From contig JAFUFO010000021.1 of NCBI GenBank assembly GCA_017469885.1, positions 1-64,000 of the forward strand: a stretch of 64,000 bases of DNA, given 5' to 3'. Each line of letters opens with the position of its first letter. Positions within the stretch are counted from its first letter, which is position 1. The notes beneath the pieces are model-generated. The model did not search any database. It saw only the letters and a list, made by a program, of their open reading frames with translations, and had not been told where the DNA came from. This DNA is from Solobacterium sp. (lineage in GTDB: Bacteria; Bacillota_I; Bacilli_A; Erysipelotrichales; Erysipelotrichaceae). Both the position numbers and the translations under genes were made by a program. This document shows, piece by piece, positions 1 to 64,000 of the stretch.

Positions 1-170
1 GCGGTGCCAACAATGAACGTTAAATCGGCAACAACAACCTTGCCGTACCGCTTTATTACAGCACGTTCAACACTTGTAATGTTGCTGTTCGCTGGTTGGA
101 ATGCAGGTTGCGACATGTGAATTGGCGTTAAACCTTTAAAGAGAGAGGAATTTATGGGTAAAAACTGTAA
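1..170 (-). CDS. Possible phage tail/structural protein fragment (partial, runs off window)
   Basis: The minus strand is open from a stop at 171-173 down to the window edge, with a possible ATG at 114-116 and no convincing ribosome binding site. The translation contains the stretches NSNITSVERAVI and RYGKVVVADLTF, whose alternating beta-like pattern resembles repeat domains of phage tail proteins. This is a resemblance I recognise, not a search result. It runs opposite to the other prophage genes, which suggests a displaced or invertible piece. The plus strand here is also open in frame 1 (39 codons), so the coding assignment is weak. Confidence 0.33.
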
Positions 171-192
171 TTAAATTGATATATAGTGACGC

Positions 193-218
193 AAAAACAC
201 TCTGATCGGAGAGTTTTT
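193..218 (+). terminator. Short hairpin with T-run
   Basis: An A-rich 5' arm (AAAAACACTCT) faces GGAGAGTTTTT across a GATC-containing loop and ends in five T. It lies between the tail fragment and the recombinase gene and could stop transcription coming from the left. The rest of 171-366 shows no supported gene. Confidence 0.4.
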
Positions 219-366
219 GACTATTTGATGCAGTTAAACTGTTGTTTACCGGACTCAAAACAGACAGAATCAACTATATTTCGATCAACAGTCGAGGAAC
301 CAAACGCCTGTTGTGTCAGTATATATCAATTTAGTATCATATCGTGATTTCAAAGGAGATCATGAT

Positions 367-1356
367 ATGGAACAATTCGTAAATTCAGTTTTACTTCGCC
401 TGGATGCTACATCCAGCTTTTCAGTACAGCAGCTTGCTATGATTCGCGATGCGATCAGGGAGGTAGGCGACCAATATGATATTAAACCCAAAGGGTATTC
501 GCTTGTGTCCTACGACTTCCTGCATCCGGAAGGCTACAAAGCATTCCTGGTCATCAAAAAGACCGAGGGCCTCTCCGATCGGACTATCGAGCAATACAAA
601 CGGATCATAGATCTGTTTCTGCTGGCAGTGATGAAGCCACTGGAGGAAATTACCACAACAGATATCCAACTGTATTTGCATCGCAAGCAGGTGATGGATA
701 GCAATCAGGTAACCAGTGTGAACAACATACGGAGGATCCTATCCTCCTTTTTCACATGGCTGTTCAATTCACACTGGATTCCGGATAACCCAATGTTCAA
801 CGTGAAACCTATCAAAGGGTTGAAAAAAGCATATGAGCCCATCACTCCAGAGGAATTCGAGTTGATTATGGGCAAACTGACCAACCAACGTGACAAAGCG
901 TTGATTGCCGTTATTGCTGGCAGCGGGATTCGAAATGGAGAAGCCTGCACGATGCAGCTGAGCAGATTGGATCTTGAGGCGAAACGATTCTATGTGACCG
1001 GTAAAGGTAACAAAGAACGGGTATGTTTCCTGACTCCACGCGCAAAATATGAGCTGCAAAAATATCTCGGAAGTAGGACGGACGATTCATCGTATGTATT
1101 CGTTTCACGCAAAAAGCCGTATGCAAAAATCAGCACACATTGCATCGACAGCATCCTGAATAAAGTGGGAAGACAGATCGGAATCCGGATCTATCCACAC
1201 AAGCTGCGACATTTCTTTGCTGACAATGCGCATGAAGCCGGGATTGATGTCTTAGATATATCACGTATGCTCGGCCACGAATCAGTAGACACGACCAAGA
1301 TCTATATGAGCATCAACACAGAAGATCTTGCCCATAAGCACACAAAACTTAGGTAA
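367..1356 (+). CDS. Tyrosine recombinase/integrase (XerC/D-like)
   Basis: This protein of about 329 residues belongs to the phage-integrase/Xer family, which cuts and rejoins DNA through a tyrosine. It has an N-terminal SAM-like core-binding domain (roughly residues 55-150) and a C-terminal catalytic domain. The catalytic set is visible: Arg in SGIRNGEA, Lys in TGKGNKER, HKLRH, the LGHES histidine and the KIYMS tyrosine, so it should be active. The ATG at 367 follows AAAGGAG at 351-357; an upstream in-frame start at 313 has no such site. It sits between a tail fragment and the lysis genes, not at the tRNA end of the prophage. A role in inverting or rearranging tail genes is therefore as likely as phage integration. 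The function beyond recombinase is inference. Confidence 0.88.
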   Translation: MEQFVNSVLLRLDATSSFSVQQLAMIRDAIREVGDQYDIKPKGYSLVSYDFLHPEGYKAFLVIKKTEGLSDRTIEQYKRIIDLFLLAVMKPLEEITTTDIQLYLHRKQVMDSNQVTSVNNIRRILSSFFTWLFNSHWIPDNPMFNVKPIKGLKKAYEPITPEEFELIMGKLTNQRDKALIAVIAGSGIRNGEACTMQLSRLDLEAKRFYVTGKGNKERVCFLTPRAKYELQKYLGSRTDDSSYVFVSRKKPYAKISTHCIDSILNKVGRQIGIRIYPHKLRHFFADNAHEAGIDVLDISRMLGHESVDTTKIYMSINTEDLAHKHTKLR

Positions 1357-1369
1357 GGAGGAAAAGAAA

Positions 1370-1579
1370 ATGCCTAAAATCTCACCGGTATATCCGGAAT
1401 ATGTTTTCCAGCGACTCGGCAAAGGCCTTGATGTCGATGCAGTCGACTTCAAGAAAAAGACCTACATTAACCTGGACGGTCAGCTTGTAGGTGCTGTACA
1501 GACTCTCGTTGTCCGGGCTACGAACGATCAGGATGTACAGTTCTTCCAGATTGAACAGGAAGATGCAACAGAGGGTTAA
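1370..1579 (+). CDS. Small phage-associated protein of unknown function (69 aa)
   Basis: I do not recognise this protein. It starts at an ATG at 1370 behind a strong TAAGGAGG site, 13 nt after the recombinase stop, so it is probably co-transcribed with it. The chain is hydrophilic, with no signal peptide, no membrane segment and no cysteine. Predicted beta content is notable (the KKTYINLDGQLVGAVQTLVV region), followed by an acidic tail. A good terminator follows at once. Its place between a recombinase and the lysis module suggests a small virion or accessory protein, but nothing in the sequence fixes its job. Confidence 0.7.
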   Translation: MPKISPVYPEYVFQRLGKGLDVDAVDFKKKTYINLDGQLVGAVQTLVVRATNDQDVQFFQIEQEDATEG

Positions 1580-1581
1580 AG

Positions 1582-1610
1582 GGAGCTGAGCGATCAGCTC
1601 CTTTCTTTTT
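1582..1610 (+). terminator. Rho-independent terminator after the recombinase/small-protein pair
   Basis: A perfect 8-bp stem, GGAGCTGA/TCAGCTCC, with a GCGA loop is followed by TTTCTTTTT. Confidence 0.85.
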
Positions 1611-1627
1611 AGAGGGGAGGGCTGTAC

Positions 1628-3133
1628 ATGAGGACACCGGATAGTTTTGTGAAGGAATACACCGGAAAGGCAATCGCGTATGATGGTCCAGATTATGGAG
1701 TTCAGTGCGTCGGTGGATTCAAGGTTGGCTGCGTTTACGTTGGAACTCCAGTAGTGGCATGCCCAAATGATTGGGCGGAATCGTATTGGACTTGCAGAAA
1801 CAAAGCAGGAAATATTGTACAGACCGTGAAGAACTGGCAAACCAAGTACTTCGATCTGATCGGAGATTACAGACAGTTCAGGAATGGCGATTGGGTGGTT
1901 TGGCCAAGCGGATCAAAGAGCCATCCCCTGAGCCATATAGCCATGTACTACAACGGTCAGCAATTCGGTCAGCGCCAGTATGAAGACAACAGAGCGTTCT
2001 GCCTGAAAGATACGGATTTCTCTGATGCCTATGGAGCACTCAGACCGAAAGCGTGGGTAAAAGAAGAAGTGCCGTATGGGTATTCCAAACTTATCCGGTC
2101 CGGCATCACAGCACTCGTTTATCGCGGAAACAGAGCGGCAGGATACTCGCTGCATGTGCTTTCAGCAGACGGAGCGACTGCATTAAAAAGTCTCGCTGAG
2201 TTCAACACAGATAAGGTTGTGAAAGTAGCCGTTGTGAATGCTGGATACTTCCAGATGCAAGAAGGTCAGGCCGATCCAGTGGGAAGACACTACGGTGTTG
2301 AACAGGACGCTGCAGCTGGCAACACCTACACACAAGCACCGAAGCAGTCAGGAATCCTGGCATTCTACGAAGACAAGCAGGGCAACTGCGGATATTGCAC
2401 TGCCGATCAGTACTTCGGGAAACCGGAAGAAGTGAATTTCGCAATCACTCCATATGCGGTCCGGATCCATGAAGGTAAAAAGGTATTTGGAAGATCTGTG
2501 AATTATGGAGATAAAGACGATATTCCGAACACACAAACGGCAGCGGTCAAATTCAGCAATGGTGACTGGGCGGTAGCGGTATTCCCGGACAAGATCTGTC
2601 CGAGGGATACAGTTACCTTTTTTGATAACTTCTCAGGAGTCCAGGAACTGATTCTGATGGATTCCGGAGGATCCACACAGATGCGTGCCTGGAACGTCTC
2701 GAAGCAGAAGATGGAAGACAAGCTGTCTTCAACCCGGAAGATTCCAAACGTGTTAATTATCGCGAAAATCAACGATGCATCAGATACTCCGGATGCGGCA
2801 GAACTGGAGCCGGCTGATGAGCCGATCGTAATTCCGACTCCGGAAGAGAAAGAAGAGGAGGAACCTATGGCGGAAGAGACAAATACTCCGATCGAAGTGG
2901 AACCGGTCGAAAACTGGACGGATCCAGAGATACAGACAAATATCATCAGGGAACGCATTGCGGCGCTGTTAGAGGTTAAAAGCATCATCACGCTAACGTG
3001 TAACTTTGTTTTTGCATATCTTGTTATAAATCAACTTGATATTCCGCCATTTTTCCAAGAAATCTACAAAATCATTATTGTATTTTTCTTCGGGTATCAG
3101 GCCGGCAAAGCGAAGAGCAGGAGTAGCAAATGA
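1628..3133 (+). CDS. Prophage lysis protein: CHAP-like amidase + phosphodiester glycosidase domain + C-terminal holin-like segment
   Basis: This is a 501-residue multidomain protein. Residues 1-145 look like a CHAP-type peptidoglycan hydrolase, with a candidate nucleophile Cys in YGVQCVGGFK and His in SHIAMYY. Residues 155-380 match the phosphodiester glycosidase (NAGPA, PF09992) fold, with VVNAGYF near the start and the hallmark DSGGSTQM near the end. An acidic linker (PTPEEKEEEEP, about 405-412) leads to a C-terminal part with a hydrophobic pair of segments and a basic tail, like a small holin. The ATG at 1628 follows GAGGGGAGG. Its last base pairs overlap the next gene (ATGA). It probably degrades host cell wall during lysis. 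An internal start gives the holin part separately; see the nested feature. Confidence 0.8.
   Translation: MRTPDSFVKEYTGKAIAYDGPDYGVQCVGGFKVGCVYVGTPVVACPNDWAESYWTCRNKAGNIVQTVKNWQTKYFDLIGDYRQFRNGDWVVWPSGSKSHPLSHIAMYYNGQQFGQRQYEDNRAFCLKDTDFSDAYGALRPKAWVKEEVPYGYSKLIRSGITALVYRGNRAAGYSLHVLSADGATALKSLAEFNTDKVVKVAVVNAGYFQMQEGQADPVGRHYGVEQDAAAGNTYTQAPKQSGILAFYEDKQGNCGYCTADQYFGKPEEVNFAITPYAVRIHEGKKVFGRSVNYGDKDDIPNTQTAAVKFSNGDWAVAVFPDKICPRDTVTFFDNFSGVQELILMDSGGSTQMRAWNVSKQKMEDKLSSTRKIPNVLIIAKINDASDTPDAAELEPADEPIVIPTPEEKEEEEPMAEETNTPIEVEPVENWTDPEIQTNIIRERIAALLEVKSIITLTCNFVFAYLVINQLDIPPFFQEIYKIIIVFFFGYQAGKAKSRSSK
2867..3133 (+). CDS. Nested holin-like protein from an internal start (88 aa)
   Basis: An in-frame ATG at 2867 (codon 414 of the longer lysis gene) is preceded by AGAGGAGG with a 5-nt gap, an ideal ribosome binding site. 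The product is an acidic N-terminus, an amphipathic helix (IIRERIAALLEVK), two hydrophobic stretches (NFVFAYLVINQL and IIIVFFFGYQAG) and a basic AKSRSSK tail. This is the usual build of small Firmicutes phage holins, which form the membrane lesion that releases endolysin. The acidic EEKEEEE run just before it is encoded by GA-rich codons that double as the Shine-Dalgarno site, so the site could be partly accidental. Confidence 0.6.
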   Translation: MAEETNTPIEVEPVENWTDPEIQTNIIRERIAALLEVKSIITLTCNFVFAYLVINQLDIPPFFQEIYKIIIVFFFGYQAGKAKSRSSK

Positions 3134-3294
3134 CGCGCCACGAAGAAGATATGCTCGAGGAGCTTAAAGAGGCGAACAGGAAACTGCTCGCCGAGAACGT
3201 TGATTTAAAGATACAGAACGAGCACCTGAAGGCACGCATCCAGAGCCTGGAATGTGTAGCAAAACTTTTAGAAGGGAGCGGACTAAGCAGATGA
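3130..3294 (+). CDS. Small coiled-coil phage protein (54 aa)
   Basis: The gene starts at ATG 3130, overlapping the lysis-protein stop as ATGA, and ends overlapping the next gene as ATGA, which suggests tight translational coupling. The 54-residue product is almost wholly a charged amphipathic helix with heptad-spaced leucines (for example EELKEANRKLLAENVDLK). It has no membrane segment. Position within the lysis module suggests an accessory or anti-holin-like role, but this is inference only. Confidence 0.7.
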   Translation: MTRHEEDMLEELKEANRKLLAENVDLKIQNEHLKARIQSLECVAKLLEGSGLSR

Positions 3295-3743
3295 CAAGCG
3301 AACAGCTGACAGCGATCCTGCTCGCCGCCATTGCGGCTCCCGGTTTTTGGGAAGTTCTCAAGGGACTGATTGACAAGGCGATGAACAGGAAGCGCGTTAC
3401 GAATGAAGAGCTGGCGGACAGCCTGAAGGAGATCCGGAAGGGCTACGACAGCCAGCAGAAGGATATCGATGGATTGAAGGAATCAATCCAGCAGATGCGG
3501 GAAGATGAGGAGGTAAAAGATGCGCAGGCAGCGCGCAGAAGAATCCTACGCTTCAATGACGAACTGCTCCGAAGTATTGACCATAGTAAGGAGTATTTCG
3601 ATGACGTCCTCGAGGACGTGAAAATATATACCGATTACTGCGAACAGCACAAAGACTTTGCGAATGGTAAGACAGTCATGGCAAAGAAGAATATTGAACA
3701 CTGCTATGAGCAATGTATGGAAAAGCATTCATTCCTTAATTAA
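3291..3743 (+). CDS. Phage lysis-module membrane protein with coiled coil (150 aa)
   Basis: The N-terminus (residues 1-27) carries one hydrophobic helix, LTAILLAAIAAPGFWEVL. A long charged helical region (about 35-110) and a C-terminal part with three Cys (DYCEQH, EHCYEQC) follow. Proteins of this build, with one membrane helix and a coiled coil, lie beside endolysins in many Firmicutes prophages and are usually labelled holin-like or hypothetical. ATG 3291 overlaps the upstream stop. It is the last phage gene, followed by a strong terminator. The exact role is not established. Confidence 0.72.
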   Translation: MTSEQLTAILLAAIAAPGFWEVLKGLIDKAMNRKRVTNEELADSLKEIRKGYDSQQKDIDGLKESIQQMREDEEVKDAQAARRRILRFNDELLRSIDHSKEYFDDVLEDVKIYTDYCEQHKDFANGKTVMAKKNIEHCYEQCMEKHSFLN

Positions 3744-3780
3744 GACGCACCCAGAATCTCATGATCCTCCTTTTTTGATG

Positions 3781-3812
3781 CCCTCGGTCCCACAGCCGAG
3801 GGCGATTTTTTT
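3781..3812 (+). terminator. Strong terminator ending the prophage lysis operon
   Basis: The stem CCCTCGG/CCGAGGG with an 8-nt loop is followed by CGATTTTTTT. Confidence 0.9.
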
Positions 3813-3820
3813 GTGCAGGG

Positions 3821-3844
3821 GTGGCACCATAAGTGGCACCATAA
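3821..3844. repeat. Perfect 12-bp tandem repeat near the prophage/tRNA junction
   Basis: GTGGCACCATAA occurs twice back to back between the phage terminator and the tRNA-Leu gene. Short direct repeats of this sort are common arm-type or core-flanking sequences in phage attachment regions. The identity of the real att core is not visible because the other end of the prophage lies outside the window. Confidence 0.6.
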
Positions 3845-3846
3845 AT

Positions 3847-3917
3847 TTAAAAAACCGGTGCAGAGCGATACCACAAACCGCCATTTTATGCGGTTTTTGA
3901 CACCTCCATGCACCGGT
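3847..3917 (-). terminator. Probable terminator of the tRNA-Leu gene
   Basis: A perfect 9-bp inverted repeat (ACCGGTGCA at 3854-3862, TGCACCGGT at 3909-3917) encloses a second hairpin (AAACCGC/GCGGTTT, 3875-3896). On the minus strand the outer stem is followed by TTTTTTAAATTT. The inner hairpin followed by TTTTT could also terminate on the plus strand. Confidence 0.6.
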
Positions 3918-3928
3918 AAACAATAATA

Positions 3929-4010
3929 TGCGGATAACAGGACTTGAACCTGCACGGGTTACCCCACTGGATTCTAAGTCCAGCGCGTCTGCCAATTCCA
4001 CCATATCCGC
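3929..4010 (-). tRNA. tRNA-Leu (anticodon UAG)
   Basis: The minus strand folds as a tRNA: acceptor arms GCGGATA/TATCCGC with discriminator A, D-arm beginning TGGTGGAATTGGCAGAC, anticodon stem CTGGA/TCCAG around CTTAGAA (anticodon TAG), a variable arm of class II size, and T-loop GGTTCAAGTCC. CCA is not encoded. Its 3' end faces the prophage, the classic arrangement for integration into a tRNA 3' end. Confidence 0.95.
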
Positions 4011-4043
4011 AAAAAACACGTGCCATTAGATTATAGCACGTGT
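4011..4043 (-). promoter_or_regulatory. Hairpin terminator of the ABC operon that also holds the tRNA -10 box
   Basis: On the minus strand ACACGTGC/GCACGTGT (8 bp) is followed by six T and then directly by the first base of tRNA-Leu. The loop contains TATAAT (4030-4035). A weak -35 (CAGACA) lies 17 bp upstream of it. The same 33 bp could thus end the upstream exporter transcript and start the tRNA. Confidence 0.55.
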
Positions 4044-4057
4044 GTATGGTTTGTCTG

Positions 4058-5011
4058 TTATCTTCCGTCCTTGTCGATGCGTGTGAGAAACAGGCCTCCG
4101 ACGATTGCGAACAGCAGCGCCATTCCCAGCAGAACGCCCCATTCCAGATAGACGTTCTGAGCGGTATAGAGATACTCCGCATTCATCATGTTTTTGGTGG
4201 ATGCGTCACCGATCATATTCCAGATTTCGGATTCCCGGATGTATTTGTAGATCATCCGGATCTCCGGAACGGTGGTCAGTTTATTGACTGCCGCATACAG
4301 CGTAATGGACGGCAGGGAGTTGAAGTTGCCTACCGTACAGATGGTCCGGATACCCCAGCGGCTGATCGTCAGGTAGGAAATCTTGTCCACGACGCCCTTC
4401 AGGGTGAACGCGACGCCGGAGAATATCAGCTGAATAATAAGCAGGAAGGGGACAACCGTCATTGCGGCGGTCGTGGTCTTAACAATACAGGAGACCATCA
4501 GTGCCATCATATCTGCGGCATAGGTGATGATAAACAGGGTAATGCCGAAGTCGACATAGAAGTGTCCGGTCACCGGACCGGCTGTCGGGAATGGGAACCG
4601 GTTGGAAACCAGGAAGTGATATACCACAAGCTGGATCAGCGTCTGTCCAAGGCAGAGCACCATCTGATAGATCATATGGGCAATGATGTAAGAGGAGATA
4701 TGCATGCCGGCACGGTGTTCCCGCTTGATGATCGGCCGTTCCTTACAGACGGACTGAATACTGTTGAAGAAGCCATTCCAGATACAGACGCAGGCAAATG
4801 CCAGTGCGCCGACCTGGGTGCCCTCCATGTTTACGAAGACATTGTCTACAACGACAGATACGATGCAGGATACGATGATTGCCATCGGGAATACTTTCCA
4901 GTTTCCTTCATTGATGAAGATGCGGAACAGCTTTCCCAGGTAGATCCAGATCTGCCCGAACCATTCGATATGCCGTACGGACTTCTGATTCTCTTCCGAA
5001 AAACTAGGCAT
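4058..5011 (-). CDS. ABC-2 type transporter permease partner of the FHA-ABC protein
   Basis: This integral membrane protein of about 317 residues has roughly six hydrophobic segments in the pattern of ABC-2/ABCG permeases (for example KVFPMAIIVSCIVSVVVDNV and TTAAMTVVPFLLIIQLIFSG). ATG 5011 sits inside the end of the upstream ATPase gene (8-bp overlap) behind GGAGGAAACAG. An upstream in-frame start at 5053 would extend it with a basic leader and is less likely. It should form the membrane pore for export driven by the FHA-ATPase. The substrate is unknown. Last gene of the operon, followed by the terminator beside tRNA-Leu. Confidence 0.85.
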   Translation of the reverse strand: MPSFSEENQKSVRHIEWFGQIWIYLGKLFRIFINEGNWKVFPMAIIVSCIVSVVVDNVFVNMEGTQVGALAFACVCIWNGFFNSIQSVCKERPIIKREHRAGMHISSYIIAHMIYQMVLCLGQTLIQLVVYHFLVSNRFPFPTAGPVTGHFYVDFGITLFIITYAADMMALMVSCIVKTTTAAMTVVPFLLIIQLIFSGVAFTLKGVVDKISYLTISRWGIRTICTVGNFNSLPSITLYAAVNKLTTVPEIRMIYKYIRESEIWNMIGDASTKNMMNAEYLYTAQNVYLEWGVLLGMALLFAIVGGLFLTRIDKDGR

Positions 5012-6572
5012 GTTCTGTTTCCTCCTTCCGTCTCTCTTCCTCAAACCGTGCAATCAGATCATCGGCACGGCCTTCGCCGCCTTCCTCCTTGGTATTGACG
5101 GCTTTGACAATATCTTCCATCTTCTGTTTTCCAAAGAACTTACGGGCACCGTCGATGGAGCCGAAGTAGGCAAGGCGTCCGGTCTTGGTGGAATCCTTTG
5201 CCAGGACAATGATCTGATCGAACAGATCGACCACACGGTCCGGCGTATGGGTGATGACAATGACAATCTTTCCGCTGTCCGCAATGCGGCGCAGCCGCTC
5301 CATCAGCTCCCGGGCGATGACGCCGTCCAGACCGGAGTCCGGTTCATCCAGAATGAAGAGGGAAGGGTTGCCGATATATTCGCAGGCGATCGACAGACGC
5401 TTGCGCTGCCCACCGGAAAGTTCCTTGACCAGGGAGTCCTTATGATGGGCAAGTCCGAATTCTTCCAGCACATTATCGGTGATCTCCCGCAGTTCACGGT
5501 TGGAATAGTCTGCCGGAAGGCGCAGCTTTGCGGAGTTGAGCAGGGTCATATATACGGTATCGGTACCGCGCAGAAGATCTTCCTGCGGCACAACACCGAT
5601 TTCGTATTTCATCTGATTGTAGTTCTCGTAGACGTCCACGCCGCCGTTGAGTACCTTGGCCTTTGCGGGTTCATAACCGGTGACCGCATTGATGAAGGTG
5701 GTCTTGCCGGACCCGGATCCGCCGAGCAGAAGCACCAGATGACCCGGCTCAATCGTCAGATTGATGTCCTTAAGCAGGACCTTTTTCTTATTCCAGGAGA
5801 CGTTGATCACCCGTTCATCGATGGAAATGATGAGGTTTCTCCGGAACCCGGACGCAAGGTTGTACACGAGCCGACCGGGTAAATAGACAAAGGTTGTGGA
5901 TCCGATACAGATCACGTCATACAGACTGATCGTCGCTTCCTTATCGATTTTCTGCCCGTTGACGGTAATTCCGCGGTCAATATTCACATCCAGCACGCGC
6001 CAGGAGCCGCCGTTGTTCACAAATACCGCATGCGGATAATCTTCGTGATTTTTCCGTTCTCCGGATGCGGAGGAAAACTGACGGAGCGCATCGGAAGAAT
6101 AGATGGTGATCGGCTTGGATTTCTTGCGCAGAATATAGGATTTCCATTCCACATACTCATCATACGTGTCTTCAAACACGAATACCTGCGAACTGTTTCC
6201 GTCGATGATGCGGATCAGGGACCGGTTCCGGAGTTCGACCGGATTCTGATTTTCAACCGGGGTTCCGTTGATCAGGGTCTTCGTTTTCAGATTGCAGTTT
6301 TCAAATACCCATTTATGTCTGGACATACGGATGCGAAACTGCGGCGCTCCGAGAAACCCGCAGTCCAGGGTGAGAATACCGTTCACAATATCCGGTTTTT
6401 CCCCGTAACGCACTTCCGTGGTTTCGCCAAGCGAGAACTGCATATGATCACCGCGGGCGTTGAGCGCGGTCAGTTTCGCAAGATCTTCGATATGCTCATC
6501 ATTGAACGTTTTGGTTGTCTCGTTCTTTTTCTCATTGGGATCCGTTGTCTTCTTTTTGTCGTTTTCACTCAT
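5004..6572 (-). CDS. FHA-domain ABC transporter ATP-binding protein (ABCG-like)
   Basis: This 522-residue protein has an N-terminal region with two FHA-like beta folds (about residues 45-135 and 175-235; RSLIRIIDG and ITVNGQKID lie at the typical edge strands) before an ABC ATPase. The ATPase shows Walker A GGSGSGKTT, signature ELSGGQRKRLSIA, Walker B LFILDEPDSGLD and the H-loop TH. The GGQRKRLSIA form of the signature is typical of ABCG/White-type ATPases. FHA domains bind phosphothreonine, so transport may be tuned by Ser/Thr phosphorylation; this is inference. SD AGGGGGA precedes ATG 6572. Confidence 0.9.
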   Translation of the reverse strand: MSENDKKKTTDPNEKKNETTKTFNDEHIEDLAKLTALNARGDHMQFSLGETTEVRYGEKPDIVNGILTLDCGFLGAPQFRIRMSRHKWVFENCNLKTKTLINGTPVENQNPVELRNRSLIRIIDGNSSQVFVFEDTYDEYVEWKSYILRKKSKPITIYSSDALRQFSSASGERKNHEDYPHAVFVNNGGSWRVLDVNIDRGITVNGQKIDKEATISLYDVICIGSTTFVYLPGRLVYNLASGFRRNLIISIDERVINVSWNKKKVLLKDINLTIEPGHLVLLLGGSGSGKTTFINAVTGYEPAKAKVLNGGVDVYENYNQMKYEIGVVPQEDLLRGTDTVYMTLLNSAKLRLPADYSNRELREITDNVLEEFGLAHHKDSLVKELSGGQRKRLSIACEYIGNPSLFILDEPDSGLDGVIARELMERLRRIADSGKIVIVITHTPDRVVDLFDQIIVLAKDSTKTGRLAYFGSIDGARKFFGKQKMEDIVKAVNTKEEGGEGRADDLIARFEEERRKEETEHA

Positions 6573-6611
6573 GTAATAATTCCCCCTGTAAGGAATGCCT
6601 GTGTATTATGC

Positions 6612-6977
6612 TCAGCGGAAAATACCGCCGAGTGTTGATAATTTTGCGGTAAACGCAGCGAACTGTTCCGCGGAAGTTTTAAAGGAAGAAATGGCACTGT
6701 TAAGTGACTCATAATCCAGTTCCGAGACACCTTTGACGGCCGGACCGGCTTCATCAAGCAGGGTATTTACCCGCTCCAGTGTTTCGGTCAGATTTGCGGT
6801 CAGTGTGATCAGCTTCGGGCCGATGATCAGAATCGCCGCAAGGATCAGGATCAGAATCAGAATCTCAATATAAACGGTAATACGCCGCTGAAATGCGGCG
6901 GCTTTCTGCTGGCTGGCAAGCCGCAGAAGAAGCTCATGATCGTCGAGCGACAGCTGTGTCTGCTTATTGTCTTCCAT
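6612..6977 (-). CDS. Small single-pass membrane protein of the FHA-ABC operon (121 aa)
   Basis: Unrecognised family. The N-terminal 30 residues are hydrophilic and cytoplasmic in character. A strong hydrophobic helix (VYIEILILILILAAILII, about 36-54) follows, then an amphipathic helical tail with regularly spaced leucines. ATG 6977 follows GAGGAT. It is the first gene of the operon, 39 bp before the FHA-ATPase, so it may be an accessory subunit or substrate-facing partner of the exporter. The tail resembles the HAMP-like or coiled-coil helices of methyl-accepting proteins only in composition. Confidence 0.7.
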   Translation of the reverse strand: MEDNKQTQLSLDDHELLLRLASQQKAAAFQRRITVYIEILILILILAAILIIGPKLITLTANLTETLERVNTLLDEAGPAVKGVSELDYESLNSAISSFKTSAEQFAAFTAKLSTLGGIFR

Positions 6978-7043
6978 ACAAAATCCTCGTTAATAATTCT
7001 ATATTATTACAGACCTCTTTTGGGATGGAATATCCGTTCCATG

Positions 7044-7072
7044 AAAAAGAGCAGTGCATACTGCACCGCTCT
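7044..7072 (-). terminator. Terminator after the ATP-grasp/esterase pair
   Basis: On the minus strand AGAGCGGTGCA pairs with TGCACTGCTCT (one mismatch) and is followed by TTTTT. It overlaps the esterase stop codon. Confidence 0.8.
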
Positions 7073-7826
7073 AACAGACAAAGCTCAGATAATAGGGGAG
7101 CTGCTTTCTCCACCAGGGCCAGTCATGTGCGACATCGTCACCCCAGAAATCGACCCATGCGGGAATATTCTTGTATTCAAACAGTTCCTTCATACGCGCG
7201 CTGTCTTCCTGCATCGGATGTTCCCAGGCGCCGCGTCCGCAGCAGAGGATGATGTCCCGGTGACGGTACATCTCGACGTACGGGTGGTCATACGGCATGC
7301 CGTTGATGTAATCCACCGGCGAGTTGGCATATACCAGATCGTCGAAGTAGTCGCCGAAGAACAGACGGGCATTGTATGCGCCGGAGAGGGCGATACAGCC
7401 GGAGAAGATGTCCGGTCTTCTCAGCATGAAGTTCAGCGCATGGGTTCCGCCCATCGAGCATCCCGTTGTCAGGATGCCGGCCGCGTAGTGGCCGTTATTG
7501 GCATCCTTGTTTATATCGAAGATGCGCGGGCAGAGCTCATCGCAGATGTAGTTCACATACGCTTCCTGGTTCTGAATGCGTGCCCGGTTGTCCCAGCTCT
7601 TGGAAGACCAGGAGTTGACGTCGTTGGAGTCGCAACAGAACATCTGAACCCGTCCTGCGTCGATGAACTCCTTTGCGCAGTCGATCATTCCCTGGTTTTC
7701 GTAGTCGAAGAATCGTCCGTCCTGGGAAGGGAATACGAGGATCGGTTTTCCGGCATGTCCGTAAACCTTGAACTCCATATCCCTGCCGAGGTTGCTGCTG
7801 TATTCCTTGTAGTATTCTGTCTTCAT
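7071..7826 (-). CDS. Alpha/beta-hydrolase, putative esterase (esterase D/Fes-like family)
   Basis: This 251-residue cytoplasmic protein has no signal peptide. The nucleophile elbow GCSMGG (Ser near residue 117) and the upstream HAGKPILVFPSQDG strand place it in the PF00756-type esterase group. A late His in DDVAHDWPWW is the probable catalytic histidine. ATG 7826 overlaps the stop of the ATP-grasp gene (ATGA), so the two are coupled. Such a pairing could mean that the ligase product, or an ester of it, is the hydrolase substrate. That is inference; the true substrate is unknown. Confidence 0.82.
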   Translation of the reverse strand: MKTEYYKEYSSNLGRDMEFKVYGHAGKPILVFPSQDGRFFDYENQGMIDCAKEFIDAGRVQMFCCDSNDVNSWSSKSWDNRARIQNQEAYVNYICDELCPRIFDINKDANNGHYAAGILTTGCSMGGTHALNFMLRRPDIFSGCIALSGAYNARLFFGDYFDDLVYANSPVDYINGMPYDHPYVEMYRHRDIILCCGRGAWEHPMQEDSARMKELFEYKNIPAWVDFWGDDVAHDWPWWRKQLPYYLSFVC

Positions 7827-9079
7827 TTCTTCTTTGCCTTCTTTTTGGCCGGCTGTTCCGTTACTTCCTCTGCCTTGCGTTCTACCGAAGGTTTGCGCTC
7901 ATAGACAAAGCGCATGAATTCCATGACTTCTTCTTCGGTGCGGAAACGCGCGATATAGGCTTCATCACCCATGGCACTGCCGAGGATGGACGGCATGCGT
8001 TCATGCATGCAGATGGCCTGACCGTACTTCTTGTAAACATCTGCCATCGAATTCTGATAGGCAATATAATCACGTTTTCCGGTATAGGCGCAGAAATACG
8101 GACGTTCGGTCTCATAGAGACCTTCGTTGAACATCGCCATATTCGCATAGATGCGGTAGACGTTGATGTCATTTGCGAAGTTCATCATATCCGGTGTATA
8201 TCCTCCGGGCGGACGCATGTTGACTTCAAGGCCTACGAGATCGCCCTTCTTTCCAAGGCCCGGTTTGTCTTCGGACAGCCGGAAGTATTCGGTGTGGAAG
8301 AAGCGGGCGCGGATATCAAACGCCTTGATGACTGCGCTGCCCATGCGGTCGAGATCTTCGGGAACTTTACGTACGCTGTAATAGAAACATTCGCCCTTCA
8401 TGTTCACGATGTCCATGATCGGCTCCGGGAATACATGGGAGGTGCGGAAGATGATGTTTCCGTCCTGATCGGTGATGCCGTCATAGCTGACGATATATCC
8501 CGGAACGAATTCTTCCATGATGTACTGTGTCTTGAGATTCTGCTTGTAGAAATCCTCAAGCTGCGCATCATTGGCGATCTTCCAGGTCGCATTGGCGCCG
8601 ACGCCGTCATCCGGTTTGACGATGACCGGATAGCCGACTTCCCTGATGAACTTCTTTCCTTCTGCCAGGGTGGACACAAGGTGGTAGCGGGCAACCGGAA
8701 CACCGGCTTTCTCATAGAATGCCTTCATATTGGACTTGGTCTTGTAGCGCATGACCGAGTCGCTCTTGTCGCCGGATGTGATGTTGAAATCTGTGCGCAG
8801 GCGTGCGTCCTGCTCGAGCCAGAATTCGTTGTTGCTTTCAAGCCAGTCAATCTTGCCGTGCTTATGCGCAAACCATGCGACGGCGCGGTACATCTGATCG
8901 TAATCCATCATGGATCCGACCTGATAGTACTCGTCCATCGATTCCTTCAGTGCCTGAGGGAGAGAATCATACGGATCTTCGCCGATGCACAGCGAAGTTC
9001 CGCCGACTTCCTTCCAGGCTTTCGGAAACTGGTAATACGTTCTTGGAAAATTTGGTGAGATAAACACAAAATTGCTCAT
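7823..9079 (-). CDS. ATP-grasp domain carboxylate-amine ligase
   Basis: This 418-residue protein has an N-terminal pre-ATP-grasp domain, then an ATP-grasp core (about 115-315). Nucleotide-binding features are visible: YPVIVKPDDGVGANAT (loop and Lys), the adenine-contacting EEFVPGY strand, and the Mg-binding GLEVNMRPPGGYTPD near residue 285. The C-terminus is a lysine/alanine tail (PAKKKAKKK). Members of this superfamily join a carboxylate to an amine through an acylphosphate. ATG 9079 was chosen over an in-frame TTG at 9085. It is translationally coupled to the downstream esterase. The product is unknown. Confidence 0.85.
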   Translation of the reverse strand: MSNFVFISPNFPRTYYQFPKAWKEVGGTSLCIGEDPYDSLPQALKESMDEYYQVGSMMDYDQMYRAVAWFAHKHGKIDWLESNNEFWLEQDARLRTDFNITSGDKSDSVMRYKTKSNMKAFYEKAGVPVARYHLVSTLAEGKKFIREVGYPVIVKPDDGVGANATWKIANDAQLEDFYKQNLKTQYIMEEFVPGYIVSYDGITDQDGNIIFRTSHVFPEPIMDIVNMKGECFYYSVRKVPEDLDRMGSAVIKAFDIRARFFHTEYFRLSEDKPGLGKKGDLVGLEVNMRPPGGYTPDMMNFANDINVYRIYANMAMFNEGLYETERPYFCAYTGKRDYIAYQNSMADVYKKYGQAICMHERMPSILGSAMGDEAYIARFRTEEEVMEFMRFVYERKPSVERKAEEVTEQPAKKKAKKK

Positions 9080-9246
9080 ATTCAAATCCGCCTTCCGTTA
9101 TTACTTAATATTCATAAATGATACCACAAACAAACAGGCACAATATGACCCCGATGCAAAGTTGTAAACGATACCAATGCCCAATTCGCACGATTTCATG
9201 GAAAAACTTGACACTTCGGTCTATAATGCACATGTCTTACATATCG

Positions 9247-9314
9247 CATCACATATGCTTTCGAATCCGGCGAAAGTGTTTCTACCCTGCGGCCTTAACT
9301 GCGGGACTGTGATG
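9247..9314 (+). ncRNA. Purine riboswitch, guanine-type
   Basis: P1 is CATCACA (9247-9253) with TGTGATG (9308-9314). P2 is CTTTCG/CGAAAG with loop AATCCGG. J2/3 carries the conserved TTTCTACC. P3 is CCTGC/GCGGG with a loop holding CCTTAA. The loops offer the usual GG:CC kissing pairs. The J3/1 trinucleotide is ACT, so the specificity position (xpt C74) is C, predicting guanine or hypoxanthine binding. It precedes a purine permease and a terminator, so ligand should switch transcription off. Confidence 0.9.
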
Positions 9315-9330
9315 TTTTTGTTTTTTCCGG

Positions 9331-9374
9331 ATACTTCTGCGAACAGGGGATGGTATGCAGGAGTATTTGTTTTT
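9331..9374 (+). terminator. Riboswitch expression-platform terminator
   Basis: ATACTTCTGC pairs with GCAGGAGTAT (one G-T pair) and is followed by TTGTTTTT. It lies 16 nt after the aptamer and 40 nt before the permease start. Confidence 0.8.
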
Positions 9375-9413
9375 CAGGGGATATGAAAGACGAGAAGGGG
9401 GTAAACATTTTAC

Positions 9414-10781
9414 ATGTTTGAAAAGTATTTTAAACTCAAGGAAAACGGTACCGATGTAAGAACAGAAGTCATTGCCGGCATTACGACCTTCATGACCATG
9501 GTCTACATCCTTGCGGTCAACCCGAGCATTCTGGAAGCTTCCGGAATGGACAGAGGTTCGATCATTACAGCTACAGCGGTCGCTTCCGCGATTGCCTGCT
9601 TCTGTATGGCAGCGTTCTCCAACAAGCCGTTCGCACTGTCCGCAGGTCTTGGTCTCAACGCCTACTTCGCATATACCGTATGTATCGGTATGGGTTACCC
9701 GTGGCAGGTTGCGCTGACCGCAGTATTTGTGGAAGGTGTTGTATTCATTCTTCTTTCCCTCACCAATGTTCGTGAGGCAATCTTCAATGCCATCCCGGCC
9801 AGCCTGAAGGTAGCGGTATCTGTCGGTATCGGCTTCTTCATTGCCTTCATCGGTGTTCAGAACGCCGGTCTGATCGTTGACGGTTCCACACTCGTCACAC
9901 TGTTCGGCTTCAACGCATCCATCGCAAACGGCACATTCACCACACAGGGAATCACCGTTATCCTTGCACTTGTCGGTGTTATGATCATTGCCATGATGCT
10001 GGTAAAGGGCGTCAAGGGCTACATGCTGTATGGCATTCTGCTTACCTGGCTGCTCGGCATCATCTGCCAGCTGCTCGGCATCTATGTACCGAACCCGGAG
10101 GCAGGCTTCTACTCCGTCATCCCGACTGCGATCTTCTCCGCACCGGCTTCCATGGCGCCGACCTTCATGAAGCTTGACTTCTCCTACATCGCAACGCACA
10201 CACTCGACTTCATCGTTGTTGTATTCGCATTCCTGTTCGTCGACATCTTCGATACCCTGGGAACTGTCATCGGATGTGCTTCCAAGGCAGATATGCTTGA
10301 TGAAGAGGGCAAACTGGACGGCATCAAGGGCGTTCTGCTCGCAGACGCAGTCGGTACCACTGTCGGTGCCTGCCTTGGTACTTCCACAATCACAACATTC
10401 GTTGAGTCTTCTTCCGGTATCTCCGAAGGCGGCCGCACTGGTCTCACTTCCGTTACCACCGGTATTCTCTTCCTGCTGGCACTGTTCTTCAGCCCGCTGT
10501 TCCTCACGATCCCGAGCTTTGCGACAGCTCCTGCGCTGATCGTTGTTGGCTTCCTGATGATGCAGCAGGTCACAAAGATTGACTGGACGGATCTTACCGA
10601 AGCGATTCCGTGCTTCTGCTGCATTACCATGATGGGCTTTGCTTACTCCATCTCCGATGGTATTGCATTCGGTATCGTCAGCTTCACCATCCTGAAGCTT
10701 CTGACCGGCAAGGCAAAGGATCTCAACGCACTGCTCTGTGTTCTGAGCATTCTGTTCATCCTGAAGTACTTCCTCATCTGA
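9414..10781 (+). CDS. NCS2-family purine permease (guanine/hypoxanthine type)
   Basis: This 455-residue polytopic membrane protein has about 12-14 hydrophobic segments. The N-terminus FEKYFKLKENGTDVRTE and the following GITTFMTMVYILAVNP are typical of the AzgA/PbuG branch of the NCS2 (xanthine/uracil permease) family, which imports guanine, hypoxanthine or adenine with protons. The DTLGTVIGCASKA and GTSTITTFVESSSGI motifs of the substrate site are intact. The guanine-type riboswitch upstream agrees with guanine/hypoxanthine uptake. The purine-rich AGAAGGGGG site lies about 13 nt before ATG 9414, a long spacing. Single-gene unit bounded by a terminator. Confidence 0.93.
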   Translation: MFEKYFKLKENGTDVRTEVIAGITTFMTMVYILAVNPSILEASGMDRGSIITATAVASAIACFCMAAFSNKPFALSAGLGLNAYFAYTVCIGMGYPWQVALTAVFVEGVVFILLSLTNVREAIFNAIPASLKVAVSVGIGFFIAFIGVQNAGLIVDGSTLVTLFGFNASIANGTFTTQGITVILALVGVMIIAMMLVKGVKGYMLYGILLTWLLGIICQLLGIYVPNPEAGFYSVIPTAIFSAPASMAPTFMKLDFSYIATHTLDFIVVVFAFLFVDIFDTLGTVIGCASKADMLDEEGKLDGIKGVLLADAVGTTVGACLGTSTITTFVESSSGISEGGRTGLTSVTTGILFLLALFFSPLFLTIPSFATAPALIVVGFLMMQQVTKIDWTDLTEAIPCFCCITMMGFAYSISDGIAFGIVSFTILKLLTGKAKDLNALLCVLSILFILKYFLI

Positions 10782-10809
10782 TCGAAGTACCGTCAGAGTC
10801 AGACATGAA

Positions 10810-10857
10810 AAAACCCTGCGGATCATCCTCAGACAACGGGGAAGCCGCAGGGTTTTC
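10810..10857. terminator. Bidirectional terminator
   Basis: AAAACCCTGCGG pairs perfectly with CCGCAGGGTTTT across a 23-nt loop, with A and T tracts on both sides. It serves the permease on the plus strand and the convergent YhhN-like gene on the minus strand. Confidence 0.85.
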
Positions 10858-10876
10858 TTATGCCTGAATGAAGTGA

Positions 10877-11545
10877 CTACTGACGCATCGCAAGCAGGCT
10901 GATCGCAATGAACAGCTGCCCTGCATAATACAGGGAGAGGTTTGTGACCCGCAGGCTGAACTTCCGTTCCTTTCCGAACGTGTTGAGAATCAGAACGATG
11001 TCACTGATCAGAAACAGAAAGGCACCCGCCGCAAAGATCGTATGAAACAGGGAACCTTCCGCAATCAGATTTCCGATGGATACGCAGTTGAGCAGAACCA
11101 CCGCACCGATGTAGACAATGCCGAAAATCTTGAATGCCTTCTCTGCGGTGATCTTTGAGAAGATCCATACCATGAGACCGGCTGTCAGGACAATCGCCGA
11201 AATGATGGAAATCAGCTTGGTGCGGCATTCGGGGAATACCGCAAGCAGATAGAAGATATGTCCGGCAAGGAAGACGAGAATGCCTGCGAGAAAGACGGGT
11301 TTTGCGTGCTGTTTCAGCACATAGCGCAGTCCCAGCAGGATATCCGCAATCATGCCGAGCACAAGGCCGATCGTGATCATCCGGGCCGGATAGGTTCCGT
11401 TGGAGTTGGTAAGTCCGAGAATGACAAAGCAGAGGCTTGCGAGCCCCTTGAACACGACGGCGCGTGTAAAACGCTCCCTGCGTTCTTCAAGGATGCAGTA
11501 GGTGGACAGTAAAAGACACAGTACGATCAGAACAATATTATTCAT
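10877..11545 (-). CDS. YhhN/TMEM86-family membrane protein (lysoplasmalogenase-like)
   Basis: This 222-residue protein has about eight hydrophobic helices. The order and motifs (KGLASLCFVILGL near the start, LVLGMIADILLGL, a VFLAGHIFYLLAV segment, and a late FLISDIVLILN) fit the YhhN family (PF07947). Characterised members hydrolyse the vinyl-ether bond of lysoplasmalogens at the membrane. The paired Asp residues in helices (IADILLG, ISDIVLI) that the family conserves are present. It is divergent from the chorismate mutase operon and stands alone. Activity on plasmalogen lipids is plausible for an anaerobe but not shown. Confidence 0.82.
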   Translation of the reverse strand: MNNIVLIVLCLLLSTYCILEERRERFTRAVVFKGLASLCFVILGLTNSNGTYPARMITIGLVLGMIADILLGLRYVLKQHAKPVFLAGILVFLAGHIFYLLAVFPECRTKLISIISAIVLTAGLMVWIFSKITAEKAFKIFGIVYIGAVVLLNCVSIGNLIAEGSLFHTIFAAGAFLFLISDIVLILNTFGKERKFSLRVTNLSLYYAGQLFIAISLLAMRQ

Positions 11546-11588
11546 TATTAAGCCCCCTGATTCCTGTTACCTACAGAATACAACAGAT

Positions 11589-11616
11589 TTGAGCGGTTTT
11601 TAACACACGGTATAAT
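11589..11616 (+). promoter_or_regulatory. Promoter of the chorismate mutase/radical SAM unit
   Basis: TTGAGC (11589-11594) and TATAAT (11611-11616) with 16-bp spacing lie 25 bp before the first start codon. Confidence 0.6.
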
Positions 11617-11641
11617 GGTGCTGTATCAGGAGGTACCTGTC

Positions 11642-11938
11642 ATGAATCAGCTGGAAGAAAACCGCGCCGTGATCGGTGACGTGGATCAGGAAATGGCAAC
11701 GCTTTTTGTGCGCCGCTTTGAGGCGGTTCGCGGAATCGCACAGTATAAGATGGAACGGGGTCTGCCGGTGCTTGACCGCTCCCGGGAAGAGGCACTGATT
11801 GCCGAAAAGGAACAGTTTGTTCCGGAGGAACTCCGCCCGTATTTCCGGATGTGGTATGAAGGCATGATGAGCGCGTCCAGAGCGTATCAGAGTGACCTGA
11901 TTGCAAGTCATCAGAAGGGCTCCCAGACAGAGGAGTAA
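11642..11938 (+). CDS. Chorismate mutase type II (AroQ class)
   Basis: This 98-residue all-alpha protein has the length of a stand-alone AroQ mutase, which converts chorismate to prephenate. The first helix starts with the usual NQLEENRAVIGDVDQEMATL pattern and continues LFVRRFEAVRGIAQYK, supplying the family Arg and Lys. PVLDRSREEAL marks the second helix, with the conserved DxxRE. ATG 11642 follows CAGGAGG. It ends 8 bp before the radical SAM gene, so the two are almost certainly co-transcribed. No other aromatic-pathway gene is nearby, which is unusual. Confidence 0.88.
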   Translation: MNQLEENRAVIGDVDQEMATLFVRRFEAVRGIAQYKMERGLPVLDRSREEALIAEKEQFVPEELRPYFRMWYEGMMSASRAYQSDLIASHQKGSQTEE

Positions 11939-11946
11939 GACAGAAC

Positions 11947-13383
11947 ATGTCCCGTTACGTATTGAATGAGGGATATGCGCTGCGGGGATGGAAAGGTCTG
12001 CCGTTTGCACTGCGGTATCCCGATCCGCACAAAACCGAATTCTTTGATAAGGAAAGTTACCGTGTTGTCTATGCATTGGACGGTGCGCATGACATCGATG
12101 AAGCCGCATTGTCCCAGCGGCAGCGCAATCTTCTGCGTTATCTGATTGAACATGATGTGGCAGTTCCGGCGGAACATGGCGAACGGCTGGAGCCGTGGCA
12201 GGAATACAAAACCTTTCCCGGAATGTATAAAAGCAGCGTGCAGTGGTCGATCACCGGCCGTTGTAACTACAACTGCCGCCACTGCTTCATGAGCGCACCG
12301 GACTATAAGGGAGAGGACCTCTCCATGGAACAGTGCGTGCATATTCTTGATGAGCTTGCGGCAAACGGCATCGGCGTGATCAGCCTGACCGGCGGAGAAC
12401 CGCTGGTCAGCCCGCATTTTTACGGCATCCTGGATGAGATTCAGAAGCGGGGAATGCTGGTGGATGTGCTGTATTCCAACGGCGCGCCTGTCAATGACAC
12501 ACTGCTGGATGAACTGGAACGCCGGGGCATGCATCCGAATTTTCATATCAGTTTTGACGGCGTCGGCTGGCATGACTGGCTGCGCGGGGAAACAGGCGCG
12601 GAGGAAGAAGCGCTGCGTGCATTCAAACTGCTTCATGCGCGGGGCTTCCAGACGACCTCCTCGATGTGCCTGCACCGGCATAACATTGGCACACTGCGCG
12701 AAACCGTGAACCTGCTTGCCTCGCTTGGCCTTGTCCATCTCAAGATGAATGTCGCATCCCCGACCGGACGATGGAAAAATGAGACGGAACACTTTATCAC
12801 CCAGGATGAAGCGAATCAGGCGATCCTCGATTATATTCCGCAGTATATCGAAGACGGGATGCCGCTCTCGGTTCAGTTCTGCGGGCTGCTCGATTTTGAC
12901 AGGGAACACCGCCGAATTCAGATTCCCTCCCGGAAGTATTCCGGCATTGCAGGAGCGGAGAAACAGCTTGCCTGCGGGGCGGTCCGTGACAGTATGTATA
13001 TCAGCCCGAACGGCAGGATCCTTCCCTGTATGACCATGGGCGGAACTGCCGCCGATCCGCTGTTTGATTCCATCTTTGAAAAATCACTTGAGGAAATTCT
13101 GACGGAGTCTTATTACCGGGATACGTGCCTGTTAAAGATGGGTGCCTGTATTGAACACAACGAAAAATGCCGGGACTGTCAGTACCGGCTTGCCTGCGGC
13201 GCCGGCTGCCGTGCCTGCGCATGCGGCGAGACGGAGACGGATTATCTTGGCATTGATGAAGAAACGTGCCACTTTTTCCTTTCCGGCTGGTATGATAAAG
13301 CAAAAGAGGCGGTAACGCAGTACAGAGACTGCTTTCCGCCGGAAAGCAACGACGAACATAATTACTCAGCAGTACCCGATTAA
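11947..13383 (+). CDS. Radical SAM/SPASM peptide maturase
   Basis: This 478-residue protein has three parts. The N-terminal ~90 residues resemble a small winged-helix, peptide-recognition-like module. The radical SAM core carries CNYNCRHC (Cys106, 110, 113) for the SAM-binding 4Fe-4S cluster and SLTGGEPL for SAM contact. The C-terminal SPASM domain has LACGAV, ILPCMTMGG and the diagnostic Cys-x2-Cys-x5-Cys-x3-Cys in KCRDCQYRLACGAGC. SPASM enzymes of this build modify ribosomal peptides, for example by thioether or C-C crosslinks. The next gene, 10 bp on, encodes a Cys-rich peptide with a Gly-Gly leader, the likely substrate. The type of crosslink cannot be read from sequence. Confidence 0.92.
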   Translation: MSRYVLNEGYALRGWKGLPFALRYPDPHKTEFFDKESYRVVYALDGAHDIDEAALSQRQRNLLRYLIEHDVAVPAEHGERLEPWQEYKTFPGMYKSSVQWSITGRCNYNCRHCFMSAPDYKGEDLSMEQCVHILDELAANGIGVISLTGGEPLVSPHFYGILDEIQKRGMLVDVLYSNGAPVNDTLLDELERRGMHPNFHISFDGVGWHDWLRGETGAEEEALRAFKLLHARGFQTTSSMCLHRHNIGTLRETVNLLASLGLVHLKMNVASPTGRWKNETEHFITQDEANQAILDYIPQYIEDGMPLSVQFCGLLDFDREHRRIQIPSRKYSGIAGAEKQLACGAVRDSMYISPNGRILPCMTMGGTAADPLFDSIFEKSLEEILTESYYRDTCLLKMGACIEHNEKCRDCQYRLACGAGCRACACGETETDYLGIDEETCHFFLSGWYDKAKEAVTQYRDCFPPESNDEHNYSAVPD

Positions 13384-13393
13384 GGAGAACAGG

Positions 13394-13687
13394 ATGACAG
13401 ATCAGGAGAAGAAAGAAAAGAAGATATTTGCGCAGGAAATTTCTGACGAGGAAGCGGCGAAGGTTGCCGGCGGGGAATGGGACGACCAGTTCCAGTACTG
13501 CACGGAAAACCATTACCGCAGAATCTATCCGCGGGACGGTTCGGATGCCGGATTCCCGGACTGCGCGGCATCGGTTGAGGAAGGGAGCCACTGCGGCACC
13601 AACGATGCCTGCGGTCAGAGTGCGGTCGTATATACGGGCTTCCGTGTAGATTGCCTGATGCTTAACTGCACAAAGGCCTGGAAGTAA
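13394..13687 (+). CDS. Putative RiPP precursor: Gly-Gly leader and six-cysteine core (97 aa)
   Basis: The first 27 residues are charged and helical and end in EISDEEAAKVAGG, which fits a Nif11/double-glycine type leader. The core (28-97) is rich in Cys, Gly, Asp and Tyr, with six Cys at positions 36, 57, 67, 73, 87 and 92. ATG 13394 follows AAGGAGAACAGG directly after the radical SAM stop. The Cys spacing is wider than in the six-Cys-in-45 SCIFF peptides. No C39 peptidase or exporter is adjacent, so cleavage and export, if any, must be supplied elsewhere. Precursor status is inferred from leader, composition and context. Confidence 0.75.
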   Translation: MTDQEKKEKKIFAQEISDEEAAKVAGGEWDDQFQYCTENHYRRIYPRDGSDAGFPDCAASVEEGSHCGTNDACGQSAVVYTGFRVDCLMLNCTKAWK

Positions 13688-13726
13688 CGCGTCAGCGCGA
13701 TTGAAACTGATTTATCACAGAAGAGA

Positions 13727-13759
13727 GAACGGATCTGTTCAGGCAGGTTCGTTCTTTTT
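13727..13759 (+). terminator. Terminator of the radical SAM/peptide unit
   Basis: GAACGGATCTG faces CAGGTTCGTTC (wobbles tolerated) across TTCAGG, followed by TTTTT. Confidence 0.75.
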
Positions 13760-13764
13760 GGGTA

Positions 13765-13792
13765 CGAAAAAGGAGACGGTATTCCGTCTCCT
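13765..13792 (-). terminator. Terminator of the nfnAB operon
   Basis: A perfect 9-bp stem (AGGAGACGG/CCGTCTCCT, loop TATT on the plus strand) is followed by TTTTTCG on the minus strand. Confidence 0.85.
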
Positions 13793-13809
13793 GTAATGCA
13801 TGTTCTGAA

Positions 13810-15219
13810 TTATTTGCCGGAGAGCGCTTCGTCAATGCTCTTGGCCGCAAGCTTGCCGGCACCCATTGCGGAGATAACCGTCGCCGCGCCGGTTACCGCA
13901 TCGCCGCCTGCGTATACACCGCTGCGGGAAGTAAGACCATCCTCGTTGACGATGATGCCGCCGCGCTTGTTGACCTCAAGACCATCCGTTGTGTTCTTGA
14001 TCAGCGGGTTCGGGGAAGTGCCGATTGCCATGATGACCGTATCGACATCGATGGTGAATTCACTGCCTTCGATCGGTATCGGTCTCCGTCTGCCTTTTTC
14101 ATCCGGCTCGCCGAGTTCCATCTTGATGCACTTCATGCCGGTAACGAATCCGTTGCGCTCATCACGCGGGTTGTCCGGATTGTTGTATCCGAGGATTTCA
14201 ACCGGGTTGTGCAGGAGGAGGAATTCAATGCCTTCTTCCTGCGCGTGTTCGACTTCTTCCTTACGGGCCGGAAGTTCCGTCATGGAACGGCGGTAAACGA
14301 TGTATACCTTTTCCGCCCCAAGACGCAGCGCGGTTCTTGCGGCATCCATTGCGACGTTTCCGCCGCCGACAACCGCAACTTTTCCGCCTTTCATGATCGG
14401 GGTGACCGGATCATCCAGGTAGGACTTCATGAGATTGGAGCGGGTGAGGAATTCATTGGCGGAATAGACGCCCTTGAGTGCTTCGCCCGGAATGTTCATG
14501 AAGTTCGGCAGACCTGCGCCGGAACCGATGAATACGGCTTCATAGCCCATTTCAAACAGTTCGTCGACGGTAAGGGTCTTACCGATGACGATGTTGGTTT
14601 CGACATCAACACCGAGTTCTTTTAATGTTTCAACTTCCTTGGCAACGATGGACTTCGGAAGACGGAACTCCGGAATACCGTAGACCAGAACGCCGCCAGC
14701 CTTATGCAGTGCTTCGTAAACCGTTACCTTATAACCCTTCTTCGCAAGGTCACCTGCACAGGTGAGGCCGCTCGGACCGGAGCCGACGACGGCTACCTTA
14801 TGTCCGTTGGATGCCGGTGCCTTTGCGGGTTCGGTGCTGTGGGCATTGTGGTAGTCCGCCACAAAGCGTTCCACACGGCCGATGCCGACCGGCTCAAACT
14901 TGATGCCGAGCGTGCACTTGCATTCGCACTGGCTCTCCTGCGGGCAGACACGTCCGCAGACAGCCGGAAGGGAAGAAGTCTGTGTGATGATTTTGTATGC
15001 TTCCTCAAAATTGCCTTCTTTGACCTGTTTCAGGAATTCGGGAATATGGATATTTACCGGGCAGCCGGAAACACAGGGCTGATTTTTGCAGTTGAGGCAG
15101 CGGCTGGCCTCTGCGACTGCGGTTGCTTCATCATAGCCGAGCGCAACTTCATTGAAGTTGTGTGCACGGACCTGCGGGTCCTGTGTCGGCATTTCATGTT
15201 TTTTCGGATCGAGTGCCAT
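13810..15219 (-). CDS. nfnB: NADP-binding subunit of ferredoxin:NADP+ oxidoreductase / GltD-like
   Basis: This protein of about 469 residues resembles the glutamate-synthase small chain. The N-terminus has two 4Fe-4S binding sets (RCLNCKNQPCVSGCP and CGRVCPQESQCECKC). Then come the FAD Rossmann motif VVGSGPSGLTCAGDLA, the NADPH motif VVGGGNVAMDAARTAL, and the closing VYAGGDAVTGAATV. ATG 15219 shares one base with the stop of the upstream FAD subunit, with GGAGG just before. An upstream ATG at 15246 is less likely. The pairing with a DHOD-like FAD/2Fe-2S partner and the absence of a large GltA chain support NfnAB (electron-bifurcating NADH/ferredoxin/NADP+ transhydrogenase) or the related sulfide dehydrogenase. 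Confidence 0.88.
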   Translation of the reverse strand: MALDPKKHEMPTQDPQVRAHNFNEVALGYDEATAVAEASRCLNCKNQPCVSGCPVNIHIPEFLKQVKEGNFEEAYKIITQTSSLPAVCGRVCPQESQCECKCTLGIKFEPVGIGRVERFVADYHNAHSTEPAKAPASNGHKVAVVGSGPSGLTCAGDLAKKGYKVTVYEALHKAGGVLVYGIPEFRLPKSIVAKEVETLKELGVDVETNIVIGKTLTVDELFEMGYEAVFIGSGAGLPNFMNIPGEALKGVYSANEFLTRSNLMKSYLDDPVTPIMKGGKVAVVGGGNVAMDAARTALRLGAEKVYIVYRRSMTELPARKEEVEHAQEEGIEFLLLHNPVEILGYNNPDNPRDERNGFVTGMKCIKMELGEPDEKGRRRPIPIEGSEFTIDVDTVIMAIGTSPNPLIKNTTDGLEVNKRGGIIVNEDGLTSRSGVYAGGDAVTGAATVISAMGAGKLAAKSIDEALSGK

Positions 15220-16070
15220 TACTGTGCCTCCTTCATCAGATTGCATGCTTCATCGCGCTTATGCGCTTCAAATGTCATATACATGCGGTTGCGGGACATT
15301 GCCTCATCAAAGTCGACTTCATAGCCGTTGAAGTCCGGGCCGTCAACACAGGCGAACTTCGTAACGCGCTTTCCGTCTTTCGTCAGGGTGAGACGGCATC
15401 CACCGCACATGCCGGTTCCGTCGATCATGATCGGGTTCATGGAAACCGTGACCGGAACGTTGAACGGACGCGCTGCCGCCACAACGAACTTCATCATGAT
15501 CAGCGGTCCGATGGTGATAATCTCATCAAAGGTCTCGCCGTTTTCAAGCATTTCCTTCAGCGGAACCGTGACATTGCCGTGGAAGCCGTAGGAACCGTCA
15601 TCGGTTGTGACAATGAGCTTGTCGGAGAAGGAACGGAACTCGTCCTCCAGAATCAGGATATCCTTGTTGCGGAAACCGATGATGCTGGTAACTTCCGTGC
15701 CCTGTTCATGCAGTGCCTTTGCGACCGGCATGGCAATTGCACAGCCGACACCGCCGCCGATGACACATACTTTTTTCTTTCCTTCGATCTCGGTCGGTTT
15801 GCCGAGCGGTCCGGTGAAGTCCTGAATGAATTCACCTTCCTGTTTCTGATTCAGCTGAATCGTGGTGGCGCCGACAACCTGGAAAATGATTTTTACGGTG
15901 CCTTCTGCAGGATCTGCGCCGGCAATCGTAAGAGGGATACGTTCGCCTTCGTCGTTGACCCGCAGGATAATAAACTGACCGGGTTTTGCTTTCTTCGCGA
16001 CAAGGGGAGCCAGAATTTCCATTTCGGTGACAGAGGAATTCAGTTCCCGTCTGCGGATGATCTGATACAT
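15219..16070 (-). CDS. nfnA: FAD/NAD-binding subunit of ferredoxin:NADP+ oxidoreductase (DHOD electron-transfer-like)
   Basis: This 283-residue protein has a ferredoxin-reductase fold. The FAD-binding barrel includes FIILRVNDEGERIPLTI, the nucleotide domain has VCVIGGGVGCAIAMPVA, and the C-terminus holds a 2Fe-2S site in GMCGGCRLT plus FACVDGP. Length and order match NfnA/SudB and PyrK-like proteins. With the downstream flavoprotein it should couple NADH and reduced ferredoxin to NADPH production in the cytoplasm of an anaerobe. The minus-strand start at 16070 follows AAAGGAGGACG. A minus-strand TATAAT lies about 25 bp upstream of the coding start. Confidence 0.88.
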   Translation of the reverse strand: MYQIIRRRELNSSVTEMEILAPLVAKKAKPGQFIILRVNDEGERIPLTIAGADPAEGTVKIIFQVVGATTIQLNQKQEGEFIQDFTGPLGKPTEIEGKKKVCVIGGGVGCAIAMPVAKALHEQGTEVTSIIGFRNKDILILEDEFRSFSDKLIVTTDDGSYGFHGNVTVPLKEMLENGETFDEIITIGPLIMMKFVVAAARPFNVPVTVSMNPIMIDGTGMCGGCRLTLTKDGKRVTKFACVDGPDFNGYEVDFDEAMSRNRMYMTFEAHKRDEACNLMKEAQ

Positions 16071-16211
16071 CAGTACGTCCTCCTTTATACTCTGAACAAA
16101 ATGTATTATAAAACCACTTAATTATATATGTTTATTCTGTGATCCGTGAAACTGTTTTCAAATTGACGCACATTTTCTGAAAGAAACATGAAAATTAATG
16201 CGTTATCTTTA

Positions 16212-16240
16212 TTGACGGAATGGTGGAAATCGGGAATAAT
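16212..16240 (+). promoter_or_regulatory. Promoter of the T-box/trpXYP operon
   Basis: TTGACG (16212-16217) and AATAAT (16235-16240) with 17-bp spacing lie just before the T-box leader. Confidence 0.65.
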
Positions 16241-16249
16241 TTGTTCATA

Positions 16250-16526
16250 CATAAACCGAAGACGAAGACGAGTATGTCGGAATGAGGCTTCAAGAGAGTT
16301 CCCGGGTGGTGGAAAGGGGACAGGCGGAAACCGGCGGAATGGACTTCATCAGGGCCGACTGAACGGGAAACCAAGTAGGAAGGACGGGAATCTCACCCGT
16401 TATCAATCAGATGCGTATGATGGTGCGCAAAGCGAGCGGATGTTTCTGATGAACGGGGAACATCAAGTTGGGTGGTATCGCAGTAGTCTGATCAACTCCT
16501 GTCCCATGTAGGGCGGGAGTTTTTTA
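16250..16526 (+). ncRNA. T-box riboswitch leader, tryptophan-specific candidate
   Basis: A long structured leader ends with the T-box consensus AAGTTGGGTGGTATCGCAG (16465-16483) and then a terminator hairpin AACTCCTGTCCC/GGGCGGGAGTT with a T-run (16494-16525). The 5' part has the features of Stem I: a purine-rich kink-turn-like segment (GAAGACGAAGACGAGTA), a GGGTGGTGGAAA apical element, and CGGAA followed by TGG (16340-16342), a candidate Trp specifier codon. Uncharged tRNA-Trp should pair with the T-box and block termination. The 5' limit is approximate. Confidence 0.88.
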
Positions 16527-16582
16527 TTCTCAGGAGACGGCAATTCTGAGTTACATCTGCCACCCGGACAGGAGGAAAGAAT

Positions 16583-17614
16583 ATGAAAACAACAGGAATG
16601 ATGAAATCAGCAGCCGCAGCGGTACTCGCGCTCACATTGGCCGCATGCGGAACAGCAACTTCCGCCGGTGCACCGGCAGAACCTGCCGGAAATGCCGGAA
16701 CGGAAGAAAAAACGACCTATAAAGTCGCAATCGTCAAACAGCTGGACCACGCATCCCTGGATGAGATTGCCAATGCGATCGCCGCAGAGCTCGATGCCCT
16801 GGCAGAGAAGAACGGCGTTGTCATTGACTACGGTGAAATCTATTCCGGTCAGAATGACCAGACCACACTCCAGCAGATCGGCTCCCAGGCTATTGCGGAT
16901 GATGTGGATGTCATTATCCCGATCGCAACCCTTGCGGCACAGACCATGACCGCCGCAGCGTCCGACACAAAGACCCCGGTCATCTATGCGGCAATCTCCG
17001 ATCCGGAAGCGGCAGAGCTCACCGGCATCGATTATGTCAGCGGAACCAGCGATGCGCTCAATACCGAACAGATCATGCAGATGATGTTCACACGCAATAC
17101 TCCGATGAAGAAAGTCGGTCTGCTGTATTCCAAGTCGGAAGCCAACTCCGCAAAGCCAATCGAAGAGGCAAAGAAGTACCTCGAAGAAAACGGTGTGGAA
17201 TACATTGAGGCAAACGGAAATACGAATGACGAAGTCATCCAGGCCGCATCTTCCCTTGTCGGCGCAGGTGTTGACGCCGTCTTCACGCCGACGGACAATG
17301 TCATCATGGCGGCAGAGCTTGCAATTGCGCCGATGTTCGCAGAGGCAGGCATTCCGCACTTCACCGGCGCAGACAGCTTCGTCCGCAACGGTGCGTTTAC
17401 CACCTGCGGTGTCAACTACACCGACCTTGGCAAAAAGACCGCAGATCTTGCCTATGACGCAATGACCAAAGGCATGGCGGATATGGAAGACTACTATCTG
17501 ATGGACGGCGGCATCGTTACCGTCAATACGGAGACCGCCGAGGCAATCGGATTTGATTACAAGGTTCTTGCGGATTTCGGAGAACTGGTTGAAGTTGTCA
17601 CAACAGAGGAATAA
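16583..17614 (+). CDS. trpX: Tryptophan ABC transporter substrate-binding lipoprotein
   Basis: This 343-residue secreted lipoprotein has a lipobox at LTLAACG (Cys near 23). The mature part is a two-lobe binding protein of the PF04392 family (TYKVAIVKQLDHASLDEI at the start, then the VIIPIATLAAQTM and PVIYAAISDPEAA strands). ATG 16583 follows AGGAGGAAAG. The T-box upstream with a Trp-like specifier, and the permease and ATPase downstream, match the trpXYP tryptophan uptake systems of Firmicutes. Substrate assignment rests on the T-box, not on binding residues. Confidence 0.87.
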   Translation: MKTTGMMKSAAAAVLALTLAACGTATSAGAPAEPAGNAGTEEKTTYKVAIVKQLDHASLDEIANAIAAELDALAEKNGVVIDYGEIYSGQNDQTTLQQIGSQAIADDVDVIIPIATLAAQTMTAAASDTKTPVIYAAISDPEAAELTGIDYVSGTSDALNTEQIMQMMFTRNTPMKKVGLLYSKSEANSAKPIEEAKKYLEENGVEYIEANGNTNDEVIQAASSLVGAGVDAVFTPTDNVIMAAELAIAPMFAEAGIPHFTGADSFVRNGAFTTCGVNYTDLGKKTADLAYDAMTKGMADMEDYYLMDGGIVTVNTETAEAIGFDYKVLADFGELVEVVTTEE

Positions 17615-17634
17615 TCAACTGATCGGAGAAACAG

Positions 17635-18543
17635 ATGCTTCATATTGCACAAACAGCTTTATCACTCGGATGTATCTACAGCCTGGTAGCTCTGGCATTG
17701 TTCCTGAGCTACCGGGTTCTTGACATTGCGGACCTTACAACGGACGGATGTTTTGTCCTCGGCATGGCAGTCTCGGTATCGACTGCCGCAGCCGGCTATC
17801 CGCTCATGGGTCTTGTGCTTGCGGTTCTTGCGGGCGCGTGCGCCGGCTTTGTGACGGCATTCCTTCAGACACGGCTCGGTGTTCCGTCCATCATTGCCGG
17901 TATTATCACGAATACCGGCCTTTATACGATCAACCTGATGGCGATGGGCTGGAGCTCCAATGTCAGTCTGATCAAGCAGGAGACCATCTTTACACGGTTC
18001 CGTGCACTCGGTATCGGCGGAAGCTGGTATGCGATCATCCTGACAGCCCTGATCGCCCTTGTATGCATGGTTATCATGCGGCAGTTCCTGCGCACACGGC
18101 TCGGTCTTTCCATCCGTGCCACCGGCGACAACAAGGACATGGTCAGCGCATCCTCGATCAACCCGAAGTTCATGATCACCGTCGGTCTGACCTTTGCCAA
18201 CTGCTTTACCGCACTTTCCGGTGCGATTGCCGGACAGCTTCAGAAGAGCGCCGACATCAATGCCGGCACCGGTATTGTGGTCATCGGCCTTGCGACACTG
18301 ATCATCGGTGAAACCGTACTGAACGGACGCCGTTCCATCGGCCGGAACATTCTTGCATGCCTTGTGGGAAATATCATCTACCGGTTCATTTATGCGGTGG
18401 TTCTTCAGACACGCATCATTCCGATCGAAGGACTGAAACTGATGACGGCAGTCATCGTTGCGGCGGCCATTGCGGCGCCTTCCATCCGGGAATCCATTGC
18501 GGTTCGCGGAAGAGCGAGAAGGGAGCTGAAACAGGATGCTTGA
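17635..18543 (+). CDS. trpY: Tryptophan ABC transporter permease
   Basis: This 302-residue membrane protein has about eight to nine hydrophobic helices and belongs to the branched-chain/PF02653-like permease group. The N-terminus (TALSLGCIYSLVALALFLSY) and the ITNTGLYTINLMAMG loop are typical of this uptake-type permease. It follows trpX by 20 bp with GGAGAAACAG as ribosome site. Its 3' end overlaps the ATPase gene by 8 bp, which suggests coupled translation of the membrane complex. Confidence 0.87.
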   Translation: MLHIAQTALSLGCIYSLVALALFLSYRVLDIADLTTDGCFVLGMAVSVSTAAAGYPLMGLVLAVLAGACAGFVTAFLQTRLGVPSIIAGIITNTGLYTINLMAMGWSSNVSLIKQETIFTRFRALGIGGSWYAIILTALIALVCMVIMRQFLRTRLGLSIRATGDNKDMVSASSINPKFMITVGLTFANCFTALSGAIAGQLQKSADINAGTGIVVIGLATLIIGETVLNGRRSIGRNILACLVGNIIYRFIYAVVLQTRIIPIEGLKLMTAVIVAAAIAAPSIRESIAVRGRARRELKQDA

Positions 18544-19336
18544 GATACAGAATATTTCCAAAGTGTTCAATCCCGGAACGGTTAATGAAAAGGTAGCGCT
18601 GGACGGTCTGTCCCTGACGGTCAATGACGGAGACTTCATCACCGTCGTCGGATCCAACGGTGCCGGCAAGAGCACGCTGTTCAATGCGATCTCGGGCGTC
18701 TTCCTTGCGGACAGCGGCCGGATCCTTTTGGACGGAAAGAACATTACCTTTGAGCCGGACTATGTCCGCTCCAAGTATATCGGCCGGATGTTTCAGGACC
18801 CGCTGAAGGGCACCGCGCCGCACATGACGATCATGGAGAATCTTGCGCTTGCCTATCTCCGTGCGGAAAAGAACACGAACCCGTTCAGCCGCATTACAAA
18901 GAAAGAACGCGAGCTGTTCCGGGAAAAGCTGAAGATGCTGGATATGGGACTCGAAGACCGGATGAATACACCGGTCGGCACACTGTCCGGCGGACAGCGC
19001 CAGGCACTGACGCTGTTGATGGCAACCCTGGTACCGCCGAAAATCCTTCTGCTGGATGAACATACCGCAGCTCTGGATCCCCAGGCCGCAGAAAAGATCA
19101 TGGATCTTACCAAGCAGATCACCCAGGAAAACAACACGACCTGTCTGATGGTTACCCATAACCTGAAACAGGCAGTCAGTATCGGAAACCGCACGCTGAT
19201 GATGGCAAACGGACATATCGTCGTCGACATCACCGGTGAAGATCGGAAGGATCTTACGATCCAGGATCTGATGCGGATGTTCAAGGAACAGGCAGGAAAA
19301 GAATTCGACAACGACCGGATCCTTCTGAGTGAGTGA
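18536..19336 (+). CDS. trpP: Tryptophan ABC transporter ATP-binding protein
   Basis: This 266-residue ABC ATPase has Walker A GSNGAGKST, Q-loop RMFQDPL, signature LSGGQRQALTLLMA, Walker B ILLLDEHTAALDP and H-loop MVTHN. The glutamate after Walker B is present (DEHT), so it should hydrolyse ATP. The family resembles the ATPases paired with PF04392 binding proteins. It overlaps trpY and is followed 1 bp later by ybaK, which the T-box may therefore also control. Confidence 0.9.
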   Translation: MLEIQNISKVFNPGTVNEKVALDGLSLTVNDGDFITVVGSNGAGKSTLFNAISGVFLADSGRILLDGKNITFEPDYVRSKYIGRMFQDPLKGTAPHMTIMENLALAYLRAEKNTNPFSRITKKERELFREKLKMLDMGLEDRMNTPVGTLSGGQRQALTLLMATLVPPKILLLDEHTAALDPQAAEKIMDLTKQITQENNTTCLMVTHNLKQAVSIGNRTLMMANGHIVVDITGEDRKDLTIQDLMRMFKEQAGKEFDNDRILLSE

Positions 19337-19337
19337 T

Positions 19338-19829
19338 ATGGCGAAGACAAAGGAAACTAAGACCAACGCGATGCGCCAGCTGGAGACAGCCGGCGTGCCG
19401 TATGAAGTGCATACCTACGACACCGAAGACGGGCAGATCGACGGCGTTTCTGTCGCACAGAAATGCGGTCAGGATCCCGATGCGGTATTCAAGACACTGG
19501 TTACCGTCGCTGATGACCGGAACCACTATGTGTTCTGTGTTCCGGTGAAGGCAAAGCTGGACCTGAAAAAAGCCGCCCGGGCAGCCGGCGTCAAATCGGT
19601 GGAGATGATCCATCAGAAAGAACTGTTCGGACTGACCGGATACATCCATGGCGGCTGTTCGCCGGTCGGAATGAAGAAACTGTTCCGGACATTCATTGAT
19701 GAGACCGCCGTGCTGTTCGATACGATCTGTGTATCGGGCGGAAAGGTCGGGATGCAGGTGGAGGTGAATCCGCAGGCCCTGGCAGAGCTTGTGCAGGCGG
19801 AGTTCATTGATCTGACCCGCGAAGACTGA
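19338..19829 (+). CDS. ybaK: YbaK/EbsC-family Cys-tRNA(Pro) deacylase
   Basis: This 163-residue cytoplasmic trans-editing protein has a complete YbaK fold: VPYEVHTY near the start, VFKTLVTVAD, the FCVPVKAKLDLKKAARAAG segment and the GYIHGGCSPVGMKK loop, whose Lys and Gly residues shape the active site. It removes Cys (and some Ala) wrongly attached to tRNA-Pro. ATG 19338 was chosen; the in-frame GTG at 19329 lies inside the end of trpP. A second member of the same superfamily (ProX type) lies at 28005-28499. Confidence 0.88.
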   Translation: MAKTKETKTNAMRQLETAGVPYEVHTYDTEDGQIDGVSVAQKCGQDPDAVFKTLVTVADDRNHYVFCVPVKAKLDLKKAARAAGVKSVEMIHQKELFGLTGYIHGGCSPVGMKKLFRTFIDETAVLFDTICVSGGKVGMQVEVNPQALAELVQAEFIDLTRED

Positions 19830-19839
19830 ACAGCAGAAG

Positions 19840-19865
19840 AGATATGCGCCGCATATCTTTTCTTT
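19840..19865 (+). terminator. Terminator after trpXYP-ybaK
   Basis: AGATATG/CATATCT with a five-base loop is followed by TTTCTTTT. Confidence 0.65.
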
Positions 19866-19974
19866 TCCCGGAGAAGAAGCCGGTTCCGCGTTTCCTTTGC
19901 GGACTGTCTGCGTTTCTTTCGTATACTGAGAGTAGTGAATCATCTATATTTGCATACAGTGAAGGAGGGTAACC

Positions 19975-20241
19975 GTGGAACTGAAGGAGAAGGAAACGAT
20001 CTGCCCGGAGAAGTTGAAAACAGTCAGCGGCGGGAAAACAGAAGAAGAGTATTATGCCGATTATGAACGGTTTGGCCACATCGATACGGAAGCACACCTT
20101 CTGGAAGGCACCACATGCCGGGACTGCGGCTGGGGTAAACTCCGGTTCTGGAAATATCAGCCGGGACCGTTCGGAAACCGGGAGGCAGTGTATGAATGCG
20201 ACAGCTGCAGTGAATATACTGTTGCGGCGCTCCGGAAATAA
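19975..20241 (+). CDS. Small Cys-pair protein with bacteriocin-like Gly-Gly leader (88 aa)
   Basis: The start is GTG at 19975 behind AAGGAGGG. The N-terminal 20 residues end in CPEKLKTVSGG, which looks like a double-glycine leader (or a Nif11-like one). The rest has two Cys-x2-Cys pairs, CRDCGWG and CDSCSEY, spaced like a small zinc ribbon, and an aromatic-rich middle (RFWKYQPGP). It stands alone between two terminators, with no modification or export gene adjacent. It could be a bacteriocin-like or RiPP-type peptide, or simply a zinc-ribbon protein whose SGG is coincidence. Family not recognised. Confidence 0.65.
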   Translation: MELKEKETICPEKLKTVSGGKTEEEYYADYERFGHIDTEAHLLEGTTCRDCGWGKLRFWKYQPGPFGNREAVYECDSCSEYTVAALRK

Positions 20242-20292
20242 TCACGGCAGTGTGTTAACAAACGGATATTCCAGACAGAGAGTCATGAAATC

Positions 20293-20316
20293 AGGGAGGG
20301 TGCGGCCTCCCTTTTT
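20293..20316 (+). terminator. Terminator after the Cys-pair protein
   Basis: GGGAGG/CCTCCC with a six- to seven-base loop is followed by TTTTT. Confidence 0.7.
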
Positions 20317-20375
20317 CAGAAGAAAAGAATATCCGGATGACATATAATAGGCAGTGAAAGGATAAAAGAAACAGA

Positions 20376-20801
20376 ATGAAAAACAGGAAAACGTTATTCA
20401 GGATCGCCGTTCTGGCACTGTCCGCAGTGATGCTTGCGGCATGCGGAAAGTCGCAGTTCGGCGTAATAGAAAACACCGAAAAGAAGATGGTGATCGATGC
20501 GGAAAATGCCGATAAGGACGACATGATTATGACCGGCGGACTGGAAGTCGGAGAAGGCGAAACGGTTACGATCACTTCCGGACTTACAAAAGGAGAAGTC
20601 CGTGTGGAACTCTTTGCGCAGCCGGAGGAACAGAGCATCGAAGAAGTGGCTGTACCGGAAGGCGAACCGGATCTCATGGCGAATCTGAAGCCGAACGAAG
20701 CAGCGACCGCGGAAATGACGGCGGGATACTATATCGTGCGGGCAACCTGTCTTGAAAAAGCATCCGGAACGGTTCAGATCGACGTAACACCCGGGTCCTG
20801 A
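20376..20801 (+). CDS. Putative lipoprotein of unknown function (141 aa)
   Basis: A lysine/arginine-rich start, a hydrophobic core and the lipobox MLAACG (Cys about 24) mark it as a secreted lipoprotein anchored outside the membrane. The mature part is about 118 residues, acidic and beta-rich (GEGETVTITSGLTKGEVRVELF, then GYYIVRATC and GTVQIDV). This resembles a single small beta-sandwich. No enzyme motif is visible. ATG 20376 is preceded by a purine-rich AAAGGATAAAAG site, and a TATAAT box (20343-20348) lies upstream. Monocistronic. Confidence 0.75.
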   Translation: MKNRKTLFRIAVLALSAVMLAACGKSQFGVIENTEKKMVIDAENADKDDMIMTGGLEVGEGETVTITSGLTKGEVRVELFAQPEEQSIEEVAVPEGEPDLMANLKPNEAATAEMTAGYYIVRATCLEKASGTVQIDVTPGS

Positions 20802-20914
20802 GTTACCGGGACCGGAACGTATGCCTGTAAGCAGGGTTCTGCGGGTATGTGCCGGAGGATCGATTCTGCCTGACGCGTCTCGCTGTTACGGGATTACAGT
20901 AAAGAAACAGATTG

Positions 20915-20936
20915 AAAAGTGCGGAAGCACTTTTTT
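20915..20936 (+). terminator. Terminator after the small lipoprotein
   Basis: AAAAGTGC/GCACTTTT with a GGAA tetraloop and T-run. Confidence 0.75.
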
Positions 20937-21013
20937 CTCTGACCACTGTGACGGAACAGTCTGTTTCATGCAGGGACGGAATGTGTATAATAAAGGGCAA
21001 GGTGTAAAAAACT

Positions 21014-22186
21014 ATGGATTATAACAAGCTGTTATCTGAATCTGCCGTAAAAATGAGACCCTCCGGAATCCGGAAGTTCTTTGATCTTGCGGCGGAGATG
21101 CCGGAATGTATTTCACTCGGTGTCGGTGAGCCGGATTTTCAGACACCATGGGATATCCGCGATGCGGCAATCCATTCGCTGGAAATCGGCCGCACCAAGT
21201 ACACAGCCAACTCCGGTCTGAAAGAACTGCGGGAAGCGATCTGTGAATACATGAAGCGGAAGTTTGATCTTTCCTATGAGCTGAATGAGACCCTTGTCAC
21301 AGTGGGCGGATCCGAGGCGATCGATCTTGCCATCCGGGCACTGGTGGAGCCGGGGGATGAAGTCATTATTCCAGAACCGTGCTATGTCAGCTATGAGCCG
21401 ATCACCACGCTTACACACGGTGTTCCCGTGCATGTTGCCTGCCTTGAGGAAAATGATTTCCGGATCACGGCCGAACAGATCAAAGCGGTCCTGACGCCGA
21501 AAACCAAGATCCTTGTGCTCGGTTTCCCGAACAACCCGACCGGCGCTGCGCTTCGCCATGAAGATCTCGAAGCGATTGCGGAAGTCCTGCGGGATACCAA
21601 TGTGACGATCCTGTCGGATGAAATCTACGCCGAGCTTGTTTACGGTATGAAACATGAGTCCATTGCGGCGTTTGAAGGAATGAAGGAGCGGACCATTGTG
21701 GTCGGAGGATTCTCCAAGACCTTCTCGATGACCGGCTGGCGGCTTGGCTTTGCCTGCGGTCCGAAGGAACTGATTGCGGCGATGACGAAGATTCATCAGA
21801 GCTGCATCATGTGTGCGCCGACGACTTCCCAGTTTGCGGCAATCACCGCACTGCGGGACTGCGATGATGATGTCGATGAAATGCGGAAACAGTATGACCT
21901 GCGCCGGCAGTACTGCGTGCGCAAGCTGAATGAAATGGGACTGAAGACGTTCGAGCCAAGAGGCGCGTTCTATGTGTTTCCGAATATCACTTCAAGCGGA
22001 ATGAGCAGCGAGGAGTTCTGTCAGAAACTCCTGCAGGAAAAACATGTGGCAATCGTTCCGGGCACCGCGTTCGGTGATGCGGGCGAAGGCTTTGCGCGTA
22101 TCAGCTATGCATACAGCATCGATCATCTCCGGGAAGCGTTTAAGCGCATCGCGGAGTTCCTGGAAGAGCATAAGGGGGAAAACTGA
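21014..22186 (+). CDS. Class I/II PLP-dependent aminotransferase
   Basis: This 390-residue fold-type I aminotransferase resembles the aspartate/aromatic (PatA-like) group. Visible features are the substrate-loop SLGVGEPDFQTP, the cofactor-stacking region PEPCYVSYEP, the PNNPTGA loop that binds the ring nitrogen side, the SDEIYAEL aspartate and tyrosine, the Schiff-base lysine in GGFSKTFSMTGWRLG, and the ARISYA arginine near the end. It transfers amino groups between an amino acid and 2-oxoglutarate. The Lrp/AsnC regulator follows directly, suggesting amino-acid-responsive control. The precise substrate cannot be read from sequence. Confidence 0.9.
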   Translation: MDYNKLLSESAVKMRPSGIRKFFDLAAEMPECISLGVGEPDFQTPWDIRDAAIHSLEIGRTKYTANSGLKELREAICEYMKRKFDLSYELNETLVTVGGSEAIDLAIRALVEPGDEVIIPEPCYVSYEPITTLTHGVPVHVACLEENDFRITAEQIKAVLTPKTKILVLGFPNNPTGAALRHEDLEAIAEVLRDTNVTILSDEIYAELVYGMKHESIAAFEGMKERTIVVGGFSKTFSMTGWRLGFACGPKELIAAMTKIHQSCIMCAPTTSQFAAITALRDCDDDVDEMRKQYDLRRQYCVRKLNEMGLKTFEPRGAFYVFPNITSSGMSSEEFCQKLLQEKHVAIVPGTAFGDAGEGFARISYAYSIDHLREAFKRIAEFLEEHKGEN

Positions 22187-22187
22187 A

Positions 22188-22679
22188 ATGGATTCCATTA
22201 AATTACTGCATCTGCTTGCGGATGATCCGCGGGCAACGATTACCGATCTTGCGGATATTCTCGGCGAAACCGAAGAGAACGTAAAAAAAGAAAAAGATGA
22301 ACTTGAGAAGAACAAGATCATCTGCGGTTACCACACCGTCGTTAACTGGGACAAGGCGAATATTGAACATGTCGATGCATATATCGGCGTCAGCGCCAAA
22401 CCAGAACGGGATGCCGGCTATGACAAGATCGCGGAGCGTATTGCGCGTTTCCCGGAAGTATCCGGTCTGTATCTGATGAGCGGAACCTCTGAGTTTCTGG
22501 TCAGCCTGAACGCAAGAACAATGCGTGAAGTGGCGGACTTTGTCGGCTCCAAGCTTGCGCCGATCGAAGGCGTTACCTCTACCGTTACCATGTTTGTGCT
22601 GAAGAAGTACAAGGTCAACGGCGTCACGATGGACATGAAGGAAGAGATCCACGATGACCGCATGATCATCTCGGCCTGA
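22188..22679 (+). CDS. Lrp/AsnC-family transcriptional regulator
   Basis: This 163-residue protein has an N-terminal winged helix (residues 1-50; DDPRATITDLADILGETEENV covers the HTH) and a C-terminal RAM ligand-binding domain (about 70-150; VDAYIGVSAKPE and TSTVTMFVLKKYK strands). It starts at ATG 22188, 1 bp after the aminotransferase stop, so it is co-transcribed and probably regulates that gene in response to an amino acid. The usual family length is 150-165. Confidence 0.9.
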   Translation: MDSIKLLHLLADDPRATITDLADILGETEENVKKEKDELEKNKIICGYHTVVNWDKANIEHVDAYIGVSAKPERDAGYDKIAERIARFPEVSGLYLMSGTSEFLVSLNARTMREVADFVGSKLAPIEGVTSTVTMFVLKKYKVNGVTMDMKEEIHDDRMIISA

Positions 22680-22696
22680 TTACACAGTTAAAATCA

Positions 22697-23485
22697 TTAT
22701 TCCGAACCGGACAGACGGATCCGCGCAAGCGCGTGGAACGCAGCCGCAAGCAGGAGATACAGTGACACATAGATCACCATCTCCGGCAGGATGCCCCATC
22801 GTTCCGCAATATCGCGGAAGAAGAACTGTCCGGTTTTCATATACGGCGAAAGATAGAAGAGATTCGGCTGTGCACCCGGTTCCGCATGCGGCTGTAAGAG
22901 CACGTTCAGACCGATCGCACATCCCGCAAGAACCAGATACAGCCCGGCGGCGCGGAAATATGCCTGCCAGGAATGTCTGAACAGGCCGCTGTACCAGACG
23001 GTAAACGCAATAAATACCAGCATGCCGTGCCAGATAAATCCATGCAGGGTCAGCGATACATAGGTCCTGAGAAAATCCTCTGGAAACACCAGCGCAAGCA
23101 GTGCGCCGGGAAGGGAGAAATCAAACAGAAACGTCAGTACCGTATTCTGCGCAGTACGTGATAAAACCGGCAGAAGAATGCAGAGATACATGGCTATGGA
23201 ACATAACTGAAACGGAAAGTACCAGAAGTTATACTGCATGTCATTGACGATGGCATACAGAAACAGCTGCTTGTAGATTTCCATGAGGACAAGGATCCAT
23301 CCGCAGACCGAGAGCCGGCGGACTGCCCGGGCTCGGCTGCCTGCCGGAAACTTCCGGGCAAGGACATATGGAATCAGTACCGCAAGCACTGCCGCCGCAA
23401 TATGAAAGCCGCCGAACATCGGCGGTTGTTTCATTTCATGCGCTGTCAGTTCCAGCAGATATTTCAGCCACTCAGGCATTGTCAT
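22697..23485 (-). CDS. YwaF/TIGR02206-type integral membrane protein
   Basis: This protein of about 262 residues has six to seven membrane helices and short loops. The pattern FWYFPFQLCSIAMYLCILLPVL and the LHGFIWHGMLVFIAF histidine-containing helix fit the TIGR02206/YwaF group, whose function is unknown. The chosen ATG at 23485 overlaps the end of the formate/nitrite channel gene, from which it is probably translated by coupling; another ATG lies at 23479. A longer start at 23530 would lie inside the upstream gene. Confidence 0.8.
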   Translation of the reverse strand: MTMPEWLKYLLELTAHEMKQPPMFGGFHIAAAVLAVLIPYVLARKFPAGSRARAVRRLSVCGWILVLMEIYKQLFLYAIVNDMQYNFWYFPFQLCSIAMYLCILLPVLSRTAQNTVLTFLFDFSLPGALLALVFPEDFLRTYVSLTLHGFIWHGMLVFIAFTVWYSGLFRHSWQAYFRAAGLYLVLAGCAIGLNVLLQPHAEPGAQPNLFYLSPYMKTGQFFFRDIAERWGILPEMVIYVSLYLLLAAAFHALARIRLSGSE

Positions 23486-24263
23486 TGGATCCGAATAAGA
23501 GATACAGACCGGCTGCGGTGAATGCCGCACCGCCGATCAGATTGCCGATGGTTACCGGCAGAAGATTGTTAAGCAGAAAACCGCCCATTGTGATGGGAAC
23601 CGATCCGGCACCGTATACAGCCGCAGACATCATTCCTGCAGGAATGAAGTACATGTTGGCAATCGAGTGTTCAAATCCGGACAGCACAAACAGCATCGTC
23701 GGCAGATACAGACCGATGATCTTGCCGGCCTGTTCATTCGCCGCAAAGGACAGCCATACCGCAAGGCAGACAAGGATATTGCAGAGGATGCCGCGCATCA
23801 GCGCATCCCCGAAGCTTAACGAAGTTTTGGATACGGCAGCCGCGGTCATTGTATCCGCAAGCGCCCCGCCGAATATGGAGGGCAGATGGGAATAAACCAC
23901 CAGACATGCGACCAGAAGGGAACCGATCAGGTTGCCGAGATAGACAAGCCCCCAGTTGCGCAGCACGCCCTTGAGGTCGACCTGCTTTTCAAGTAACGGA
24001 AGCACAAGCAGGGAATTGCCGGTAAAGAGCTCCGTTCCCACACAGCAGACCAGGGTGAGTCCGACCGGGAAGACAAATGCGCCGAGCAGTCTGGCAAGAC
24101 CCGGATCGGCAACCGAACTGCCGACCACCTGAGAGCCGAACGCACCGAAGGCAATAAACGCACCGGCGAAGATGCCGCTGATGATCAGCTTCAGTGCCGG
24201 CATCGAACACTTGTTTTTCGCAATCCCACGGTAATTCACCGCGATTTCCTTTGAGTTTTTCAT
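23472..24263 (-). CDS. Formate/nitrite transporter (FNT) family channel
   Basis: This 263-residue protein has six membrane helices. The FNT hallmarks are present: the first-helix AGAFIAFGAFGSQVV, the TELFTGNSLL segment, and FVLSGFEHSIANMYFIPAG with the conserved central His that protonates the substrate anion. The family forms pentameric pores for formate, nitrite or hydrosulfide. ATG 24263 was chosen over the longer 24443 start, which adds a non-family leader. The YwaF-like gene follows with an overlap. Formate export fits an anaerobic fermenter, but specificity is not readable. Confidence 0.9.
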   Translation of the reverse strand: MKNSKEIAVNYRGIAKNKCSMPALKLIISGIFAGAFIAFGAFGSQVVGSSVADPGLARLLGAFVFPVGLTLVCCVGTELFTGNSLLVLPLLEKQVDLKGVLRNWGLVYLGNLIGSLLVACLVVYSHLPSIFGGALADTMTAAAVSKTSLSFGDALMRGILCNILVCLAVWLSFAANEQAGKIIGLYLPTMLFVLSGFEHSIANMYFIPAGMMSAAVYGAGSVPITMGGFLLNNLLPVTIGNLIGGAAFTAAGLYLLFGSNDNA

Positions 24264-24335
24264 ATCTGTTATTCGCTTTCTCCGGACGTCTTCCGGAATA
24301 GAGATAATTATATGCAATTGCATACGCAGAATACA

Positions 24336-24363
24336 GAAAAAAACACGGCTTTGACAGCCGTGT
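24336..24363 (-). terminator. Terminator of the GntR-ABC operon
   Basis: On the minus strand ACACGGCT/AGCCGTGT with a TGTCA-type loop is followed by a run of seven T. Confidence 0.85.
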
Positions 24364-24366
24364 CCG

Positions 24367-25002
24367 TTATGCAAGAATCCGCTTTTCAAAGCCGGTACAG
24401 GAGATCCGATAACAGAGATATGCAAATCCCAGCGGAATGACAAATCCCAGAATGAGCAGAATGACGGGGGACAGACCGGAGAGCCAGGTCAGAAAATCCG
24501 GCGCAAAGTTGATGATCGACATACAGGCGGTGACCATGACAACGATCACGACCAGACGCGCGATCTGGCTTTTCTGCGGACCGAAGAGAAATGCGGTCAT
24601 CAGGGTGATCGAAGAAGAGACGATCCCTGCCATGACCATGGAAATGCAGGTCACGCCAAGACCATTGAATCCGTTTCCGATTCCGAACAGCCCGAATCCG
24701 ATCCGCATCACAACGAGCACCGCAACGCTGACTGCGATAACGATCAGCCCAAGAATGTATTTTTCCGTTACGAGATCACTCCGGTTTAACGGCAGCGTAT
24801 CGCAGAATGTGCACCATTTTGAAGTTTCATCCAGATTCTGCAGGGTGGAGATCATTGTGCATCCCATGAAGATGCCGTACATACTCCAGAATGATCCGTT
24901 TTCGTTGAATACCGATACAAGCAGAAAGATGAACACCATGAGCGGAAGTGTCCGGAAGGACGTCACAAGGATTCGTCCGTCTTTATACAGAAGTCCTTTC
25001 AT
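24367..25002 (-). CDS. ABC-2 type permease (ABC2_membrane_5-like)
   Basis: This 211-residue protein starts MKGLLYKDGRIL and has about six hydrophobic helices (for example TLPLMVFIFLLVSVF, LGLIVIAVSVAVLVVM and SPVILLILGFVIPLG). It fits the small permeases that pair with GntR-linked ATPases in Firmicutes. Its start overlaps the ATPase stop by 4 bp. The MYGIFMGCTMISTLQNLDE segment is typical of the PF13346 group, often linked to antimicrobial peptide or stress response. The substrate is unknown. Confidence 0.82.
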   Translation of the reverse strand: MKGLLYKDGRILVTSFRTLPLMVFIFLLVSVFNENGSFWSMYGIFMGCTMISTLQNLDETSKWCTFCDTLPLNRSDLVTEKYILGLIVIAVSVAVLVVMRIGFGLFGIGNGFNGLGVTCISMVMAGIVSSSITLMTAFLFGPQKSQIARLVVIVVMVTACMSIINFAPDFLTWLSGLSPVILLILGFVIPLGFAYLCYRISCTGFEKRILA

Positions 25003-25847
25003 TTTCTTAACTCTCCTTTCACCATCAGCACAAACAGTTCTTCAAGATCGGCAGGGAAGGATTCCATGTCAGCGGGAACCGCATCCTTCTTTATGACCGC
25101 CTCTGCGCCGTAGGCATTTTCGCGGATGCCAATCACCGCAGAGGAATCGATCTTCGCAAGGGCATCCTTCGGGCAGTGCACCATGCGGTACTGATCTTTC
25201 AGGGTGTCCTTTTCCTCGCTGAGAAGGAGTTTTCCCTTATGCAGGAAGGTGATCAGGTCGCATGCCTTTTCCAGGTCGCTGACAATATGCGAAGACAGCA
25301 GGATGGAATGATGTTCATCACGTGTAAATTCAAGAAACAGATCCAGGATCTCATCCCGGACCACAGGGTCCAGACCGCTTGTCGCCTCATCGAGGATCAG
25401 AAGTTTCGGATGATGAGAGAGCGCACAGATGATCTGTGCCTTCATGACATTTCCGCGGGAGAGCTCATGGCATTTTTTGTCCTGCGACAGTTCCAGCGTT
25501 GTACAAAGGCTGTCAAAATATGCCTGGTCCCAGTGGGAATAAATATCCGAGAGCACCCGGCTGACTTCTTTTACGGTGAGCTGGGCAGGCAGACCTGTCC
25601 CGTCAAGCACGACGCCGATGTCATTCATGATCTGCTTGTTATGGCGCGGATCCCCGCAGCCAAGCACCGTGAACGAACCGCTGTCGATCGGATGGATTCC
25701 CAGCAATGCTTTAATCAAGGTGGTCTTGCCGGCGCCGTTTTCACCGACCAGGCCCATGATCATGCCCTCCGGCAGAGCCATGGTGATATCGCTCAGGGTG
25801 AAGTCTTTGTAGGATTTGGTCATGCTGTTTATTTCAATGGCATTCAT
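24999..25847 (-). CDS. ABC transporter ATP-binding protein of the YtrB type
   Basis: This protein of about 282 residues has Walker A GENGAGKTT, a Q-loop region NDIGVVLDG, a degenerate signature LSRGNVMKAQI, Walker B LLILDEATSGLDP and H-loop SSHI. The signature lacks the usual SGGQ, reading ELSRGNVM, as in several YtrB-like ATPases. ATG 25847 overlaps the GntR stop (ATGA); the longer start at 25874 lies inside the regulator. It powers the permease encoded next. Confidence 0.87.
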   Translation of the reverse strand: MNAIEINSMTKSYKDFTLSDITMALPEGMIMGLVGENGAGKTTLIKALLGIHPIDSGSFTVLGCGDPRHNKQIMNDIGVVLDGTGLPAQLTVKEVSRVLSDIYSHWDQAYFDSLCTTLELSQDKKCHELSRGNVMKAQIICALSHHPKLLILDEATSGLDPVVRDEILDLFLEFTRDEHHSILLSSHIVSDLEKACDLITFLHKGKLLLSEEKDTLKDQYRMVHCPKDALAKIDSSAVIGIRENAYGAEAVIKKDAVPADMESFPADLEELFVLMVKGELRK

Positions 25848-26221
25848 TTGGATTCCTCCCAGATGGTATTCCACATCTCAAGCACATCCTGCTTTGTAAG
25901 GCCGCAGGCAGCTGCCGCCGCCATGATTTCCGTCATGTGCGATTCGATCTGCCGGAGTTTTTCCTCTTTCAGAAAGCCCATGTTCAGAGGGGATACGAAG
26001 CTTCCCTTGCCGGCGATCGTATAGATATAACCTTCTTTTTCGAGCTCTTCATACGCCCGCTTGGTGGTAATGACACTGATGCGAAGATCTTTCGCAAGAT
26101 TCCGGATGGAAGGCAGGGCCTCATCCGTTTTGAGCGTGCCGTCCGTGATCTGTGCACGGATCTGTGTAAAGATCTGTGTATAGATCGGCACTCCGCTCCG
26201 GTTATCCAGAAGAAGATTCAT
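25844..26221 (-). CDS. GntR-family transcriptional regulator, YtrA subfamily
   Basis: This 125-residue protein has an N-terminal GntR winged helix (GVPIYTQIFTQIRAQI, ALPSIRNLAKDLRISV, then YEELEKEGYIYTIAGKGSFV). Only a short helical C-terminal tail follows, as in the YtrA subfamily. Such proteins repress the ABC genes that follow them. The coupled GntR-ATPase-permease order and the palindromic promoter region upstream support autoregulation of the operon. Confidence 0.9.
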   Translation of the reverse strand: MNLLLDNRSGVPIYTQIFTQIRAQITDGTLKTDEALPSIRNLAKDLRISVITTKRAYEELEKEGYIYTIAGKGSFVSPLNMGFLKEEKLRQIESHMTEIMAAAAACGLTKQDVLEMWNTIWEESK

Positions 26222-26230
26222 CTGTTCACC

Positions 26231-26271
26231 TCCGTATATGCACAGTATACACAGTAGATACAGTTTGTAAA
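26231..26271 (-). promoter_or_regulatory. Promoter and candidate operator of the GntR-ABC operon
   Basis: On the minus strand TTTACA (26266-26271) and TATACT (26244-26249) are spaced 16 bp apart. Overlapping GTATA/ATAC half-sites and two direct TACTGTG copies cover the -10 box, a plausible YtrA-type binding site. Confidence 0.55.
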
Positions 26272-26311
26272 TCCCCGGACAGAAAAATTTGATAACTCAA
26301 GTCAACCCTTC

Positions 26312-26377
26312 GGAGTATGTTTCTTCAGTAAATCGTTTCCTTCAAAATTCGCATGATGAAAACAGGAGACATACTCC
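26312..26377. repeat. Inverted repeat in the 3' end of the IS element
   Basis: GGAGTATGTTTC (26312-26323) and GAGACATACTCC (26366-26377) pair with one wobble across 42 bp. It could be a subterminal structure of the element or a terminator-like block to read-through. Confidence 0.5.
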
Positions 26378-26407
26378 CAATTCATTTTGAAATGATCTAT
26401 AATTCGA

Positions 26408-27628
26408 TTAGGAACGGTATAATTCGCCGCTCTTGGAAAGCGCATAGATTACGACCAATAACTTATGCGCGGCAGCGATATTGGCAGCTTTGGACCTCAA
26501 TGGGCATTGGGACTGCTGCCTTTTCTTTTGATTAAACTGATAAATTGGATCATTCTTCCTGAGACGATAATTGCACGATGTGCCCAGGTACAGAAGACAC
26601 CGCAGATGACGGTTGCCTTTCTTTGATATTCGTAAATGTGTGCCGTCCACATCTCCAGACTGACGGATCTTGGGATTCAGACCCGCATATGCCGCAATCG
26701 CACGCCTGTTTTTGAATCTGCTCATATCTCCCAGTTCCGCGATCAGACGCGCCGCAAGATTATCCCCGATCCCGACGATGGACCGGATACTTGCGAAGTA
26801 CGGCACCGCACGCGCCTCTTCGACAAGCTCACTGAGAATACTGTCACAGAGTGTCATCTGACTCTGAAGCTGTTCAATGAGCTCCGGCAGCTTGATCACT
26901 TCGATCTCAGTGATATCGCATCCGGAATAACAGTGCTGTGCGCATTCATACATCCTGTGAACAATTTCAGTGACGAATGGCAGCTTATGGTTTGTCTTCT
27001 TTACGATCGCTTTAACAATCGTCTCCTCTTTGTGCTTAAGCAGAAGGAATGGATGCGGATACTTCTTCAGTACCTCCATAGCCACAGGATCATACAGACT
27101 GGAATGACCTTTAAAGCATTTATCCATGCGGGGATAAATGATATCCAGATAGCTTCTGAAGTTCACTTTGTACATTCTCAGATGGTTTAATTCCACTTCA
27201 TAGTAGCGATTCAGTTTCTGCAGTCTGATGAACAGATCTTTCTGTTTCTGATGCGGAAGAAGTTTTTCCTCATCGTAATAAGCTTTGGCAATATGTGAAC
27301 AGTCCAGATCGTCGGTCTTATTACTGTGCAGGTTTGTCTTGCGATATGCGGCAGATAACAGCGGAGAGATGATGTAATACGGCATTTCACGATCATCCAG
27401 ATACTTCTGGAGACAGCGGTGATACACACCGGTAGCTTCGAATATTACCGGTACTGCATCGCATCCGCTCTTCTCCATTACTTTCTGAATGACCGCTTGA
27501 AGGTCCGCAAAGCCCTCAATGGTATCGTGCAGTACCTTCGGCTTGCGGAATGGTTTTCCTTTCTCAAGGAATGGCTGATAGTGGCAGCTGCCTTTGGAGA
27601 CATCTACCGTGATGACTGGTCCTCTCAT
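26408..27628 (-). CDS. IS110-family transposase (DEDD)
   Basis: This 406-residue protein has the IS110 N-terminal RuvC-like domain (DEDD_Tnp_IS110). Asp in ITVDVSKGS, Glu in IFEATGVYH, and the Asp pair in KTDDLDCSHIAKAY give the DEDD set. The C-terminal Transposase_20 domain (about 285-370) has SIVGIGDNLAARLIAELGD, AAYAGLNP and the downstream HLRISKKGNRHLRCLLY; the family serine lies in this region (QSGDVDG context). It appears full length and intact, so the element may be active. Confidence 0.93.
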   Translation of the reverse strand: MRGPVITVDVSKGSCHYQPFLEKGKPFRKPKVLHDTIEGFADLQAVIQKVMEKSGCDAVPVIFEATGVYHRCLQKYLDDREMPYYIISPLLSAAYRKTNLHSNKTDDLDCSHIAKAYYDEEKLLPHQKQKDLFIRLQKLNRYYEVELNHLRMYKVNFRSYLDIIYPRMDKCFKGHSSLYDPVAMEVLKKYPHPFLLLKHKEETIVKAIVKKTNHKLPFVTEIVHRMYECAQHCYSGCDITEIEVIKLPELIEQLQSQMTLCDSILSELVEEARAVPYFASIRSIVGIGDNLAARLIAELGDMSRFKNRRAIAAYAGLNPKIRQSGDVDGTHLRISKKGNRHLRCLLYLGTSCNYRLRKNDPIYQFNQKKRQQSQCPLRSKAANIAAAHKLLVVIYALSKSGELYRS

Positions 27629-27965
27629 GGGAACCTCCCTTCATGCATAAATCCCTGGTAAGTCTTCCCCGCACCCTGTATCAGACCATTTTTCTGGGTT
27701 ATATACGGCATCGTAATTCATTCTTCATACGTACCATTTTGATAAAACGGACTATGACACAAGAGGGAAGCAGAACGTTTTTTCTGACTGACTCGCGGCA
27801 CTGCCGGGTCTAAAAGACACCACGTTCTTACTTTACCCGGGCCGATCTGACTGTATGCCTACAGCAGAAAGGCCAGGAACCACTGGTGCTCCTGACCTCT
27901 TAATCATATGTTTGATGAAGGTTATCTTCCTACTATGATCAGGACCAGTGTGTTCCTGATTTCAG
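27629..27965 (-). ncRNA. Non-coding left end of the IS110 element, candidate bridge RNA
   Basis: No gene is visible in this stretch. On the minus strand it precedes the transposase and contains two similar stem-loops near its far end: 27939-27959 (TCAGGA/TCCTGA) and 27873-27895 (TCAGGAG with TTCCTGG), both with a CAC..GTGG-like loop. In IS110/IS621 elements the equivalent region is transcribed as a guide RNA with target and donor loops. Assignment is by analogy. Confidence 0.45.
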
Positions 27966-27969
27966 AATA

Positions 27970-27997
27970 GAAAAAGATTCCGGCGTTTGCCGGAATC
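27970..27997 (-). terminator. Terminator after the ProX-like gene
   Basis: A perfect stem GATTCCGGC/GCCGGAATC with a four-base loop is followed on the minus strand by TTTTTCTATTC. Confidence 0.88.
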
Positions 27998-28004
27998 CTG
28001 CAAT

Positions 28005-28499
28005 TCACTGTGATATGGGTATGAGATTTACCTGTGTACCGTGTTTTTCTAACAGGCGGATCAGATCGTCTGTTTTCAGATGCACGGTTGCGGTATTGTC
28101 GTTGGGATGCACGCCGATCATCGCAGTTCCTTCCAGAAACGCTTCATCCAGATACAGGATCACACTTCCTGATTCGTCGTTAAGCAATCCGAGCGGTGTG
28201 ACAGAGCCCGGATCCAGTTTCAGCTTTGCCGGAAGATCCTCCGCCGACGCAAAGGAGAGGGCACGGGTGCCGTGTTCCTTCCGGAACTGTTTCAGATCCA
28301 CGCGCTTGTCACCTTTTACGGTTATCAGATAATAGTTTCGCTTCTTATCATCCCGGACAAACAGATTCTTCGCTTCATCTTCCGGCCAGGGAAGATCAAT
28401 TTCTGCGGCCTCTTCCATGTTAAAGATGGCCGGGTGTTCAAAGAGTTCGAATGCAATCCCGTTCTGTTTCAGAACAGTAAGTGTTTCTTCCCGGTTCAT
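28005..28499 (-). CDS. ProX-type Ala-tRNA(Pro) deacylase (YbaK superfamily)
   Basis: This 164-residue protein has a YbaK/ProRS-INS fold of the PrdX/ProX group: IAFELFEHPAIF near the start, KNLFVRDDKKRNYYL, the TVKGDKRVDLKQFRKEHG segment and VTPLGLLNDESG. These give the lysine and glycine-rich editing pocket. It should hydrolyse Ala-tRNA-Pro made in error by prolyl-tRNA synthetase. The WPEDEAKNLF motif with Lys is characteristic of the family. Its ATG overlaps the VanZ-like gene stop (4 bp). Confidence 0.88.
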   Translation of the reverse strand: MNREETLTVLKQNGIAFELFEHPAIFNMEEAAEIDLPWPEDEAKNLFVRDDKKRNYYLITVKGDKRVDLKQFRKEHGTRALSFASAEDLPAKLKLDPGSVTPLGLLNDESGSVILYLDEAFLEGTAMIGVHPNDNTATVHLKTDDLIRLLEKHGTQVNLIPISQ

Positions 28500-28969
28500 G
28501 CGGTTTTCTCCTTTTTCTTCCGGAAAAAGATATCACGGATGATCAGAATCAGGATATAACAGACCAGTCCGCCGAACAGGAATCCGCCGCCGTCAATCAG
28601 CATATCGAAATACTGACTGCTGCGGCCGTCCACATACCGCTGGATCGTTTCGTCAATTGCCGGAATGGCGATCAGAAACAGAACAAAGTTGAGAAACCGG
28701 CTTTTGAACAGCGGACAGATATGCATCGCCATTGTGACAAGAAAGCCGAGTCCGGCAAACTCCGCAAAGTGCGCAAGCTTGCGTACATAGTGATGAAATG
28801 TATAGAAGTCAATATAGAATCCATACCGGTTGATGATGGCAATCAGCCGATATGCGACGTTTGCGCTGAGCGCGGAAGACGTTTCCGCAATCATCAGGGA
28901 ATTGCGGAAGATCATCCAGATGTAAAGACCGACAAAGATCCACACCCACCAGTGCCTGCGTGGTTTCAT
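28496..28969 (-). CDS. VanZ-family membrane protein
   Basis: This protein of about 157 residues has four membrane helices. The VanZ-like signature RKLAHFAEFAGLGFL and the later IDETIQRYVDGRSSQYFD and MLIDGGGFLFGG are clear. VanZ-type proteins confer low-level teicoplanin resistance in some settings, but most chromosomal members have no known role. ATG 28969 has GGGGAGG at a suitable distance; ATG 28978 and GTG 28981 are alternatives. Translationally coupled to ProX. Confidence 0.87.
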   Translation of the reverse strand: MKPRRHWWVWIFVGLYIWMIFRNSLMIAETSSALSANVAYRLIAIINRYGFYIDFYTFHHYVRKLAHFAEFAGLGFLVTMAMHICPLFKSRFLNFVLFLIAIPAIDETIQRYVDGRSSQYFDMLIDGGGFLFGGLVCYILILIIRDIFFRKKKEKTA

Positions 28970-29076
28970 AAAAAACATCACCTCCCCGCATTACCGGTTA
29001 TGATACGCCTTTTTCCGAAAAACGCATACAGACCCGCCCAGGCGGAGATTTCAAGAAAGCAGGACGAAGTGATATA

Positions 29077-29961
29077 ATGCGGCATGCAATGACAACCATG
29101 GAGAAAAAGACAGTCAGCCTCATGAAACAGACAAAAAAAGCGGCCCTGATCGTGGCCGGTACCTTTCTTCTGTGCGTTTCCGTACAGATGTTCATCATTC
29201 CCTTTGATATTCTTTCCGGCGGTGTCGCCGGTATTGCGGTTGCCCTGCAGCCATTTACACATCTGGACAAAACCCTGTCCGCAAATATCCTCACGCTGGC
29301 GATGCTGGTGATCGGATCGGTGATTCTCGGAAAGGAGTTCTTTATTACGACCGTCTTTTCCTCACTGCTGTACCCGGTATTCAACAGTATCCTCGCAAAA
29401 ACGCTGGTGATTCCGCAGATTGAACCGCTCCTTGCCGCGTTCTATGGAGGCCTGCTCGGCGGCATCGGGGTAGGCATGGTCATGCGTGCCGGCGCAAGCA
29501 CCGGCGGTATGGATGTCCCGCCGCTGGTCATAAACAAGCTGACCGGGATCCGTGTATCCCTGCTGGTACTGATCACCGACGGTCTGACCGTACTGCTTGG
29601 CTACTTTGCCTATGGCGTTGAGGCGGTGCTCGTCGGTCTGATTTCGGTATTTGTCACAAGTTATGCGATCAACCGGGTGCTGTCCATCGGTGAAGGTTCG
29701 GTCGCAAAGAGCGTCCAGATCATTTCCGACCAGTGGGAAGCCATCGTGGCGGAGATTCAGGAAGAACTCAACCGCGGCGTCACCCTCATGGAAGGACAGG
29801 GCGGCTGGTCAAGGAAGGACCGGAAGGTTGTGCTCTGTGTCGTGAACCAGAAACAGTATCCGAGTCTGCTGGAAATCGTAAACCGGCACGACCCGGCCGC
29901 ATTTGTGATCACCACGGATGCGACGGATATGCACGGGGAAGGATTTACCTTCCGTATCTGA
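29077..29961 (+). CDS. YitT-family membrane protein (DUF161 + DUF2179)
   Basis: This protein of up to 294 residues has five hydrophobic helices (YitT_membrane) with MFIIPFDILSGGVAGIA and GASTGGMDVPPLVINKLTG as typical loops. A soluble C-terminal DUF2179 ferredoxin-like domain (GVTLMEGQGGWSRKDRK to FVITTDATDM) follows. The role of the family is unknown. Start choice is uncertain: the ATG at 29077 overlaps a TATAAT box (29073-29078), so in-frame ATG codons at 29092, 29098 or 29122 may be the real start. None has a clear ribosome site. Confidence 0.85.
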   Translation: MRHAMTTMEKKTVSLMKQTKKAALIVAGTFLLCVSVQMFIIPFDILSGGVAGIAVALQPFTHLDKTLSANILTLAMLVIGSVILGKEFFITTVFSSLLYPVFNSILAKTLVIPQIEPLLAAFYGGLLGGIGVGMVMRAGASTGGMDVPPLVINKLTGIRVSLLVLITDGLTVLLGYFAYGVEAVLVGLISVFVTSYAINRVLSIGEGSVAKSVQIISDQWEAIVAEIQEELNRGVTLMEGQGGWSRKDRKVVLCVVNQKQYPSLLEIVNRHDPAAFVITTDATDMHGEGFTFRI

Positions 29962-29976
29962 CATTCTATCCATCAA

Positions 29977-30018
29977 AAGGCAGGTTCTCCGTATTGCTTG
30001 GAAAAGAACCTGCCTTAC
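29977..30018 (+). terminator. Terminator after the YitT-family gene
   Basis: AGGCAGGTTCT pairs with AGAACCTGCCT across an 18-nt loop; the tail (TACTTTATAA) is only moderately T-rich. Confidence 0.6.
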
Positions 30019-30113
30019 TTTATAATATATAAGATTGCGGCAGAGTATCCTTTTCATAATTGCCTGCGGTATATCACTTCAGATAGAGACTATTGTCTCT
30101 GAGGAGGGTTCAG

Positions 30114-30806
30114 ATGATTGAATGCAGTCACGTCTATAAAAAATACAAAAATGGCGTCAACGCGCTTTATGATATCAACCTCTCTGTCGAACAGGGGGAG
30201 TTTGTATATATCATCGGTCCGACCGGTTCCGGTAAATCCACGCTGATCAAGCTGCTTGACGGTGAGGAAATCCCGACCAAGGGGAAGGTTTCCGTTGTCG
30301 GTATCGATGTCGGAAAGCTTCGGCATTCCAAGGTTCCGGTTTTCCGCCGCAATATCGGTGTTGTATTCCAGGACTTCAAACTTCTGCCGTCCAAGACGGT
30401 ATTTGAAAACATTGCCTATGCGCTGGAAGTCATCAATCTTCCCAAGTCGCTGATCCGCCGCCGGGTTCGTGAAGTCATGAACCTCGTCGGTCTGGATGAG
30501 AAGGGCAACAGTTTTCCGCGTGAGCTTTCCGGCGGCCAGCAGCAGCGTGTTGCGGTTGCCCGTGCGATTGCCAACCGTCCGAAGGTTCTGATCGCGGACG
30601 AGCCGACCGGCAACCTTGACCCGTCCATGTCGGATGAAATCATGGCGCTGCTTGATAAGATCAACCGGGAATACGGCACAACGATCCTGATGGTCACACA
30701 TGACCTGACGATCGTAAACAAGCACCGCAAGCGTACCGTTGTGCTTGAACACGGCCACATCGTTGCCGACCTGGAAGAAGGAGGTTATGTCCAGCATGAT
30801 CAGTAG
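30114..30806 (+). CDS. ftsE: Cell division ATP-binding protein FtsE
   Basis: This 230-residue ABC ATPase has Walker A GPTGSGKST, Q-loop VVFQDFKLL, signature ELSGGQQQRVAVARAI, Walker B VLIADEPTGNLDP and H-loop MVTHD. Length and motifs fit FtsE, which with FtsX forms a septal complex that switches on peptidoglycan hydrolases. ATG 30114 follows GAGGAGGG. The next genes are ftsX and a PcsB/EnvC-like hydrolase, the expected partners. Confidence 0.95.
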   Translation: MIECSHVYKKYKNGVNALYDINLSVEQGEFVYIIGPTGSGKSTLIKLLDGEEIPTKGKVSVVGIDVGKLRHSKVPVFRRNIGVVFQDFKLLPSKTVFENIAYALEVINLPKSLIRRRVREVMNLVGLDEKGNSFPRELSGGQQQRVAVARAIANRPKVLIADEPTGNLDPSMSDEIMALLDKINREYGTTILMVTHDLTIVNKHRKRTVVLEHGHIVADLEEGGYVQHDQ

Positions 30807-31701
30807 AATCTGGAGACCGATTAAAGAAGGCTTTCTCGGGGTGTTCCGGCACGGTGCCATGTCACTTCAGTCCGGTTCCGCTGTTACGATTACGCTGATT
30901 ATCATCAGCCTGTTTCTGATTTTCACCATGAACGTCAGCCGTTTTACGAAGGGAATCGAACAGTCCGTTCAGATTTCCGCAACGGTTGGATATGACTATG
31001 AATCCGCTGAGAATGAAGACCGTATCAGCCTTGCCATTCAGGCGATTGACGGCGTTGATAAAGTCACCTTCTCCAGCAAGGCGGAAGAGTTCAAGTATTA
31101 CCTCGATTCCTTTACCGACGAGCGCACCAAGGAAGCGTTCCGTCCGTTTGAAGAAGACAACCCCATGCATGATGCGTTCTATGTCACGGTCCGTGACGGC
31201 AGCGACCTGCAGAGTGTTGCGGAGTCCATCAAGGCAATTGAAGGAATTGAATCCGTAAACTTCGGCGGCGCATCCGCAATTCAGCTGGTGAACATGCTGG
31301 AATCGATCCGCACCGGCGGCGGTCTGCTTGCCCTGGCGCTGTCCATCCTTGCAATTTTCCTGATCGCAAATACGATCAAGCTTACGATCATGGCGCGTGC
31401 GAATGAAATCGCAATCATGCGGAATGTCGGTGCACGCAACGGATTTATCCGTTCCCCGTTTGTGGTGGAAGGCGTGATCATCGGTGCACTCGGCGCAATT
31501 CCGCCGATCATTCTTACCTACTACATGTATCGCTCTCTGTACAAGTTCACCGGGGGATATCTGATTTCCCGGATGTTCAGTCTGATTCCGCCCGAACAGT
31601 TCCTGCCGACTGCCTGTACGATTCTGCTTGGCATCGGTGTGGTGGTCGGTCTGCTTGGATCGTTCTTCTCCGTCAGTAAGTATCTGAGGTGGAAGCGCTG
31701 A
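30796..31701 (+). CDS. ftsX: Cell division protein FtsX
   Basis: This protein of about 301 residues has an N-terminal cytoplasmic tail, a first helix (ITLIIISLFLIFTM), a large extracellular domain (about 50-175), and three C-terminal helices ending near VVVGLLGSFFSVSKYL. This four-helix layout is that of FtsX. ATG 30796 has AGGAGG at 11 nt, while ATG 30787 is too close to it; either overlaps the end of ftsE. The extracellular domain should contact the downstream coiled-coil hydrolase. The stop overlaps the next start. Confidence 0.94.
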   Translation: MISRIWRPIKEGFLGVFRHGAMSLQSGSAVTITLIIISLFLIFTMNVSRFTKGIEQSVQISATVGYDYESAENEDRISLAIQAIDGVDKVTFSSKAEEFKYYLDSFTDERTKEAFRPFEEDNPMHDAFYVTVRDGSDLQSVAESIKAIEGIESVNFGGASAIQLVNMLESIRTGGGLLALALSILAIFLIANTIKLTIMARANEIAIMRNVGARNGFIRSPFVVEGVIIGALGAIPPIILTYYMYRSLYKFTGGYLISRMFSLIPPEQFLPTACTILLGIGVVVGLLGSFFSVSKYLRWKR

Positions 31702-33209
31702 TGAAGAAGCAGATTCAAAAACTGCTCGCTGCTGTGCTGGTGTTCAGCGCTGTGCTGACACCGGTTCATGCCGAGGGAAACGGGGAAAAGGAAGGCGGGG
31801 AAACCACTGCCGAGACAACGAAAACCGAGGAAACCGCGGAATCGGAAGAAACCAAAGAATCCGAGGAGACCGAAGCCCCTTCATCCTCCGGTGAAAACGA
31901 CTATTCCGACAATGAGTACTGGACCAATCTGTGTACCGGTCCAACGGAACTGACACAGGCTCAGAAGAGCCAGTGTATGGCTTATATTCAGACCAAGTCG
32001 AATTCCACAGCCAGCCTGAATGAGAAAATCAAGGAGATTGAAAGCCAGCGTGAGGCAATCAAGGCGGACATTCTTTACTATGCCGCCAAGGTCTCGGAAT
32101 ATCAGGCGCAGGCAGCGGCACTGAATACCGAAATTGCCGATATCAACGGTCAGATTGCGGTCAGCGAAAAGAAGATCGAGGATCTGACAAAGCGGATCGA
32201 AGAGAATCAGGCTCAGATCGATGCTGCACAGGAAAAGATCAAGGCACGCATGGTCATCCAGCAGCGTACGATGCGGCTGAATCAGTACCTTGACATTCTC
32301 ATGGGCGCAAGCACGTTTGAGAACTTTGTCCGTATCGCCAACGGTCTTTCAGATATCACTGCCTATGACACCAAGGTCATGGAAGATCTTGCGGATCTGA
32401 TTGAACAGCTGAACAAGGACAAAGCTGAAGTGGAAGCGGAGAAGGAACTTCTCCAGAAACGGAAAGACGAAGTCGTCGAAAAACAGAATGAATATCTGTC
32501 CCTGATGTATCAGGCGCAGGTCATTGAACAGGAATACCAGCAGCGGAGTGCCGACCTCGAAGCGGAAGGCAACCGTTATGCGGCGGAAATCGAAGAGATC
32601 CAGAAACTCATGGAGAGCATTTCCGAAAAACTCAATGAAGTCGTGGCGACAGCCGGCTGGACCTATCCGGTGCCGTCCGTTCATATCAATCCGTATGCCG
32701 GAACCTGGCACTATGCCAGCGGTGGTGTACACCTTGGCGGAGACTTCTCCGGCCCGGCCGGTTCGCGTGTTGTCGCGGTCGGTAACGGCGTCATCCTGCA
32801 TTCCGCAGACGGATGCAGCTCCGGCGGACTTGGCAACGGGTGCGGTGCCAATATCGGCGGCTCATGGGGCGGCGGAAACCAGGCCTATCTTCTGACAAAG
32901 ATCAATGGCGGTCTGTACGCCGTCAAGTATTTACATATGCTGCAGGGATCCGTTGTCGCAAAGGGAACCATTATCATGGCCGGCCAGCAGATCGGTCTTG
33001 TCGGTTCCACCGGAAACAGTTCCGGACCGCACTGCCATATCGAAGTGTTCTATCTCGGGCCTGCCGAGAACTTTACGGAATATGCGAAAAACTGGGATGG
33101 TGACCTCGCATTCGGATGCGGCTGGGGAAGCGCCGGTCTGTCCAGACTGTGTGAAAACGGCGCCGGTGCGCCGTGCCGTGTGAAGCCGGAATCCCTGTTC
33201 GGAGGATAA
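31701..33209 (+). CDS. PcsB/EnvC-like peptidoglycan hydrolase with M23 domain
   Basis: This 502-residue secreted protein has a signal peptide (residues 1-26, ending VHAEG), a Thr/Glu-rich linker (about 28-65), two long coiled-coil helices (about 95-320), and a C-terminal M23 (LytM) domain. The M23 metal ligands are intact: HLGGD and GPHCHIE. Such proteins are held inactive until FtsEX binds the coiled coil at the septum. The gene overlaps ftsX by 1 bp, giving a complete FtsEX-hydrolase operon. A short Cys-containing tail (SRLCENGAGAPC) follows the M23 domain. Confidence 0.92.
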   Translation: MKKQIQKLLAAVLVFSAVLTPVHAEGNGEKEGGETTAETTKTEETAESEETKESEETEAPSSSGENDYSDNEYWTNLCTGPTELTQAQKSQCMAYIQTKSNSTASLNEKIKEIESQREAIKADILYYAAKVSEYQAQAAALNTEIADINGQIAVSEKKIEDLTKRIEENQAQIDAAQEKIKARMVIQQRTMRLNQYLDILMGASTFENFVRIANGLSDITAYDTKVMEDLADLIEQLNKDKAEVEAEKELLQKRKDEVVEKQNEYLSLMYQAQVIEQEYQQRSADLEAEGNRYAAEIEEIQKLMESISEKLNEVVATAGWTYPVPSVHINPYAGTWHYASGGVHLGGDFSGPAGSRVVAVGNGVILHSADGCSSGGLGNGCGANIGGSWGGGNQAYLLTKINGGLYAVKYLHMLQGSVVAKGTIIMAGQQIGLVGSTGNSSGPHCHIEVFYLGPAENFTEYAKNWDGDLAFGCGWGSAGLSRLCENGAGAPCRVKPESLFGG

Positions 33210-33220
33210 GAAGCAATTTC

Positions 33221-34903
33221 ATGACACGAAACGTATCAGAAGAAAACGACGGACTGGAAGTGAGCCACGGGATTCCCGTGGAACGCTTTCAGTATGAAGA
33301 TGAACTGAATGAGCAGAATCAGCAGCTGAAGCGCGCTTCGCGCCGGCTGCGTATCCTGCTTGTGGCTTTCAGCGTGCTTGCGCTTCTGCTTGGCTGGCTG
33401 CTTGGAAGCTTCCGGCCGATTCCGTTCTTCAATGACGTCCGCCATGGCGTGACTGCGGTCACACAGGCGAAATCCAGCGAGAAGATTTCCAATGTCATGG
33501 GCGTCATGCGGCGTTACTGGTACTTCGCAGATTCCATTGAGGATATTGATACACGTCTTGTCGACCAGGCACTGGTCGGGATGACGACGAACGAAGAAGA
33601 CCCGCACACTGCATACATGTCCGCGGAAGAAATCCTGGACTTCACGCAGACCATCAACCGGGATTTTGTCGGTATCGGTGTGCAGTTCACAAATCTTGAA
33701 AACGGCCTTCAGCTGATCACCCGCGTCTTCCGGGATTCCCCGGCAGAGAAGGCGGGCGTGCAGGCCGGCGATATCATTCATTCCGTTGACGGAGTCATTA
33801 CCGAAAACAAGACGACGGATGAAATCAAGGAACTCGTACAGGGTGAAGAAGGAACCGTTGTGACAATCGTCTTCCAGCGGGAAGGCGAACTGATCACCCT
33901 GGATATCACCCGCGGAAAAGTTGGACATACCGTTGACGGCAGAGTCTGTGAAGACGGAATCGGAATGATCGCAATCGAGCAGTTCGGTGAAACCACGAAA
34001 GTGGAAGTACAGGAATTCCTCGACCAGTTTGCGGAAGAGGGCGCCACGAAGCTGATCATTGATCTGCGGGATGACGGCGGCGGATATCTGGAAGCGCTGC
34101 GCGGTGTCATCAGTCTGTTATTACCGGAAAACAAGGTATTCATTCAGCGGGAATATTCCAACGGCACAAAGGAAGTAAACAAGACGGACAGCGGTCAGTA
34201 TACGCAGTTCTCGCCGATCGTTCTGCTTGTCAATGAGAATACGGCAAGCGCTGCGGAGGCATTTACGCTTGGCCTGAAGGAAAACCGCGATGATGTGACG
34301 GTGATCGGAACCACCACGTACGGAAAGGGAAGCGTACAGGTCACGCAATATTTCGATGACGGAAGCGCGCTGAAATACACGGACAGTATCTGGAAGAGCC
34401 CCAACGGACGCTGGATCAATGACACCGGTATTGAACCGGATGAAACGATCGAACTTCATGAAGTGCTCAACACCTCCTACACCACACTGGAAGAGGATGA
34501 GTCATATGAACCGGATTCAGTCAGCCCGATCGTAAAGGAAGTCCAGCTCTGTCTTGATTTCCTTGGCTATGCGCCGGACCGCATGGACGGCTATTATTCC
34601 GCAAAGACCGAAGAACAGCTGCGGGCATTTGAAAAAGCCAATGGACTGGAAGAGAAAACCGTGATTGATAAGGACCTTTACGGAACGATGATTGCGGCGG
34701 TGATTCACGAATGGACCGTCAACGATGAAACGGACACCCAGTATCAGCGGGCGCTCGAAATTCTGCGCGGCATGGATGCAGCACAGGAACCGTCTGCGCC
34801 GGCAGAAAGCGGCGCATCGTCTTCTGCGGTGTCTTCGGATGCGCTGATGTATGAACCCGTCACGCCCGCAAAACAGCAGGAGGAACGCTATGGAACGATT
34901 TGA
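33221..34903 (+). CDS. ctpA: S41-family C-terminal processing peptidase
   Basis: This protein of about 560 residues has an N-terminal cytoplasmic part, one membrane helix (about 43-62, [17 protein letters not shown]), a PDZ domain (about 145-225), the S41 catalytic domain and a C-terminal PG_binding_1 domain (about 440-500). The catalytic Ser lies in NTASAAEAF and the Lys in TYGKGSVQ, so it should be active outside the membrane. It follows the hydrolase by 11 bp and overlaps uvrB. CtpA-type proteases trim or degrade envelope proteins, and the position suggests control of the FtsEX-hydrolase system. Confidence 0.92.
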
Positions 34904-36863
34904 ACTGGTTTCTCCGTTTAAGCCGACCGGTGATCAGCCACAGGCGATCGATGCGCTTGTCAAAGGTCTTGAGGAAGGCAAAAAGGAACAGGTTCTCGAG
35001 GGTGCGACCGGTACCGGTAAAACCTTCACGATGGCAAATATCATCGAGCGGGTAAACCGCCCGACGCTTGTGTTTTCCCACAACAAAACACTGGCAGGAC
35101 AGCTGTACAGTGAATTCAAGGAACTCTTTCCCCATAACCGGGTAGAGTTTTTTGTCTCAAATTTTGACTATTATCAGCCGGAGGCATACATGCCGAAAAA
35201 TGACATGTATATCGAGAAGACGGCTGCGATCAACGAGGAACTCGACATGTTCCGGGAATCGACGCTCAACTCGCTTCTGGAGCGGAGAGATACAATCGTC
35301 GTCGCTTCGGTCGCATGTATTTATGCGGCAAGTGACCCGGCGCAGTACAAGGATATGTTCTTTACGATCCGGGTCGGTGAAAGCTATGACCGCAATGATC
35401 TTCTGCGGAAGTTCATCGATCTGCAGTACCGCCGCAACGATACGGATCAGACCCGCGGTACGGTGCGCGTGCGCGGCGATGTCATTGATGTGACCCCGAG
35501 TTATACGGATCAGTACAACATCCGCATTGAGATGTTCGGGGATGAGATCGAGCGCATTACGGAAATCGATCCGGTGACCGCGCATGTACAGAACGCATTC
35601 CAGTTCTACAACATCTTCCCGGCAAGCGGCTACGCCCGCAGCCGTGAACAGATGTTCCGGGCGTGTGCGGATATTGAGGAAGAACTGGAAGAGCGCCTGA
35701 AGTACTTCCGTGACAACAACAAGCCGCTCGAGGCAGAGCGTCTTGAACAGCGCACCCGCTTTGATGTGGAAGCACTGCGGGAAAACGGATACTGTTCGGG
35801 CATTGAAAACTATTCCATGCATATCGACGGCCGCAAGCCCGGCCAGCGGCCGTGGAATCTGTTTGATTACTTTCCGAAAGATATGCTGCTGATCGTGGAT
35901 GAGTCGCATGTATCGCTGCCGCAGATCCGCGGTATGTACAACGGTGACCGCCAGCGTAAGGAAACGCTTGTGGAATACGGATTCCGTCTTCCTTCCGCAC
36001 TGGAAAACCGTCCGATGCGGTTTGATGAATTTGAGACCATCGTTCCGCAGGTCATCTACTGTTCGGCGACACCGGGTGATTATGAACTCGAACATGTCGA
36101 CCATCAGGTGGTTGAACAGATCATCCGTCCGACCGGACTGCTTGATCCGAAAGTCATCGTCAAGCCGACCAGAGGGCAGGTGGATGATATCTGTGAACAG
36201 ATCGACATCCGCATTGCACGGAATGAGCGCATCCTCATCACAACGCTTACGGTCCGTATGGCGGAAGACCTGACGGATTACCTTAAGGACAGAGGCTACA
36301 AGGTTGCCTATCTCCACCACGAGACAAAGACACTGGAACGGACGGAAATCATCCGTGATCTGCGTCTTGGCAAAGTGGACATCATTGTCGGAATCAACCT
36401 CTTGAGAGAAGGTCTGGATATTCCGGAAGTCTCGCTTGTCTGCATCCTGGATGCGGATAAGGAAGGTTTCCTGCGAAGTGAACGCTCGCTGATTCAGACC
36501 ATCGGACGTGCCGCACGTAACGCATCCGGTGAAGTCCATATGTATGCGGATGTCATGACCGGAAGTATGGAACGTGCAATCCGGGAAACCGAGCGCCGGC
36601 GGGCGATTCAGGAAGCATACAACATTGAACACAACATCACACCGACAACCATTATCAAGCCGGTGGAAGATGCGATCCGCGGCAAGGAAACACGCGAGAT
36701 GGCCGCGAAGTACATCAAGAAGAAGGCAAAGATTGCCGCAAAGGACAAGGCAAAACTGATTGCGGATATGGAAGCCGAAATGCGCGAAGCCGCAGGAGCA
36801 CTCGACTTCGAGCGTGCAGCGGAACTCCGCGATATGATTTTCGAACTCAAATCAGAAGACTGA
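34890..36863 (+). CDS. uvrB: Excinuclease ABC subunit B
   Basis: This 657-residue protein is full length for UvrB. Visible are Walker A GATGTGKT, the damage-verifying beta-hairpin YYQPEAYMP, the DESH box [12 protein letters not shown], helicase motifs [16 protein letters not shown] and QTIGRAARN, and the C-terminal UVR motif ([14 protein letters not shown]) that binds UvrC. It verifies DNA damage in nucleotide excision repair. ATG 34890 follows AGGAGG and overlaps the ctpA end by 14 bp. uvrA is not adjacent in this window. Confidence 0.97.
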
Positions 36864-36897
36864 GTCAATACAGTAACAGTCATAAGGGGAAAGTACT

Positions 36898-38802
36898 ATG
36901 GCAGATAAACTGGATTTTATGAGTGAACTTGCGAAAAGCGTTGACGCAAAGAAGCGGGGAGAAACCTCCTCCTTCGGAACGATCGACGATTTTGTGCCGC
37001 GCAACCGGAATGTTTCGGAAGAAGAATATGAAGCAGAGCCTAAGACAGAACCACGCAGAAAGCCGCGTCCTTCAAAGTCGGAGCCTCAGCCCGAGCCGGT
37101 AAGTGAACCGGAAGAATACGAGGAAGAGGAATACGAAGAAGGCGAAGAGTATGAAGAAGAGGAAGAACCGGTTTCTTCGCATAACATGTATGAAACTGCG
37201 GCATCTTCTCCCGCAAGCTTTGCGCAGGAAGAACGCGTGAAAGTGGAAAAACCGCAGTTCCGTCTGACTGGTCCGATGATCGGCGGAATCGTGGCAGCGC
37301 TTGCGCTTCTGTTATTCCTTATCTGGTTTTTCGCGCTTCGTTCCCCGATCGTTCTGCCGGACTTTACCGGAAAGACGCTGAGTGAAGTATCTGCCTGGGC
37401 CGCCCAGAACAAAATAGAAAGCACTGCCATTGCGAGAACCTATGAATACAGTCTGGAATATGACAGTGATGTCGTAATCTCACAGACTCCGGCCGGTGGA
37501 AAACGGGTAAAGAAAAACACCCCGATCACGCTCATCGTATCCCAGGGTGCCGATCCCAATGAGGAAATCCCGTTCCCGGATATCCGATCGATGACCTATG
37601 AGGAGCTGACAGACTGGAAGAACGAAAACAAGCTGACAAAGACAAAGATTTCAACGGAGTACAGCACCACAGTGGAAAACGGCGGTGTCATTGAATATGT
37701 TCTGAAGAATGTATCAGAGAATGAATTTACCCGCGGAAGCACTCTGACAATTCGCTGTTCAAAGGGACCGGCTCCGGCAGGGCAGGTGACGGTTGAAAAC
37801 TTTACCGGCAAAAACTATGCGGAAGCCATGACATGGGCAAACTCCAAGAAACTGAAGGTTGTACGGGAAGATGTGAATTCCGATACCGCAGACAACGGAG
37901 TAATCATTGCGCAGAATCCAAAAGCGGGGGCTTCGATGACAGAAGGCGATACCTTCACCATCACCGTATCCAAAGGCAAGGGCGTCAAGATTCCCAACCT
38001 TGTCGGTTATACCAAAGAACAGCTTGAGGCATGGTCTTCGGCGAAGGAAAACAATGTCGTAATTGTAAAGAAGTCTGTCTATAATGAAGCACCGCTCGGT
38101 TCTGTCATTGCGCAGGACAGAGCGCCCGGTTCTATTGTCGATGCCGGGGATGTGCTTCAGCTGACGATTTCCCTATACATGCCGATTCTTGAGACAAACT
38201 CCCGGGCATGGCTCGGCAAGGACTACCTTGAACTGCACGCATGGTGTGATGATGTGAACTACAACGGTGCAGATATTCAGGCCGGAATGTGGGGAGACTG
38301 GCAGTATCCGACCTGCAGTGACGAATATCCTACACCGGGTCAGATTGTCCGGTATGCATGTTATTACGGCACCAGTGATCAGGCAGACGGATGCGGAAGA
38401 CCGCTGAATAACTACAGCCGCATCAACTACCAGATTTCGAGTGGTGCATGTACGGTTGCGACACCGACACCGGAGCCGACGGATACACCTAATCCTGTTA
38501 CCGTTGCTGTGCTCAGTACAACAGATCTTTCGTCTCTGGATTCCATCATTTCTTTCTGCAAATCAAATGGCAATAAATTTGAAATGGGTTCTGGGAAACC
38601 TCCTGTTGAAGTCACAAATATTGTGGTAAAAGTTGAAGGCATTGACCATTACTATGTGACCGATGAGAGCTTCCAGCTTCCTGTCGAAAACAATAAAAAG
38701 ATTACTATTTGGTACAATGGCAGCATCAATCCTGATCAGGAAGAAAAGAAAGAGGAAACAACTACAGCCGAGAGTGCTTCTCCGAGCCCCACGGCAGAAT
38801 AA
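36898..38802 (+). CDS. Membrane-anchored PASTA-repeat protein without kinase domain
   Basis: This 634-residue protein has a cytoplasmic N-terminus of about 125 residues rich in Glu, Tyr and Pro (EEYEEGEEYEEEEEP), one membrane helix (about 127-147, IGGIVAALALLLFLIWFF) and an extracellular part with four PASTA repeats (starting near 150, 220, 285 and 350). A region with four Cys (AWCDDV, TCSDEY, YACYYG, DGCGRP) and a further PASTA-like end follow. PASTA domains bind muropeptides or beta-lactams and usually sit on Ser/Thr kinases or PBP2x. Here the kinase is absent. The tyrosine/acid tail could contact a cytoplasmic partner. An FtsX-like ABC pair follows. Confidence 0.87.
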   Translation: MADKLDFMSELAKSVDAKKRGETSSFGTIDDFVPRNRNVSEEEYEAEPKTEPRRKPRPSKSEPQPEPVSEPEEYEEEEYEEGEEYEEEEEPVSSHNMYETAASSPASFAQEERVKVEKPQFRLTGPMIGGIVAALALLLFLIWFFALRSPIVLPDFTGKTLSEVSAWAAQNKIESTAIARTYEYSLEYDSDVVISQTPAGGKRVKKNTPITLIVSQGADPNEEIPFPDIRSMTYEELTDWKNENKLTKTKISTEYSTTVENGGVIEYVLKNVSENEFTRGSTLTIRCSKGPAPAGQVTVENFTGKNYAEAMTWANSKKLKVVREDVNSDTADNGVIIAQNPKAGASMTEGDTFTITVSKGKGVKIPNLVGYTKEQLEAWSSAKENNVVIVKKSVYNEAPLGSVIAQDRAPGSIVDAGDVLQLTISLYMPILETNSRAWLGKDYLELHAWCDDVNYNGADIQAGMWGDWQYPTCSDEYPTPGQIVRYACYYGTSDQADGCGRPLNNYSRINYQISSGACTVATPTPEPTDTPNPVTVAVLSTTDLSSLDSIISFCKSNGNKFEMGSGKPPVEVTNIVVKVEGIDHYYVTDESFQLPVENNKKITIWYNGSINPDQEEKKEETTTAESASPSPTAE

Positions 38803-38864
38803 AGACAAAACACTTAGAAACTGCTTCTTCTAAAACATAGTTATTTAAACAATGGAGGAACGCA

Positions 38865-40406
38865 ATGAATTTCTTTCAGCGCGCTATACGATATGTCAGA
38901 CGAAAACCATCCAAGTCGTTGCTACTGACGATTACATTCTTTCTTATTGGCAATCTGGTCATTCTCGGACTTGGTGTATCGCAGGCCGCAGAAAACGCGA
39001 AGGTGCTGACACGTAAGAAGATGCGTGCAGTCGTCAGTTATGAAGTGGACTATGATAAGTTCTGGGCGTATGTCGACAGTCTTACGGACTCCGATGAAGC
39101 GGAAAAGGCATGGAATAATTCGCCGAAGATTGACCGGAACACCGCAGTTGCGCTGACGGATGATCCGCGTGTTGTGGCATTCAACTATATGACAACGAAT
39201 GTCGTATACGGAAAAGATGTGGAATCGGTACCGCTCGGCAACGAAGAAGAGCGCGGGAATTCCGACAGCAGTTATGTCGAGCCGAACCTGATGATCTATG
39301 CCAATATGTTTCCGGACATGCTGGAACTGCACGAAGGAACCTATACCGTTACCGATGGGCGCTGGTATAACCAGAATGAAATCGATGATGCGGCTCCGGT
39401 CGTTCTGATCACAGAAGAACTTGCCGACCAGAACAGTCTGCGGGTAGGAGATACCCTGACCATCACAAGCACCGATCCGAATGACTTCAAGAACAACGCT
39501 GCGGCTTACACCAATGCGAATGTGACAGAAGAGGATACGCAGTTTGATCTCGAGATCATCGGTATTTATTCCACTGTGGAGAATGTCGATCCCAACTCGG
39601 AAAGCTTCCGGTGGATGTCTCCTTATGAGTCTCCGAAGAATCGCATTCAGATGCCGATGACGACAATGGCGGATATCATGGTTTCCACTGCAGAAATCAG
39701 TTCGAAGGTTCATCCGGAATGGTACGCAGACCTGGATCTGGATGCCGCCCGTGAGAATGCGATGACACCGGGCAGAATCATTTATCTGCTGGACGATCCG
39801 CTGAATGTGGATGCCTTTGTCGCAGAGAATCAGGGCCGGCTTGGCGAATATACCAAACTGAACGCAAACAACGATACATTCCGCAAGATGGCTCGTCCGC
39901 TGGATACGATGAGTTTCTTTGCGGGTATCGTCGTATGGATCGTTGTGGTCAACGCGATTGTCATCATCTCCCTGGTCACTGCACTGACGCTGAAGACCAG
40001 AGAGTATGAAATCGGTGTTCTGCTTTCCATCGGCGTATCCAAACTGAAGGTTGTCGGACAGCTTTTCCTTGAACTGATCATTGTCGCATTTATCGGCTTT
40101 GCGCTGGCATCGGTCAGCGGAAGCCTGATGGCCGGCCGGGTCGGTGACATGGTGCTGGATTTCCAGACCACATCCGAGGCACAGTACGAGGAACAGGATT
40201 CCGGCTATGTATTTGTGAACTCCACCGATTACTTTACTTCTGTAACCCAGGATGATCTGTTGGCGGAATACCACGTCAGTGTTTCACCGCTGCTGATCGG
40301 TGAAATCTTCCTGCTTGGCACCGGCGTCGTTCTGATTGCCATCGTCATTCCTTCCTTCATGATCATGCGTCTGAATCCGAAACAGATTCTTCTTGAACAG
40401 AACTGA
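38865..40406 (+). CDS. FtsX/MacB-like ABC transporter permease
   Basis: This 513-residue protein has the four-helix MacB/FtsX topology: one N-terminal helix (LLLTITFFLIGNLVILGLG), a large extracellular domain (about 45-345), and three helices in the last 150 residues (VWIVVVNAIVIISLVTAL, LFLELIIVAFIGFALASV and a final one ending FMIMRL). The KTREYEIGVLLSIGVSK loop after helix 2 is typical. It starts at ATG 38865 behind GGAGG and is followed 11 bp later by its ATPase. Such pairs usually move signals or lipid/peptide cargo at the envelope. Confidence 0.88.
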   Translation: MNFFQRAIRYVRRKPSKSLLLTITFFLIGNLVILGLGVSQAAENAKVLTRKKMRAVVSYEVDYDKFWAYVDSLTDSDEAEKAWNNSPKIDRNTAVALTDDPRVVAFNYMTTNVVYGKDVESVPLGNEEERGNSDSSYVEPNLMIYANMFPDMLELHEGTYTVTDGRWYNQNEIDDAAPVVLITEELADQNSLRVGDTLTITSTDPNDFKNNAAAYTNANVTEEDTQFDLEIIGIYSTVENVDPNSESFRWMSPYESPKNRIQMPMTTMADIMVSTAEISSKVHPEWYADLDLDAARENAMTPGRIIYLLDDPLNVDAFVAENQGRLGEYTKLNANNDTFRKMARPLDTMSFFAGIVVWIVVVNAIVIISLVTALTLKTREYEIGVLLSIGVSKLKVVGQLFLELIIVAFIGFALASVSGSLMAGRVGDMVLDFQTTSEAQYEEQDSGYVFVNSTDYFTSVTQDDLLAEYHVSVSPLLIGEIFLLGTGVVLIAIVIPSFMIMRLNPKQILLEQN

Positions 40407-40417
40407 GGCTGAAGTCT

Positions 40418-41092
40418 ATGAGTACAATACTGAAACTGGAAAATATCTGTTACGGGTATACCGACGGTAGCTATAAGCGTGAGATTCTCAAGCATCTTTC
40501 CTATGAATTTGAAGAGGGAACCTTCTATACGATTCTCGGTCCGTCCGGCTCCGGAAAGACCACATTGCTTTCCATCATGGCAGGACTGGACAAACAGGAA
40601 GAAGGAAAGATCTACTACCAGGGAGAAGACATCGACGCCATGGGACTGTATAAATACCGCAGAAACAAGATCGGTGTCGTCTTTCAGTCCTATAACCTGG
40701 TCAGTTATCTGACCGGTCTGGAAAACATCCTGCTCGCAATGACAGAGACCGATAACCCGATTCCGAAGAACCGCACGGAACTTGCCTATGCACTGCTCAA
40801 CATGGTCGGCATCGCCGATACCAAGGCAGAGCGTATGGTTACGCATCTTTCCGGCGGTGAACAGCAGCGTATTGCGATTGCCCGGGCGATTGCCGGAAAC
40901 GTGGATCTCATCTTCGCGGATGAGCCGACCGGAAACCTCGATACCGCGACCGAACAGGAAATCATCCGGCTGTTTCAGATGTTATCGGAACGGTATGGAA
41001 AAACCATCATTGCGGTAACCCACTCCAATGAAGTTTCAAAGTTCAGCGATCATCGTGTACTTTTGAAAAATGGAGTGCTGAATGACCTCTAA
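40418..41092 (+). CDS. MacB-type ABC transporter ATP-binding protein
   Basis: This 224-residue ATPase has Walker A GPSGSGKTT, Q-loop VVFQSYNLV, signature HLSGGEQQRIAIARAI, Walker B LIFADEPTGNLDT and H-loop VTHS. It belongs to the LolD/MacB/BceA group that pairs with FtsX-like permeases, here the gene just upstream. The short C-terminus (SDHRVLLKNGVLNDL) is typical. A terminator hairpin follows 8 bp after the stop. Confidence 0.92.
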   Translation: MSTILKLENICYGYTDGSYKREILKHLSYEFEEGTFYTILGPSGSGKTTLLSIMAGLDKQEEGKIYYQGEDIDAMGLYKYRRNKIGVVFQSYNLVSYLTGLENILLAMTETDNPIPKNRTELAYALLNMVGIADTKAERMVTHLSGGEQQRIAIARAIAGNVDLIFADEPTGNLDTATEQEIIRLFQMLSERYGKTIIAVTHSNEVSKFSDHRVLLKNGVLNDL

Positions 41093-41100
41093 AAGCATGT

Positions 41101-41128
41101 AAAATACTCTCTAGTGGGAGAGTATTTT
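41101..41128 (+). terminator. Terminator hairpin that also carries the metY ribosome binding site
   Basis: AAAATACTCTC pairs with GGAGAGTATTTT (loop TAGTG region) and ends in a T-run directly before the metY ATG at 41131. The only Shine-Dalgarno-like sequence for metY (GGGAG) is inside the 3' arm. Confidence 0.75.
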
Positions 41129-41130
41129 TT

Positions 41131-42405
41131 ATGAAACAGGAAACGAAATGCATTCAGGCGGGCTATACCCCCGCAAACGGCGAATCCCGGATGATTCCGA
41201 TCGTCCAGAGCACAACGTTCAAGTACGACACCAGCGAAGAAATGGGCAAGCTCTTCGATCTTGAGAAAGAGGGCTACTTCTATACCCGTCTTCAGAATCC
41301 GACCAATGACTATGTCGCAAAGAAGATTGCGGCACTGGAAGGCGGAACCGCCGCGATGCTGACGGCGAGCGGACAGGCCGCAAGTTTCTATTCGGTATTC
41401 AATCTTGCCGGCGCAGGCGATCATGTGGTTTCCTCTGCCGCAATTTACGGCGGAACATACAATCTCTTCAATGTGACCATGCGCCGCATGGGTATTGAGT
41501 TCACCTTTGTCGATCCCGACTGCAGTGAGGAAGAACTGGAAGCCGCATTTAAGGAGAATACCAAGTGTGTGTTCGGCGAAACGATTGCCAATCCGGCACT
41601 GACCGTATTTGATATCGAGCGCTTCGCAAACGCGGCGCATAAGCATGGGGTACCGCTGATCGTAGACAATACGTTCGCAACACCGATCAACTGCCGTCCG
41701 TTTGAATGGGGCGCGGATATCGTCACCCACAGCACCACAAAATATATGGACGGCCATGACATGACCGTCGGCGGCGTCATCGTTGACTCCGGCAACTTTG
41801 ACTGGATGGCGCACAAGGATAAATTCCCGGGTCTTACCGAACCGGATGAATCCTATCACGGTGTAACCTATGCCGAGCGGTTCGGACAGGGCGGCGCATA
41901 TATCACAAAGGCAACCAGCCAGCTGATGCGCGACCTCGGTTCCATTCAGGCACCGATGAACGCCTATCTGCTCAATGCGGGTCTCGAAAGTCTTGCGGTG
42001 CGCATGGAACGCCATTGCGCCAATGCACAGAAGGTTGCGGAGTATCTTGAAGCACACGAAAAGGTCGCCTGGGTCAACTATCCGGGCCTGCCTTCCAACA
42101 AATACTATGAGCGGGCGAAGAAATACATGCCCAACGGCACCTGCGGTGTCATTTCCTTCGGCGTCAAGGGCGGCCGTCCTGCGGCAGAGACCTTCATGAG
42201 TCATCTGAAGGTCGCGATGATCGCAACCCATGTCGCAGATGCGCATACCTGTGTCCTGCATCCGGCATCCTCCACACACCGCCAGATGAGTGATGAGGAA
42301 CTGATCGCGGCCGGTGTCGGACCGGATCTTGTCCGTCTGTCTGTCGGTATCGAACATGTCGATGACATCCTTGCCGATCTCGAGCAGGCCCTTGCGGCGA
42401 TCTGA
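41131..42405 (+). CDS. metY: O-acetylhomoserine/O-acetylserine sulfhydrylase (Cys/Met metabolism PLP enzyme)
   Basis: This 424-residue enzyme has the length of MetY-type enzymes (longer than MetB/MetC). Features are TKCIQAGYTP at the start, YFYTRLQNPTND, the PLP-phosphate region TASGQAASFYS, and the Schiff-base Lys in HSTTKYMDGHDMTVGG. The C-terminal EHVDDILADLEQAL is standard. It makes homocysteine or cysteine from the O-acetyl ester and sulfide or thiol. No SAM riboswitch or S-box leader is seen; the start codon abuts a terminator-like hairpin instead. Confidence 0.92.
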   Translation: MKQETKCIQAGYTPANGESRMIPIVQSTTFKYDTSEEMGKLFDLEKEGYFYTRLQNPTNDYVAKKIAALEGGTAAMLTASGQAASFYSVFNLAGAGDHVVSSAAIYGGTYNLFNVTMRRMGIEFTFVDPDCSEEELEAAFKENTKCVFGETIANPALTVFDIERFANAAHKHGVPLIVDNTFATPINCRPFEWGADIVTHSTTKYMDGHDMTVGGVIVDSGNFDWMAHKDKFPGLTEPDESYHGVTYAERFGQGGAYITKATSQLMRDLGSIQAPMNAYLLNAGLESLAVRMERHCANAQKVAEYLEAHEKVAWVNYPGLPSNKYYERAKKYMPNGTCGVISFGVKGGRPAAETFMSHLKVAMIATHVADAHTCVLHPASSTHRQMSDEELIAAGVGPDLVRLSVGIEHVDDILADLEQALAAI

Positions 42406-42419
42406 GCATTACACAATCG

Positions 42420-42481
42420 AAAAAACTGCCGATTCTCCGGTCTCTGCCATGCGCGCATCCGGATGAAACGGCAGTTTTTTT
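42420..42481. terminator. Bidirectional terminator after metY
   Basis: AAAAAACTGCCG pairs with CGGCAGTTTTTT across about 38 nt (inner CCGG/CCGG pairing possible), followed by T residues. The following 42482-42621 is AT-rich and probably holds the promoter of the next gene. Confidence 0.8.
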
Positions 42482-42621
42482 ACAAAACGTTACTGTATGG
42501 GAATAATAGGATACTAAAATAATAATAGGGAATCGACAGGGAAAAGAAATCAAATTTTTTTGAAATATATGCAGCGAACGCATCGTTTTCGCTGTTTCAA
42601 TAGTGAAAAGAGGGAAAGACC

Positions 42622-43764
42622 ATGAATAAAACGATGAATAAGACGATGAAGTTTATCAGTGCCGCACTGCTTGCGGTTACCCTTGCGGCCTGCGGATCCG
42701 CAAACTCCGGTTCCTCCGCGGATTATGCCACGGAAAGCTATCCGGCCGGCGGATACGGACTTGCGGAAGGTTCCTATAACAACAGTTATTTGTCAGAGGC
42801 CGCGGCGGCGCCCGCCATGGAAGAAGCGGCAGACTATGATGCCAAGGCGGAGGAACCAGGCGCAGAGCCGAACCCGGGGGAAGAGACGGGTGTGGTTACC
42901 GGAGACATGCTGGTATATACCGGCTCACTGAATCTTGAAACGCTGAACTATGAAGATACGGTTGCGGCAGTACGCGATCGGATCCGTTCCTATCAGGGTA
43001 TCATCGAGCAGGAAGATGAGTGGGACAGCGACCGCAGCTGGACCTATACCGACGGACGCAAACGGACGATGAACCGTTCGATTTCCATGACCCTGCGCAT
43101 TCCGACCACGTCATTTGACAGTTTCATGAATGACATGGACGGGGCAGGAAAGGTGACTGCGCGCAGTCAGTCCGTGGAAAACATCTCCCGCCGCTACAAT
43201 GACAACTCCATTGAAATCGAATCGCTCCGCAAACAGCAGGAACGTCTGCTTGAAATGATGGATGCGGCGGATACCGTGGAAGAGATGATCATGGTGGAGA
43301 GCCGTCTTACGGAAGTGCAGACCGAGCTGAACCGCAAGCTCAGCTACAAAGCCGGCATGGATACCGATGTGAAGTACTCCACCATCTATCTCAACATCAA
43401 TGAAGTACAGGAATATACCCCGGTCGATGACAGCGTTCAGATCGGAGGCTTCTGGAAGAAACTCTGGGAAACCGTACAGTCGTCCTGGATCTACTTCGTA
43501 TACTTCCTTGAAAACCTCGTCTTCGCACTCGTAAGCATCCTGCCGTATGTCCTGCTCATCGGACTGATTCTCTTCGGAGTCATGCGTTACCGCAAGGCAA
43601 AGGGAATCACCACAAAGCTGTTTCAGCGGAAAAAGAAGGAACCGCGGGACTGGAAAGCCTACGCAGATGAGAAGAAAGCACAGCTGGACGCAAAGAAAGA
43701 AGCGGAGGCAATCGAAAAGGAACTGAAGAAAACGGAACCGAAGGAAACAGACGACAGTAAGTAA
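42622..43764 (+). CDS. DUF4349 lipoprotein
   Basis: This 380-residue protein has a lipobox VTLAACGSA (Cys near 26) and a low-complexity Ala/Glu/Gly/Tyr stretch (about 30-95). The DUF4349 core (about 95-275) includes VYTGSLNLETLNYED, ITLRIPTTSFDSFM-like strands, and a coiled coil with DNSIEIESLRKQQERLLEMM. A C-terminal membrane helix (about 290-320) and a Lys/Glu-rich cytoplasmic tail follow. It is thus anchored both by lipid and by a helix. Function unknown. ATG 42622 follows AGAGGGAAAG; the MNKTMNKT repeat offers nearby alternative starts. Confidence 0.87.
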   Translation: MNKTMNKTMKFISAALLAVTLAACGSANSGSSADYATESYPAGGYGLAEGSYNNSYLSEAAAAPAMEEAADYDAKAEEPGAEPNPGEETGVVTGDMLVYTGSLNLETLNYEDTVAAVRDRIRSYQGIIEQEDEWDSDRSWTYTDGRKRTMNRSISMTLRIPTTSFDSFMNDMDGAGKVTARSQSVENISRRYNDNSIEIESLRKQQERLLEMMDAADTVEEMIMVESRLTEVQTELNRKLSYKAGMDTDVKYSTIYLNINEVQEYTPVDDSVQIGGFWKKLWETVQSSWIYFVYFLENLVFALVSILPYVLLIGLILFGVMRYRKAKGITTKLFQRKKKEPRDWKAYADEKKAQLDAKKEAEAIEKELKKTEPKETDDSK

Positions 43765-43774
43765 CAGTACAGAC

Positions 43775-43799
43775 GGGAGCCGGCAGGTGCCGGCTCCTG
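43775..43799 (+). terminator. Strong GC hairpin after the DUF4349 gene
   Basis: GGAGCCGGCA/TGCCGGCTCC with a two-base loop; the 3' T content is low (TGTGTCTG), so termination may be weak. Confidence 0.45.
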
Positions 43800-43882
43800 T
43801 GTCTGTATGTAACGGAACATCATGCAGATTCATGCGGAAATGCATAATCCGTGATGATTCCGCCGGTTTCCGCAAGTTTTTG

Positions 43883-43912
43883 TTTACAAAGCGAACGGAT
43901 TAATGGTACTAT
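43883..43912 (+). promoter_or_regulatory. Promoter of the rpsF-ssb-rpsR operon
   Basis: TTTACA (43883-43888) and TACTAT (43907-43912), 18-bp spacing. Confidence 0.55.
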
Positions 43913-43942
43913 CACTAGGCGAGTCGATGATTTTTTCATCTG

Positions 43943-43977
43943 CTCCTTGCCAGAAATGGCCGACAGACCAGAAGGAG
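43943..43977 (+). promoter_or_regulatory. Candidate S6:S18 ribosomal-protein leader motif
   Basis: CTCCTT (43943-43948) pairs with AAGGAG (43972-43977). Inside is a hairpin GCCA-GAAA-TGGC and a bulge containing CCGACA, the sequence shared with the 16S rRNA site for S6:S18. The closing stem covers the rpsF Shine-Dalgarno, so bound S6:S18 would lower translation. Confidence 0.65.
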
Positions 43978-43985
43978 GTGTACAA

Positions 43986-44297
43986 ATGAGCAAGTATGAA
44001 GTCATGTACATCATCAATGCGAACGTTGAAGAAGAAAAGCGTTCGGCCCTGATCGAGCAGCTCAACGGTATCATTACCAGCGAAGGCGGTAAGGTTACCA
44101 AGACTACCGAATGGGGAATGCGCGATTTCGCGTATGAAATTGATGATATGACAAAGGGTTACTATGTAATCGTAACCTTTGAAGCGGAAAATGCAGGACT
44201 CAAGGAATTTGATCGTTTAATGCGTATCAACCCGAGCATCGTTCGTTTCATGATCGTCAACATTGATGACAAGCCTGAAACCAAGGAGAGCAAGTAA
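43986..44297 (+). CDS. rpsF: 30S ribosomal protein S6
   Basis: This 103-residue S6 starts MSKYEVMYIINANVEEE, with the family KTTEWGMRDFAYEID and MRINPSIVRFMIV strands of the ferredoxin-like fold. It binds the central domain of 16S rRNA together with S18. ATG 43986 follows AAGGAGG. Its stop overlaps the ssb start by 1 bp. The order rpsF-ssb-rpsR is the standard Firmicutes operon. Confidence 0.97.
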   Translation: MSKYEVMYIINANVEEEKRSALIEQLNGIITSEGGKVTKTTEWGMRDFAYEIDDMTKGYYVIVTFEAENAGLKEFDRLMRINPSIVRFMIVNIDDKPETKESK

Positions 44298-44782
44298 TGA
44301 GCGGTATTAACAGCGTGGTACTGGTAGGCAGACTGACGCGGGATGTCGAGGTCCGCAAGACGGGCAGCGGCGTTTCCTACGCTCGGTTTACTGTTGCCTG
44401 TGACCGCCGCTTCTCCGGAGGACAGAATGCGCAGAATGGTCAGCAGCCCACCGCCGATTTTATTGGTTGTGTCGCATGGCGCCAGAGTGCGGATTTCCTC
44501 GGTTCCTACGGAAGAAAAGGCTCTCTCGTCGGAGTGAACGGTTCGATTCAGACCGGAAGCTATACCGACCGCGACGGACGGAAGGTCTATACGACCGACG
44601 TTGTCTGCGACCGCGTACAGCTGCTGGAATCGAAGGGTCACTCACAGGGACAGACGTCATCGGACGGCGGATATATTCCTGAACCGCAGGAACCGTACGC
44701 TCCGTCCGGAAATGATATTTCGAGCAGCGACTTCAATACAGGTCCGAGTTTCGATATCGCAAGTGACGATCTGCCGTTTTAA
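44297..44782 (+). CDS. ssb: Single-stranded DNA-binding protein
   Basis: This 161-residue protein has an N-terminal OB fold (1-110; NSVVLVGRLTRDVEVR, FIGCVAWRQSADFLG and GSYTDRDGRKVYTT) and a flexible Gly/Ser/Asp-rich tail ending DDLPF, the acidic tip that recruits repair and replication partners. Typical length for bacterial SSB. Lies between the two ribosomal genes in the conserved operon. Confidence 0.97.
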   Translation: MSGINSVVLVGRLTRDVEVRKTGSGVSYARFTVACDRRFSGGQNAQNGQQPTADFIGCVAWRQSADFLGSYGRKGSLVGVNGSIQTGSYTDRDGRKVYTTDVVCDRVQLLESKGHSQGQTSSDGGYIPEPQEPYAPSGNDISSSDFNTGPSFDIASDDLPF

Positions 44783-44809
44783 CCCGAATTTGAAGAATAA
44801 GGAGATAAC

Positions 44810-45040
44810 ATGGCATTCAAGAAACAGAGAATGGGCGGTCGTAAGGTATGTTACTTCACAAAGAACAACATCACCTACATCGACTATAAGAATGTAGAGC
44901 TTCTGAAGCGCTTCATCAGTGCCAACGGCAAGATCACTCCGCGCCGTGTCACAGGCACAAGCGCAAAGTATCAGCGCCAGCTCGCAGTTGCGATCAAGCG
45001 TGCGCGCCAGATGGCTTTACTGCCGTATGTAAAGGACTGA
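44810..45040 (+). CDS. rpsR: 30S ribosomal protein S18
   Basis: This 76-residue S18 has [15 protein letters not shown] at the start, the [12 protein letters not shown] and [10 protein letters not shown] motifs, and a basic C-terminal helix. The single Cys near residue 12 indicates a possible zinc-independent form. ATG 44810 follows AAGGAGATAAC. It partners S6 on the ribosome and in the proposed leader autoregulation. A terminator overlaps its stop codon. Confidence 0.97.
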
Positions 45041-45067
45041 TCGGTGAAAACCGACAGTCTTTTTTTC
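45035..45067 (+). terminator. Terminator of the rpsF operon
   Basis: GACTGATCGGT/ACCGACAGTC with a GAAA loop and one bulged A, followed by eight T. Confidence 0.85.
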
Positions 45068-45103
45068 TTTCCCGACCACAATCAGAACCGGTACAATGAC
45101 AGT

Positions 45104-45529
45104 ATGAAAACAGACGGAATGACACTGGAAAAAACGGTGAGAAAGTATTACCTGGAATACGGATACAACTGCAGTGAAACAATCCTGCATGCGGGAAACG
45201 AATACTACGGACTCGGCCTTCATGAAGAAGACATGAAGCTTCTGGCGGGATTTGGCAGCGGAATGTATTCCGGAAGCACCTGCGGCGCATTGATTGGATC
45301 AGTCTCTGTGCTTTCAAAGATGATCGTAAAAACCAAGGCGCATGATCATCTCGATGAACTCCGCCCGATCATTTCCGGCCTTTACCGCCGGTTCCGACAG
45401 ACCGGAGGCGGTGTCACCTGTGCCGAACTGCGCCCGGTATACCACACCAAAGAGACAAAATGTCTGAATACGGTTCTGCTTGCGGCCCGCGTTCTGGAAG
45501 AAACTGTGAACGAATTTTCACTCTTCTGA
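45104..45529 (+). CDS. C_GCAxxG_C_C family protein
   Basis: This 141-residue protein has the family pattern: an early Cys in YGYNCSETIL, the central GSTCGALIGSV, and later VTCAEL and TKCLNTVL cysteines, which together suggest a redox or metal site. The family (PF09719) is widespread in anaerobes but has no assigned activity. ATG 45104 gives the usual length; an upstream ATG at 45044 lies within the preceding terminator. Monocistronic. Confidence 0.85.
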   Translation: MKTDGMTLEKTVRKYYLEYGYNCSETILHAGNEYYGLGLHEEDMKLLAGFGSGMYSGSTCGALIGSVSVLSKMIVKTKAHDHLDELRPIISGLYRRFRQTGGGVTCAELRPVYHTKETKCLNTVLLAARVLEETVNEFSLF

Positions 45530-45542
45530 CCAGTGCCGGCAG

Positions 45543-45572
45543 TTGGTTCTTTATATATATAAATGCTATAAT
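45543..45572 (+). promoter_or_regulatory. Promoter of the yybS-gdpP-rplI-dnaB run
   Basis: TTGGTT (45543-45548) and TATAAT (45567-45572), 18-bp spacing. Confidence 0.6.
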
Positions 45573-45612
45573 TAAAACTTAGCCGGACACAGGCGTTTCG
45601 GAGGTTTTTTCA

Positions 45613-46557
45613 TTGAACAGTAATGTGCGTAAAATCACAGACGGCGCGATGATGTGTGCCATCGTCGGGGCAGTGCTCCTGATCAATCGTCAGCTTGGCG
45701 GTCTGTTTCAGGATATGTTTCTGTTTCTGTTTCCGATCCCGATGGTCTTTTACTCCGCCAAATACGGATGGAAAAACGGATGGGTCGTCTTTGCGGCGAT
45801 GTGTCTGCTTGGATTTATTCTCGGCGGGCCGACCACACTGTTTTATGTTGCGTCGGAGAGCCTGATCGGACTGATTTACGGCGGCGGTATTCATTCCGGG
45901 CAGAAAACCCACAAGCTGGTGCTGCTTACGATGGTTGCCGGTGCGATTGTAAATGTGCTTTCCACGGTCGTCTTTGCGTCATTCTTCGGATATGACCTTG
46001 CGGCCGAGACAAAGGAAATGGAATCCATGATGAGCAATATCTTTGCCCAGACCGGGACCCAGCTTCCTTCTACACTCAACCTCGGACAGTATATCGGTAC
46101 GATCTTTGTGGTAACGGCAATTCTGACCGGTGTTCTGCAGGGCTTTGTGACACATGTCCTGAGCCGGCTTCTGCTGAAGCGGCTGCGCTTCCCGGTAGAT
46201 CCGCCGACCCCGGTGTCCATGTATTATCCGCCGAAGTGGAGCGGCTATCTTGCCTTTGCCGGATTTGTCGGCTACTACTATTCGGTCTTCCGCCCGCTGC
46301 CTGATCCGCTGATGCAGAGTGCATTTCAGGGACTCGGCATGTGCGGATTTCTCTACCTGCTTGCGTACGGATATATCGCAGTCATTGTGTACATGCAGGT
46401 GCGCAGCCCGAAACTGCGCGGACTGGGAATGCTGCTGGGACTGTTTGCGATGTTCACCATGCCGGTATTCCTTGTAATTTTCGGTTTTCTGTATATTACG
46501 ACGGATGTGCACCGTCGTCTGATGGAAGGAGCGGCCAATGCGAAAGAGTCTCAGTGA
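45613..46557 (+). CDS. YybS-like DUF2232 membrane protein
   Basis: This 314-residue protein has about eight hydrophobic helices, with FLFPIPMVFYSAKYGWK and GGPTTLFYVASESLIGLIYG typical of DUF2232. The start is TTG at 45613 with GGAGG 8 nt upstream. The gene precedes gdpP, rplI and dnaB as in many Firmicutes, and its 3' end overlaps gdpP by 20 bp. Function unknown; it may be a transporter component or an envelope factor. Confidence 0.87.
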   Translation: MNSNVRKITDGAMMCAIVGAVLLINRQLGGLFQDMFLFLFPIPMVFYSAKYGWKNGWVVFAAMCLLGFILGGPTTLFYVASESLIGLIYGGGIHSGQKTHKLVLLTMVAGAIVNVLSTVVFASFFGYDLAAETKEMESMMSNIFAQTGTQLPSTLNLGQYIGTIFVVTAILTGVLQGFVTHVLSRLLLKRLRFPVDPPTPVSMYYPPKWSGYLAFAGFVGYYYSVFRPLPDPLMQSAFQGLGMCGFLYLLAYGYIAVIVYMQVRSPKLRGLGMLLGLFAMFTMPVFLVIFGFLYITTDVHRRLMEGAANAKESQ

Positions 46558-48511
46558 AACACGGCGAATTCTCATTATAGTGACCATTGTGGAAGCACTG
46601 CTGCTGTTTTTCTTCCGGGCCGGACTTGACCGGATGATCCTGCCGGCGGTCATTATTCTGATCATTCAGGTCGCGGCGTATTTCTATCTGACCGAGCGTT
46701 TTGAATCCATGATGGAAGAACAGGCGATCGGTGTCCGCGATGCGCTTGGCGTAACGGCGGAAAAAGCATTTCTGTTCGGCGAGATCGGTCTTCTGATGTA
46801 TGACGATGACTATGTCATCACCCAGATGAGCGAACTGTTTGAACAGCGCGGTCTCAATCATGTCGGCTCCAAGGTGCTCAGCTGGCTGCCGGAAGTGGAC
46901 CCGCTGATTTCCGGACAGGGTGATACCGCAACGGTTCAGCTGGATGAGCGGATGTATGAAATCACCCGCCGGGAAGATGAGCCGGTGCTGATTTTCCGTG
47001 ATATTACCGAACAGCACAACGCCATGCTTTCCTACAGTGAAGAGCGTCCGGTCATCGGTATCGCGGTGCTCGACAACTACGATGAAGTAACACAGTATGA
47101 GGACGATGCCTCGCTGTCGAATATCAACGCGGCGGTCCGCACCCCGCTGACGGATTACTTCCGGGAGCGGGGAATCCTGCTCAAGCGGATTTCCAATTCC
47201 CGCTATTTCATGGTGCTGAACGAGAAGATGTTCTCGGATCTTGTTTCGGATCACTTCTCGATTCTCAATACGATCCGCCGTTCTGCCGCAAAGCAGGATG
47301 TCGCAATCTCACTGTCCATGGCCTTTGCGCGGGGAACCGAGCGGCTGGAAGAACTCGATGAGATCGCGGTCAAACTGATTGACCTTGCGCAGAGCCGCGG
47401 CGGCGACCAGGTCGTTGTCCAGCAGGCAGGCGGCGAAGTCAAATACTTCGGCGGCTCCTCGGAAGCGACCGAGAAGCGCAGCCGTGTCCGTGTGCGTGTC
47501 ATGGCCAATACGTTCCGTGAACTGATCAGCCGTTCCAGCAACGTGATCATCTGCGGACACCGCAATATGGATTTCGACTGTGTCGGCTCCGCAATCGGTG
47601 TTGCCCGGGCAGCCACAGCGCTGAACAAGCAGGTATGCATTATCGGAAAGACCGGCGGAATCGAAGAAAAACTGGCGAAGGTCCTTGCGGAAAATGCGGA
47701 GGAACTCGCCCAGGAAGTGCGTTTTGTGACGGAGAGTGAGGCAATCAACCAGCTTCAGGCAAATACCCTGACCGTCATGGTTGACCACCACAACATCAAG
47801 CAGTCCAACGGCTCCAAACTGCTGGAGAGCGCATCCAAGATCGCGATTATCGACCATCACCGCAGAAGCACGGAGATGGGTGTCAAGCCGGTCCTTGTCT
47901 ATATCGAAGCCGGCGCAAGCTCCGCATGTGAGCTGATTACGGAAATGATGCCGTATATTTCTTCCCGCATTGAGATTTCCGAACTTGCGGCGAATATCAT
48001 GCTGGCAGGTATGACGATCGATACCAACCGCTTCCATGTCCGCACCGGTGCCCGCACCTTTGAGGCAGCTGCGGCACTCCGCAAGCTTGGCGCAGATCCG
48101 ATGCAGGTTGATGATTATCTGAAGGATACCTATGATGAACTGACGCTGAAGGCATCCTGCATGTCCAAGGCAAAGCGGCATGACAATGCGATTCTTACGA
48201 TCCCGTATAAAGACGGCGTACTGACCCGTTCCCTGATGAGCCAGGTGGCGGATCAGATGCTGGAGATTCAGGGCATTGATGCGGTCTTTGTGATCGCAAA
48301 TGACACCGAAGGGGAAACAGCGATTTCCGCCCGTTCCAACGGCAAGGTCAATGTCCAGCGGATCATGGAGGCTATCGGCGGCGGCGGTCATATGACGGCG
48401 GCCGCAGTGCAGCGCAAACGCTGCGATATTGATGAACTCGAACAGGAACTGCTCGAGAAGACAGAAGAATATTTCAGGGAGGTACGCAATGAAGGTAATA
48501 CTGAAGAGTGA
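46538..48511 (+). CDS. gdpP: Cyclic-di-AMP phosphodiesterase GdpP (DHH/DHHA1)
   Basis: This 657-residue protein has two N-terminal membrane helices (about 8-50), a PAS-like domain (about 60-165), a degenerate GGDEF domain (about 170-300; the motif is altered to SRYFMV context), then DHH (about 335-500) and DHHA1 (to 650). Catalytic DHH residues are intact: [21 protein letters not shown] and IIDHHRRS. It cleaves c-di-AMP to pApA and so sets osmolyte and wall homeostasis. The end overlaps rplI by 23 bp. Confidence 0.95.
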
Positions 48512-48935
48512 TGTCAAGAAACTCGGAAAAAAGGGTGACATCGTTGAAGTGGCAGATGGCTACGGCCGCAACTATCTCGTCGCACGGGGCCTTGCGGTTC
48601 CCGCAACCGAGAAGAGCCGCGAAATTCTTGCGGAACAGAAACAGGAAGCTGCGGAACTTGACGCAAAGAACCGGGAAGCCGCAGAGAAAGTCGCCAAGGA
48701 ATTCGAAACCTTTATGCTGGAGTTCCATGTAAAGTCCGGCAAGGAAGGCCGTGTATTCGGCTCGGTATCCACCAAGCAGATCACGGAAGAACTCGCCAAG
48801 CGTGGTTATAAGATCGACAAGCGCAAGATTCTTGATACTGCGCCGATCGGAAGCCTTGGGGTAACCAAGGTCCGTGTGGAACTGTACAAAGGCGTCATCG
48901 GCACCGTGCGTGTCAATGTGAAGGGCAGCGAGTAA
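48489..48935 (+). CDS. rplI: 50S ribosomal protein L9
   Basis: This 148-residue L9 starts [19 protein letters not shown], has the [16 protein letters not shown] motif and connecting helix, and a C-terminal domain with [19 protein letters not shown] 48489 follows GGGAGGTACGCA within the end of gdpP. Conserved gdpP-rplI-dnaB order. Confidence 0.97.
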
Positions 48936-48937
48936 TC

Positions 48938-50299
48938 ATGACACTCGCCGCGCTGCCGTCCGCTCCGGAAGCCGAAGCTGCGCTTCTCGGAACGATGCTG
49001 ATGTTCCCAAATGCAAGCCGTATTGCAATCGAGGAAGGTGCTTCCGCGGATGATTTTTATAATGAGCGCCACCGCATGATTTTCAATGCGATGTCTGCGC
49101 TCTATTCCGAAAACATCGGTGTAGACCCGACAACGGTCGCAACCCGTCTTCAGGAAGAGGGAACCTTTGAAAAGATCGGCGGAAACAACACCCTCACTAC
49201 GCTGATGAACGCAGCGGTCACCAGCGCCAATACAAAGAACTATGTGGAGGCACTGAAAGCCAAGACCCTGACACGCCGGATGATCGAAGCGGCCAGAGAA
49301 ATTTCTGCCGCAGGTCTTGAAGGCGTAACGGATATCAATGACTATCTCGACAATGCGGAGCGGGCAGTGCTCGGTGTATCGCGGAGCCGTCAGACAGGAG
49401 AATTTCATACCTCTCCGGAACTGATGACAACGGTCATTGACCGGATCCACAAGCTTTCTTCCCAGAACAATACGGTGGTCGGAATCCGCACCGGATTTGA
49501 AGCACTGGACCGTGTAACGCATGGTTTCCAGCGCGGTGATCTGATCATTCTTGCGGCCCGTCCGTCCATGGGAAAAACCGCAGTTGCGCTGAACCTTGCG
49601 CTGAATGTCGCAAGCTATCAGCCGCAGGAAGCGGTCGCGATCTTCTCGCTCGAAATGAGCGCAGAATCGCTTGCCATGCGTCTGCTCAGTGCGCGCAGCC
49701 GCGTTGCCGGTGACTATCTGCGTACCGGCCACGGTCTGACAACGGATCACTGGAACCGCATCAATGAAGCGGGTGATAACCTGAGCAGCACCAAGATTTT
49801 CATCGATGACAAGTCTGCCATCAAGGTGCCGGAGATCTTTTCCAAGTGCCGGCGTCTGAAGAATGAACACGGCCTGTCGCTGATTCTGATTGACTATATT
49901 CAGCTGATTTCCGGCAATTCCTCCGGACGCGGCGAAGTAAACCGCCAGCAGGAAGTATCCGATATATCCCGAAGCCTGAAGGCACTCGCAAGAGAACTGG
50001 ATGTGCCGGTCATTGCGCTTTCCCAGCTCTCCCGTAATGTCGAGAGCCGTGAAGATAAAAAGCCGCAGCTGTCCGACCTCCGTGAATCCGGAGCCATCGA
50101 GCAGGATGCGGATATCGTCATGCTGCTGTTCCGTAAATCCTACTATGACGCAGAAGCCAAGCAGGAAGCGGAAAATACCGGCAGTGAGGAACTTGAAATC
50201 AACATTGCAAAACATCGTAACGGTGCTACAAGACGCATCAATCTTGCATTTGAAGCCAACACCAACGCGCTGATGAATATTGAGCGGCACGCGGAGTAA
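48938..50299 (+). CDS. dnaB: Replicative DNA helicase
   Basis: This 453-residue DnaB has an N-terminal helical domain (starting SAPEAEAALLGTML) and a RecA-like motor with Walker A ARPSMGKTA, Walker B LILIDYIQLI, the SLEMSAESLAMRLL and ALSQLSRNVESR motifs, and FRKSYY near the end. Normal length and motifs indicate an active hexameric helicase. It starts 2 bp after rplI. Confidence 0.97.
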   Translation: MTLAALPSAPEAEAALLGTMLMFPNASRIAIEEGASADDFYNERHRMIFNAMSALYSENIGVDPTTVATRLQEEGTFEKIGGNNTLTTLMNAAVTSANTKNYVEALKAKTLTRRMIEAAREISAAGLEGVTDINDYLDNAERAVLGVSRSRQTGEFHTSPELMTTVIDRIHKLSSQNNTVVGIRTGFEALDRVTHGFQRGDLIILAARPSMGKTAVALNLALNVASYQPQEAVAIFSLEMSAESLAMRLLSARSRVAGDYLRTGHGLTTDHWNRINEAGDNLSSTKIFIDDKSAIKVPEIFSKCRRLKNEHGLSLILIDYIQLISGNSSGRGEVNRQQEVSDISRSLKALARELDVPVIALSQLSRNVESREDKKPQLSDLRESGAIEQDADIVMLLFRKSYYDAEAKQEAENTGSEELEINIAKHRNGATRRINLAFEANTNALMNIERHAE

Positions 50300-50304
50300 T
50301 TGAT

Positions 50305-51813
50305 ATGAAACGAATTGCAGTACTTCTGTTCTGTATGATTGCGGCAATCGGTGTTGCCGTCGGCGCACCGAAGCTGTTCCGGAAGGCATCACAGATGACC
50401 TATGCGGTTGCGGAAGGGGAATCCTCCTCGATTCTCCCGCAGCGAACGGAACGTGTGGACAGCACGCCGCATGATGTATATCGTCTGTACAGTTCGGGTG
50501 AACTGGTCGGCGTGTTAAGCAGCCGCCGGGAACTCGACGCTTTTCTGCGTGCCATCTACCAGGAACTCTATGCAGAACAGTTTCCCGGTTCGGAAGTCGG
50601 ACTCGGCACGGATGTATATCTCATCACCGAACAGAGCTATATGACCTATGAAAACATTGACCAGCAGATCTTTGATTATCTGAAGGAAAACCGCCTCTTT
50701 ACACTGAAGTGCACCGGCGTGGAACTCTCGGATGAAAACGGAGTCTATGCGGAAATCTATGTTGCCAATGAAGAACTGTTCAACCAGGCGATGACGGAGT
50801 ATATGACCTACTTCATCTCGGCGGATGAACTTGCCATCCTCAACCGCGGTGACAGTACGCCGCAGCTGAAGACCTACGGTTCCCGTTCCATCGGCGTTAC
50901 GGTTCTGCAGACCATTACGATGAAGGAGAGCTTTGCGGCGCCGGAAGCCATCCGGACCACACAGGCGGATGTGCTGGACTATCTGGAATACGGAGACAAT
51001 ACAGAGCGGGAATACTATACCGTCCGGCGTTATGACACCGTAGCCGGTGTCGGTTCGAAAAACCACGACCTTTCCGCAACGCAGATCATGAACATCAACC
51101 GTGACCAGATCACCAGTACCGATCAGATTCTGAGTGAAGGCATGGAACTGTGCGTTACCTACTTCACATCCCCGATCGATGTCGTTGTAACCAAGGAGTC
51201 CATGAAGAAGGAACCGATTATCGCCCAGACGGTTTACCGCACCAACAGTGAACTGCGCGAAGGCGTCATCCAGAAAGTGCAGACCGGTGTCGACGGTTCG
51301 AAGAACGCTCTCTATACGGAGCGGTGGATCAACGGTGTGCTTGTCAGCGGTTCCCTGACCTCCTCTGTGGATACCCTCCAGCCGATCAACGAAGTGGTTG
51401 AAATCGGAACCATGCAGATACCGGGCGTCGGAACCGGAAGCTTCCAGTGGCCGGTCGACAACCCGTATATCTCCTGTCACTGGGGCTGTTACTACGGCCA
51501 CCGTGCAATCGATATTCAGAACGCTTATGACCGTTACGGACCGATCTATGCGGCAGACCGCGGCGTTATTGAAGTCAACTCCTACAACGGCATCAACGGA
51601 AACTACGTCATCATCGACCACAACAACGGTTATGAGACCTACTACGGTCATATGAATGTTCCTTCACCGCTCGAAGTCGGCACGGTTGTCGACAAGGGTG
51701 ATGTCATCGGACAGATCGGTATGACAGGTCTTGCGACCGGACCACATACGCATTTCTTCATCATGTACGAAGGAGAACGGCATAACCCGTGTGACGGGTT
51801 CCTGCCGTGCTGA
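50305..51813 (+). CDS. Secreted M23 peptidase with LysM-like and G5 domains
   Basis: This 502-residue protein has an N-terminal hydrophobic helix acting as signal or anchor (IAVLLFCMIAAIGVAVGA). A long unassigned region (40-230) is followed by a LysM-like module (about 232-290, YTVRRYDTVAGVG), a G5 domain (about 292-370) and an M23 metallopeptidase domain (about 375-502). The zinc ligands GHRAID and GPHTHFF are intact. It likely cuts peptidoglycan peptides at the cell surface. It occupies the place where walRK-HI often lies, between dnaB and walJ. Confidence 0.92.
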   Translation: MKRIAVLLFCMIAAIGVAVGAPKLFRKASQMTYAVAEGESSSILPQRTERVDSTPHDVYRLYSSGELVGVLSSRRELDAFLRAIYQELYAEQFPGSEVGLGTDVYLITEQSYMTYENIDQQIFDYLKENRLFTLKCTGVELSDENGVYAEIYVANEELFNQAMTEYMTYFISADELAILNRGDSTPQLKTYGSRSIGVTVLQTITMKESFAAPEAIRTTQADVLDYLEYGDNTEREYYTVRRYDTVAGVGSKNHDLSATQIMNINRDQITSTDQILSEGMELCVTYFTSPIDVVVTKESMKKEPIIAQTVYRTNSELREGVIQKVQTGVDGSKNALYTERWINGVLVSGSLTSSVDTLQPINEVVEIGTMQIPGVGTGSFQWPVDNPYISCHWGCYYGHRAIDIQNAYDRYGPIYAADRGVIEVNSYNGINGNYVIIDHNNGYETYYGHMNVPSPLEVGTVVDKGDVIGQIGMTGLATGPHTHFFIMYEGERHNPCDGFLPC

Positions 51814-51819
51814 TCTGCC

Positions 51820-52629
51820 ATGCGCTTTGCATTACTCGGAAGCGGATCCAAGGGAAACAGCTTTCTTCTGCAGGATGAGCACACCAGTCTTCTGATCGAC
51901 TGCGGCGGCACAAAGAACCGCATTGTCAGCGGACTGAAGGATGCGGGAATCAGCGTGGAGGATCTTGACGCTGTTCTGATTACCCATTCGCATACCGACC
52001 ACATCGGCCAGCTGAAACTGGTGAAGGACCGTCCGCTGTACAGTGCCTGTGAACTGCCGGGGACGGAACGTACAAAGATCGAACCGGACCAGCCGTTTCA
52101 GATCGGACATCTTACCATCACGCCGGTAGCGCTCAGTCATGATGTGCCGGATACGGTGGGATTTGTGATCGAGAGTTTTGCGGAAAAACTGGTCTATATC
52201 ACAGATACCGGATATATCCGGGACGCGGTCCTGCCCTTACTGCGGGGCGCGGATTATATCATTCTTGAAAGCAACCACGATACGGAGATGCTGATGCATA
52301 CCAGCCGACCCATGTTTCTCAAGATGCGGATTGCCGGTGACAGCGGGCATCTGTGCAATGAGGACTGTGCCGCGATTCTGAAGAAGATCGTCACATCAAG
52401 GACAAAGATGGTTGTGCTGGCGCATATCAGCCAGCAGGCAAATACAAGAGAACAGGCGCTTGCCGTAAGCGGGGAAGCGCTGGAAACACACGGAAACAGA
52501 CGCAGTGATCTGATCCTGTGCGCAGCGGCACAGAACGAGGTGCTCAAAGGAGGTGACTGGCCGGATGAAGAAGTGGATGGTGGCAGCTGCCGCAGGACTT
52601 TTGATATGGAACCTGTGGCTCACAATTGA
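51820..52629 (+). CDS. walJ: WalJ/YycJ metallo-beta-lactamase-fold protein
   Basis: This 269-residue protein has the metallo-beta-lactamase fold: GSGSKGNSFLLQ at the start, the zinc-binding THSHTDHIGQ, the later ALSHDVPDTVGF, and ITDTGY. It matches the WalJ/YycJ group, proposed to act as a DNA exonuclease with roles in mutation and wall control. It overlaps the downstream pseudo-HtrA gene by 65 bp and belongs to the conserved walJ-htr-rlmH order. The C-terminal ~25 residues are probably an overlap extension. Confidence 0.92.
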   Translation: MRFALLGSGSKGNSFLLQDEHTSLLIDCGGTKNRIVSGLKDAGISVEDLDAVLITHSHTDHIGQLKLVKDRPLYSACELPGTERTKIEPDQPFQIGHLTITPVALSHDVPDTVGFVIESFAEKLVYITDTGYIRDAVLPLLRGADYIILESNHDTEMLMHTSRPMFLKMRIAGDSGHLCNEDCAAILKKIVTSRTKMVVLAHISQQANTREQALAVSGEALETHGNRRSDLILCAAAQNEVLKGGDWPDEEVDGGSCRRTFDMEPVAHN

Positions 52630-53644
52630 ACTGGATCATCTGCATCGGGAAACCCCGGATTATCTGATCAGTGATCCCGATGAAATTACAGTTGTAAACA
52701 ATACGATTGAAGGTTATACGACCGATGTCACCAAAACCGCAGAGGATGTCATGGAAAAACTGGTTTCGCTCTCTCTGCTTACTGAACAGGGCGAACAGAT
52801 ATACAGTGGTGTCATTTATGCGGTGATGGGAACGGACACATGGATCCTGACCAGCTCCAAGGCTGCGGAACCGGATGCCTCCGTGTATATCCGGTTTGAT
52901 AACGGACTTTCCTATGAAGGTGAACTGCACGGTGTGGATGAACTGACCGGTATTGCATTGTTTGTCTGCCATCCGGACTTTGCGGCGGAACCGATCCAGA
53001 TCGGATCATCCGCAGGATTGAAACAGGGCGAATATGTCCTGGCGATGGGCGGCAGAAATCTGCATACCCAGAGCGGTGATGTCAGCTTCGGCGTTGTCTC
53101 AAAGGCAGCGCAGCGTTATCGCGCGGATTCCTCTGAAGGGAAGGAATGGATCAATGAAGCGGTCTTTGCGGATACCGCAATTACTTCCCAGATGGAAGGC
53201 GGAGCACTCGTCAATCTGAGCGGCCAGCTGGTCGGAATGTTAACAAGCATGTACGGCACGGAACGCAATGGCCTTGCGGGTGCCGCAGGAACCGGCGATA
53301 TTGTCCAGGCGGCAGATGAACTGCGCCGCAGCGGTGAAATAAGCCGCGGATATCTTGGAATCATCACCAAGGATATCCGGGAACTGGAACTGTATCAGAA
53401 GAGTGCGATGAATATTCCGCTTGATGTAAACACCGGACTTGTTGTGGTGGAGGTGCTGGAAGGTTCTCCGGCACAGGAAGCCGGACTGCAGGCCAACGAT
53501 ATCGTGCAGTCTGCCGATGATGTACTGTTAAGTGCTCCGGAATCTCTCCGCAAGGTGCTGTACAGTCATCAGGCAGGTGATTCCATCAGTCTGAATGTAA
53601 TCCGCGGAGAATCTTCCAATCCGCTCCAGGTCGTTCTGAAATGA
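52565..53644 (+). CDS. HtrA/HtrC-like protein with all three catalytic residues lost (pseudoprotease)
   Basis: This 359-residue protein has an N-terminal membrane helix (about 3-20), a trypsin-like fold and a PDZ domain (about 240-355, GSPAQEAGLQANDIV). Position by position against the S1C pattern, the TNxHV histidine is replaced in ILTSSKA (Lys99), the TDLA aspartate is replaced in ELTGIAL (Gly129), and the GNSGG serine is replaced in SQMEGGALVN (Glu211). The FADTAIT lead-in still aligns, so this is divergence and not a frameshift. It cannot be a normal serine protease. ATG 52565 follows AAAGGAGG; an earlier GTG at 52553 lies on the SD. It sits between walJ and rlmH, where active HtrC normally occurs. 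Confidence 0.9.
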   Translation: MKKWMVAAAAGLLIWNLWLTIELDHLHRETPDYLISDPDEITVVNNTIEGYTTDVTKTAEDVMEKLVSLSLLTEQGEQIYSGVIYAVMGTDTWILTSSKAAEPDASVYIRFDNGLSYEGELHGVDELTGIALFVCHPDFAAEPIQIGSSAGLKQGEYVLAMGGRNLHTQSGDVSFGVVSKAAQRYRADSSEGKEWINEAVFADTAITSQMEGGALVNLSGQLVGMLTSMYGTERNGLAGAAGTGDIVQAADELRRSGEISRGYLGIITKDIRELELYQKSAMNIPLDVNTGLVVVEVLEGSPAQEAGLQANDIVQSADDVLLSAPESLRKVLYSHQAGDSISLNVIRGESSNPLQVVLK

Positions 53645-54117
53645 TCCGGATCATCGCCTGCGGTAAGGTCAGGGACAAATGGCTGAAAGAAGGCATTGCG
53701 GAATATATGAAGCGGCTTCGCCCTTATGACCGTGTGGAATGCATTGAAGTTGCGGATGAAAAGGCACCGGAGACAAATTCGCCTGCGGAAAATGAGAAGG
53801 TGAAGGAAATCGAAGGGGAACGGCTTCTGCGCAATGTGCGTGAAACCGACCATATGATCCTGCTGGATCTTGCCGGAACCGTTATGGACAGTCCAAAGCT
53901 TGCCTCGCATATCGACGCATGCCGGACACAGGGAAAACCGGTAATCGATTTTGTGATCGGCGGATCTCTGGGGGTCAGTGATGCGCTGATCAAACGGGCG
54001 GATGTGCGCTGGAAGCTTTCCGACAATACCTTTCCGCATCAGCTCTGCCGGTTGCTCGTACTGGAACAGGTATACCGGAGTTTTCGGATTCTGAATCACG
54101 AGCCGTATCACAAGTGA
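53641..54117 (+). CDS. rlmH: 23S rRNA (pseudouridine1915-N3)-methyltransferase RlmH
   Basis: This 158-residue SPOUT-class methyltransferase has IRIIACGKVRDKWLKEGI at the start, the SAM-knot glycines in DFVIGGSLGVSDA, and the conserved C-terminal tail LEQVYRSFRILNHEPYHK (18 residues). It methylates the modified base in helix 69 of 23S rRNA. Start overlaps the upstream stop (ATGA). Confidence 0.97.
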   Translation: MIRIIACGKVRDKWLKEGIAEYMKRLRPYDRVECIEVADEKAPETNSPAENEKVKEIEGERLLRNVRETDHMILLDLAGTVMDSPKLASHIDACRTQGKPVIDFVIGGSLGVSDALIKRADVRWKLSDNTFPHQLCRLLVLEQVYRSFRILNHEPYHK

Positions 54118-54161
54118 AAAAATCACAGTCTCGAACTGCGTTTGGCAGACCTTGTAACCGC

Positions 54162-54190
54162 TTGCAAGATTCCATCCGTTGAAGTAGAAT
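54162..54190 (+). promoter_or_regulatory. Promoter of ptsH
   Basis: TTGCAA (54162-54167) and TAGAAT (54185-54190), 17-bp spacing; the gene starts 31 bp later behind AAGGAGG. Confidence 0.65.
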
Positions 54191-54221
54191 TTACTTACAT
54201 TCCATAAGGAGGATTAACTTA

Positions 54222-54488
54222 ATGAAACAGATTTCCGTAACAGTTGTAGATCCCGTAGGACTGCACGCACGCCCGGCTACCGTAGCTGTCAACGCTGCCA
54301 GCAAGTTCAAGAGCGAAGTTAAGGTTGCTTACAAGGGCCGTACAGTAAACATGAAGTCCATCATGGGCGTTATGTCCCTCGGTATCCCGACTCAGTCCGA
54401 AATCACAATCACATGTGATGGTGATGATGAAGACGTCGCGGTTAAGACAATTGAAGAAGTACTTCGCACTCAGAAAGTAATCGCTTAA
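54222..54488 (+). CDS. ptsH: Phosphocarrier protein HPr
   Basis: This 88-residue HPr has the active-site histidine in GLHARPA (His15) and the regulatory serine in NMKSIMGVMSL (Ser46), which HPr kinase phosphorylates in Firmicutes to drive carbon catabolite repression. It passes phosphate from enzyme I to sugar-specific EIIA. Here it is a stand-alone gene with its own promoter and terminator; ptsI is not adjacent. The glycogen genes follow. Confidence 0.97.
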   Translation: MKQISVTVVDPVGLHARPATVAVNAASKFKSEVKVAYKGRTVNMKSIMGVMSLGIPTQSEITITCDGDDEDVAVKTIEEVLRTQKVIA

Positions 54489-54503
54489 TCTGAACCATTT
54501 GAC

Positions 54504-54532
54504 GAAGATGCCTGAGCGCATCTTCTTTTTTT
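54504..54532 (+). terminator. Terminator of ptsH
   Basis: A perfect GAAGATGC/GCATCTTC stem with a six-base loop is followed by TTTTTTT. Confidence 0.9.
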
Positions 54533-54570
54533 CCATGAAATAAAACAGAAAACGGAAGGATTTGAAAACT

Positions 54571-56253
54571 ATGTACATGGATGATTACAAGCGCTGGCTT
54601 GAAGCAGATCTGCAGGATGTGGATCTGGCCACCGAACTGCATTCGATCAGCGGTGACGACGAAGCAATCAAGGAGCGCTTTGCGGTGGCACTGAAGTTCG
54701 GCACCGCAGGACTGCGCGGTACCCTTGGTGCCGGAACCAACCGTATGAACATCTGGGTTGTCCGTCAGGCAACACAGGGTGTCGCAGACTGGGTCAAGAC
54801 ACAGGGCGGGACACAGACCGTCGCAATTTCCTATGACTCCCGTCTCAAGGGCTGGAACTTTGCACGTGATGCGGCAGGCGTACTTGCGGCAAACGGAATC
54901 AACGTCCGTATCTATGATGAGCTGATGCCGGTTCCGGCGCTCAGCTTTGCGACAAGATATTACAAGTGCAACGCCGGCATCATGATCACGGCATCCCACA
55001 ACCCGGCAAAGTATAACGGCTTCAAGGCTTACGGACCGGATGGCTGCCAGATGACAGATGATGCGGCAGCAGTTGTTTACGACAGCATCCAGAAGACCGA
55101 TGTTCTGACCGGTGCGAAATACATGAGCTTTGCGGAAGGCGTTGAAAAGGGACTGATCAGGTTCGTCGGCGACGACTGCAAGGATGCGCTGTATGAAGCA
55201 ATCGAAGCACGTCAGGTTCGTCCGGGTCTCTGCAAGACCGCCGGTCTGAAGCTGGTTTATTCTCCGCTCAACGGCACCGGTCTTGTCCCGGTAACCCGTG
55301 TACTCAAGGATATGGGCATCACCGATATCACCATCGTTCCCGAACAGGAGTATCCGAACGGCTACTTCACAACCTGCCCGTATCCGAACCCGGAAATCTT
55401 CGAGGCACTGCAGAAGGGTCTTGAACTTGCCAAGGAAACCGGCGCAGATCTGATGCTTGCGACCGATCCGGATGCGGACCGTGTCGGTATTGCCATGAAG
55501 TGTCCGGACGGCAGCTATGAGCTTGTCAGCGGCAACGAAATGGGTGCGCTTCTGCTCGACTACATCTGCGCAGGAAGAATCGAAAACGGCACCATGCCGA
55601 AGAACCCCGTTGCCTGCATGTCCATCGTCTCCACGCCGCTGGCAGACAAGATTGCGGATAACTACGGCGTTGAACTGCGCCATGTACTGACCGGCTTCAA
55701 GTGGATCGGCGACCAGATCGCTCAGCTTGAGGCAGCAGGTGAAGTTGACCGCTTCATCTTCGGTTTCGAAGAGAGCTACGGCTACCTTGCCGGACCGTAT
55801 GTCAGAGACAAGGATGCGATCATCGGCTCCATGCTGATCTGCGAAATGGCTGCGTACTACCGTTCCATCGGTTCCTCCATCAAGCAGCGCCTGGAAGAGA
55901 TCTATGCGAAGTACGGCCGTTACCTGAACAAGGTCGACAGCTTTGAATTCCCGGGTCTTTCCGGTATGGACAAGATGGCAGGCATCATGTCCGGTCTGCG
56001 TGAAAATGCGCCGACCGAATTTGCCGGACGCAAGGTCGTCAAGGTCACAGACTACAACAAACCGGAAGAAACCGGCCTGCCGAAGTCCAATGTTCTGCTC
56101 TACACGCTGGAAGACGGTGCGTCCGTAATCGTACGTCCGTCCGGCACAGAACCGAAGATCAAGACCTACTTCACAACCCTCGGCAAGGATCTTGCGGAGG
56201 CACAGAAGGAAAAGGACGAGCTCGCAGAAGCCTGCAAGCCGATTCTCTCCTGA
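54571..56253 (+). CDS. pgcA: Alpha-phosphoglucomutase/phosphomannomutase
   Basis: This 560-residue alpha-D-phosphohexomutase has the phosphoserine loop TASHNPAKYNGFK, the Mg-binding DPDADRVGI, the sugar-binding GFEESYGYL and the phosphate-binding RPSGTEPKIK. The length and N-terminal YKRWLEAD match the Firmicutes PgcA type. It converts glucose-6-phosphate and glucose-1-phosphate, linking glycolysis to glycogen and envelope sugars. ATG 54571 has GGAAGG at 11 nt; an in-frame TTG at 54562 is too close to it. Confidence 0.95.
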   Translation: MYMDDYKRWLEADLQDVDLATELHSISGDDEAIKERFAVALKFGTAGLRGTLGAGTNRMNIWVVRQATQGVADWVKTQGGTQTVAISYDSRLKGWNFARDAAGVLAANGINVRIYDELMPVPALSFATRYYKCNAGIMITASHNPAKYNGFKAYGPDGCQMTDDAAAVVYDSIQKTDVLTGAKYMSFAEGVEKGLIRFVGDDCKDALYEAIEARQVRPGLCKTAGLKLVYSPLNGTGLVPVTRVLKDMGITDITIVPEQEYPNGYFTTCPYPNPEIFEALQKGLELAKETGADLMLATDPDADRVGIAMKCPDGSYELVSGNEMGALLLDYICAGRIENGTMPKNPVACMSIVSTPLADKIADNYGVELRHVLTGFKWIGDQIAQLEAAGEVDRFIFGFEESYGYLAGPYVRDKDAIIGSMLICEMAAYYRSIGSSIKQRLEEIYAKYGRYLNKVDSFEFPGLSGMDKMAGIMSGLRENAPTEFAGRKVVKVTDYNKPEETGLPKSNVLLYTLEDGASVIVRPSGTEPKIKTYFTTLGKDLAEAQKEKDELAEACKPILS

Positions 56254-56272
56254 TTTCTGATCATCCATACAG

Positions 56273-56303
56273 GGCTGTGTGTTCCGAAACACACAGCCTT
56301 TTC
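56273..56303 (+). terminator. Terminator of pgcA
   Basis: GGCTGTGTGTT/AACACACAGCC with a short CGA-type loop is followed by TTTTCCTTTTT. Confidence 0.9.
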
Positions 56304-56416
56304 CTTTTTGTCGTGAAAAAGCGGCGAAAGCTTGGATATCGGGCTTTTTTTACCGATAAAAATAAGGTATATTCAATACGCATTACGACTAATTACGTCA
56401 GAGCGGGGTAGTTTAC

Positions 56417-58273
56417 ATGGATCAGGCAAGAATCATCGAAGATTTTCATCAGGGACACTGCATCGATGCGTGGCAGATGTTTGGCGCGCATTTTGCCTAT
56501 GAAGGCAGTGAGGGTGTCCGTTTTACGGTGTATGCCCCGCATGCACGGAATGTCAGCGTCATCGGAAGTTTCAATGACTGGGACGGCACCCGGGACCGGA
56601 TGTCCCGCACCGGATTCAGCGGCATCTGGAGTGTCTTTATTGCGGGCGTAAAGGAATGGGATTCCTACAAATTCCGGATCGAAGACAAAAACGGGAAGTT
56701 TCACGACAAGAGCGATCCGTATGCGTTCTACAGTGAAACCCGTCCGGAGAATGCCTCGAAGGTGTACAACTTTCACGACATCCGCTGGAACGACGATGAC
56801 TGGATGGCAAACAGGACCGTCGGCTATGATCAGCCGGTCTCTGTCTATGAGGTATATGCTGGCGGCTGGAAGAAGAACGGAAAGTATCCCTATACCTACG
56901 GTATGCTGGAAGAGAATCTGATTCCGTATGTAAAGGAACACGGATTCACTCATATCGAACTGATGCCGCTGAACGAGCATCCGTTTGACGGATCGTGGGG
57001 CTATCAGGCATCCGGCTATTACAGCTGCACGAGCCGTTACGGCAATCCGACCGAGTTTGCCCATTTTGTGGACGCATGCCACCGGGCCGGCATCGGTGTC
57101 ATCATGGATATCGTTCCGGTGCACTTTGTGAAGGACGTATTCGGTCTGCGGAAGTTTGACGGCCAGGCGCTGTATGAATACCGCAAACCGGAGGATGCGG
57201 AAAGTCAGTGGGGAACCCTGAATTTTGACCTGTGGAGTGAGGAAGTGCGCTCCTTCCTGATTTCCAGTGCGGTCTTCTGGTGCCGGATCTATCATATTGA
57301 CGGCATCCGCATGGATGCGGTCGCCAATATGATCTACTGGGGCGGCAACAGCAACCGCGGTACGAATGAAGGCGCACTGAACTTCATGAAGCGTTTCAAC
57401 TATTACCTGAAGAAGGAATTCCCGGGCGTGATGCTGATCGCTGAGGATTCCTCGGATTTCCCGCATGTGACAGCCTCCACGCTTGACGGCGGACTTGGCT
57501 TTGATTACAAGTGGGATCTCGGATGGATGAACGACACTCTGAAGTATTACGCAACCGACCCGATCTACCGCAGCTACGATCACAACAAACTGACATTTTC
57601 CATGGCATATTTCTACAGTGAACGGTTCCTTCTTTCGCTGAGTCATGATGAAAATGTGCACGGAAAGAAAACCATCGTGGACCGGATGTGGGGAACCTAT
57701 GAACAGAAGTTCTCCCAGGCGAGAAACCTCTATGCCTACATGTTTGCTCACCCGGGAAAGAAACTGAACTTCATGGGAAATGAGTTTGCCTCTTTCCGGG
57801 AATTTGATGAGAAGAAGGAACTGGACTGGTTCCTGCTCAAATATCCGAAGCACGACAGCTTTCTGCGGTTTTTTACAGACATCAACCGTATCTATACAGC
57901 ACATCCGGCATTATTTCAGAAAGATTATGATTTCTATGGATTTCAGTGGATCGATGCCGACAACGCAAAACAGTCGGTATACAGTTTCTTCCGGCAGTCG
58001 GACAGCGAGTATCTGCTCTGCATTATGAACATGACACCTGTTTCCTATGAAATCTACGATGTACCGGTGCCCGCAAAAGGAACCTGGACCGAAATCATGA
58101 ACACGGAAAAGGATATCTATGCCGGCTGCAACATGTGCAACTTCAAGCCGCTGCGTACGAAAACGGTCAAAGAACCGGCACGTTTTCCGCAGAAAATCAC
58201 GATTCGCCTTGCGCCGTTTGCGGCAGTGTGGTTCACCTGTCCGAAAAAGGCTTCCGGAGCCGAAAACGGATAA
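56417..58273 (+). CDS. glgB: 1,4-alpha-glucan branching enzyme
   Basis: This 618-residue GH13 enzyme has an N-terminal CBM48 (about 20-110, VRFTVYAPHARNVSVIGS), a catalytic barrel and a C-terminal all-beta domain. GH13 signatures are MDIVPVHF, GIRMDAVANM (nucleophile Asp), LIAEDSS (acid Glu) and LSHDENVHGK (third Asp). The GYQASGYYSCTSRYG region is typical of branching enzymes. It adds alpha-1,6 branches to glycogen. ATG 56417 is preceded by GAGCGGGG at a workable distance. First of the glycogen run with glgP and pulA. Confidence 0.95.
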   Translation: MDQARIIEDFHQGHCIDAWQMFGAHFAYEGSEGVRFTVYAPHARNVSVIGSFNDWDGTRDRMSRTGFSGIWSVFIAGVKEWDSYKFRIEDKNGKFHDKSDPYAFYSETRPENASKVYNFHDIRWNDDDWMANRTVGYDQPVSVYEVYAGGWKKNGKYPYTYGMLEENLIPYVKEHGFTHIELMPLNEHPFDGSWGYQASGYYSCTSRYGNPTEFAHFVDACHRAGIGVIMDIVPVHFVKDVFGLRKFDGQALYEYRKPEDAESQWGTLNFDLWSEEVRSFLISSAVFWCRIYHIDGIRMDAVANMIYWGGNSNRGTNEGALNFMKRFNYYLKKEFPGVMLIAEDSSDFPHVTASTLDGGLGFDYKWDLGWMNDTLKYYATDPIYRSYDHNKLTFSMAYFYSERFLLSLSHDENVHGKKTIVDRMWGTYEQKFSQARNLYAYMFAHPGKKLNFMGNEFASFREFDEKKELDWFLLKYPKHDSFLRFFTDINRIYTAHPALFQKDYDFYGFQWIDADNAKQSVYSFFRQSDSEYLLCIMNMTPVSYEIYDVPVPAKGTWTEIMNTEKDIYAGCNMCNFKPLRTKTVKEPARFPQKITIRLAPFAAVWFTCPKKASGAENG

Positions 58274-58360
58274 TGCGGACTGTGTCCTGTGTATCCCGTG
58301 TTTTATGGTAAAATAGCCCATAGTGCAATCAATTGAAGCATTGCGAAAAAGGTGACTGTA

Positions 58361-60763
58361 ATGTTTAAAAACAAATCAGAGTTTAAAAAGGAATTTGCGC
58401 AGAAGCTCGTAGAGATGTGCGGTACGACCGTTGAGGAGACCCATCCGACAGAACGGTATCTCGTACTCGGTGAGATGGTACGCAACTATGCCTCTGTCAA
58501 CTGGAAGGATACAAAAGTCGCGATACGGAAGCAGAATGCCAAGCAGGTGTACTACTTCTCCATGGAGTTTCTGCTCGGCCGGTCGCTTACCAGCAATCTC
58601 AAGAACCTCGGCATTTATGATATCGTTGTCGAAGGCCTGAAGGATCTTGATATCAGCTATGACAATCTCGCCGCAATGGAGCGCGATGCCGGACTCGGAA
58701 ACGGCGGTCTTGGACGTCTTGCGGCATGCTTTATGGACAGTGCCGCTACGGAAGATCTGCCGATCAACGGCAACTGCATCCGTTATCAGTGCGGTCTGTT
58801 CCGTCAGCTCATTGACTCCGAAGGCAACCAGATTGAAGTTCCGGACATGTGGATGCGCATCGGCAACCCGTTTGAAGTGCGCAAACCCAAGCATGCGGTG
58901 GACGTCAAATTCTGGGGAAATGTGGAAGTGACCGGAGATGACAAGGGAAATCTGCATTTCAACCATGTCAATGCCGAGCATATTCTTGCCGTTCCGTATG
59001 ACATGCCGATGATCGGTGCCGATACGAAGACGACCAACACGCTGCGTCTGTGGTCGGCGGAGGCAAGTGACCGTTCTCCGGCATGGCTGGACTACCGCAA
59101 GTACCTGCAGGAAGTAAATGACATCTGTCTGAACGTTTATCCGGATGATTCTACCGTAGAAGGAAAGTATCTGCGTCTCAAGCAGCAGTACTTCTTTGTC
59201 AGTGCCGGTATCGATGCGATCATCAAGGCACACCTCAAGAGCAATGAATCCCTGGACAACCTTCCGGAGAAGGTCGCAATCCAGCTGAATGATACCCATC
59301 CGGTTCTTGCGATTCCGGAACTGATGCGTGTTCTGATGGATGACTACGGTTATCAGTGGGAACCTGCCCGTCAGATCACGAAGGCAGTCATGTCCTATAC
59401 AAACCATACCGTCATGAGCGAAGCGCTTGAAAAGTGGCCGGTGGAATACGTGCAGAAGCTTCTACCGCGTATTTACATGATCATTGATGAGATCAACAGC
59501 CGCTATGGTCATTATCTGTATGAGCGCTTCCCGAACCGCAACAATCTCTGGTATGACACCCGTATCATCGACAACGGCGTCATTCACATGGCCCGTCTTG
59601 CGGTGCTGATGTCCCATGCCGTAAACGGTGTCGCAGAAGTGCACAGCGGACTGCTGAAGACATCACTGTTCAAGCAGTATTATGAGATGTTCCCGGAGAG
59701 GTTCCAGAACAAGACCAACGGTATTACACCACGCCGCTGGATGCTTTACAGCAACCCGCAGCTGAAGGCTCTGCTGGATGATACCATCGGCAAGGGTTAC
59801 GAAAAGGATTTCGAGAAGATCGAAAAACTGATGAACTATGTCGATGATCCGAAGGTTCAGAAAAAGTTCCTGAAGGTCAAGCAGGAGCGCAAGGAGATCC
59901 TTGCGTCCTATATCCGCCGCAGCACTGGTGTGGAAGTGGATGTAAACTCTATCTTCGATTCCCAGGCTAAGCGTCTGCATGCATATAAGCGTCAGCTGCT
60001 CAACATCATGCATGTAATCTATCTCTACCAGCGGATCAAGGAAGACCCGAATTTCCGGATCTATCCGCATACCTATATCTTTGCGGCAAAAGCAGCGCCG
60101 GCATACCTCTTTGCCAAGAAGGTCATCAAGCTGATCAACTGCGTCGCGAAGAAGATCAACAGCGATCCGGATGTAAAGGGCATGCTGAAGGTGGTTTTCC
60201 TGCCGAACTACAGCGTAACCATGTCCGAATCCCTGATGAACGGTTCGGATGTTTCCGAACAGATTTCCACCGCCGGCAAGGAAGCCAGCGGCACCGGAAA
60301 CATGAAGTTCATGATGAACGGCGCAATCACACTCGGTACGCTTGACGGTGCGACTGTTGAGATCGACCGTCTTGTCGGACGTGAAAATGATGTCATCTTC
60401 GGTCTAACGATCGATGAGATTGATTTCTTCCGTCAGACCTACCGTGCAGCGGACTATTACAACAGCGATCAGCGGATCCGCAAGGTCATGCAGACATTCA
60501 TTGACGGTACATGGAACGGAAATCATGATGACTTCCGTCCGATCTTCGATGAGCTGATGATGAAGAATGACGAATTCCTTGTCCTGGCTGACTTTGATTC
60601 CTACGTGCGTGCACAGGAAGAAATCAGCCGCCGCTACGAAGACCGCAGTGCATGGGCAAAGAGCTGCCTCATCAACATTGCAAAATCTTCCTACTTCTCC
60701 AGTGACCGTACGATTCGTCAGTACGCCGAGGAGATTTGGGATGTCAAGCCGATCAAGTTCTGA
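58361..60763 (+). CDS. glgP: Glycogen/maltodextrin phosphorylase
   Basis: This 800-residue GT35 phosphorylase has KQVYYFSMEFLLGRSL at the start, the GNGGLGRLAACFMDS substrate loop, the NDTHPVLAIPELMR motif, and EASGTGNMKFMMNG carrying the PLP lysine. It releases glucose-1-phosphate from alpha-1,4 chains. ATG 58361 was chosen, with the AAGGTG site 7 nt upstream; the in-frame GTG at 58352 overlaps that site. Follows glgB by 87 bp. Confidence 0.96.
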   Translation: MFKNKSEFKKEFAQKLVEMCGTTVEETHPTERYLVLGEMVRNYASVNWKDTKVAIRKQNAKQVYYFSMEFLLGRSLTSNLKNLGIYDIVVEGLKDLDISYDNLAAMERDAGLGNGGLGRLAACFMDSAATEDLPINGNCIRYQCGLFRQLIDSEGNQIEVPDMWMRIGNPFEVRKPKHAVDVKFWGNVEVTGDDKGNLHFNHVNAEHILAVPYDMPMIGADTKTTNTLRLWSAEASDRSPAWLDYRKYLQEVNDICLNVYPDDSTVEGKYLRLKQQYFFVSAGIDAIIKAHLKSNESLDNLPEKVAIQLNDTHPVLAIPELMRVLMDDYGYQWEPARQITKAVMSYTNHTVMSEALEKWPVEYVQKLLPRIYMIIDEINSRYGHYLYERFPNRNNLWYDTRIIDNGVIHMARLAVLMSHAVNGVAEVHSGLLKTSLFKQYYEMFPERFQNKTNGITPRRWMLYSNPQLKALLDDTIGKGYEKDFEKIEKLMNYVDDPKVQKKFLKVKQERKEILASYIRRSTGVEVDVNSIFDSQAKRLHAYKRQLLNIMHVIYLYQRIKEDPNFRIYPHTYIFAAKAAPAYLFAKKVIKLINCVAKKINSDPDVKGMLKVVFLPNYSVTMSESLMNGSDVSEQISTAGKEASGTGNMKFMMNGAITLGTLDGATVEIDRLVGRENDVIFGLTIDEIDFFRQTYRAADYYNSDQRIRKVMQTFIDGTWNGNHDDFRPIFDELMMKNDEFLVLADFDSYVRAQEEISRRYEDRSAWAKSCLINIAKSSYFSSDRTIRQYAEEIWDVKPIKF

Positions 60764-60785
60764 TCCGGCAGTTTCAGCATCGAAC

Positions 60786-60813
60786 AAAAGGCGTCTGTCC
60801 GACGCCTTTCTTA
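60786..60813 (+). terminator. Terminator between glgP and pulA
   Basis: AAAGGCGTC/GACGCCTTT with a five-base loop then TCTTAT. The T-run is weak, so read-through into pulA is possible. Confidence 0.65.
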
Positions 60814-60831
60814 TACGGAGGATTATATTTT

Positions 60832-62964
60832 ATGAAAGCATTTCTCGATGATTTCGGCCGCGTACAGGTCTGCCTTTCCAAGGATTATTACAACGGATCG
60901 GCCGGCGGCTTTTATCTGACCGGAGATGACGGCACGTTCAGTGACTGTATCATCCGCGGTGTGGAAGAACATGACCGGGAAATGCGTTATGACCTCACCA
61001 TTCCGGCTGTGTTTTCCTTCGGACATGCCTATACGATTCATGAATCCCATGGAAAACAGGTTCCGCTTCAGATCCGTCATATTGTCCGCACCGCAGAGTT
61101 TGACCGCCAGTTCACGTATCACGGCGATGATCTCGGCGCATTCTACTATCGGGACCATACGGACTTTGCACTCTGGGCACCGACTGCCATTCACGTATAT
61201 CTGCGGCTGATCGACCGGTACGGCAGAGTCGAACTGCATCCGATGACCCGCGGAGAAAAGGGCGTGTTCCGTGTCCGTGTCGAAGGAGACCTGAAATATC
61301 ATCTGTATGTGTATCTGATCGAACGGGACGGCATTATCGTGGAGTCGATTGACCCTTATGGGCTTTCTTCCGATGCCAACAGTATGCATTCTGCGGTAAT
61401 CGATGTCTCGGAAATCAATAAGATCGAAGACCGGGGCGTAAGCACGGTGATGAACAGCCCGGCCGATGCGGTGATCTATGAATGCAGCGTCCGTGATATG
61501 ACCAGCTCCAAGGATACCGGCACCGCGACCAACGGCAAGTTCATTTCGCTTTCCGAGGGCGGCACTTCCTGGAAGGGGAAGCCGACGGGACTGGATTATC
61601 TTGCCGGACTCGGCGTTACCCATATTCAGCTTCAGCCGGTCATGGACTTCCTGACGGTGGATGAAACCCACCCGGAGCGCGGATATAACTGGGGCTACGA
61701 TCCCGAACAGTTCTTTGCGCCGGAAGGCAGCTACAGTACCGACGCCAATGATCCCTACAGCCGGGTCGTGGAATTACGGAAAATGATTGCGGCCATGCAT
61801 GCCCGCGGTCTGCGGGTCACGCTGGACGTCGTATTCAATCATATGTATGACGTCGCAAAGTCCCCGTTTGACCGGATCGTTCCGTATTACTATTTCCGCT
61901 ATACCGACAAGGGATGGCTCTCCAACGGAAGCTATTGCGGCAATGACCTCGACAGCCTGCGCCCGATGATGCGGAAGCTGTATCTGGATGTCATCCGCCT
62001 CTATATGAACCTGTACAACATCGACGGATTCCGCTTTGACCTGATGGGAATTCTCGACGTGGATACAATGAATGAGATCTACCGGACGGCACGCTCGATC
62101 AAACCGGATGTGCTGATCTACGGTGAGGGATGGGATATGCCTACCGCGCTGAGCGAAGATCAGAAGGCGCGTATCTACAACCAGCACCGGATGCCGGGCA
62201 TCGGGCATTTCAATGACACGTTCCGCGACATTGCCAAAGGCAAGACCGGTGATGACGGCAAGTATGACAAGGGTTATCTGACCGGCAATCTCGGCATGGC
62301 CTTTGACATGTGCTCCGTCCTCAGCGGAAATACCATGGGCGATCCGTATTTCCTGCGGTTTGACAATCCGACCCAGTCGATCAACGCGCTGGAAACCCAC
62401 GACAATGCGACTGCCTGGGACAAGATGCATATGTGCTGCGGAGAAGAACCGCGCGAAACACGCCTTCTGCGGCAGCGGCTTCTGATTGCCGCGACCCTGA
62501 CAGCACAGGGCATTCCGTTCCTGCATCAGGGAATGGAATTCTGCGGCACCAAGCAGGACATCACCAACTCCTACAATTCCGGGGATGCGATCAACCAGAT
62601 GAACTGGGACCGCATGATTCTCAACTATGACATTGTGGAATACACAAAGAAGATGATTGCGGTACGCCGGAAGTACCGTGCGTTCCGTCTGGAAAGCGGG
62701 GCGCAGACCGAGAAGTATGTGCATTTCTCACTGGCGGACGGATATGTCGTTCTGTATGACATTGACATCGCCGACGGTGCCGTCGGATCCGGCGGAATCC
62801 GGGTGATCTTCAACCCGTCCGTGAACGAGCACTATTTCCATTTTGAAAATGAATATACGGTGATTGCGGATGAAAACGGCAATCCGTCTGCACAGCGCAG
62901 CCGGGAGTTCTGCGTACCGCGGTGTTCCTGCATGATTCTTTCCAAACCGCTTCATAACGACTGA
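60832..62964 (+). CDS. pulA: Type I pullulanase (debranching enzyme)
   Basis: This 710-residue GH13 enzyme has an N-terminal beta domain and CBM48 (about 95-185, HTDFALWAPTAIHVYLRL) and a catalytic barrel. The type I pullulanase signature YNWGYDP is present. GH13 signatures include DVVFNHM, GFRFDLMGI (nucleophile Asp), YGEGWDM (acid Glu) and ETHDNATAW (third Asp). It hydrolyses alpha-1,6 bonds left by the phosphorylase. It has no signal peptide, so it works inside the cell on stored glycogen or imported maltodextrin. ATG 60832 follows GGAGG. Confidence 0.95.
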   Translation: MKAFLDDFGRVQVCLSKDYYNGSAGGFYLTGDDGTFSDCIIRGVEEHDREMRYDLTIPAVFSFGHAYTIHESHGKQVPLQIRHIVRTAEFDRQFTYHGDDLGAFYYRDHTDFALWAPTAIHVYLRLIDRYGRVELHPMTRGEKGVFRVRVEGDLKYHLYVYLIERDGIIVESIDPYGLSSDANSMHSAVIDVSEINKIEDRGVSTVMNSPADAVIYECSVRDMTSSKDTGTATNGKFISLSEGGTSWKGKPTGLDYLAGLGVTHIQLQPVMDFLTVDETHPERGYNWGYDPEQFFAPEGSYSTDANDPYSRVVELRKMIAAMHARGLRVTLDVVFNHMYDVAKSPFDRIVPYYYFRYTDKGWLSNGSYCGNDLDSLRPMMRKLYLDVIRLYMNLYNIDGFRFDLMGILDVDTMNEIYRTARSIKPDVLIYGEGWDMPTALSEDQKARIYNQHRMPGIGHFNDTFRDIAKGKTGDDGKYDKGYLTGNLGMAFDMCSVLSGNTMGDPYFLRFDNPTQSINALETHDNATAWDKMHMCCGEEPRETRLLRQRLLIAATLTAQGIPFLHQGMEFCGTKQDITNSYNSGDAINQMNWDRMILNYDIVEYTKKMIAVRRKYRAFRLESGAQTEKYVHFSLADGYVVLYDIDIADGAVGSGGIRVIFNPSVNEHYFHFENEYTVIADENGNPSAQRSREFCVPRCSCMILSKPLHND

Positions 62965-62994
62965 TTCAATTCACAGAAACGGAGGTATTCCGAA

Positions 62995-63186
62995 ATGATG
63001 CGGGATGAATTCAAGCGCCAGGAGCGAAATGTCACAGCCCGGCAGGACGCAGATGCGTACGCCTCTGAGCACAGAACAGCAGAAACCGGACCTTCCTTTA
63101 TGGAGAACCGCAGGAAAACGGTATTCTGGGCAGTTGTGATCCTTGGAATCATTGTGATCGCAATTGTGACAAATCTCATGAAATGA
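62995..63186 (+). CDS. Small C-tail-anchored membrane protein (63 aa)
   Basis: Unrecognised. About 42 hydrophilic, charged residues are followed by one hydrophobic helix at the C-terminus (FWAVVILGIIVIAIVTNLM). GGAGG lies before ATG 62995 (a second ATG follows at once). Spacing of 30 bp from pulA and a shared downstream terminator suggest co-transcription with the glycogen genes. No functional motif is visible. Confidence 0.7.
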   Translation: MMRDEFKRQERNVTARQDADAYASEHRTAETGPSFMENRRKTVFWAVVILGIIVIAIVTNLMK

Positions 63187-63203
63187 TTCCTGACCATGAC
63201 AGT

Positions 63204-63236
63204 CAGCCGCCTCTTTCCGGGGCGGTTTTCTTGATA
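63204..63236 (+). terminator. Terminator after the small membrane protein
   Basis: GCCGCC/GGCGGT with a TCTTTCCG-type loop followed by TTTTCTT. Confidence 0.7.
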
Positions 63237-63268
63237 TAATGGGAACGATGCGAAAGGAGGGGCAGTTT

Positions 63269-64000
63269 ATGCGATTTCTGAGAACAGTAACTGCCGCAGT
63301 GACGGCGTGCGCAGTATGGACTGCGGTATTGCCGGCTCCTGTATATGCGGAAGAAAAAGATTCCGAACAGTTTGAACAGTTCTGCGAGGATGAGTTTATC
63401 CGCAGAATGGAAAGCGACTATGTGAACATGCATTACACGGTGAAGGACTATGCCGCGCTTTCCATAAACAAACCGGAACTCACCGTCGGTGATGCATCCT
63501 GGGAATCCTTTGAGACAGAAGTGCAGCGTGCCGATGAATCGCTTGAGAAACTCCATAAGATCAACCCGGAGAATCTCAATGAAGATCAGCAGCTGGTCTA
63601 TAAAACCTATGAACGGTATCTGGAGTCCTATCGGGAACTGAATGCGATGCCGCTGTTTGAAAGTTATTTTGATCCGGCAGCCGGCATCATTGATAATCTG
63701 ACGACGAACTTTACGGAATTTGTATTCTATACACCGGAAGATGTGGAAGATTACCTCACCGTGCTTTCCACTGTCCCGGCTTACATTGATCAGGCCCTGG
63801 AGGTCACCCGCCGCCAGGCAGAGGAAGGATTCTTCCTGCGGGATGATCAGCTGGATATGACGGAAGACGCAATCGATGAATTTACCGCCAAAACCGATGA
63901 CAGTATGCTGATCGTGATCTTCAATGAACGGATCGATGAGCTCGAAGGTCTCAGTGACGAACAGAAGGAAGAATACAAACAGCGCAACAGGGATATTGTG
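63269..64000 (+). CDS. Secreted DUF885-family protein (partial, continues past window end)
   Basis: The first 244 codons are present, open to the window edge. ATG 63269 follows AAAGGAGGGG. A signal peptide is clear (RFLRTVTAAVTACAVWTAVL, then PAPVYAEEK). The mature part is acidic and helical, with LEVTRRQAEEGFFLRDDQL resembling the DUF885 family, which comprises probable zinc-dependent carboxypeptidase-like proteins. The catalytic HExxE-type motif would lie beyond the window, so activity cannot be judged. Confidence 0.8.
   Translation, partial: MRFLRTVTAAVTACAVWTAVLPAPVYAEEKDSEQFEQFCEDEFIRRMESDYVNMHYTVKDYAALSINKPELTVGDASWESFETEVQRADESLEKLHKINPENLNEDQQLVYKTYERYLESYRELNAMPLFESYFDPAAGIIDNLTTNFTEFVFYTPEDVEDYLTVLSTVPAYIDQALEVTRRQAEEGFFLRDDQLDMTEDAIDEFTAKTDDSMLIVIFNERIDELEGLSDEQKEEYKQRNRDIV

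Follow-up and report, generated by a model that had tools for sequence, protein, structure and literature searches.

The 64,000-nucleotide stretch of Solobacterium sp. DNA analysed here (assembly GCA_017469885.1, contig JAFUFO010000021.1; hereafter, the window) carries a gene for a radical SAM/SPASM enzyme followed by a gene for a Cys-rich precursor peptide, and we are highly confident that this locus specifies a radical SAM RiPP of one kind or another. We further consider it reasonably probable that the two genes form a RiPP unit whose product would carry a thioether between Cys67 and Asp71, be exported in trans by an NHLM-type transporter and form disulfides among its other Cys residues; for the Cys-Asp link in particular, the chances seem about even. 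The features of the locus are collected in Table 1.

Table 1 Positions of the locus features in the window
Feature	Positions	Strand	Basis or remarks
Sigma-70-like promoter, TTGAGC-16-TATAAT	11589..11616	+	10/12 matches; 5' of the chorismate mutase, radical SAM and peptide genes
Chorismate mutase type II gene, first of the transcription unit	11642..11938	+	PF01817, E 2.9e-15
Radical SAM/SPASM peptide maturase, 478 aa	11947..13383	+	PF04055, 1.8e-22; PF13186, 3.6e-8
N-terminal module, residues 1-92	11947..12222	+	Structural alignment to SuiB/SkfB
CNYNCRHC, residues 106-113 (CxxxCxxC of the SAM-binding [4Fe-4S] cluster)	12262..12285	+	Invariant in 65 relatives
SPASM domain, seven-Cys set	12973..13269	+	C343, C361, C408, C411, C417, C421, C441; two auxiliary clusters
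Precursor peptide, 97 aa, six Cys (36, 57, 67, 73, 87, 92)	13394..13687	+	Translation
Leader, residues 1-27, ending AAKVAGG	13394..13474	+	Sequence; family-wide conservation of G26 and G27
Conserved core motif, C57 to C73, CAASVEEGSHCGTNDAC	13562..13612	+	C57, C67, D71 and C73 invariant
Candidate cross-link site, Cys67-x3-Asp71	13592..13606	+	Suggested by an invariant CX3D, with PapB as precedent
Rho-independent terminator	13722..13759	+	17-bp stem, 4-nt loop, U-tract; fold -21.4 kcal/mol

The enzyme and its precursor are paired across gut bacteria

Relatives of the enzyme were sought in 84,980 species genomes, and 79 loci were obtained. Most of these lie in metagenome-assembled genomes, for many of which ruminant gut was the source, and they are distributed among Bacillota, Actinomycetota, Synergistota and Spirochaetota. 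The system was present in Erysipelotrichaceae, Lachnospiraceae and Oscillospiraceae from ruminant and other guts, and in the enzyme tree the window enzyme fell inside a clade of 20 rows with full support. Since 17 of the 23 distinct same-clade enzymes (at least 57% identity) had a homologous precursor gene within 1.5 kb, the pairing of enzyme and peptide is not due to chance; the near-identical loci L047, L049 and L050 are among the 23, so that these counts are not fully independent, and several of the remaining 6 enzymes lay at contig ends or had precursors elsewhere in the genome. Precursors of the window family were also found in 18 of the 19 other enzyme-bearing genomes and, in a set of 60 related genomes, in 7 of the 8 that encode the enzyme versus 1 of the 52 that do not (Fisher p 1.6e-7, uncorrected for kinship). 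No sulfatase, dehydrogenase or peptidase recurred beside the related enzymes, whose recurrent neighbours, apart from the precursors, were NHLM exporters and a sigma factor. The RiPP interpretation offered by a previous, sequence-only reading of this DNA is thus supported by both the local pairing and the co-occurrence in genomes: homologues of the peptide do not occur mostly without the enzyme, and the enzyme does not keep company with another conserved partner such as a sulfatase or a dehydrogenase, the two patterns which that reading had named as contrary to its proposal.

The genome to which the window belongs encodes, on another contig (C31), a paralogous enzyme (45% identity) together with two tandem precursors of 95 residues. 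In Lachnospiraceae LC2019 (locus L036), recorded as a strain and not as a metagenome assembly, exporter, enzyme and two precursors lie side by side. A genome of the same genus as the window (G001:C5, L151) keeps precursor and exporter, and no enzyme was detected in it at the cut-off used.

A Cys-x3-Asp motif is invariant in the precursor core

Translation of the window peptide agreed with the sequence-only reading in its 97 residues, its leader ending in AAKVAGG and its six Cys positions, and a C39-peptidase cleavage site is predicted after Gly27. Conservation was assessed in two alignments, of 20 and 23 precursors. Residues G26, G27, C36, C57, C67, D71, C73 and Y80 were common to the aligned precursors: C57, C67, D71 and C73 were invariant in both alignments, G26 was invariant in the first and over 90% conserved in the second, C57-x2-[ST] and Y80 were nearly invariant, and C92 was usually conserved while C87 was not. 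The family core follows the pattern C-x2-[ST]-(n)-C-x3-D-x(1,2)-C, a typical example being FPNCAATVEDGSWCxxNDACxxxAVxYxxMxxCxKAW[KRE]. When the motif was scanned with no requirement for the Asp, 39 of the 41 ORFs retrieved had this residue four positions after the second Cys. The two ORFs lacking it, as well as one of the 39, resembled noise from other reading frames, and practically all genuine precursors thus carry the Asp. The spacing between this Asp and the next Cys was 1 or 2 residues, the +4 position of the Asp being kept with either spacing. An optional extra Cys that creates a second CX3D in some six-Cys cores (CSISD, CTISD or CFITD; CX3N in the window) was given little weight as support, because roughly one five-Cys core in two, judged by eye, also has an Asp before that position.

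Many clade-A cores contain five conserved Cys after the leader, and this odd count would leave one Cys available for a linkage that is not a disulfide. In the AF2 model of the precursor (pLDDT 50) the leader is helical and the core disordered, and the model is too unreliable for a disulfide pattern to be drawn from it.

The comparison with NCBIfam and Pfam precursor models that the sequence-only reading had recommended was carried out, and no model covers the window peptide: nothing matched in NCBIfam at E values up to 1 or in Pfam, and the Nif11 leader model (TIGR03798) gave no match either. The SCIFF model TIGR03973 matched none of the 23 precursors at 0.01. The core strings CAATVE, CAASVE and CSATVE appeared in no relevant context in the open papers searched. 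Two of the 23 precursors matched NF033852 (fulvocin C-related; up to 4.7e-6), one of them being of the L052 type, which scored 21.8 bits, below the 35-bit cut-off; ten further precursors scanned against this model gave no match. The long-leader precursor L052:5467-5922 matches the fulvocin C-related model weakly over its whole length, a likeness that we regard as a weak lead only. Together with the Cys-rich core and the GG leader, this sub-threshold match of one precursor type would fit an unmodified, disulfide-bonded bacteriocin merely encoded beside an unrelated radical SAM gene, a reading that the recurrence of the pairing across families, the genome-level co-occurrence and the odd number of Cys in many cores make extremely improbable.

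A subclass of precursors with the motif CAATVEPGSxCxxxDxC (L055:3544-3963, L059, L150:4655-5269, L158:5170-5643 and L161:4741-5277) had, C-terminal to it, a CPxCG...CxxCG segment resembling a zinc ribbon, which would be unusual for a RiPP core.

Precursors are multiple, scattered and accompanied by NHLM exporters

The number of precursor matches per genome ranged from 1 to 11, and these were adjacent to the enzyme gene, in tandem or unlinked. One genome (G060) held seven precursors in tandem with variable segments, another (G066) eleven matches, of which two are fragmentary, spread over ten contigs, and two more (G010 and G032) had lone precursors on contigs 4.6 to 20 kb long whose examined part contains no enzyme gene. 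Scattered precursors in metagenome-assembled genomes could reflect binning errors, yet the pattern repeats, and we infer that a single enzyme handles all the precursors of a genome. The strong conservation of the core and of the C-terminal CxKAW, beyond what would be expected for a diversifying bacteriocin, could also indicate that the peptide is a substrate for a small redox cofactor or a signal of fixed structure, comparable to mycofactocin or PQQ. We consider this very unlikely, as several distinct precursors occur per genome, including the tandem seven with their variable segments, the leaders are of the GG type and the exporters of the NHLM type, and neither a dehydrogenase nor a peptidase partner is recurrent.

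After the precursors themselves, the commonest recurrent neighbour of the related enzymes was an ABC exporter, in several cases NHLM ABC1/ABC2. The sequence-only reading had noted that no protease or exporter adjoins the locus, which is correct locally but not genome-wide: contig C49 of the same genome groups the ABC1 and ABC2 genes with those of a small accessory membrane protein and of a sigma factor, and this ABC1 scored 911.9 bits against TIGR03796 (peptidase/ABC subunit; curated cut-off 853.3) and shared 60-62% identity with the exporters adjoining related enzymes. NHLM exporters were found in 17 of the 19 other enzyme genomes and in none of 14 controls, and NHLM-type exporters occurred in 7 of the 8 enzyme-bearing members of the set of 60 related genomes versus 4 of the 52 members without the enzyme. 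Although exporter and enzyme are unlinked in the window genome, these findings make export in trans likely.

A second NHLM-like exporter is encoded on contig C17 of the same genome (L164:5923-10415). Its peptidase region has AGENGA where that of the C49 protein has ALECGA, so that its catalytic Cys seems to have been lost, and its ABC2 partner is split into two overlapping frames. The sigma factor beside the C49 exporter (L163:6650-7186) has homologues with 37% identity (L033:3283-3822 and L048:3164-3703) next to the radical SAM gene of two relatives, and may control the scattered precursors.

Chorismate mutase is probably not part of the system

The start at 11,642 that the sequence-only reading had assigned to the locus is not that of the radical SAM gene but that of a chorismate mutase gene which it had left out, and which ends 8 bases before the radical SAM gene; the gap of ten bases that it had reported between the radical SAM and peptide genes was confirmed. 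It had also assigned the locus a promoter and a terminator of its own, and both were located (Table 1). The promoter call is weak on its own, since 2 such sites were seen in the region versus 1.6 expected by chance; the terminator, absent from the output of a generic scan, was identified by folding. Spacings of 8-10 bases between the three genes, a common promoter and the retention of chorismate mutase in the same place in a sister assembly (L110) would suit one functional operon tied to aromatic metabolism. Chorismate mutase was, however, found beside the enzyme only in the window and in that sister assembly and was absent from the recurrent neighbours of related enzymes, which led us to reject it as a functional partner; it probably does not belong to the RiPP system, and the aromatic operon is the least probable of the readings considered. 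The flanking genes, a YhhN-family gene and that of the glutamate synthase small subunit, are on the opposite strand. A mobile or phage origin was likewise discarded, no relatives having been found among plasmids, phages or viral contigs.

In the sister assembly (Solobacterium sp. RGIG568, L110:4001-4390), ~54 codons from the start of the enzyme gene run into the peptide gene across a short sequence common to both, and an in-frame stop interrupts the peptide. This fusion looks like a decayed allele but may also be an assembly chimera.

The enzyme and its predicted chemistry

As the sequence-only reading had claimed, the translated enzyme has an intact CxxxCxxC and the SPASM Cys-x2-Cys-x5-Cys-x3-Cys set, here extended to seven Cys with the spacing C343-x12-G-x4-C361, C408-x2-C411-x5-C417-x3-C421 and C441; in the 65 relatives, all of these were invariant except C343 (over 90%). 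The closest solved folds to the AF2 enzyme model (mean pLDDT 93.9) were SkfB (Z 26.1), anSMEcpe (26.0), SuiB (25.9) and CteB (24.3). SuiB aligned with model residues 3-445 and SkfB with residues 9-426, so the likeness to these two proteins includes the N-terminal module, at only 15-19% identity and with different substrates. Sequence profiles gave no RRE match in the enzyme; the structural alignments would fit an RRE, and the N-terminal module is a putative RRE-like leader-binding domain. Among the models listed, the enzyme passed no NCBIfam cut-off: it scored 53.4 bits against the PapB equivalog NF047865 (cut-off 340), 99.7 against the AhbD model, and 59.8, 54.9 and 73.7 against those of AlbA, SkfB and StsB (cut-offs 850, 300 and 625, respectively). 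Judged by these scores, the enzyme is not PapB, and other SPASM enzymes are at least as near to it as PapB is.

In the mechanism we propose, the N-terminal domain of the enzyme would bind the precursor leader, Cys67 would ligate an auxiliary cluster, and the 5'-deoxyadenosyl radical would promote attack on Asp71, yielding one or more thioethers in the core. The most likely bond would join Cys67 to the beta-carbon of Asp71, within a CX3D motif as in PapB acting on PapA, and Cys57, with its Thr/Ser at +3, would be a second possible site. The NHLM-type C39-peptidase/ABC exporter encoded on C49 would then cut after Gly26-Gly27 and secrete a core of ~70 residues, whose remaining Cys would form disulfides; the product may act as a bacteriocin or as a signal. 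In the relatives, where one enzyme would act on several precursors, the products would share a conserved stapled scaffold and differ in their N-terminal segment.

The same RiPP could instead be built by other chemistry, such as a sactipeptide-like C-alpha thioether, a link between Cys57 and the Thr/Ser at +3 or between Cys73 and Tyr80, or epimerisation, Asp71 serving only in folding or recognition; D71 could indeed be conserved for a reason other than a cross-link. This alternative, which we judge unlikely though not negligible, is favoured by the near invariance of C57-x2-[ST] and Y80, by the lack of PapB-specific similarity in the enzyme and by the products of SPASM relatives of similar fold, SkfB making a sactipeptide and SuiB a Lys-Trp link. 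Against it, no other non-Cys residue in the core is as constant as the +4 Asp, which is kept even where the next Cys shifts by one position, and we retain the Cys67-Asp71 thioether as the preferred assignment.

Relation to known systems

The nearest precedent for the predicted bond is PapB/PapA (freyrasin, Paenibacillus polymyxa), in which a SPASM radical SAM gene also adjoins that of a precursor with a Cys-X3-Asp core motif. PapB links Cys to the beta-carbon of Asp at Cys-X3-Asp, on a minimal substrate ending in CSANDA (PMC9413430, PMC10470005), and this local sequence of PapA resembles the CxxNDAC of the window family. It accepts Cys-X3-Asp/Glu, with leader-CSANDA as minimal substrate (PMC9413430); as to spacing, X3 was described as required (PMC8172795), whereas 0-6 residues were accepted in vitro (PMC9413430). 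PapA contains six CX3D motifs and the window core just one, a second being present only in some six-Cys forms, and the window system also differs in its longer core, its NHLM-type exporter and its many precursors per genome. The CX3D likeness may be convergent or coincidental, because the enzyme scores do not place PapB ahead of other SPASM enzymes.

The SCIFF/ranthipeptides of Clostridia (CteA/CteB) likewise combine a Cys-rich peptide with a SPASM enzyme of similar fold, but the window peptide is distinguished by its 70-residue core with C-x2-[ST]..C-x3-D-x-C and C-terminal CxKAW, and by the lack of a SCIFF model match. By analogy, the product might be assigned to the ranthipeptides. A rumen survey applied a TIGR03973 rule to ranthipeptides (PMC13289728), and such a rule would miss the window peptide, which has no match to that model. 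The Nif11/NHLP family (TIGR03798, TIGR03796/03797) has the same type of exporter; Nif11 leaders were above the cut-off in the precursors of sister enzymes at L058 and L066, whereas the window leader is short (27 residues). As for the scatter of precursors, and for this trait alone, the system resembles the prochlorosins and synechococsins (ProcM/SyncM), in which one promiscuous maturase serves many precursors dispersed over the genome (prochlorosins, PMC10783134). There the maturase is a LanM and it is the leader that is conserved and the core that varies, while in the window system a radical SAM enzyme would act on a conserved core preceded by a leader of variable length.

The predicted chemistry is already known; the libraries and open papers searched contain neither this lineage of enzyme nor the scaffold nor precursors distributed in this way. 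Tentatively, and with somewhat less than even confidence, we read the system as a widespread class of radical SAM RiPPs of gut bacteria, distributed in the manner of the prochlorosins and descended from the Nif11/NHLP lineage. In this class a lone maturase would install a single Cys-Asp thioether, by CX3D chemistry independent of PapB, in a conserved disulfide-rich scaffold borne by up to about eleven genome-scattered precursors. Whether CX3D thioether chemistry has a second origin among radical SAM lineages could be tested clearly and cheaply with this system, and a natural maturase with one enzyme, many substrates and a conserved scaffold would be of use for making stapled peptides.

Two further groups of peptides were observed near this family. 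In genomes G010 and G032, three peptides (L150:5270-5953, L159:625-960 and L160:4826-5188) had a leader close to that of the window and a different core, (D)CGKxAFxxGxCPKG, and probably represent a separate RiPP family with a common leader. Sister-clade enzymes at L064, L067, L074, L078 and L099 were followed by different GG-leader precursors, often in tandem, with the pattern CxCxxGGGGE...CACVxGGGGEY...RCxC.
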